This document shows, one piece after another, positions 1-34,416 of a DNA stretch of 34,416 nucleotides. The stretch covers positions 1 to 34,416 of the forward strand of contig PIYB01000007.1 in the NCBI GenBank assembly GCA_003601835.1. The letters run 5' to 3'. The stretch comes from Candidatus Bathyarchaeota archaeon. GTDB taxonomy: Archaea; Thermoproteota; Bathyarchaeia; Bathyarchaeales; DTEX01. Both the position numbers and the translations under genes were made by a program. The notes under the pieces are model-generated. The model was not told the origin of the DNA. It worked only from the letters and a program-made list of their open reading frames with translations, and ran no database searches. Each line of letters opens with the position of its first letter. The first letter of the stretch is position 1.

Positions 1-2
1 TT

Positions 3-203
3 GAAGGAAAAAGAACAGATGACATCCGGGAAGTTGCTTCCTATGAAGGGCTTTACGGAGGTATCAGCGAGGAAGGCGGAGAAATCCTCGTCTACGGAAA
101 ACTAGAACATGTCTCTGACATAAGGCTTGGAACGGAATATCACCGGGTTCTGGTGGGTTCAAAAGAAGCTGGGGGAAAAGATTACATCAAGCCCTTACAA
201 TGA
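3..203 (+). CDS. C-terminal fragment (5' truncated by window edge) of a protein paralogous to the nucleotidyltransferase encoded at 195..1226
   Basis: Frame 3 is open from the window start to TGA at 201-203: EGKRTDDIREVASYEGLYGGISEEGGEILVYGKLEHVSDIRLGTEYHRVLVGSKEAGGKDYIKPLQ. It aligns with the C-terminus of the 343-aa ORF (PIREIVSFRGRFAKQAEKGEHIVAQGKLEKVAEKDGTEFFRLVLGAK). Confidence 0.7.
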   Translation, partial: EGKRTDDIREVASYEGLYGGISEEGGEILVYGKLEHVSDIRLGTEYHRVLVGSKEAGGKDYIKPLQ

Positions 204-1226
204 CTTGTTTATCATGAAGTCAAACGGTTTCGCCCCTAAGACTAGCCTGAAAAATTCGGTGCCATCCTTCTCCGCGACCTTCTCGAGTTTTCCTTGAGCA
301 ACGATGTGTTCACCTTTCTCCGCTTGTTTAGCGAATCTTCCTCGGAAAGAGACGATCTCTCTGATGGGTGACGCCGCTGTTCCTGACAGAACCTCGACGT
401 CTGACAGTGCATATCTACAGGGCGTGAACATTGATTCTGAGTCGTCTTCGATCTTTGCCTTGATCCTTGTGTAGCCTGCTCGAGAATAAAGTCTGTCACC
501 GTATTTTTCGTTCACTTCATCCCAGTCAAGAATGAACCTGACGAAGAAATCTTTTCCCTTAAACTTTCCTTGAGAAGATTTTCTTCGCTCTACTTTGATG
601 AAGTCTTCTAGAGGCATCCATGTGTCCTTTGAACGGAACGCATACAATGCCTTGAGGTCTTCTGTGCTGTATGCGGAAACGGGACTGCATTTTTCTTGCA
701 TCAACGTTCCTAAAGCCTCGTATGCCCTAATGCAGTTCTCTCTTCCGTAAACTATGATGTCTATATCAGAATCTTCTGTATGGAGATCTACGAGAATCGA
801 CCCTGAGATTCCAAGTTTGCTGAAGCGAACAGAAGCCGCGTCATGCACGATCTCGACGAACTCGACAGCGAGAGACTCCAAAGGATCTAAATCATCCTTA
901 CTCAGAAGGCAAGAAACTTTTTCAGCGGGCTGGTACAGCTTTGAGACTTGTGTGTGCGGAACTCCTTGCATGTTTTCTCCGAAAACAGGGTCGTAGAAAA
1001 GGTACTGAGGAAACTTTTCCCTAAGGATGCGTTCCCTATCGGACAGCGAGTAAACCTTGGAATATTTTTTGCCTCCCCTTTTCCGTGTGCCCAAAGGGTC
1101 CTCAAAATAGCGAAGATAGGCGATTATTTTACGCGGAGGGTGAACAAGGCCTTTAACGTCGAAGATGAGTCCTTCACGGGTCTCGAGGAAATCTCCTTCA
1201 CGAGCCTTGTAAACTTTCAATTTCAA
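195..1226 (-). CDS. Nucleotidyltransferase-domain protein (Pol-beta-like fold)
   Basis: 343-aa ORF with an NTase-like motif GISGSILVDLHTEDSDIDIIVYG (GS...DSDID). Confidence 0.75.
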   Translation of the reverse strand: MKLKVYKAREGDFLETREGLIFDVKGLVHPPRKIIAYLRYFEDPLGTRKRGGKKYSKVYSLSDRERILREKFPQYLFYDPVFGENMQGVPHTQVSKLYQPAEKVSCLLSKDDLDPLESLAVEFVEIVHDAASVRFSKLGISGSILVDLHTEDSDIDIIVYGRENCIRAYEALGTLMQEKCSPVSAYSTEDLKALYAFRSKDTWMPLEDFIKVERRKSSQGKFKGKDFFVRFILDWDEVNEKYGDRLYSRAGYTRIKAKIEDDSESMFTPCRYALSDVEVLSGTAASPIREIVSFRGRFAKQAEKGEHIVAQGKLEKVAEKDGTEFFRLVLGAKPFDFMINKSL

Positions 1227-1229
1227 CCA

Positions 1230-2264
1230 CTAGAACCTTAAGCCGTTCAACAATGCAACCATTAACGCGGCGGCGGTTAGGTCCGCGGTGGTCCCGGGGT
1301 TGTAGTCCTTGCCTAAACTCTGCAGCTTGGAGTCTAAACGTCGCAGAGCGGTTCTGCCCGCTGCTGTTGATAGCCCGCCTAGATTCAGGACTTCTTTGGC
1401 GGCTTCACATATCCAAGACGTTTCTTTTTTCCCTATTTTTACGGCTTTCTTTACGTCATTGGTCTTTTTTAACCCAACTTTTCTGGCGATGAAGGTGTCA
1501 GGAACTTCTGATAGGATTCTGAGAAAGGTGTGAACGGTTGCCTTGTTGATGTCACCCGTTTTGTTGAAGGTTTCTGTCAGCTCTTTGTACCCTATGTTGA
1601 AGGTGATGTTCATGCCTGTTACCAGCTCGCTTGCTACGGTATCATAGGACGAAGCGTCATTCATAACATCAAAAAGCGTAAGCCCTCGGCCAACAATCTT
1701 TGTTTTAGCTTCCTCATCGTACAAGTCCGGAACCCTGTTGTCTTTCAGCTTCCCCATTGACCCCGGAGAACTAGCTTTCCTCACCGCCTCATAAACAGCA
1801 ACAACATCCCTGCGCGTGGTTGACTTCACAATCTCCATTACGTCTGCGCGCAAGGAATCAAGAAGGAAATCTCCGTTCTCAACATAAGTTTTCGCCGCTG
1901 CTGCTCCTAAAGGAATGAAAAGAAGGCAGATCCCGAGGTGAGTGTTGCCTCCTCTGTGCGACAAGGATATTTCGGCAACCGCTTTTTTAATGAGATTCCC
2001 CACTCCGATCCTGGAAATATGTTCTTTCCGCCTGCCAACCATTGCCCCTTTTACAGCGGCATCTTCAACAGCGGAACCGAGAGCGACCGCACCTGCTAGG
2101 AAGTGTTCGTATCTCGCATCTGGATGATCCTTGAGTCTGTGAACGTTCCCAGGTTTCGGCCATCCCGAGACTTCAAGAACAGCGGCGAGCTGGGCTGAAT
2201 GCCTTACATATCTCGCGAGTTTTCGGGTTCCCATTTTTCTTTTTTCTTGTATCATCCGCATCAA
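1230..2264 (-). CDS. CitG/MdcB-like triphosphoribosyl-dephospho-CoA synthase family protein
   Basis: 344-aa ORF with family-like N-terminus SGWPKPGNVHRLKDHPDARYEHFLAGAVAL and HRGGNTHLGICLLFIPLGAAA. Confidence 0.75.
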   Translation of the reverse strand: MMRMIQEKRKMGTRKLARYVRHSAQLAAVLEVSGWPKPGNVHRLKDHPDARYEHFLAGAVALGSAVEDAAVKGAMVGRRKEHISRIGVGNLIKKAVAEISLSHRGGNTHLGICLLFIPLGAAAAKTYVENGDFLLDSLRADVMEIVKSTTRRDVVAVYEAVRKASSPGSMGKLKDNRVPDLYDEEAKTKIVGRGLTLFDVMNDASSYDTVASELVTGMNITFNIGYKELTETFNKTGDINKATVHTFLRILSEVPDTFIARKVGLKKTNDVKKAVKIGKKETSWICEAAKEVLNLGGLSTAAGRTALRRLDSKLQSLGKDYNPGTTADLTAAALMVALLNGLRF

Positions 2265-2531
2265 TCCCGGTTTAGTCCAGTTGGTTTTCTTGCAGTAGAA
2301 ACGTTCGCATCGTTGAGCCGCAGGTTTGTTGGACTAACAAATGAGGAAAAATAGCGTCCATCGGTTTCGCGCAACATCAACAGTGGCACCTTTCTAGTAA
2401 GCTTGTCGTAGAAGAAAGCTGGGCGGCGAACTTTATATCTGTAGTGCATGAAACTACGCGAGGACGTTGCACGGTTCATTAATATGAAAGGAGCGAAGAA
2501 AAAAGCAGATGGCTTGTAAAGTCTTACGATT

Positions 2532-3236
2532 CTACGCAAGATGGATCATGGAGGAAATGAAGCGAACCTGCGGCGGCGAAGAAGATATCAGGTAAATCTC
2601 TGCGAGAGCTCCTAGGAGAAGCAAAACCGCGCAGATTGCAATGGCCTTAGCAGCATTGGACAGTTCATTTCGGAACCCTTTAACCCCGTATCTGGCAGAA
2701 TAAAGAAGCCAGAAGCTTTCAGAGATCGCGAGGCTGTAAGACACATATTCCAACCAAGAATGCGGATACAAGAACAAGGCCACGAAGAGGAAAAACGGAT
2801 CAGCCCCGATCTCGGTGCTCATAACAGCTAAAATTCTTCCGGTTGAATACAAGACGAAGGAGCCATAGAAAGGACCTAAAACGGGTATAAACATCATCAA
2901 GCAGTACATTAGGTTGTTTCCATAAATCATTTGAACACCCGCAATCTCAAGCATTTCCTGCATCTGTTTTAGGTTCTGCATAATCTCCTGCGCCTCTGAG
3001 GAGGAGACATTCGCGAAGGTTCCTGCGGAAGTTACTGAAAAACAGACGGCTAAAGCTATCAACAAAGCGATGAGGCGAGCTTTTAGGGAAATAGTTTCTT
3101 TCGCATAATGATGCCTACGGCTGACAGTGCCTTCGCCATAGAACATTTGTTGAGAAAGGGGTGCCCCACAGTTAGGGCAGAACCTAGCTTTTTCATCTTC
3201 CGGTAACCGTGTGCCACATTTCATGCAGTAGTTCAT
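2532..3236 (-). CDS. Zinc-ribbon multi-pass membrane protein of unknown function
   Basis: N-terminal MNYCMKCGTRLPEDEKARFCPNCGAPL (two CxxC knuckles) followed by several hydrophobic segments. Confidence 0.7.
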   Translation of the reverse strand: MNYCMKCGTRLPEDEKARFCPNCGAPLSQQMFYGEGTVSRRHHYAKETISLKARLIALLIALAVCFSVTSAGTFANVSSSEAQEIMQNLKQMQEMLEIAGVQMIYGNNLMYCLMMFIPVLGPFYGSFVLYSTGRILAVMSTEIGADPFFLFVALFLYPHSWLEYVSYSLAISESFWLLYSARYGVKGFRNELSNAAKAIAICAVLLLLGALAEIYLISSSPPQVRFISSMIHLA

Positions 3237-3298
3237 GAACCCACCGCAGAATCATTCGTGAATTCGTTGAAAAACCTTCCTATCCCTTCGCGTAGCAT

Positions 3299-4342
3299 TC
3301 ATCTTTCGAGAGCATACCAAAGATGGTCACAGATAGGTCTGACGAGGGGTGATGCTGACCCGTCGGCGTGGATTATGACGCGTTCGTCTGGGTTTCGCAA
3401 GAATTCGCCGATAACAGCAGCCTTAATGCCGTGGTTTGACAGTTCATCTGTAACTTTTTCTGCTGCTTCAGACTTGACGGATATGAGCAAAGCGCCGGAG
3501 CTAATCAGCTGCAAAGGATCAATTCGGAAGAACGTACATATCTGTGAGGTTTCCTGCGCTATGTGAATGTTCTGTTCGAAAACCTTGACGCCGAGTCCAG
3601 CAGCATCCGCCATCTCGTGTATTCCCCCTGCAATTCCTCCTTCCGTCGGGTCGTGCATGGCTGTGACCCCGCCTGTGTTGAAAGCTAGAACCGCCTCTTG
3701 GACGACGCTGATCTGTTCGTAGAATTTTCGAGCGGAGTTGAGAAGTTTTTCATCCAGCTTCTTCTTCAACTTGTCGTATCTGTCTGTTGCTAAGACCGCT
3801 GTTCCTTCAATACCTGCTCCTTTCGTGAGTATAAGTCTGTCTCCCGGCTTGGAACCCCCGGATGTCACATACCGTCCCGGTTCAGTTACGCCCATTGCGC
3901 AGCCGATGATTACAGGTCTGTTCAGTTCAGGTGTAACCTCTGAGTGTCCTCCGATGATGGCTACGCCAAGTTTCTCGGCAGCGGAACCCATTTGAGTACA
4001 TATTTCCTGGACGGTTTTTTCCGTAGAGTTTTCGGGGAGAAGGATGCAAGAGGAAAAGAATAATGGTTGAACCCCGAATGTTGCTACGTCATTTGCGTTT
4101 ATGTTCACTGCTAACCAGCCTATTCTTTCCACGGCGCCTGTTATCGGGTCCATGGCGGATATGAGCATCTTGTCGCCGACCTTTACAACGGCTCCGTCCT
4201 CGCCGAGTGCTGGACCCAGCATTACATCTTGGTTTTTGACGCCTAGATGCTTGAAAACTGCTTCCTTCAGGGTGCCGGGCGGAATTTTTCCCATTGGTAG
4301 CTTCATCAACCCATATATCTCCTGCTTACAGATGCGTGTCAT
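3299..4342 (-). CDS. AIR synthase-related protein (PurM/HypE/SelD superfamily)
   Basis: 347-aa ORF with GPALGEDGAVVKVGDKMLISAMDPITG, IGGHSEVTPELNRPVIIGCAMG, MHDPTEGGIAGGIHEMADAAG. Start may be the internal ATG (MKLPMGKIPPG). Confidence 0.8.
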   Translation of the reverse strand: MTRICKQEIYGLMKLPMGKIPPGTLKEAVFKHLGVKNQDVMLGPALGEDGAVVKVGDKMLISAMDPITGAVERIGWLAVNINANDVATFGVQPLFFSSCILLPENSTEKTVQEICTQMGSAAEKLGVAIIGGHSEVTPELNRPVIIGCAMGVTEPGRYVTSGGSKPGDRLILTKGAGIEGTAVLATDRYDKLKKKLDEKLLNSARKFYEQISVVQEAVLAFNTGGVTAMHDPTEGGIAGGIHEMADAAGLGVKVFEQNIHIAQETSQICTFFRIDPLQLISSGALLISVKSEAAEKVTDELSNHGIKAAVIGEFLRNPDERVIIHADGSASPLVRPICDHLWYALER

Positions 4343-4545
4343 GCGAGTTTACGCCGCAAACCAGGCGGCAACATTTACGTAGACATACTGAAAGGGCTGT
4401 TTAAGCATATTTATAACTTCTTGACAAACGAAACATGTTTCATTCATGCTCTGAAAACGGATAAAAACCCTTCCGGCGGTTACAGACTTGTTTGTCTTTG
4501 TTTTCCTCTTTATTCTTTTTAGACCAGGGTGTTGAGGGCAGTCAG

Positions 4546-4553
4546 TTTAAATA
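4546..4553 (+). promoter_or_regulatory. Candidate TATA box (TTTAAATA)
   Basis: TTTAAATA about 26-30 nt upstream of the C/D-like element at 4575-4655. Confidence 0.35.
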
Positions 4554-4574
4554 GCATTTCCGAATATTTTCTAT

Positions 4575-4655
4575 GTGTGGGTGATGACAGCTCTGACCCT
4601 ACTGACATGGATTTGATGATGTAGATCTTGAGTGTGGAGCCCACACGCTTCTTTT
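4575..4655 (+). ncRNA. Candidate small RNA with C/D-box-like motifs
   Basis: GTGATGA (C, 4581-4587), CTGA (D', 4602-4605), TGATGA (C', 4614-4619); weak D (TTGA 4628-4631); GTGTGG-AGC-CCACAC hairpin (4632-4646) followed by a T-rich stretch; TATA-like element upstream. The D box is not canonical. Confidence 0.3.
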
Positions 4656-4757
4656 GAATATGTCTGTTCTGCTTGCTTTGTTCGGTAAGGAAACTCAAAT
4701 AAGAAGCGTAGATGATTCTTAAGGCAGCCTAAAACATCGCCGTATCTTGGTGTTCGA

Positions 4758-5744
4758 ATGGAAAAACTCAGAAACATCAAAGTTGTCCCGGTTGCCTTCG
4801 AAAGCCTCGGTGTCCGCTCAATGTGCACCTACGTGGAAACGCCTGAGATTAAGGTTCTCTTGGACGCCGGCGTCTCACTGAGCCCTAACCGTTACGGTCT
4901 CGCCCCCCACCCTGAGGAATACAAGGTTATCAGAGAACGACGTAGCCTAATGTTGAAGATGGCTGAACAGGCGGATATCATCACGATAAGCCACTACCAT
5001 TTTGATCACCATACTCCTTCCTTTACGGATTGGGTTTGTAACTGGTGTTCAGCTACAACCGCAAGGAAGATCTACAGCGGGAAAATTGTTTTTGCAAAGA
5101 GCTACAAATCCAAGATAAATGCCAGCCAAAGACGACGAGGATGGATGTTTCACAAAACAGGTGGACAAGCCGCAAACAGACTTGAGTTTGTAGACGGGCG
5201 AACCTTCAAATTCGGCAGCACAACAATAAGATTTTCAAAACCCGTCTATCATGGACGCAAAGGTTCACCGTTAGGCTGGGTTCTGATGACCATAATAGAG
5301 CGTGACGAGGAAAAAATTTTGTTCGCTCCGGACATTCAAGGTCCGATGTATGAGGAGCCGTTGAAAAAAATCTTGGCTGAAAAACCATTTCTCGCCATAA
5401 TAGGTGGTCCTCCATTGTATTTAGCTGAGTACAAGGTTAACCCGGAAAACATAAAGTTGGCTATGAAAAACCTGGAAGTCATAGCTGAACAGATTCCGGT
5501 CGTCATATTAGATCATCATATTCTAAGAGACCAAAACTGGGAAGAATCAGCAAAGTTGGTTCTTAAAAAGGCGTCAAGTCTCGGTCACGTAATCCTGACA
5601 GCCGCGCAGTATGTTGGAGAGAAAAACCTCCTTTTGGAAGCTCAGCGGAAAGCCCTTTACGCATCTCACCCGCCCAGCAAGGAATTTTTGGAATGGGCGA
5701 AAATCAATATTCAGGAAAGAAAAGGCATCCCGCCGCCTATCTAA
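4758..5744 (+). CDS. UPF0282-family MBL-fold metallohydrolase
   Basis: 328-aa ORF with MBL motif ISHYHFDHHTPSF and archaeal UPF0282-like N-terminus (VVPVAFESLGVRSMCTYVETPEIKVLLDAGVSL). Confidence 0.85.
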   Translation: MEKLRNIKVVPVAFESLGVRSMCTYVETPEIKVLLDAGVSLSPNRYGLAPHPEEYKVIRERRSLMLKMAEQADIITISHYHFDHHTPSFTDWVCNWCSATTARKIYSGKIVFAKSYKSKINASQRRRGWMFHKTGGQAANRLEFVDGRTFKFGSTTIRFSKPVYHGRKGSPLGWVLMTIIERDEEKILFAPDIQGPMYEEPLKKILAEKPFLAIIGGPPLYLAEYKVNPENIKLAMKNLEVIAEQIPVVILDHHILRDQNWEESAKLVLKKASSLGHVILTAAQYVGEKNLLLEAQRKALYASHPPSKEFLEWAKINIQERKGIPPPI

Positions 5745-5842
5745 GGTGGAAAGAAAGACATCGGGAACAAGATGAGCTGAAGACTTATGATGCGCTAGGA
5801 ATTCGGGAAGCTGCTGAACTTGCCTGTTGACCGGATTTTTGG

Positions 5843-6919
5843 TTAACGCTTAAGGTATCGGTTCATGTCTTCGAGAACAGCTGATGGTATCGGCAAGTCC
5901 TTCATCGTCTTCAACCCTGGCTCGGCGTTAATCACTTTCGGGATTGAATTCACAATTATGGCGGCGGTTCCAAGGTCTCCGTGCACGCAGGGAGATATTT
6001 TCTCATGTATACTGGGTGTTCCATCAATTGTTATTGAGTCATATTCTTCTTTGGCACCGATGTAAGCCTTGAAAACCAAGGTTATCACGGGTTTCCCGTT
6101 CATGACGCCGCGTGCAGACTGAGACAAACCTGCCACATTTCCGCGTGTCACCTTTACAGCTTCGCTTTCCACCGGTGTTTCAGCTATAACCGGTTCCACT
6201 TCTCCAACCTCGATTCTCTGGAGACGCCAGCCTAAGGCGTCAGCTATCATGGCTACCGATTGTTCAAGGCCAACATGACCGGTGATCTGCCCTGTCTCCA
6301 TTTTTTCCTTGAATTCCTCAAGCGTTAGTCCAGCACCGATCTTTTTTTGGAACGGTATCCTCCGTTTCGCTGCATCCATAACCCTTTCAACATGAATCTG
6401 CTTGACCTCTTGGCAGAGACCAGTCAGCACAATCGGTAACGTGTCCATTAGGAAACCGGGGTTGATGCCTGTGGCTAGAACCGTAACACCGTGTTTTTTA
6501 GCTAATCTGTCAAGGTCCGCAGCTAGTTCTCTGTGCGAAAGATGAGGGTAAGAGAGTTCTTCGCATGTTGAAATCACATTCACACCGTGTTCGACCAGCT
6601 CTGTAATCTGAGAAAACACGTTCTTGAGGAAAGATGAGGTTGCGTGAACCGCTACGTCAGGTTTAGTGGCTGGCAGTACTTCGCTAGGCGCATTGGATAC
6701 AATGATGCCTAAAGGTTCCCCGGTTCCTATCACGTCGCTCAGATCTCGCCCAACCTTGTTAGGGGCAGAATCTATTGCGCAGACGATTTCGAGCCCTTTC
6801 TTTTTGAGGAGAAGTCTTGCTATGCTGGCGCCTATTGATCCAACGCCGTAAAGGGCAATTTTCAGTTTTTGTGGTTCAGCATTTTCTTTTTTCATTTTTC
6901 GCTGCGTCCTTCCATTCAC
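5843..6919 (-). CDS. DapB-N-like NAD(P)-binding dehydrogenase (2,4-diaminopentanoate dehydrogenase-like family)
   Basis: Rossmann motif KIALYGVGSIGASIARLLLKKKGLEIVCAID, ATGINPGFLMDTLPIVLTG. Likely start at internal ATG (MKKENAEPQKLKIALYG). Confidence 0.65.
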   Translation of the reverse strand: MNGRTQRKMKKENAEPQKLKIALYGVGSIGASIARLLLKKKGLEIVCAIDSAPNKVGRDLSDVIGTGEPLGIIVSNAPSEVLPATKPDVAVHATSSFLKNVFSQITELVEHGVNVISTCEELSYPHLSHRELAADLDRLAKKHGVTVLATGINPGFLMDTLPIVLTGLCQEVKQIHVERVMDAAKRRIPFQKKIGAGLTLEEFKEKMETGQITGHVGLEQSVAMIADALGWRLQRIEVGEVEPVIAETPVESEAVKVTRGNVAGLSQSARGVMNGKPVITLVFKAYIGAKEEYDSITIDGTPSIHEKISPCVHGDLGTAAIIVNSIPKVINAEPGLKTMKDLPIPSAVLEDMNRYLKR

Positions 6920-6944
6920 AGAATTCGAAGATGTAAGGAAACGA

Positions 6945-8177
6945 TCATCCAGCTACGATTACGAACCTTTTTTGTTTCTTAAACTTTTCATCATCATAGA
7001 TCTTTACGCCTTCCACGACTCGCGTTATTACGCCCTTCTCGCTTGGATTATCAGGCTTCAGACCTAAGCTGAGAGATTTGAACAATCCTAACGTTTGTCC
7101 GATCGTAACGTCAACTATCGATCTGCAATAATCAGGTATGATGAGAACATCATCTGGGTCTAATTCTATAACGTGGTCAACATAATCGGTGATTTCTTTA
7201 TTCCGTTTTTTACAGACAGCTATCTTTCTCATGCCGAGGTCTCGAGCGTGCATGTCAGCCATAAGGTCCAATTCGTAACGCTGAACAAACAGGTCATCTG
7301 ACACGTAATACACGATCAAGGTTTCATCGTTTACAGCCGCTTTAGGACCATGCCTGATCCCTAGAAACGAGTCTGCCTTACATATTATTTGACCAGCCGT
7401 CAGTTCCTGCAGTTTCAGATGAGATTCTAAGGCGCACCCGTACAGAGGACCGGTTCCCAAGAAGAAGCTTCTATGAAAATCGAGCTCCGAGATCTCCTTC
7501 AACAAAGCTGAAGATTCCTTAAGCACCGACTCAGCTGCTTTTGACAGGTCTTGGACTATCCTCCCGTAATCCTCCATGCTTAAGATGTAACCGAGAAGCT
7601 GGGCGGTCATCAGCATAGTTGTGAAGGAAGCGGTCATGGCTAAGCCTTGATCGTTTGTTTCCTCGGAAAGAACCAGTAAGAGAACATCCTCGCGTCCTTC
7701 TCCCAGTTTTGCCAGCTGCCCATCTCTGTTGCACGTAACAATAATATGGCTGATCTTTCCGCAGAACTTGTCAGCCAGCATGAAGGCGCCGACAGCTTCA
7801 GGGCTGTTTCCGGACCTGGAGAAGGAGATCAAGGTGGTTTCGGCATGTTTGAGAAAGATAGAGTCCCAGTTCGTCACGATGTCTGTGTTCGGTCTTGCTT
7901 CCACTGGTTTTTGCCACCGTTTTCTCAGCAAGAGTTCAGCTGAGGTCCCGATGAATGCGGATGATCCGGCTCCGGAGAGAACGACTTGTGAATTGTCTTT
8001 GTTTAGGATTCGGGATTCCACGAAAGACCTTATTTCTTCCTTTTTTCTGCTTAAAATCTCGAAGTTTTTAAGCCAGATCTTTGGTTGAGACCAGATTTCG
8101 CGGGGGGTGTATTCTATTCCTTTTTCTTTCCTTTCTTTTTCAGGTAATGAAACTAGCTCGTACAGGGGACCGGTCAT
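6945..8177 (-). CDS. AgaS-like SIS-domain sugar isomerase/deaminase
   Basis: 410-aa ORF with VVLSGAGSSAFIGTSAELLLRKRW and ETTLISFSRSGNSPEAVGAF; FLGTGPLYGCALESHLKLQELTAGQI resembles AgaS/GlmS-type second SIS domains. Confidence 0.8.
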   Translation of the reverse strand: MTGPLYELVSLPEKERKEKGIEYTPREIWSQPKIWLKNFEILSRKKEEIRSFVESRILNKDNSQVVLSGAGSSAFIGTSAELLLRKRWQKPVEARPNTDIVTNWDSIFLKHAETTLISFSRSGNSPEAVGAFMLADKFCGKISHIIVTCNRDGQLAKLGEGREDVLLLVLSEETNDQGLAMTASFTTMLMTAQLLGYILSMEDYGRIVQDLSKAAESVLKESSALLKEISELDFHRSFFLGTGPLYGCALESHLKLQELTAGQIICKADSFLGIRHGPKAAVNDETLIVYYVSDDLFVQRYELDLMADMHARDLGMRKIAVCKKRNKEITDYVDHVIELDPDDVLIIPDYCRSIVDVTIGQTLGLFKSLSLGLKPDNPSEKGVITRVVEGVKIYDDEKFKKQKRFVIVAG

Positions 8178-8190
8178 TTTTGTTTTCCTC

Positions 8191-9189
8191 CTAACTGCCT
8201 ACTTGTTTGGAAGCCTCGTCTAGGAATTTCAATGCTGCTTCTTCCGTGATCTTTCCTTCGGCTCCGCCTGTGTAAAGGCAGGACAAGGCGCCGACTGCGT
8301 TCGCGAATTCCATGGACCTTTTGAAGGTCTGTTTCTTCCATATATAGTAGTAGATAAACCCGGCGTCGAATGCGTCACCTGCTCCAGTTGTGTCCACGGG
8401 ATTAACCTTCAAAGCTTTGACCTTCACAATGTGTTCTTCTGTTCTGCCAATTGCACCGCGGCTTCCACGTTTTATGACAACTGTTTGAGCTGTTAAGCTC
8501 AGTTTGCTTAATGCGTCGTTCAAGCTGCTTAAACCCGTTATTTCCTTGGCTTCTCTTTCGTTCGGTAGAAAGATGTTTGTGTTCTTCAGTATGCTCCATA
8601 TCTTGTTATATTCGCCAAGAGGGTCGCTCTGTGGGTCTAAGGAGACTGTGAGCCCATGGTTCCTCGCTTCCATGAATATCTCATCCAGAGAATCCAAAAG
8701 TTTCGGCTGGAAATATATGGACGAGACATGTAGGTGGTCATAGCTACGGAAAAGGTCAGGTTTGATGTCTGAAGGGGTTAATGCTCCGATGCTTCCCGTG
8801 AAAGTGAGGAGCGCCTTCTCTTGTGGATAGGTTAAGGAAACAGTTACTCCTGTTCTGAGGGCGTCGTCGATGATCACTCTTTCTGTGCCTACGCCGTTCT
8901 TTTTCAGCGTGTTCAAGACTATTTTTCCATTCTCGTCGTTTCCGACCTTGCCGAATATGTCAACCTTCGCTCCGAGCTGTGCAAGTCTACAGGCGAAAAT
9001 GGAAGCAGAACCGCCTAACACTGTTTGGATATTGTCGCACAGAATCTCTCGTCCTAACTCTGGAAACTCCGTCATCCCGCTGATTATGACATCCACGTTC
9101 AGGTCACCGACCACAAGGATCTTTCTCAAGAAGCCGCACCTTCTTACTTCCGTATTTCCGTGTTGTCCACAATTCAAGGCTTGCTTCAC
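8191..9189 (-). CDS. PfkB-family carbohydrate kinase
   Basis: KILVVGDLNVDVIISG, GGSASIFACRLAQLGAKVDIFGKVGNDENG, signature NPVDTTGAGDAFDAGF. Real start may be TTG at ~9129 (LRKILVVGD). Confidence 0.85.
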   Translation of the reverse strand: MKQALNCGQHGNTEVRRCGFLRKILVVGDLNVDVIISGMTEFPELGREILCDNIQTVLGGSASIFACRLAQLGAKVDIFGKVGNDENGKIVLNTLKKNGVGTERVIIDDALRTGVTVSLTYPQEKALLTFTGSIGALTPSDIKPDLFRSYDHLHVSSIYFQPKLLDSLDEIFMEARNHGLTVSLDPQSDPLGEYNKIWSILKNTNIFLPNEREAKEITGLSSLNDALSKLSLTAQTVVIKRGSRGAIGRTEEHIVKVKALKVNPVDTTGAGDAFDAGFIYYYIWKKQTFKRSMEFANAVGALSCLYTGGAEGKITEEAALKFLDEASKQVGS

Positions 9190-9221
9190 GCAGATGTAAG
9201 TGGATTTGTGTCAAAATAGCG

Positions 9222-9238
9222 CTTAAGAAAATCTTAAG
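9222..9238. promoter_or_regulatory. Candidate operator: CTTAAG-AAAAT-CTTAAG
   Basis: Two palindromic CTTAAG units 5 bp apart in the divergent intergenic region between the pfkB-type and Gfo/Idh/MocA genes. Confidence 0.35.
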
Positions 9239-9289
9239 ACTTGTGTTATCTCTCAGACTGATGGTAAAGAGATAAGGGGGAGAAAGTGT

Positions 9290-10320
9290 TTGAGAAAAAT
9301 CGGCATGGCTTTTGTTGGCGCCGGTTTTCTGTCCGACAAGTATGCCGGTTGCTACCGGAAGAACCCTCATGTTGAACTCGTTGCTGTTTCGTCGAAAACG
9401 GAGGAACACGCAAAAGCCTTTGCCAAAAATACGGGTTGAAGGCGTGGTACACAGATTACGAGGATATGGTGAAACAGGACGACATTGACGCAGTCAACGT
9501 TTGTGTACCCAACTTTCTTCACGCTTCTGCAACAATCTCCGCTGCTGAACACGGGAAGCATGTGCTCTGTACGAAGCCGCTTGCAATCTCGATGGAACAA
9601 GCGGATAACATGGTGAAAGCCTGCAAACAAGCAGGGGTCAAGTTCATGTACGGAGAGAACTGGCTTTACACGCCGGCTGCTGAGAGAATGTTCAAGGTAA
9701 TTGAGGAAGGCGCTTTAGGGAAGATTCTTGCTGTTGAAGCCCGAGAACAACACAGCGGCAGCCACTCGCCTTACGCGACGAAGAAAGAGTATTGCGGCGG
9801 AGGAGTGCTGATTCACATGGCGGCCCATCCAATTGGGTTCATAATGCACGTTATGAACCAGCCGGTTGAACGTGTCTACGCCGAGCTTGGGAACCTGCTG
9901 CATGACCTTGAAGTAGAAGACTACGCCGTGCTGGTTATGCGTTTCGAGGACGGAGGCTCTGGAATAGCGCAGTCAAACTACATTACGAAGGGTGGCATGC
10001 AGGACAGAATCGAAATCTACGGTTCGGAAGGCATGGCTTTCATGAACCTCACTCACGTAAACCCAATTCAGGTTTACAGCGAAACAGGATACTCATACGT
10101 TGTTGAGAAGGCTTCCATGAGCCGAGGTTGGACCTCGCCGGTCGTCGACGAGAACGTTCATTACGGATTCTGCAACATGGTTAGCCACTTCGTCAACTGC
10201 ATCCTGAAGGATGAGGAGCCCCGGTCAACCGGAGAATTCGGTCGGGAAGTCCTTAGAGTAATATTTGCTGGCTACGAATCAAACAGAAAGAGGACCGCGG
10301 TCACGGTTCACAGCGGCTAA
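9290..10320 (+). pseudogene. Gfo/Idh/MocA-family oxidoreductase with an apparent single-base frameshift at ~9430-9440
   Basis: TTG start after GGGGGA: MRKIGMAFVGAGFLSDKYAGCYRKNPHVELVAVSSKTEEHAKAFAKNTG*. Adjacent frame continues LKAWYTDYEDMVKQDDIDAVNVCVPNFLHASATISAAEHGKHVLCTKPLAISMEQA to 10320. The two pieces form one standard Gfo/Idh N-terminal domain. A sequencing error is also possible. Confidence 0.75.
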
Positions 10321-11135
10321 AGCTTCGTCGTAATGTATTCGATTACAGACTCGAAAATCAGTCTTCCATCCCCAAATTTAGGCAGTCTCTCAAAGCGAGT
10401 CCAGTCCGGCAGCTGCCAACCGTAATAAGCCCTTTCAGGGTGAGGCATCAGCCCGAACACTGTTCCCTCCGGGTTGCAGATGCCTGCGATGTCGTAGAAT
10501 GAACCGTTTGGGTTAGCAGGATAGCTTTCTCCGGCGGGTTTTCCCGTTTCCATGCAGTATCTGAAGACGAGCTGATCGTTCTCTAAGAGCTTATCTAGAA
10601 ATTTCTTTTCTTTTTCTTTTGGGAACATGAATCTGCCTTCGCCGTGAGCAATGGGCATCCGCAGAGTTTCACCTTCTGGTATCTTGTTTGTGAAGATGCA
10701 TCTGCCAGAGTTTTCGTGGCGGAGATGTATCCAGCGGCAACGGAATCCAATTGGGAAGTTTGTTGCCAAAGCCGCCTCGGGAACCTCGCTTATTCCGCTA
10801 AAACCGGGCAGCAGACCGGCTTCTACGAGTATTTGGAAACCGTTGCATACCCCTAAGATTGGTTTGCCCTTGTCTGTGAATCTTTCTAGTTCTTTGCCAA
10901 GCTTGGCGGAGAACGCTTTCGCCAATATTGCTCCTGCTCTGACGTAGTCGCCGAAGGAGAATCCGCCTGGGAAAACTAGGACATCATATTCTGACAGGTT
11001 TCTTCTTTTGATAAGCCGGTTGATGTGAACGATTTCAGCGTTAACCCCGAGGTCTTGGAACGCTCTTTTTGTTTCGCCGTCACAGTTGGTCCCGCCAGCC
11101 CTGACCACGCAAACCTGCACATCCGTCTTTTTCAT
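10317..11135 (-). CDS. purQ: Phosphoribosylformylglycinamidine synthase subunit PurQ (glutaminase)
   Basis: VCVVRAGGTNCDGETKRAF, VFPGGFSFGDYVRAGAI, GVCNGFQILVEAGLLPG, GLMPHPERA. Confidence 0.95.
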   Translation of the reverse strand: MKKTDVQVCVVRAGGTNCDGETKRAFQDLGVNAEIVHINRLIKRRNLSEYDVLVFPGGFSFGDYVRAGAILAKAFSAKLGKELERFTDKGKPILGVCNGFQILVEAGLLPGFSGISEVPEAALATNFPIGFRCRWIHLRHENSGRCIFTNKIPEGETLRMPIAHGEGRFMFPKEKEKKFLDKLLENDQLVFRYCMETGKPAGESYPANPNGSFYDIAGICNPEGTVFGLMPHPERAYYGWQLPDWTRFERLPKFGDGRLIFESVIEYITTKL

Positions 11136-11139
11136 TTTC

Positions 11140-13521
11140 TCACATCCTGAAGGTGCTCTTCCAAGCCTTCATCAGCTCGTTCAAGCCAGCCTCCATAACC
11201 TTCTTCCCGTTTAACCCGTAGACTGAAAAACTTCTCTCTTTTTTCACTTCTCCAATCAGCGAGACAACAACGCCTTTGGTGGCTTCCTCGAAATCCGCTT
11301 GCACCGTTTTGGGAACCTCAACCAAGAACCGGCTGTTTGATTCAGAAAACAAGATTTGAGCGTCCGTTTGAACATAGTCCGTTCGAGGAACATTGCTCAG
11401 CCACAGGTCTATGCCACGGTCCCCGGAAAATGCCATTTCAGCAGCTGCCACCGCCAATCCGCCTTCAGAAAGGTCATGGCACGCCTTCACGTAGCCTGCG
11501 TCAATTGCGTTGGTTATTGCTTTCATGGCGTTTTTAGCATCTTCAAGTCTGACTCTGGGAACTGACCGTCCGAGAGCACCGTGGAGCCTGAAGTATTCTG
11601 AGCCTCCTAGCTCAAGATATGTCCGTCCGACAAGGTAGAGAAGGTCGCCGGATGTCTTTAGATCCATGGTGACAACCTTTCTGATGTCAGGGACTATGCC
11701 TACTGCTGTTATCAGGAGCGTCGGCGTTACTGGACCTAAAGGTGACTCGTTGTATAGGCTGTCTTTGCCGGAAATGAAGGGTGCCTCAAAACCTTTTGAA
11801 AACTCGTAACAAGCTTCACAAGCTCTGACAAGTGAACCAAGCCGGTCAGGTTTCTCGGGGCTTCCCCAAACGAAATTGTCCAGCAACGCTATGCGCCGAC
11901 CGCCCACTGCGACGTTGTTCCTTATAGCCTCGTCAATGGCTGATGCAGCCATCCAGTATGGATCGATCTTGCCGTACTGCGGGTTCATGCCGCTTGAAAT
12001 AACCAAGCCTTTCCAAGAAGAGTCCAGCGGTTTAAGAACAGCAGCATCGCTGGGACCGTCATTTTTTCCACACAAAGGCTTTAAAACCGTGTTTCCTTTA
12101 ACCTCGTGATCGTAGGTTCTTATGACGGCTTCTTTGCTTGCCACGTTAGGTGAAGCCAAAATCCTTAGCAGTACGCTTTTAAGGTTTCTCGGTTCACCAA
12201 GTTTCGGCTCGACATGTTCAGGCGGCTTCCACTCCGCCGTTCCTCTGAATTTTGGGGGGCTGAAGAGAAATCCCATGTCTAATTCTGCGACGGGGATGTC
12301 GTGATATTTTATTTTAAGCAGGGGTTCCGGGGTTAATCGTCCAATCGGCGTAGCCTCAACATCTTCTGATTCGAAGATCTGCAAGACCTTTTCTAAATTC
12401 TCGCTTGGAACGGTGATCAGCATTCTTTCTTGAGATTCGGAGATGTAGATTTCCCACGGAGGTATGTGAGGATACTTCAAAGGAACTTTCTCAAGCTCAA
12501 CGAGGGCGCCGCACTGAAACCTGTGAGCCGTTTCGCCGACTGCGCTGGATAGCCCTCCGCCGCCCAAGTCTGTTATGGAGGAAGCAAGTTCAAAGTCTCT
12601 AATGGTGATTATAGCGCGTTTAAGTTTTTCTTCTTCAATTGGATTTGCTATTTGAACGGCGGGTCGTGACACTTCCTCGGATTTTTCAGTGAGCTCCAAT
12701 GATGCAAAGGTGACACCGTGAATTCCGTCTCTTCCCGTTCTGCCCCCCGCTAAAACTAGACAGTGCCCCGGTTTGGCGTTCTTTATGTATTTTTTGATCG
12801 GCAGCGTTCCTATGCATCCACAGTACACTACGACGTTCCCCGTGTAGCTTTCATCAAAGAATATTGCGCCGTTTACGGTTGGTATGCCCATGTTGTTCCC
12901 GTAATGACCGATCCCTGCGACAACCCCCCTGTAAACGTACCTTGGATGCTTCACACCGGGGGGCAACTTGCTGAAATCGTAATCTAACGGTCCGAATCCT
13001 AGAACGTCAGTGCAGGCTATTGGATCAGCCCAGACACCTAACACGTCACGGATTACCCCACCGGTTCCTGTTGCAGCGCCTCCAAAAGGTTCAACGGCTG
13101 AGGGATGATTATGGGTCTCAACCTTGACGGCTATCGCGATGTCGCCTTCGAAGCTGATGATTCCGGCGTTATCCTCGAAAACGGAGATGCACCAAGGTTT
13201 GTTCAGTTCCAGTGTTGCTTTAGCTATGTAAGTTTTGATAAGTGAGTTGATCTTCTTTCCTTCATGCGTCAATATTGTTCCTTTAAATGTCTTGTGAAAA
13301 CAATGCTCCGACCATGTTTGCCCTAATGTTTGAAGCTCCACATCGGTGGGGTTCCTACCTTTCTCGGCGAAGTATCGTCTTGTAGCTTTCATTTCTTCGA
13401 GGTTAAGCGCCAAGCCCATTTCTTCACTTATTTGAAGGAGCTGTTCGTCATCTGCATCCAGAAGCGTTATCTCGTAAAGTTCGAACGGAACTTTTTTCTT
13501 GACATACCTCGATTGAATCAT
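11140..13521 (-). CDS. purL: Phosphoribosylformylglycinamidine synthase subunit PurL
   Basis: 793-aa ORF with QTWSEHCFHKTFKG, VKVETHNHPSAVEPFGGAATGTGGVIRDVLG. Confidence 0.96.
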   Translation of the reverse strand: MIQSRYVKKKVPFELYEITLLDADDEQLLQISEEMGLALNLEEMKATRRYFAEKGRNPTDVELQTLGQTWSEHCFHKTFKGTILTHEGKKINSLIKTYIAKATLELNKPWCISVFEDNAGIISFEGDIAIAVKVETHNHPSAVEPFGGAATGTGGVIRDVLGVWADPIACTDVLGFGPLDYDFSKLPPGVKHPRYVYRGVVAGIGHYGNNMGIPTVNGAIFFDESYTGNVVVYCGCIGTLPIKKYIKNAKPGHCLVLAGGRTGRDGIHGVTFASLELTEKSEEVSRPAVQIANPIEEEKLKRAIITIRDFELASSITDLGGGGLSSAVGETAHRFQCGALVELEKVPLKYPHIPPWEIYISESQERMLITVPSENLEKVLQIFESEDVEATPIGRLTPEPLLKIKYHDIPVAELDMGFLFSPPKFRGTAEWKPPEHVEPKLGEPRNLKSVLLRILASPNVASKEAVIRTYDHEVKGNTVLKPLCGKNDGPSDAAVLKPLDSSWKGLVISSGMNPQYGKIDPYWMAASAIDEAIRNNVAVGGRRIALLDNFVWGSPEKPDRLGSLVRACEACYEFSKGFEAPFISGKDSLYNESPLGPVTPTLLITAVGIVPDIRKVVTMDLKTSGDLLYLVGRTYLELGGSEYFRLHGALGRSVPRVRLEDAKNAMKAITNAIDAGYVKACHDLSEGGLAVAAAEMAFSGDRGIDLWLSNVPRTDYVQTDAQILFSESNSRFLVEVPKTVQADFEEATKGVVVSLIGEVKKERSFSVYGLNGKKVMEAGLNELMKAWKSTFRM

Positions 13522-13769
13522 TGAGCTTCCTCAACTTGAATTGTGTAGTTGTCCTTAACCGGGTTTGCGAGAAGCCTTCTACACATCTCCTCAACTTTTC
13601 TTTCAGCCTCTTCCTGCGAAGAAGCATCAAGATATAGCTCGTAGACTTTGCTTACTTTCACCTTTTCAACTGGATAGTTGAGCTCCACAAGAGAGGCTTT
13701 GGTGGTTTCGCCTTCAGGATCGGAATGACCTGGCTTAAGACCAACCTCGATTCTCGCTTTGTATTTCAT
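13518..13769 (-). CDS. purS: Phosphoribosylformylglycinamidine synthase subunit PurS
   Basis: MKYKARIEVGLKPGHSDPEGETTKASLVELNYPVEKVKVSKVYELYLDA; 4-bp overlap with purL. Start trimmed from the supplied ORF (13841) to the ATG at 13769. Confidence 0.9.
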   Translation of the reverse strand: MKYKARIEVGLKPGHSDPEGETTKASLVELNYPVEKVKVSKVYELYLDASSQEEAERKVEEMCRRLLANPVKDNYTIQVEEAQ

Positions 13770-13864
13770 AAAAGAATGAAAAACATTTCTGTATATTAAA
13801 CGTTGATGACATAAAAATTTAAAAAAGGATGAAGTTTCCATTTTCTCCAGGCAGCAGCATGTGC

Positions 13865-14290
13865 TTACGTCTTTTCCGCAAGTTTTTCCATAAGCCGGTC
13901 GTAGGCATCTCGGTCCACGGGTAAAGATCGGTTATCTGTGGTCCCCCCGAAGATAGGGGCACATATCACACCGACGCCGTCCAGTTCAGCGCACATCTTC
14001 AACAGGTCTTTCACGCCTTGCATGGTTTGCGCTCTGGTTTTTCGGTCTGGGCCGAGAAGGCCGCTGGGGGTTCCGCAGACTGTTGAGAACCTAATCTTTG
14101 AGGAGGGCAAAGTTTGTTTTGCTTCTTCCATTTTCTGGGGGCATTGACCGTAGCTGATTTCCACTCCTTCGAATCCGTAGTTTTCCATGTTTCGAAGCTT
14201 CTCAGCAAATGTTTCTCCAGGAACAAGGTTTTCCTGAACAGCTAACCTCAACAAGATCCACTTCCTTTCTCGCTGGTTGTAGGATGACAA
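13865..14290 (-). pseudogene. Truncated sugar phosphate isomerase/epimerase (TIM-barrel, xylose isomerase-like), N-terminal half only
   Basis: LRLAVQENLVPGETFAEKLRNMENYGFEGVEISYG and SSKIRFSTVCGTPSGLLGPD resemble the N-terminal half of COG1082-type proteins, which are usually ~250-300 aa; this ORF stops at 141 aa just before purS. Confidence 0.55.
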
Positions 14291-14324
14291 TAGACGAATT
14301 TAACACTTAACATTTTTTCCAGCG

Positions 14325-14771
14325 TCAGAAAGGTTTCTGCATCCAAAGCCTAATTGTTTCAAACCACAATATTAGACACGCTAAACCCCCGAACATTATC
14401 GCTACAACATTGTGGATGCTTCCGCTCTGACCGTAAAGAACCAAATAAACCACAAGCATGGTTGAGAACCAAACTGAATAGAAAAGGTAACGGGGAACCA
14501 TGTAACGACCTAACCTCGTGAAGAACCTTAAAACCCCAACCTTCACCTCACGCGTAAGATAATACTCTCCCCGCATAGTTTTCTCAACAAGTCCCAACCC
14601 GTGAAGCTTATCCAAATGATGCGCTGCCACACTGGGACTGGAAAACCCCAGCTTCCGCTGAATCTCGCGGACGCCAACCGAGGAGCTTGGAGACTTAAGC
14701 ATAAACCAGTAAACAAGAAGAGTCTTCCCTTTCAACTGGGACTCAATCTCAGCCAGCGAAAGGTTACTCAT
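14325..14771 (-). CDS. Winged-helix (ArsR-like) transcriptional regulator with C-terminal transmembrane segments
   Basis: REIQRKLGFSSPSVAAHHLDKLHGLGLVEKTMRGEYYLT (wHTH) followed by two hydrophobic stretches (YSVWFSTMLVVYLVLYG; VVAIMFGGLACLILWF). Confidence 0.8.
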   Translation of the reverse strand: MSNLSLAEIESQLKGKTLLVYWFMLKSPSSSVGVREIQRKLGFSSPSVAAHHLDKLHGLGLVEKTMRGEYYLTREVKVGVLRFFTRLGRYMVPRYLFYSVWFSTMLVVYLVLYGQSGSIHNVVAIMFGGLACLILWFETIRLWMQKPF

Positions 14772-14784
14772 CCGAAACCGCCAA

Positions 14785-14796
14785 ACCTATATAGGT
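14785..14796. promoter_or_regulatory. Perfect 12-bp palindrome ACCTATATAGGT upstream of the wHTH gene
   Basis: Self-complementary 12-mer containing a TATA-like core, 13 nt upstream of the ATG at 14771. Confidence 0.4.
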
Positions 14797-14863
14797 GCCT
14801 AGAATATTAAAGGCTAACATCACCATAAAACAGCCGGTCAAACAAACCGAAAAGGAAAACCGT

Positions 14864-14966
14864 GGCCGCCGTAACGTAGAGGGGACATCTTAAACGGCAT
14901 CCGCGGAATCTGGTAGCGTACAGGCCTGTGGAGCCTGGAGGCCGGGTTCAAATCCCGGCGGCGGCC
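14864..14966 (+). tRNA. tRNA-His (GTG) with an expanded D-loop (candidate ~30-nt intron)
   Basis: G-1 (14864); acceptor GCCGCCG/CGGCGGC; TA at 8-9; D-stem ACGT/GCGT; anticodon arm CAGGC-CTGTGGA-GCCTG (anticodon GTG); T-arm CCGGG-TTCAAAT-CCCGG; C73 opposite G-1. D-loop 14878-14915 is 38 nt. Confidence 0.75.
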
Positions 14967-15007
14967 TCCACTGTGCTATTTTTGGGTTGCTTTCTTGATT
15001 ATGTCTT

Positions 15008-15630
15008 CTACGTATTTGGTGGGTATCTTGTGCATCTGTAGATGGAGTGAGCGGAAGGTTTGACGCCGGTTAGGTTCCATCCATCGTAGTAGGGTGTTAG
15101 GTATTCCCATACGGTTTTGCCTTCAGCCATTACTTCGAAGAATCTTCATCTGGTGCCGCCTTCGCATATGAGGGTGTTTCCGTTGGGCATTCTGTCTGCG
15201 CCGCCTAACCCGCCTCCGCACCACCAGTTCTTTTGAGAGTATTCCCAAACTATTTCTTCGGTTTGTGGATCGAGCTCGATCACCTTTGTGTGTCTTCTTG
15301 TGTCGCCGTTATCGTATATCAAGAAATGTCCGGCGCCCGGTATTTTCTCCCCAGTCATGGGGTGACGGCCAGGGATTAGGGTCGGCATGTGCTGTTTGTC
15401 TAGTACGCCGGGACCCCAAGCCCACACGATTTCCCCGTCTTTTTGTCTATGACTCCGATAACGTCCAAGTTGCGGTGGCTGAAAACGATGTTTCCCGCTT
15501 TGAACCGCGAATCTTTTCTTTTCGTCATCGTCCAGAACGTTGGATTCTACATATAAGCATTGACGAAGGAAATGTTGCGGCGGATTACTGTGTAACCGTT
15601 GGCTGTTTCGGGCGAGCTGAACGCATAATC
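15008..15630 (-). pseudogene. Degraded arylsulfotransferase (ASST)-like / beta-propeller gene remnant
   Basis: Pieces in two frames: NISFVNAYM*NPTFWTMTKRKDSRFKAGNIVFSHRNLDVIGVIDKKTG then (frameshift) GEIVWAWGPGVLDKQHMPTLIPG...KVIELDPQTEEIVWEY...RMPNGNTLICEGGTR*RFFEVMAEGKTVWEYLTPYYDG...SIYRCTRYPPNT. Contains an internal TAG (15547-15549), a frameshift (~15433-15440) and an internal TGA (15146-15148); N-terminus missing. Confidence 0.7.
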
Positions 15631-15633
15631 TGG

Positions 15634-16500
15634 TTATTGAAGTTGTTTTAGGTATTCTTGGATCTTCGGTTTGACGGCAAAGTAGTCCCTTAACGCTTGG
15701 TACGCAGCTAGGCTTTTCCGGTTCCATTCTCTGATTTTTTCAGCCCGAAGCATGATGTTTTTCGGCGTGTACTTTGAGGAGACAAATTCGAACAGGTCCA
15801 CTTTGTATCCGAAGCTTTCCAACGCAAGTTTTCTCAGGGTTTCGGTTAGAGCCACACCTATGTATTCTTTGGTCACCTTCGCTTCCACGAGGGGCTTGAT
15901 CTGCGGAACATTTCTGGACACGCGGCTTATCTGTTTAACAACTTGCCTTTGACAGCAAGGCGCAGCTAGGATGAATCTGCTGGACAAGCGGATTCCTTTG
16001 GCAATGGCTTCGTCGGTTGCAGTGTCGCATGCATGAAGGGCACAAACAATGTTCACAGGTTGTTCCGGTTCAAAGCTAATTATGTTGCTTTCGTAAAACC
16101 GCATGTTGAAAAAGCCCAGCTTTTTGCTGATCTCCGTTGATCTTTTGACAAGCTCTGGGTTTGAGTCGATGCCTATGTAATCTATTTGTCTCCGCTTTTT
16201 TCCGAGAACATAGTTGACGAAAAAAGGCAAGTATGAACGTCCGCATCCACAATCCAGCAGAACCACTTCTCGCCTACGGGAAATGTTTTCCACACATTTC
16301 ACTATGTGACTTGAAAAATGAATGACTTCGTACAGTTTCTTCTCGCGTTCACCATACATTTTTCCGCCGGGATTCATTATGCCGACAGCCTTGAGAAACT
16401 CAACCAGCTCTCCCAGATCCCATCCTATTTCAGAATGTACTTTTCGAAGACAGTTTATGAGTTCTCTGTTTTCCGCTGACGGTTCCATGCGACTCGACAC
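15634..16500 (-). CDS. SAM-dependent methyltransferase (Methyltransf_32-like)
   Basis: VVLLDCGCGRSYLPFFVNYVL, IDYIGIDSNPELVKRS, IVCALHACDTATDEAIAKGI, ILAAPCCQRQV. Confidence 0.8.
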   Translation of the reverse strand: MSSRMEPSAENRELINCLRKVHSEIGWDLGELVEFLKAVGIMNPGGKMYGEREKKLYEVIHFSSHIVKCVENISRRREVVLLDCGCGRSYLPFFVNYVLGKKRRQIDYIGIDSNPELVKRSTEISKKLGFFNMRFYESNIISFEPEQPVNIVCALHACDTATDEAIAKGIRLSSRFILAAPCCQRQVVKQISRVSRNVPQIKPLVEAKVTKEYIGVALTETLRKLALESFGYKVDLFEFVSSKYTPKNIMLRAEKIREWNRKSLAAYQALRDYFAVKPKIQEYLKQLQ

Positions 16501-16877
16501 TCTTCATAGTACGGTGGACACGTGTGTTTTGAACGCTTATGAAAAATATGACTAGGGCGATATATAATGAGAACTAATGATGGTATCCTTGTTCACAGCC
16601 GAGGGATCACCTGAACACCAGAAAGCCGAAAGCACCCTGTTTTATGCTTAACTAGCAGAGTTCGTGGAGCCAAACGAGTTCCATATTGAAACCTTGGAGA
16701 TACCGTAAAGAAATTAAGGTTCCCCGAATTATGCTGGTCACGTCTGTAAAACAGAAGACCCCCGTTTTTCAGAAAGCCAAAAGGAAAAAAAGTAGATGGA
16801 ATCTTAGGAAAAACATACCAGAAGGTATAAATTTCACTTTCTCTTAGCATAGCCCTAGCTTGGAGCGTTGTGTCGAA

Positions 16878-17375
16878 TTGGCTTACAAATATATGGCTGA
16901 AGCATGGAGACAACCGGAATCCTCCTTCGTCAAAGAACTGATGCAGAAAAGGGTCATCGAATGGCGGAAACAGCCAGCCATAACCCGAGTGGATAAGCCT
17001 ACACGTATAGATAGGGCTCGACGGTTAGGATACAAGGACAAACCCGGCTACGTCGTTGTACGCATCCGTGTTAGAAGAGGCGGGCTTAGGAAGCAAAGAC
17101 CGAAAATGGGACGGAGACAGAAACGTATGGGCGTAACCAAGTACAAGCCTGCGAAAAGTATCCGGTTGATCGCTGAGGAAAGGGCTGCAAAGAAACATCC
17201 CAACTTAGAAGTTCTTAACTCTTACTGGGTTTGGCAAGACGGTCGCCATAAATGGTTTGAGGTTATTCTTGTCGATAAAACTCTTTTACCTGAGCTACGG
17301 CTAGGAAAAGGCAAAGGAAGAGTGTTCAGGGGACTAACCAGCGCAGGAAGAAAAATGCGCGGCTTAATACCCTAA
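16878..17375 (+). CDS. rpl15e: LSU ribosomal protein L15e
   Basis: AYKYMAEAWRQPESSFVKELMQKRVIEWRKQPAITRVDKPTRIDRARRLGYKDKPGYVVVRIRVRRGGLRKQRP...NSYWVWQDGRHKWFEVILVD. Start placed at internal TTG 16878; the supplied ORF begins at 16860. Confidence 0.92.
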   Translation: MAYKYMAEAWRQPESSFVKELMQKRVIEWRKQPAITRVDKPTRIDRARRLGYKDKPGYVVVRIRVRRGGLRKQRPKMGRRQKRMGVTKYKPAKSIRLIAEERAAKKHPNLEVLNSYWVWQDGRHKWFEVILVDKTLLPELRLGKGKGRVFRGLTSAGRKMRGLIP

Positions 17376-17386
17376 ACGATAACAGC

Positions 17387-17845
17387 CTAAAGGACGTAAA
17401 CCAAGGCTACAACAGCGCACCCGTAACTGTTCTCTGGCACATCAAGCGTCTCAATTCTGTGTTTAACGTCGGTCAGCTTGATGCCGCGGATTTCCGCCAT
17501 TTCCATGAGCCTGCCGAATATTTGTTTCTTGATCGTTGCTTCATCTGTGTTTCCGTAAGCCTCAGCCACCACGCCGTAACCATGGTTTTCTTCGGCTCCC
17601 CATGCAATTCCGGAGCTAATTTTGCCGCTTGTTCCTTCCGCTTTCGAGATAACCGCGTATGTGATTGCGCCTATCGGAATCTTCTGAGGTTCAACCTCTT
17701 TGCAGCCAGGCGGGATTATGGAGCTCACCTCCACAAGGTTACATTGAGCTATGCCAGCTTCTTTTAAGGCTAGGTCGAAAGCGTTCAGCTGCGAAACCTT
17801 GCTGACTGCTTTTCCACCGGTTACGAAGAAAGCCTTCGGAATCAT
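17387..17845 (-). CDS. pdaD: Pyruvoyl-dependent arginine decarboxylase
   Basis: 152-aa ORF with the self-cleavage context LVEVSSIIPPGCKEV and GIAWGAEENHGYGVVAEAYG. Confidence 0.9.
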   Translation of the reverse strand: MIPKAFFVTGGKAVSKVSQLNAFDLALKEAGIAQCNLVEVSSIIPPGCKEVEPQKIPIGAITYAVISKAEGTSGKISSGIAWGAEENHGYGVVAEAYGNTDEATIKKQIFGRLMEMAEIRGIKLTDVKHRIETLDVPENSYGCAVVALVYVL

Positions 17846-18096
17846 ATGTTTCCACCGTTTACATTCAACTTTATTCTGTCTGCAATCTCTTCACAGACCG
17901 GTCTCACGGCATATTCATGATAAAACGAACACATTAAATTAACTGTGATCCGACTGAATACCGGTTAACCGTTAGCAAACAGTCAACAACCGCTCATAAC
18001 CCAGATGTTGCTTAGTAATGGCGTTCCACAGATTTCGATACTTAACACTGTTTTAACACAATATAAGCGGCAGTTGTATTCAGCGTAGGGATTATC

Positions 18097-19299
18097 TCAA
18101 TTCTTAGCACGATCACAACCAAGGGGCGTTTTTTCCTTGTTTTTCGTTGGATTTCCTATCGAAATCCGATAAGTTGGTTCGGCTATTTTTCTTTTCCATC
18201 CGTATTTACGTTTGTCATAAAACGGAAACTTGACAACTTTCGCCGTGGAGGTTTTTCCTCTGATGTCTATCGTGAGCTCTGTTCCAGGCGCCGAAAAATC
18301 AGGATGTACATATCCGATGGCGATTCCTTTCTTCAACAATGGTGAATAGGTTCCACTGGTTACGACTCCCACTTCCTTGTTACCGCTTCTTATTGGCATT
18401 CCCTTCCTCGGTATGCCTTTGCTGACAAGCCTTAAACCTATCCTCGTCTTCTTTGGACCTTCATTTATCTGCTTAAGGAGCGCCGCCTTCCCAACAAAAT
18501 CTCGTTCATCAAACCTAACCCCGTAGTCTAGTCCAGCCTCGATTGGACTGGTCTCTTCGTTCAGTTCATTGCCGTAAAGACAGTAACCTGCCTCTGTCCT
18601 CAAGGTGTCCCTCGCTGCAAGCCCACAAGGCTCAATACCGAATCCTCTCCCAGTGTCAAGAATCTTATGCCAAAACCTTAGAACGTCTTCCTTGCCTTGG
18701 TGTTCAAAAAGGTAGATTTCGAACCCGTCCTCACCTGTGTAGCCAGTTCTCGATATCAGAAAACGGTTGTGTCCCGCGGAAAACCATGAACAATGAAAAC
18801 GTGGCATGGAAGCCAATTCAAAGCCGAAGCATTGCTCAAGCGTCTGAGCAGCTCGAGGACCTTGAACCGCTATCATGGGTACATTGTCCGTAAGGTCCTT
18901 CAGCTCAACATTCATCTCTTGAGAATTTTTCCTTAACCATGAAAGATCCTTTTCCTTGTTGACGGCGTTGGTCACCAACAAGAATTCTTCTTCACCTAGC
19001 CTGAAGATCATTATGTCATCGATAACGCCGCCGGAAACGTTGCAAAAAAAGGCGTGTTGACCCTGCATGAGGTCAAGAATTGAAGCGTCATTCGTTAAGA
19101 GACGGTTCAACAGGTTCAAGGAATGAGCGCTCCGTACGAGAAGCCGTCCCATGTGAGAAATGTCAAACAACCCGACGGCGTTCCTGACAGCTAGATGCTC
19201 AACGATGGACCCTTTGTACCAGAGGGGCATCTCAAAACCAGCATACTCATAAACACGTCCGTGTTCCTTGTGAAAATCGTAAAGCAAGGTTCTCTTCAT
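18097..19299 (-). CDS. gcvT: Aminomethyltransferase (glycine cleavage system T protein)
   Basis: MKRTLLYDFHKEHGRVYEYAGFEMPLWYKGSIVEHLAVRNAVGLFDISHMGRL; SRTGYTGEDGFEIY. Start trimmed to the internal ATG. Confidence 0.92.
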   Translation of the reverse strand: MKRTLLYDFHKEHGRVYEYAGFEMPLWYKGSIVEHLAVRNAVGLFDISHMGRLLVRSAHSLNLLNRLLTNDASILDLMQGQHAFFCNVSGGVIDDIMIFRLGEEEFLLVTNAVNKEKDLSWLRKNSQEMNVELKDLTDNVPMIAVQGPRAAQTLEQCFGFELASMPRFHCSWFSAGHNRFLISRTGYTGEDGFEIYLFEHQGKEDVLRFWHKILDTGRGFGIEPCGLAARDTLRTEAGYCLYGNELNEETSPIEAGLDYGVRFDERDFVGKAALLKQINEGPKKTRIGLRLVSKGIPRKGMPIRSGNKEVGVVTSGTYSPLLKKGIAIGYVHPDFSAPGTELTIDIRGKTSTAKVVKFPFYDKRKYGWKRKIAEPTYRISIGNPTKNKEKTPLGCDRAKN

Positions 19300-19488
19300 G
19301 ATTAGACCTTCGAATCGCCTTTGCAATATTTTTAAGGTACTGCGATTCCGATATTAACCCTTCGTTAATCCTCTCTATTCCTAGTTGCCCACGCTTCTAA
19401 TGCAGGAAAAAGGAGAACCAAAAATTATTAATGCCACTATTCAGAAAGGTGGAAACCTAGTTCGAAACCTATAGCCACAAAAAAAGGC

Positions 19489-20358
19489 TTGAAGCCAAGG
19501 CTGCCAAACATGAATCCTCAAAAAAACGTCAAAGTTGCCTTTCAAGGCGAACCCGGAGCTTACAGCGAAAGCGCTGTCCTAACCTTTTTCGGTTCATCTT
19601 CTCAACCAGTGCCCTGCAGAAGGTTCTCGGACGTATTTAGAAGTGTCGAAACTGGGGAAACAGAGTTTGGTGTTGTTCCAATCGAAAACTCAATTGAGGG
19701 AAGCGTAAACCAAGTTTACGATCTGTTCCTGAAGTATGACCATAAAGTCTGCGGGGAAATAGTTCTAAAGATCGCCCACTGCCTCATAGCGAATCCCGGA
19801 ACTAAACTTGACACAATTAAGGTCATCTATTCTCACCCGCAAGCCTTAGCTCAATGCAGAAGCTTCCTGGAAAACCTAGACTGCGAAATGATCTCTACGT
19901 ACGACACAGCTGGCAGCGTAAAAATGATAAAAGAGCAACAGCTGATGGATGCTGGCGCCATAGCTGGAGAAAGAGCCGCCGAGATCTATAACATGAACAT
20001 TCTAGCTCGGAATATATCAGACACCCCAAACAATTACACGCGTTTTTTTGTACTATCCAAAAATGATGCGCCTCCTTCTGGCAACGACAAAACCTCCGTG
20101 ATCTTCTCGACAAGACATGTGCCGGGCGCGCTCTATCAGATTCTCGGAGAATTCGCGAAACGAAAAATAAACCTCACAAAAATCGAGTCCAGACCGACGA
20201 AACGCCGACCTTGGGAGTACAACTTCTACCTAGACTTTGAAGGCCACAGAACTGAGAAACATTGCGCAGAAGCCTTAGAAGGCCTGAGAAGCAAAGCAGT
20301 CTTCGTTAAAGTTCTAGGCTCCTACCCGAAAGCCCCAGAAATATCGAACAGTTTGTAG
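19489..20358 (+). CDS. pheA: Prephenate dehydratase (PDT + ACT domains, no chorismate mutase domain)
   Basis: VKVAFQGEPGAYSESAVLTFF, VVPIENSIEGSVNQVYDLF, C-terminal ACT-like GALYQILGEFAKRKINLTKIESRPTKRRPWEYNFYLDFEGH. Alternative start at 19510. Confidence 0.93.
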   Translation: MKPRLPNMNPQKNVKVAFQGEPGAYSESAVLTFFGSSSQPVPCRRFSDVFRSVETGETEFGVVPIENSIEGSVNQVYDLFLKYDHKVCGEIVLKIAHCLIANPGTKLDTIKVIYSHPQALAQCRSFLENLDCEMISTYDTAGSVKMIKEQQLMDAGAIAGERAAEIYNMNILARNISDTPNNYTRFFVLSKNDAPPSGNDKTSVIFSTRHVPGALYQILGEFAKRKINLTKIESRPTKRRPWEYNFYLDFEGHRTEKHCAEALEGLRSKAVFVKVLGSYPKAPEISNSL

Positions 20359-20410
20359 CCTTTCAGCTTCAATAAATATAAATCTGCTAAATCCGCGGCG
20401 TTCTTCTGTC

Positions 20411-21121
20411 TTATTTCACTCTTACGATCTCTGGGATCTTCCCCCACAACCCCAATCGGCCTTCTCGAACTATTATGACCCCTCGAACACACTCGATGCC
20501 TCTCGCCTTTTCCAGCCCAAGACGAATCGACCCGTCAACATCCGAGCCGACCACAGAGTTGCAGACAGCTGTAGCCGCAGCATCAGCCAACGCAGCGTTC
20601 TCCGCCAATATAGTTACGGAGTCCGCTTCTCCGAAGCTTAAGGCGTGCCCAGTTTTGCTTGAGCTTGTAGCAACTCCCAGCGGACAATCCTTTTCGGTGA
20701 CGCGAAGACCGATTTTGCCGGAAACCTTTGGGTAGGCGGATACTATCGATATCACGACAGGGCTGTCTGTGACAACAGCTATTTCCCCACCATCTTCGAC
20801 AATTGCAACCCTTGCGCCGTCTCTGAGCATAGCTCTGACCGCAACATCTGCTAGTGCACCGGCGACGGATGCCATTGGTCCCACATCGGCTTTCTTCGAG
20901 GCTTCGGTCATGATCCGGACGATTTCGGGAGCTTCCGACGAGGGTTCTATAGGCTGCAACGTGTTTTGGAATTCTGGATGCTCCTTTATGTAGTTGAGAA
21001 GCAATCTTCTATGTCGTCTTATTTCAGCTATCGCTGTGGCGATGGCTTTTTCACTGTCACTTTTCAGGTGGAGCTTGGATTCCGCGATTCTCAGGCTTTG
21101 CTCGTACATAGTCGTCTTCAA
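20411..21121 (-). CDS. UPF0280 (COG2122, ApbE-like fold) protein
   Basis: ASVAGALADVAVRAMLRDGARVAIVEDGGEIAV; downstream of the NIL-ferredoxin and DUF39 genes. Confidence 0.82.
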   Translation of the reverse strand: MKTTMYEQSLRIAESKLHLKSDSEKAIATAIAEIRRHRRLLLNYIKEHPEFQNTLQPIEPSSEAPEIVRIMTEASKKADVGPMASVAGALADVAVRAMLRDGARVAIVEDGGEIAVVTDSPVVISIVSAYPKVSGKIGLRVTEKDCPLGVATSSSKTGHALSFGEADSVTILAENAALADAAATAVCNSVVGSDVDGSIRLGLEKARGIECVRGVIIVREGRLGLWGKIPEIVRVK

Positions 21122-21139
21122 CGGCGGTTTTCACCATTG

Positions 21140-21529
21140 TCAAAGAACCGTAATGGCTTTCACTGGACACGCCGCCACACAGGTTCTGCAGGCTACGCAT
21201 TTTTCTTCATCGAATTCAAGTGTCCAGTCCAGCCCGAATCTCAAGGCTTTTGTTGGGCAAGGAGAGATGCAAGCTCCACAGGATGTACAGGTGTCGTAAT
21301 CTATGTGGAGAATCCTAGTGAACTTTTGAACCTTTACCCCTGCTTTTTCAAACATCCTAAGAACGTCTTCAAGTTTCTTGCCTGTTACAGGGATTGATAC
21401 GACAAGTTCACCTTTCTGGGCGTTCACTTTGGCTTCCAATATGTTTATCGGTAAACGTGTTTTGAGCACAACCTCGGCTAGAACAGGTTTCTCGACAACC
21501 CCGGGTGAATAGGTGAGCCTTACCTTCAT
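21140..21529 (-). CDS. NIL-domain + 2[4Fe-4S] ferredoxin protein (MA1822-like)
   Basis: N-terminal NIL-like VRLTYSPGVVEKPVLAEVVLKTRLPINILEAKV; CTSCGACISPCP and CVACRTCVAACP clusters; 4-bp overlap with the upstream gene. Confidence 0.88.
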   Translation of the reverse strand: MKVRLTYSPGVVEKPVLAEVVLKTRLPINILEAKVNAQKGELVVSIPVTGKKLEDVLRMFEKAGVKVQKFTRILHIDYDTCTSCGACISPCPTKALRFGLDWTLEFDEEKCVACRTCVAACPVKAITVL

Positions 21530-23061
21530 ATCGTAGATCTCCCTCCTACAAGCTTCTTGGAGATATCATCCGTCGTTATGATTCCCTTGACGCACCTAGC
21601 CTCATCAACAACAGGGACCCCTGAAATGTTGTGTCTCGCCATCCTTCTGGCTACAACATCAATAGATTCATTTTCTAAAGCCGTGACAACCTTTCTGGTC
21701 ATTATCTCTGACAACTTTGCCTTCTCGTTAGCTAACGCTCTAGCCAAGTCCCAAGATGTCACGATCCCAACAAGCCTCTGGTTCTCATCTACGACCGGTA
21801 GATGATCGATTCCCTTCTCTACGAGTTTTCTCGCAACTTTCTTCACATCGTCACTAGGCTGCGCCGTGATAACCTCTTTTCTCATCACATCTCGAACTTT
21901 AGGCTCCCTCCGCTTTACCTTTAAAGGTTTGAATGTTCTTTGTCTTGGAAGAGGCTCCACCGGCTTTGTGAGGAAGAATCTTCCTTCAAGAATCCATTTC
22001 TTCAGTACCTCAGATATCTCCCTCGCCATCTTGTAGCTTGACAGTGACGAAGAGGGCACATCTTTGTCTCCAATCGTGACCTTCCCTGACCGTAGATCTG
22101 CATATGTAACCTTCCCAACCACCGGTCTCAAGTCAGGTCTCCGTGGAACACCGTAATCTTTTATGGTTACAGTTATGTCCTCGTCTTTCAAAGCAGCAGT
22201 AGATGCAACCCTTCGATTTATTATCGGAATTGGGATGCCTACGCCCACATACAAAGTAACCCCGTACCTGTGGAAAGAGGCGCCTCGGAGATACCGGCTT
22301 TGCATCTGTTTCAGGTCGCCTCGAACCATGAGCGTGCCGAAACCCGCTTGGGGACTGTGTTGAGTTCCCTCGCCGATGATGTAGCCGGTTCCTCCACCCA
22401 GAAAGATTCTTGTGCCGATTCCTAACGTTTCGTAATTCCAGTCTTTACAAAGCGGGTTCAGCTGCCCTGCACCTGAGAAGGTTACGTTTCCAAAGTTCGG
22501 CAGCAACGTGCCCATGTACGTATATATAACGCGGTCAGTGCTGTTTGTGGCTGCGTCATAAGTTTGATAGCAGTTCCTCGGGTTGACTAGAATAGCTTGG
22601 TTTAAATCGTCGATCGTGATGACTGTTTCAATGTGCCTGCGTGGATAACAGTCAGTACCATAAGACTCAGCTCTCAGCTCAACCTCCTTGCCTGAAACCA
22701 AGTCTTCTATAACATGCCCCCCGCCATATTCGAACCCTCTAGTCTCGCTTAACGCCGTGGCACCTAGATATCCATCAACAGCAGCTAATCCCTTGTAAAG
22801 TGGGACGTCATTGAGCCAACATTTAGTCATCTTTATCGGTGGGTCTGCATGCCCAAAGTTGAGGAAGACGCCGGAGCTGCACATGGCGCCGAAGGTTCCA
22901 GAGGTGACAACATCCACCTCTTTCGCTGCAACCTCTACTCCGCTGCTTTCGACGAGTTTGATCATTTCCTCAGCGGTTAGCACAACAGCGTCGCCGCGCT
23001 TTATCTTCTCATTTATCTCCTCCACCGACCGAATCTCATCTGTCTCACTGTTTCCAGACAA
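21526..23061 (-). CDS. DUF39 (COG1900) protein with C-terminal CBS pair; L-aspartate semialdehyde sulfurtransferase type (MA1821-like)
   Basis: KEVDVVTSGTFGAMCSSGVFLNFGHADPPIKMTKCWLNDVPLY; C-terminal VRDVMRKEVITAQPSDDVKKVARKLVEKGIDHLPVVDENQRLVGIVTSWDL (CBS). Confidence 0.88.
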   Translation of the reverse strand: MSGNSETDEIRSVEEINEKIKRGDAVVLTAEEMIKLVESSGVEVAAKEVDVVTSGTFGAMCSSGVFLNFGHADPPIKMTKCWLNDVPLYKGLAAVDGYLGATALSETRGFEYGGGHVIEDLVSGKEVELRAESYGTDCYPRRHIETVITIDDLNQAILVNPRNCYQTYDAATNSTDRVIYTYMGTLLPNFGNVTFSGAGQLNPLCKDWNYETLGIGTRIFLGGGTGYIIGEGTQHSPQAGFGTLMVRGDLKQMQSRYLRGASFHRYGVTLYVGVGIPIPIINRRVASTAALKDEDITVTIKDYGVPRRPDLRPVVGKVTYADLRSGKVTIGDKDVPSSSLSSYKMAREISEVLKKWILEGRFFLTKPVEPLPRQRTFKPLKVKRREPKVRDVMRKEVITAQPSDDVKKVARKLVEKGIDHLPVVDENQRLVGIVTSWDLARALANEKAKLSEIMTRKVVTALENESIDVVARRMARHNISGVPVVDEARCVKGIITTDDISKKLVGGRSTI

Positions 23062-23442
23062 TTTTCATCCCTCCAACAACTTGTCCATAGGTTTCAACAT
23101 AAAAAATGAACGAAATGCTGCTTCAACACGAGAAAACTGTTGAGATTCTCCGCAGATTATTCTGAGACTTGTTTCCCCCATGTATTCTTTTACATATTTA
23201 CGCTACGTATTATTCACTTGCATATATATTTTTCCTTGAAAACTCGTAAACCAAGAATCTAAGCCCGGTTTTCTCAGGAAAATCTTCAGAGATAGCTCGT
23301 CTTTTTCTCATCCGGAAGCCTAAGAATAAACATAGCTGCACGAGTAAAACCTTGAAAAACATATCCAAAAAAATGTGCAAAAGCGATAAATAATGGTTCA
23401 CCTTTCTCTATGCGGAACTCAAACTAAAAGCTGGATAAACCT

Positions 23443-24780
23443 ATGGAAGAATTCTTCCAGCTGGCTATTGAACTCGTCGAAGCCAGCAAAAAACACGAGC
23501 ACTACCGCGATTCGGAATGCATCAACCTCATAGCAAGCGAAGGCATCAAATCTCCCGCCGTTAAAGAGATGCTTCAACTATCCATGGATCTCGAAAGCAG
23601 ATATGCAGAAGGCGAAAACGATCTTGAGGGACACGTGAAGAAAAGGTACTATCAAGGTCAGAAATACATGAGCGTCATCGAGGACCGCGCAACAGATCTT
23701 ATGAAAAAACTCTTCAAGTGCAGCTGGGCAGACGTTCGACTTGTTTCAGGTACGCACGCCAATCTCGCTGCTTTTAAAGGGCTTTCAATGGTAACCAAAA
23801 GCCAAAAGATGGTTGTCACCCCACTTAGCTGCGGGGCACACATCACACACGACTATTCAGGTCTCGCAGGAAAAGTCTTAGGGCTGGTAAACATAGAACA
23901 TGCATATGACATAAAGGAGATGAATATAGACCCAGATAAATCAGCCGCCATAATTAGAGCAGCAAAACCCGGCATCGTAACATTTGGCGGAAGCCTTTTC
24001 CTGTTCCCCCATCCAGTCAAAGAACTCAGGGCTGTAGCTGATGAGGTAGGTGCATACATCGTCTATGATGCAGCTCACGTTCTCGGCCTCATAGCCGGCG
24101 GCGAGTTTCAGGATCCGCTGAGAGAAGGAGCTGACTTTGTCACATCCTCAACTCATAAAACGTTTCCTGGCCCTCAGGGCGGTGCGATCTTCGCTGATCT
24201 GAAAAACACTAGGATGGAAAAAGCTATAAAAAATGTTCAGTATGCCATCTTTCCGTTGAGCACCTCCAACACTCATCTGGGACGGTTGCCTGCGTTAGGG
24301 GTTGCGGCTTTAGAGCTGAAACTGTTCGGTGACGATCTTGCTAAACAGACGGTTAAGAACGCTCAGGCGGCTGGACAGTACCTGTACGAGAATGGATTAA
24401 AGGTTCTAGCTGAGCACAAGGGTTTCACAAGGTCGCATCAGATCGCAGTGGATGTCCGTGAGTATGGCGGCGGAAAGATAATAGCGGAGAAGCTGGAAGC
24501 AGCGAACATAATTTTGAATAGAAACCTGTTGCCGTATGATGATCAAAGCAACCGAGAGAACCCATCGGGGCTTAGAATAGGTTTCCAAGACGTGACTAGA
24601 AGAGGATTCAAAGAAGAAGATATCAAGCATCTTTGTGATCTGATGATGGACGTGATAAAGAACCGTCGCCAGCCTTCCGAAGTCAGAGAAGACGTGATAG
24701 CCTTAAGAAAGAAGTTCAACGAGATTCATTACGGGTTCAAAAGCGTGGAAGAGGCCTTAAAACATCTTGAACAGGCTTGA
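23443..24780 (+). CDS. glyA: Serine hydroxymethyltransferase
   Basis: INLIASEGIKSPAVKEML, PLP-lysine region FVTSSTHKTFPGPQGGAIF. Confidence 0.9.
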   Translation: MEEFFQLAIELVEASKKHEHYRDSECINLIASEGIKSPAVKEMLQLSMDLESRYAEGENDLEGHVKKRYYQGQKYMSVIEDRATDLMKKLFKCSWADVRLVSGTHANLAAFKGLSMVTKSQKMVVTPLSCGAHITHDYSGLAGKVLGLVNIEHAYDIKEMNIDPDKSAAIIRAAKPGIVTFGGSLFLFPHPVKELRAVADEVGAYIVYDAAHVLGLIAGGEFQDPLREGADFVTSSTHKTFPGPQGGAIFADLKNTRMEKAIKNVQYAIFPLSTSNTHLGRLPALGVAALELKLFGDDLAKQTVKNAQAAGQYLYENGLKVLAEHKGFTRSHQIAVDVREYGGGKIIAEKLEAANIILNRNLLPYDDQSNRENPSGLRIGFQDVTRRGFKEEDIKHLCDLMMDVIKNRRQPSEVREDVIALRKKFNEIHYGFKSVEEALKHLEQA

Positions 24781-24892
24781 TAAATAGTGAAAAGACTGCT
24801 GTTCATTCTGTCTTCACATTCCTTTTAAGAGCCTTAACAGTTCTGTCCAAATTTCGTCACGTTCGCTTACCGAGCTCCCGATGTTTTCGAGA

Positions 24893-26164
24893 CTATCTTT
24901 CTCCTCGGAAGAATCTTATGATATTCACAACCGTGTTAATGTCACCGAACCCGCCAGCCTTTGTTACCACACGTAATCCATCATGGTGTCCGCCGATAAC
25001 GGTCCCGATCGGAACGCCTGGCAAGATTTCGGCGTCAATCCTTACCCCACTAGCCCCCAGCGCATCCATAATCTTCACAGCAGCGTCTCCGCCTATGAGC
25101 GTCAAGCCGGCTAACCTGTGACTTTTTGCAATCCGTTTAACGGCGCCGCTCAAGACTGACAAAATTTTCTCAGCAACCTGTTCTCGTTTCAACCCCAGAC
25201 TTTTTCCAGTCTCCTGTATCTCTAAAACGGAATTCTCAGAATGCACTGCCCGGATGATAACGTCTTTGCCCTTTACGAAAGCTTCTCCCGTCCTGTTCAC
25301 AAGCTCCATTATTGCAGCTTCAAGCTCTTCTCTGGTTTTGAAGATTTTGTTAAAATCAGGATCAAGAACCACAATGTTTGGCTCATCTTCAGCTAACGCT
25401 ATTTGACCAAGTGTCACCTTGTTTGTGCTTCCAGACACCACAAGCAGTCTTGATCTTGATCCAACATTCAGAAGCTCAGCAACATGCAGAGCTAACCCAG
25501 CAGATCCACAGGGCAACATGTTACAGTCCGCTGAAGCCTTGGCTATTTTCGCTAGATCCTCCCGTGTCTCGCAGTCTGCTACTATTATTTTGGCTCCTTC
25601 CTGAATCAGTCTTTGAATTTCATGGTTTACGGACTCATCTCCGCTCCTGACTTTAGACAAGCTCAGATAACCAATCTTCCGGCTCGTCTGTCTCCCTATT
25701 AGGTTGATAATGTGCGATTCCTTCACGGGATTCAAAGGGTCCCGAGCAAACTCTGACTTTTCAAGAGGCACGTTGTTGACCATAAGCTGTCCGTTGACGA
25801 CGGTTCTGCCTTGCTCAGGAAATGCTGGCGCCACAATAACAGCGTCTAAGTCGAGCTCGTCTAGAACAGCGTTAAGCTCTGCTCCAAGGTTTCCTCTCAA
25901 GGTTGAATCAATCTTTTTGTAAACTAGTTCAATCCCTAGGTTCCTAAGTCTCCTCAGCGTGTCTCTAACTTTCTTATATGCGTTTTCCGCCGTCACATTT
26001 CTTGTTTCAGTGTCAATGACCACGACATCGAAGTTTTTCCTTAACGAGCCCAACGCGTCAGGTTTAGCTAAAACAAGAGTTTCCAGCCCCTTTTTCTTAA
26101 ACTGGATACCAACATCACAGGCTCCAGTGAAATCGTCCGCAACCACGCCGAAAAAGACGGCCAT
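24893..26164 (-). CDS. Four-carbon acid sugar kinase family protein (DUF1537)
   Basis: FFGVVADDFTGACDVGIQFKKKGLETLVL, VYKKIDSTLRGNLGAEL, AFPEQGRTVVNGQLMVNNVPLEKSEFARDPLNPV. Start trimmed from 26224 to the ATG at 26164. Confidence 0.88.
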   Translation of the reverse strand: MAVFFGVVADDFTGACDVGIQFKKKGLETLVLAKPDALGSLRKNFDVVVIDTETRNVTAENAYKKVRDTLRRLRNLGIELVYKKIDSTLRGNLGAELNAVLDELDLDAVIVAPAFPEQGRTVVNGQLMVNNVPLEKSEFARDPLNPVKESHIINLIGRQTSRKIGYLSLSKVRSGDESVNHEIQRLIQEGAKIIVADCETREDLAKIAKASADCNMLPCGSAGLALHVAELLNVGSRSRLLVVSGSTNKVTLGQIALAEDEPNIVVLDPDFNKIFKTREELEAAIMELVNRTGEAFVKGKDVIIRAVHSENSVLEIQETGKSLGLKREQVAEKILSVLSGAVKRIAKSHRLAGLTLIGGDAAVKIMDALGASGVRIDAEILPGVPIGTVIGGHHDGLRVVTKAGGFGDINTVVNIIRFFRGER

Positions 26165-26239
26165 GCCTATTCCTCTGAAAAGAGACGATCGTATCAAATT
26201 AAAGAATCTATCGTTCCGCAGCATGTTGAGCTGATATTG

Positions 26240-27352
26240 TTATTGCTTGTCATTCTCCAGAACACGAGGAATCTTTCCGGATCTAATGGCATGGTCAGCT
26301 AGGACAAGAGCTAAACAAGATTCTACGACGGGTACGGCTCTCGGGACGACGCATGGATCATGTCTTCCCGACAGTTCGATTTCGGTTTCTTCCATCCGGC
26401 TTATGTCAACGGTTTTCTGTCGCTTAGATATGGAAGACGTCGGCTTGAAAGCAACCCTCACAACAATCGGCATGCCCGATGATATTCCGCCAAGCACCCC
26501 GCCAGCATTGTTGGATAAGGAGATAACCCTGCCCTTTCTAACAGCGTACTGGTCGTTGTTTTCTGAACCTTTCATGTAGGCAGCTTGGAAACCTGCGCCA
26601 AACTCTACGCCTTTCACAGCGGGAATGTTGAACATCATTTTGGCTATGTCTGAGTCTAAAGAATCAAAGACAGGTTCCCCGAGTCCAACTGGGACATTCA
26701 AGGCTATCCCTTCAACTATTCCGCCTAGACTATCCCCTTCTTCAATCGTCTTAAGTACAGCCTTTTCCATAAGGACTGCGGTTTCCGGAACAGCGCAGCG
26801 CACTGCATTTTTGTAGACGTTTCTGCGGATATCGTCGTATTCCACTTGACCAGCGACTTTTATCTTGCCGATCTGTACGGTGTGGGCTAAAACCTCTACG
26901 CCGAGGTATGTGAGCAGTTTCTTGGCGATTGCACCCGCCATCACGTAAGCTACGGTGACGCGGCCGCTGAATCTTCCTCCTCCTCTATAATCGTTGTATC
27001 CACCGTACTTTATGTGAGCTGTGTAATCCGCGTGTCCGGGACGAGGCTTTTGTCTCAACAGACGGTACGGTTCGGATTTGACATCGCGGTTTCTAACAAT
27101 CAAACATATCGGCGCGCCTGTTGTGTATCCTTCGTGGATTCCTGAAAGAATCTCGACGCGGTCCTCTTCCTTTCTCCGAGTGCTCACCGACGTAAACCCG
27201 GGTTTTCTTTTGTCCACCTCAGCTTGAACATCCTCAATTGTGAGCTTTAGACCCGCTGGACAGCCATCTAAAACCGCACCGATACATGCGCCGTGGCTTT
27301 CTCCAAAACAAGTCAGGACCAGAGCCTTCCCTATTGAGTTACCGTTCAACAA
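26240..27352 (-). CDS. aroC: Chorismate synthase
   Basis: CFGESHGACIGAVLDGCPAG, RPGHADYTAHIKYGGYNDYRGGGRFSGRVTV, SGRHDPCVVPRAVPVVE. Confidence 0.97.
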   Translation of the reverse strand: MLNGNSIGKALVLTCFGESHGACIGAVLDGCPAGLKLTIEDVQAEVDKRKPGFTSVSTRRKEEDRVEILSGIHEGYTTGAPICLIVRNRDVKSEPYRLLRQKPRPGHADYTAHIKYGGYNDYRGGGRFSGRVTVAYVMAGAIAKKLLTYLGVEVLAHTVQIGKIKVAGQVEYDDIRRNVYKNAVRCAVPETAVLMEKAVLKTIEEGDSLGGIVEGIALNVPVGLGEPVFDSLDSDIAKMMFNIPAVKGVEFGAGFQAAYMKGSENNDQYAVRKGRVISLSNNAGGVLGGISSGMPIVVRVAFKPTSSISKRQKTVDISRMEETEIELSGRHDPCVVPRAVPVVESCLALVLADHAIRSGKIPRVLENDKQ

Positions 27353-28643
27353 TTTCTCCTCCTAAATGAACGATGTCCCGAAGAAACTTTGGGTAGGATT
27401 TATTTATGCATTCGACGCCACGAATCACCGTGCGCCCGCGAGTCCTTAACGCAGCAACGACGCACGCCATTGCAATTCTGTGATCCCCGTGAGAATCCAG
27501 CTGGGCGGCATGAAACTCTGGTACCCCTTCTATTTCTAGAACATCGTTTGAGGCGTTGATCTTTGCGCCTAGCTTTGTTAACTCGCTTAGCAAGGCGGCT
27601 ATCCTGTCCGACTCCTTAAAACGCAGCCTCTTCACCGATCTAATCACAGATTTTCCAGCAGCTAAGCAGCAGAGAACCGCGCAGACCGGAACCAGATCAG
27701 GATTATCACGTAAATCAACGTTTACCGGTTTCAATTCTCCATTAAGCCCGTGGACCTCAACAAAGTCTTCGCCGATATTGACCTGAACATTCATCTTTGT
27801 CAACAAGTCAACGATCGCTCGGTCGCCTTGCACAGAATTCCTTGCCAGATTTTCAACCTTCACATGTGAGTCTGTGATGGTTGCGGCGGCAAGCAGGAAG
27901 GCTGCGGACGAGTAGTCTCCTTCTATTGCGTGATCGTGTGGCTTATACTTCTGTTGGGAGGGCACGTGGAATTTTCCATATCCGGACTGAACCTTCACAT
28001 GTACTCCGTGTTCTTGTAGAACTTTCAATGTCATCTTCACGTAGGGTTTGGATACAAGTGGGGTTGATAGAACTATGTCCACATCTTTTTCAGCCATAGG
28101 CGCGGCGAAAAGTAGACCTGAAACGAATTGGGAGCTAATGTCACCTCGGAGGCAAGTCTTTCCGCCGGGTATTTTTCCTCCGAACATAACCAGAGGGGGG
28201 CAACCGTTTCCACGCGTGGAATAGCATTGGACACCAAGCTGCCTCAAAGCCGTCAATGCTGGGTTCATCGGTCTCCTACGGAGACTGTCGCCGCCTGTTA
28301 ACACAGAGATACCGTCTGCCAATGCGCAGACTGGTGTGAGAAAACGCATGGTTGAGGCTGAATCTTTGCAGTTCACAACATCTGGAGGGGTGACAAGTTT
28401 TGAATGTCCGCGGACTTCGAATGTTCCTTCCTTTGTTTGATGTATCTCTGCTCCTAGCATGCTGCAAGCGTTAACAGTAGCTAATGTGTCGTCACAGATG
28501 AGCGCGTTCTCTATATTTGACGTTCCCTCTGAAAGCGCAGCTGCTATCAGAGCTCTGTGCGTGTAGGATTTGGAAGGAGGCGCCTTAACTGTTCCGTTAA
28601 GCCGGTTTACCTTTTTTACAACAATATCTGTCAACCTTTTCAC
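27339..28643 (-). CDS. aroA: 3-phosphoshikimate 1-carboxyvinyltransferase (EPSP synthase)
   Basis: GTVKAPPSKSYTHRALIAAALSEG, DSASTMRFLTPVCALADG. Start placed at a GTG overlapping the shikimate kinase stop (GTGA), 22 codons into the supplied ORF. Confidence 0.96.
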   Translation of the reverse strand: MKRLTDIVVKKVNRLNGTVKAPPSKSYTHRALIAAALSEGTSNIENALICDDTLATVNACSMLGAEIHQTKEGTFEVRGHSKLVTPPDVVNCKDSASTMRFLTPVCALADGISVLTGGDSLRRRPMNPALTALRQLGVQCYSTRGNGCPPLVMFGGKIPGGKTCLRGDISSQFVSGLLFAAPMAEKDVDIVLSTPLVSKPYVKMTLKVLQEHGVHVKVQSGYGKFHVPSQQKYKPHDHAIEGDYSSAAFLLAAATITDSHVKVENLARNSVQGDRAIVDLLTKMNVQVNIGEDFVEVHGLNGELKPVNVDLRDNPDLVPVCAVLCCLAAGKSVIRSVKRLRFKESDRIAALLSELTKLGAKINASNDVLEIEGVPEFHAAQLDSHGDHRIAMACVVAALRTRGRTVIRGVECINKSYPKFLRDIVHLGGEIVER

Positions 28644-29512
28644 GGCACCACATGGGCTTTTATGGAGTTGATCTTGGTCTCGATTATCTCGCCTTGGAAT
28701 TTCTGCCAAGCTTCTTTAACATAATCTACCTTTTCCGGAGGCACCACAGCGGCAACGGCTGGTCCTGTGCCGGAAAGTCCTGAGGCTAAGGCTCCAGCAT
28801 CTAAAGCATCTATTGCCGCCTTTGTATCGTACTTCAGAACCGTTGAGTAAGCAAGCCCATTAAGGGTCATTGCTGCCCAATATTCGTCTTGAAGCGCAAG
28901 TTTATGTAAAGCCTTGACTTCTCTTCCGATAAGTTTCATCTTCTTAACATCGGATTTGGCTGTGTAAACCTTTTCAGAGGGAACGTGAATAAGGACAGGA
29001 TAGTTTTCTCTCGGATGCACCTGTTTTAAGATTTTCCTGTTGTAATTGTCCGTTATCACAATATCCCCGAAGTACGATGCACAAGCATCGTCAAATGCGC
29101 CTGTTATGGTAACCCCCGCATCCAACGCGGCGTCAACGCCCAGATTAACAACAGTCAAATCGTCAACTTCTTGACCTAAGGCTGCAATAACCGCTACTGT
29201 AACGGCGTTAGCGGCTGCGCTGCTGCTTTTTAGCCCTCTTGCAATTGGAATGTCTGACTTGGTCTCCACATACGCGCCGTATTCATCTTCAAGTCTGAAA
29301 TGTTTCAACACGCGATTGACGGTCTTCTCTATCAGGATTGTGCTTTCCTCTGGATGCGATAGGATTCGTCCTTCGACATGTCCTGGTTCGCTGGTCAGTT
29401 TCACAAAGGCTTCCGTTTTCAGTTCGACGCCTAATGCTGCCCCGAAACCGCATGAAATCGCATTGATAATTGTGACCGCTCCGTGTGCAACAGCCTTTCC
29501 CACAAGCGCCAT
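28640..29512 (-). CDS. aroK: Archaeal-type (GHMP) shikimate kinase
   Basis: GKAVAHGAVTIINAISCGFGAALGVEL, DIPIARGLKSSSAAANAVTVAVIAAL, GLSGTGPAVAAVV. Confidence 0.93.
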   Translation of the reverse strand: MALVGKAVAHGAVTIINAISCGFGAALGVELKTEAFVKLTSEPGHVEGRILSHPEESTILIEKTVNRVLKHFRLEDEYGAYVETKSDIPIARGLKSSSAAANAVTVAVIAALGQEVDDLTVVNLGVDAALDAGVTITGAFDDACASYFGDIVITDNYNRKILKQVHPRENYPVLIHVPSEKVYTAKSDVKKMKLIGREVKALHKLALQDEYWAAMTLNGLAYSTVLKYDTKAAIDALDAGALASGLSGTGPAVAAVVPPEKVDYVKEAWQKFQGEIIETKINSIKAHVVP

Positions 29513-29543
29513 CGCCGTGTTTCGCCTCCCTTCATTCTTCTTT

Positions 29544-30407
29544 TCATCTTTCCTTCAGTTCCCGCAACGCCGCGTCCATCATGACCTTTATTGGCGGTTC
29601 AACGCCAGTCCAAATCTCGAATGAGATTGCCCCCTGAAACACAAGCATAGTTAGACCATTAACGGTCTTCGCGCCTTTCTTCTTTGCTTCGCTAAGCAGT
29701 CTCGTCTCAAGAGGGTTATAAACGAGGTCGAAGACCGTCAAGCTAGGATGGAGAAGACTGGGGTTAACAGGTGTAACATCTGTGTTCGGTCGCATTCCGA
29801 CGGGGGTCGCGTTTACAAGAATGTCTGCGTCTTCGAGTTCTTTCTTGACGTTTTCGTCGTCAAGTTTCCCCGCTCTCGTCTCCGCAGCGTTTTCTGACAT
29901 GCAGGAAAGATTATTCACCAAGTTCTCTGCTCGTTTCAGGGTTCTGTTCAAAACTACGAGTTCTCTTGCTTCCTTTGCCAGAGCGAACGAGACTGATCTC
30001 GAAGCGCCGCCTGCTCCTAAAACAACGATTTTCTTTCCAGACGGATCTGTTCCGTGGTACTTTAGAGCTTTCAAGGCGCCCATCCCGTCGGTTGTGTAAC
30101 CGATTAGTCTTCCATTCTTGTTCAAGATCGTGTTAACTGAACCTATGCTCTCAGCGGTCTTATCCAGTTCGTCAAGGTACTTGATGACATCTATCTTGTG
30201 AGGCATCGTGACGTTCAATCCACGAATCCCAAAACTGCGCATACCTTGAACGGCGCTGTGAAGATGTTCTTTTTTCACGGTGAAAACTACATAGACATAG
30301 TCTAAGCCAAGATGTTGAAACGCGGCATTCTGAAAACAGGGACTCAAAGAATGTTCCACAGGATTCCCTATCAACCCGCAAACTTTCGTCTTACCAGAAA
30401 TCCTCAT
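29544..30407 (-). CDS. aroE: Shikimate dehydrogenase
   Basis: VCGLIGNPVEHSLSPCFQNAAFQHLGLDYVY, LNVTMPHKIDVIKYLDELD, VVLGAGGASRSVSFALA. Confidence 0.96.
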   Translation of the reverse strand: MRISGKTKVCGLIGNPVEHSLSPCFQNAAFQHLGLDYVYVVFTVKKEHLHSAVQGMRSFGIRGLNVTMPHKIDVIKYLDELDKTAESIGSVNTILNKNGRLIGYTTDGMGALKALKYHGTDPSGKKIVVLGAGGASRSVSFALAKEARELVVLNRTLKRAENLVNNLSCMSENAAETRAGKLDDENVKKELEDADILVNATPVGMRPNTDVTPVNPSLLHPSLTVFDLVYNPLETRLLSEAKKKGAKTVNGLTMLVFQGAISFEIWTGVEPPIKVMMDAALRELKER

Positions 30408-31105
30408 AAGTCAACACCAAGTTTTCTGTAGATCTTCCTTAGATCGGCTATTGATATTTGTCCTGAAGCCGTTTCCAACGTGCTTTCAAGCGAAGCGAAA
30501 GTGAAAACGGCGCCGAAAAATGGAGAAAGAACCCTGGAAAGGATTCCTTTTCCGCCCATAGCGAAACAAACTAGTTCTGTAGCATCCTTCATCTTGTGAG
30601 CGAAAAGCAAACAATTAATGTTGTCCGCCAAGTTGTTAGCTTTAGTGACAAGCTTGCAGACCTTTGCTGCTGCTTCGATCTGTGACCTGACAATCTTTTC
30701 CATCTCAGACTCAGATGGCGTACGCTGGAAATTGTGAAACGAAACAATGGGGTTTGAACCGGAATCTCTTATTCTACGGACTATTTCATTCAGGTTCGCA
30801 GTGGTCAATTCTACGTCAACATACTGGAACCCTATCTCGGCTGCTTTGATCAAGGTTTGGACTCTTTGTTCCTCGTTTTGCCGGCGATATCCTCCTTGGC
30901 TGTATTGTCTGTTTGTAGCGATAAGCGGCACCGAAGCCTCCTTAATGGTCTCGTTAAGCTGATCAAGGTCGTCAGAAGCACTCATATCCAGATAGTCTAA
31001 ACGTATCTCAATCAGATCTGCGCCCGCCTCCTCCGCTCTTCTGATCATGGATGGTAGATCGGAGATTCTCGTAGCCGGCAAAGGGACGCAGATCTTGGGA
31101 TTCAC
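30404..31105 (-). CDS. aroD: 3-dehydroquinate dehydratase type I
   Basis: ADLIEIRLDYLDM, PLIATNRQYSQGG, VDVELT, KLVTKANNLADN; 4-bp overlaps with both neighbours. Confidence 0.93.
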   Translation of the reverse strand: MNPKICVPLPATRISDLPSMIRRAEEAGADLIEIRLDYLDMSASDDLDQLNETIKEASVPLIATNRQYSQGGYRRQNEEQRVQTLIKAAEIGFQYVDVELTTANLNEIVRRIRDSGSNPIVSFHNFQRTPSESEMEKIVRSQIEAAAKVCKLVTKANNLADNINCLLFAHKMKDATELVCFAMGGKGILSRVLSPFFGAVFTFASLESTLETASGQISIADLRKIYRKLGVDL

Positions 31106-32214
31106 AGTTCGATCACCCGTTCTTCCTTCACAAGGGTTCCGAAGTGTCTGCCGCCTTCTTCAAGGTGTACAAGAACCTTGTCGCCCGGAGCAAGTTCGCT
31201 CACGGATTTGCTTCCGTTTTCTGTCACTAGCCTTATTGTTTCGGCGTTCTGGAGAATCGTTTTAACGGTTCGTCCTTCACATTCCGCTTCAATCATTAGC
31301 AGCGGTCTCCATTCTATCTTAGCGCGGCAAAGGGTTGTGGTTCGGCTTCTTCCTTCACGGTCCACTATGAGAACCTCATCTCCAGCCTTCAACTCAGAAA
31401 GGTACCGGGTCTTTCCGCCAGGTGCAAGAACATAAAGCGCAATTGACCCGGCGTTAACCCTGAAGGGACGAGGAGCAACAAAGGGGGTTTCATGAACCTC
31501 AGCTTCCACAAGGAAGAGGCTTGCAGATTGGCAACCAACAAGCAGTCCTTCTCCTTCCTTCATCAAATCGCATGTGTCAATGCACACACGTGCGCCTGAA
31601 CTTAGGGATTTGATGTTTTTGACTTCTGCGGGAATAAGCGGTATGGTTTCAGCGGATTCAATCTCTGATGTTCTGGTCTTGACTTCTTTAACGGTTTCAT
31701 GAATCTTCAGTATTTGCCTGATGTCTGAAACGTCAGCTACGATTCCATCTACACCTATCTCAAGAGTTTCTAGGGCGGTCTTTGCTTCCTGAACATCTGA
31801 AACCGATGCGAGAAGCCTAGTTTTGCCCTGTGTTGTCGCTATAAGATTTTCTATAGGGATTATCTTCCAGTCTGGACATACCGCTAAGATGTAGTCAGCT
31901 GCTGCTTCGGCTGCTGCTAGAATCTTTTTTTCGTCTCCTTTCGATTTAACCGTGACGGCGACGCAGACTTTACGGTCTGATTTTCTGATCTCTTGGATGT
32001 CACTGAGGTTTTCTGTAAGTATGATGTCTCCTTTTTCTGAAGAGGTTACCAATGTGGTTGCTCCTGATTTTCTAGCCAGCTCGATATCTTCAGGTTCAAC
32101 CATGAAAGCAGAGACCACAGACGAAGTCTTCCTTATAATCTTCTTTTTTGTCTTCTCATCTAGGGTTGGGTCAATTTTTACCCATAATTCTCTCATTTCA
32201 TGTTTTTCCTCCAA
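31102..32214 (-). CDS. 3-dehydroquinate synthase II (AroB', MJ1249-like)
   Basis: ELWVKIDPTLDEKTKKKIIRKTSSVVSAFMVEPEDIELARKSG; VGCQSASLFLVEAEVHETPFVAPRPFRVNAGSIALYVLAPGGKTRYLSELKAGDEVLIVD. Confidence 0.94.
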   Translation of the reverse strand: MEEKHEMRELWVKIDPTLDEKTKKKIIRKTSSVVSAFMVEPEDIELARKSGATTLVTSSEKGDIILTENLSDIQEIRKSDRKVCVAVTVKSKGDEKKILAAAEAAADYILAVCPDWKIIPIENLIATTQGKTRLLASVSDVQEAKTALETLEIGVDGIVADVSDIRQILKIHETVKEVKTRTSEIESAETIPLIPAEVKNIKSLSSGARVCIDTCDLMKEGEGLLVGCQSASLFLVEAEVHETPFVAPRPFRVNAGSIALYVLAPGGKTRYLSELKAGDEVLIVDREGRSRTTTLCRAKIEWRPLLMIEAECEGRTVKTILQNAETIRLVTENGSKSVSELAPGDKVLVHLEEGGRHFGTLVKEERVIEL

Positions 32215-33493
32215 GTTGACTTTTTAGCTCTGAGTTGTTGTTAATCGCTACCGCTTCTTCTATTAACTGAATCGCCTTCTTTCGGTTCTTAAGGTCCACA
32301 AACACCACGACGCTGGACGTGATGGTGAAGGTGCCATAAATGTTTATGTTTGCAGAGTTTAAGGCTTTAGTTATGCTACTTATTACTCCGGGGGTTTCCT
32401 CAAGCCCGATTCCTTTAACCCTTATGAAAGCAAGATTCTTCCTTACGCCCATGGCTAGAGTACTTCGGTGCCTAACGACAATTGAATGAATCAGCTCCAA
32501 AAGAGTCTCACCAGCCTTTACTGGAAGATACAGGACTAGAGAATTATGGTTTATAGACATGCCCAGCAACGGCGCCTTCGCTTTGTTAATCTCTCGAAGA
32601 ATTTCAGCGAGAGTCTGCATGGATTCCGAGACGGCTTTGCCGACTATTGTGATCGCCATTGCAGAACCTGAATACGGATCGACAAAGATGCTTTTAGGAA
32701 AGCTACCTCGAATTATGGTTCCCTCAGCGTCAAGGCTTCCAGCTGAATTACTGATAACTTTCACGTCCATTTCCGGGTTTTTGTATCGCAAAGCCTTTTT
32801 GTGAATGAACTTGGTGCCAGAATCAGCCAAACCCACAAGGGCATCCATCGAAATTTCTTTTATTTTCAGAGGTTTCTTGATGACCTTTGGGTCAGCTGTC
32901 ATAATTCCCTCCACATCTGTGACCAAAACAACCTGGTCGGCGGCTAACGCTTGAGCCAGAATCATGGCTGTGATGTCGCTTCCCCCTCTTCCCAACGTTG
33001 TTATCTTCCCGTGTTCCGTTTTACCGATGAAGCCGGGAACGACTACAATTACACCCTTTTCAAGCAGCGGTTGAACGTGTCTTTTGATTAATCTTTCGCA
33101 GACAGGTAAAATTGGTTTAGCGTTCAGATGAACATCATCGGTTATAATAGGCCAGTCAGGGTCAACTGGATCCATGTAACGGCTTTCCCAACCGTGAGCC
33201 CGTAGAGACGCCGAGAAGATTCTTGCATTGGTTCTTTCACCCATAGCAATTATGTCATCTAACTCGTCGTTTGGAATCTCTTCTCCGCACGCTGTTTTCG
33301 CCGTGTCAATCAGATGATCCGTTGTCTTCCCCATCGCAGAGACGACAACAGCGATCTGGACGCCTTGCTCAGCCTTTTTTATGACCGAGTTCGCTGCCCG
33401 GGATATTGCTGTTCCATCAGCTAGGCTGCTTCCTCCGAACTTGGCAACGAGGCGACCGAACGGTTTTTTGTCTTTTTTCATTTTCATCATCAA
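32198..33493 (-). CDS. lysC: Aspartate kinase
   Basis: LVAKFGGSSLADGTAISRA, PGFIGKTEHGKITTLGRGGSDITAMILAQAL, C-terminal ACT-like region; 17-bp overlap with the next gene. Confidence 0.93.
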   Translation of the reverse strand: MMMKMKKDKKPFGRLVAKFGGSSLADGTAISRAANSVIKKAEQGVQIAVVVSAMGKTTDHLIDTAKTACGEEIPNDELDDIIAMGERTNARIFSASLRAHGWESRYMDPVDPDWPIITDDVHLNAKPILPVCERLIKRHVQPLLEKGVIVVVPGFIGKTEHGKITTLGRGGSDITAMILAQALAADQVVLVTDVEGIMTADPKVIKKPLKIKEISMDALVGLADSGTKFIHKKALRYKNPEMDVKVISNSAGSLDAEGTIIRGSFPKSIFVDPYSGSAMAITIVGKAVSESMQTLAEILREINKAKAPLLGMSINHNSLVLYLPVKAGETLLELIHSIVVRHRSTLAMGVRKNLAFIRVKGIGLEETPGVISSITKALNSANINIYGTFTITSSVVVFVDLKNRKKAIQLIEEAVAINNNSELKSQLGGKT

Positions 33494-33505
33494 AACCCCA
33501 AAACG

Positions 33506-33579
33506 GAAGAAACCAGAGACCGTAAAAGGAAGTTTCCGGTTTCTTCAGCCTAATATGTAGTATAAAAGCTGAAGAAACG
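33506..33579. promoter_or_regulatory. Candidate regulatory array: three GAAGAAAC elements flanking a TATA-like region
   Basis: GAAGAAACC (33506-33514, +), GGTTTCTTC (33538-33546, inverted), GAAGAAACG (33571-33579, +); the 2nd and 3rd form a perfect 10-bp inverted repeat TTTCTTCAGC(18)GCTGAAGAAA. Confidence 0.45.
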
Positions 33580-33837
33580 CGTCATTCGCGTAGTGTAGAG
33601 AAACCTTAACGAGCGCATGTTTTCCATCTGAAGGCTCTCCGCTTTTCCGTCTCTACCATTATCTCGTATATAAGCCTTGTGAAGACAGGGACTAATTCCT
33701 TTTTGCGTATTGGTAGAACAAGTCATACAATGGGTTTCGGCGAAATCTTGCTGTCTGAAGCAAAATCTTTTATGCGGAAACCTTGTTTACTCTAGGGGTG
33801 CATCGCTCAATAAGCTCATCAAAAGAGAGTGTAGGTT

Positions 33838-34416
33838 ATGACAGAGATAGGTAAGAAAATTCGAATGGACCGGATAATGAATAGGGATACGGGAAAGACG
33901 GTTATAATCCCCATGGATCATGGATTAACAGTTGGCCCTATTCATGGACTGGAAGACATGCGAGTCGCAGTTAACAAGGTCGCAGAGGGAGGAGCCAACG
34001 CTGTTCTTTTGCATAAAGGGATCATACGGGCGGGTTACAGAGGCTACGGAAAAGACATTGGGTTAATAATGCATCTCTCTGGAAGCACAGCGTTAGGACC
34101 TGACCCTAACGACAAGGTTCTCGTAGCAGATGTGATTGAGGCAATAAAGATGGGTGCAGACGCGGTATCGATTCACATTAATGTAGGCTCAAAAACTGAA
34201 CCTGCTCAGTTGAAGGTTCTTGGCGACGTAGCTAGGATCTGTGAAGATTGGGGCATGCCTTTACTGGCGATGGTGTATCCGAGAGGGGAGAAGATTAAGA
34301 ATCAATATGATGTTGACGTTGTAAAACATGCGGCTCGTATAGGTGCTGAACTGGGCGCGGACATTGTCAAGACTAATTACACGGGAAGCCCGGAGACATT
34401 CAGAGAAGTAGTTAAA
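33838..34416 (+). CDS. 2-amino-3,7-dideoxy-D-threo-hept-6-ulosonate (ADH) synthase (AroA', MJ0400-like), 3' end beyond window
   Basis: ATG at 33838, open to the window end (193 codons): [94 protein letters not shown]. Confidence 0.92.

Follow-up and report, generated by a model that had tools for sequence, protein, structure and literature searches.

The only tRNA-His that we found in the genome of a Candidatus Bathyarchaeota archaeon (G000) very probably carries a non-canonical intron of 29 nt in its D-loop, between positions 15 and 16, that would be spliced out by the endonuclease EndA by way of a relaxed splice motif. The gene lies in a stretch of 34,416 nucleotides that was analysed as a whole and that we call the window; its parts are listed in Table 1. 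Orthologous genes in the same family, some with an insert at the same point and some with none, support this reading, and a comparison of the precursors gives the motif.

Table 1. Features of the tRNA-His locus (positions in the window; a slash within a bulge marks the predicted cut)
Feature	Position	Strand	Basis or remark
Divergent winged-helix (HTH) gene, neighbour upstream of tRNA-His	14325..14771	-	Pfam PF01726, 25.5 bits
tRNA-His(GUG) gene, G-1 to C73	14864..14966	+	TCCA follows C73; CCA not encoded directly there
Exon 1, G-1 to G15	14864..14879	+	Same as intronless orthologues L067, L070, L073, L075
Central helix, exon side: C11 G12 U13, part of D-stem 5' strand	14875..14877	+	Invariant in 15 distinct genes
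5' splice bulge, AG/A	14878..14880	+	Intronless orthologues and motif alignment
Putative D-loop intron, 29 nt, between positions 15/16, AGGGGACATCTTAAACGGCATCCGCGGAA	14880..14908	+	Absent in orthologues, variable in relatives
Inner helix, 5' strand GGG; partner strand 14900-14902, with G-U as the third pair	14881..14883	+	Helix covaries
Inner helix, 3' strand TCC	14900..14902	+	Helix covaries in relatives
Central helix, intron side: GCG, imitates D-stem 3' strand	14903..14905	+	Paired in 15/15 distinct genes
3' splice bulge, AA/T	14907..14909	+	Intronless orthologues and motif alignment
Exon 2, T16 to C73	14909..14966	+	Same as intronless orthologues
Anticodon GTG; no intron in anticodon arm	14928..14930	+	

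The tRNA-His gene and its intronless orthologues

A sequence-only reading of the window had already proposed a tRNA-His(GTG) with an insertion of about 30 nt in the D-loop, and its placement of the gene, of G-1 and C73, of the anticodon and of an anticodon arm free of introns is borne out. The acceptor stem has 7 bp (14865-14871 with 14959-14965, flanked by G-1 at 14864 and C73 at 14966), the T arm is normal, and the D-loop is about 29 nt larger than usual. ARAGORN missed the gene in the window even with introns allowed, and the Rfam tRNA model matched it over model positions 10-63 only (31.1 bits), a partial match in which GCGG of the intron is read as the 5' strand of the D-stem. With 14880-14908 deleted, ARAGORN calls tRNA-His(gtg) and the results are those of a standard tRNA; the identical intronless genes of relatives reach 60.6 bits over the full Rfam model. 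Position 48 is G, as had also been pointed out, within a variable loop of four nucleotides (GAGG), and since nearly all family members have the same G we do not regard it as a sign of decay.

We searched for tRNA-His by pattern across 100 related genomes and then read the surrounding DNA, which recovered the gene in most of them, usually once per genome. Within the same family, tRNA-His was recovered in 17 genomes, and the 15/16 site carries an insert in 13 of them and none in four. The intronless genes come from these four (G004, G007, G011 and G013, all of one genus) and from G031, a member of another family of the order, and they read GGCCGCCGTAACGTAG-TCT-GG(T/C)AGCGTACAGG. Outside the 13, an insert at that point was read in G022, in G037 and in the public records JAGTQN010000081 and JAUPKU010000176, and two further families of the order have members that carry it; in more distant families of the order the D-stem is different and the site carries no insert. 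Among the insert-bearing relatives the length at the shared site ranges from 18 to 32 nt and the sequence varies too, and the exons are nearly invariant. Most of the named records that have a tRNA of this kind bear the label Candidatus Bathyarchaeota, and Hecatellales are among them; the host is accordingly best placed in the Bathyarchaeia.

The intronless orthologues also fix the borders. When 14864-14879 is joined to 14909-14966, the product is identical letter for letter to L067, L070, L073 and L075 over 73/73 bases from G1, with G-1 likewise in common, so that the borders fall at 14879/14880 and 14908/14909. The sequence of the identical intronless relatives at this point, GTAG-TCTGG, places T14909 in the exon; the insertion itself was thus correctly recognised from the sequence, and only its size and end need correcting, to 29 nt (14880-14908). 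Neither a group I or II intron (the insert has 29 nt, and no Rfam intron family is present in the window) nor a split or permuted tRNA (the exons follow each other in the usual order on the same strand, with 29 nt between them) fits this arrangement, and both were ruled out.

The sequence-only reading had raised the matter of another intact tRNA-His gene. None was found in G000 (1.25 Mb, 85% complete, 26 tRNA matches) with either the tRNA model or a pattern of anticodon plus T arm. An assembly of this completeness could lack a second copy, as would be needed if the window gene were a decayed pseudogene and another tRNA-His served the cell, but its exons are 100% identical to those of intact orthologues and in almost every member of the family tRNA-His is single-copy and has the same gene upstream, and we consider this the least probable explanation of those weighed here. 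Hardly more probable is that the insert is simply kept and that the mature tRNA-His functions with a large D-loop. That explanation has on its side that no splicing is needed for intact anticodon, acceptor and T arms, but there are relatives that lack the insert exactly at the site, and the inserts vary in length and sequence and yet conserve a splice-like motif. The interpretation as a non-canonical D-loop intron, favoured from the start, is supported by orthologues identical to the predicted spliced product, by the variability of the insert, by the covarying motif and by the lack of a second tRNA-His in the assembly.

Homologues of the divergent winged-helix gene, 73-83% identical, stand directly upstream of tRNA-His in intron-bearing and intronless relatives alike, and this neighbour marks the orthologous locus. 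A tree of the gene requires three changes of intron state, and one gain with two losses would fit it, a history that is only indicative because several branches of the tree are weak. Just downstream of tRNA-His, the reading frame at 15146-15727 (minus strand) gave no match in a Pfam search; it stands between genes with clear Pfam matches.

A predicted relaxed splice motif and a competing pairing

For the motif we compared 15 distinct genes, aligning the bases beside the assumed splice sites without gaps and leaving out the variable middle of the intron. The structure tested pairs the D-stem ACGU with the four bases before the 3' bulge, and includes the bulge AG/R and five intron-intron pairs. 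In this structure 80% of cells are paired, and 27-39% when the partners are slid by 1-3 columns, a control that leans toward the chosen pairs, since these very sequences had served for choosing the five inner-helix pairs by eye. For covariation the structure scores 0.312; shuffles give 0.131 (sd 0.028), and 0 of 500 scored as high. A stronger point than the slide control is that the inner helix changes on both sides: the first of its five pairs never varies, and each of the remaining four changes on both strands, with variants that include GG/CC, GA/UC, GAAG/CUUC and GGAAC/GUUCC. In the central helix the C11-G and G12-C pairs are invariant and U13-G becomes U13-A in one gene (ACG), with pairing kept; the fourth pair, at A10, forms in 2 of the 15 genes, which leaves three secure central pairs, not four. 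The 5' site falls within the 3-nt bulge AG/R and the 3' site within AN/Y, both in agreement with the junction in the intronless genes.

Because the outer helix of a full bulge-helix-bulge is absent from the compared precursors, the predicted motif is a relaxed one, of the HBh' or BHL type. The window's own copy is weak, its inner helix consisting of just G-C, G-C and G-U, and that no clean bulge-helix-bulge could be found there by hand agrees with our results; the relaxed form becomes clear only when relatives are compared. Folding with ViennaRNA did not recover it: for the window precursor, as for its 5' segment taken alone, the splice-motif conformation is given almost no probability, so the motif in the window rests on comparison and not on energy. 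In several relatives, by contrast, the isolated 5' segment folds into the motif.

What ViennaRNA favours instead is pairing of UCCGCGG in the intron with CUGUGGA in the anticodon loop, with a probability of 0.94-1.0 for the four pairs checked. It is possible, though unlikely, that an intron with the same borders has its 3' site recognised in this way, through pairing of CCGCGG with CUGUGGA. What speaks for such recognition is that the pairing is predicted for the window with a probability near 1 and that the fourth base of the intron strand, a G, fits C32 better than A10. The same pairing is strongly favoured in 5 of the 15 other precursors folded, but not in the rest, it competes with the covarying inner helix, and the anticodon loop is invariant, so that no covariation can support its pairing with the intron. 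The match may be a by-product, because the matching intron bases are largely those needed for pairing with the D-stem and for the inner helix. A functional role for the 7-base complementarity, whether masking the anticodon or presenting the 3' splice site up to the removal of the intron, seems to us a little less likely still; if real, it would be a case of a D-loop intron recognised through the anticodon arm.

Splicing endonuclease and other interrupted tRNA genes

In most of the 31 genomes of the same order that were searched there is a pair of EndA genes, of which one has the catalytic histidine and the other lacks it. The former also has the Tyr and Lys of the catalytic site and matches EndA of Aeropyrum pernix (3p1z, E = 7.5e-43), its K-P-K aligning to K44-P45-R46 of the crenarchaeal loop in that enzyme; the latter we take as a putative structural subunit. 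An EndA loop of the K-P-K type has been linked to relaxed splice substrates (PMC12397907), and finding K-P-K in the catalytic EndA agrees with the association already known between such a loop and scattered tRNA introns. A search of G000 (85% complete) found the structural type and no catalytic EndA, which is probably a gap in the assembly, because nearly complete relatives mostly have both genes. In six of the seven genomes read (L154, which is contig C20 of G000, and L156, L158, L161, L162 and L163), the histidyl-tRNA synthetase gene directly follows the structural EndA gene and has the same orientation; the adjacency was not seen in the short stretch L160.

Returning to the D-loop intron and its proposed splicing by EndA, we infer the following course. 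In the precursor, C11-U13 of the 5' strand of the D-stem would pair with GCG near the 3' end of the intron, displacing their normal partner, and a short intron-intron helix would adjoin this pairing. The flanking 3-nt bulges would present AG/A for the 5' cut and AA/U for the 3' cut, and an (alpha-beta)2-type EndA that has a loop of the crenarchaeal type would recognise this conformation and cut at both sites. An RNA ligase would then join the exons, leaving the D-stem able to form.

Other tRNA genes of G000 also seem interrupted, about eight in all, including Thr-CGU, Met, Glu-UUC and several Arg (L010, L013, L017, L020, L022, L023, L024 and L026). L022 and L023 appear to have an insert near 29/30, and in L026 (Arg-UCU) the 5' part seems disrupted. 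A second insert is also seen in the tRNA-His of relatives, on the 5' side of the anticodon stem at about 29/30 (L065, L071, L074, L076, L077, L078, L080, L081, L104 and L119), often beside the D-loop intron, which makes two introns; the tRNA-His of Candidatus Hecatella orcuttiae (L119) has the insert at about 29/30 only. In L034, from a genome of another family of the order (G028), the D-arm insert of tRNA-His (about 1450-1530) is elsewhere, apparently near 20/21. Two tRNA-His genes (L079 and L080) occur in the G020 bin; one has a single insert, the other has two, and the bin may be a mixed one.

Place among known archaeal tRNA introns

Non-canonical archaeal tRNA introns with the relaxed motifs HBh', hBH and BHL are treated in a review (PMC4090602), and the HBh' and BHL kinds are described in PMC12397907 as well. 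The window gene resembles these introns in its short insert away from 37/38, its predicted relaxed motif and the other tRNA genes in the genome that seem interrupted, and the two-subunit EndA of the reviewed systems has its likeness here in the relatives. The positions named there as examples (20/21, 22/23, 25/26, 29/30 and others) do not include 15/16, and we do not claim it as a new position because the list is open-ended. The tRNA-Glu of Methanopyrus kandleri has a D-loop intron with predicted removal of the EndA type and unspliced precursors in RNA-seq (PMC3695527). Like the window gene, it combines a D-loop intron with predicted removal by the splicing endonuclease; it differs in tRNA and lineage, and there the D-loop intron accompanies a canonical one. 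The tRNA-Thr of Caldiarchaeum subterraneum, with introns at 24/25 and 45/46 (PMC3293823), shares with our case a D-arm intron, the same broad archaeal group and presence or absence among close relatives. Its 24/25 intron sits in an insertion linked to a transposable element, whereas none was seen for the 29-nt insert of the window. A literature search for Bathyarchaeia with tRNA introns found no paper among those available to it.

Introns of the D-loop and D-arm are thus already known in archaea, and the window gene is a clear but ordinary example of scattered tRNA introns. The case also shows that genes of this kind can escape a general tRNA finder, so that a tRNA-His that seems to be missing from one of these genomes should not be taken as truly absent. 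What the locus adds is a putative D-loop tRNA intron placed at 15/16 in Bathyarchaeia; within a single family some orthologues have an intron there and others do not, and such a mix is good material for the study of how tRNA introns originate and are lost.
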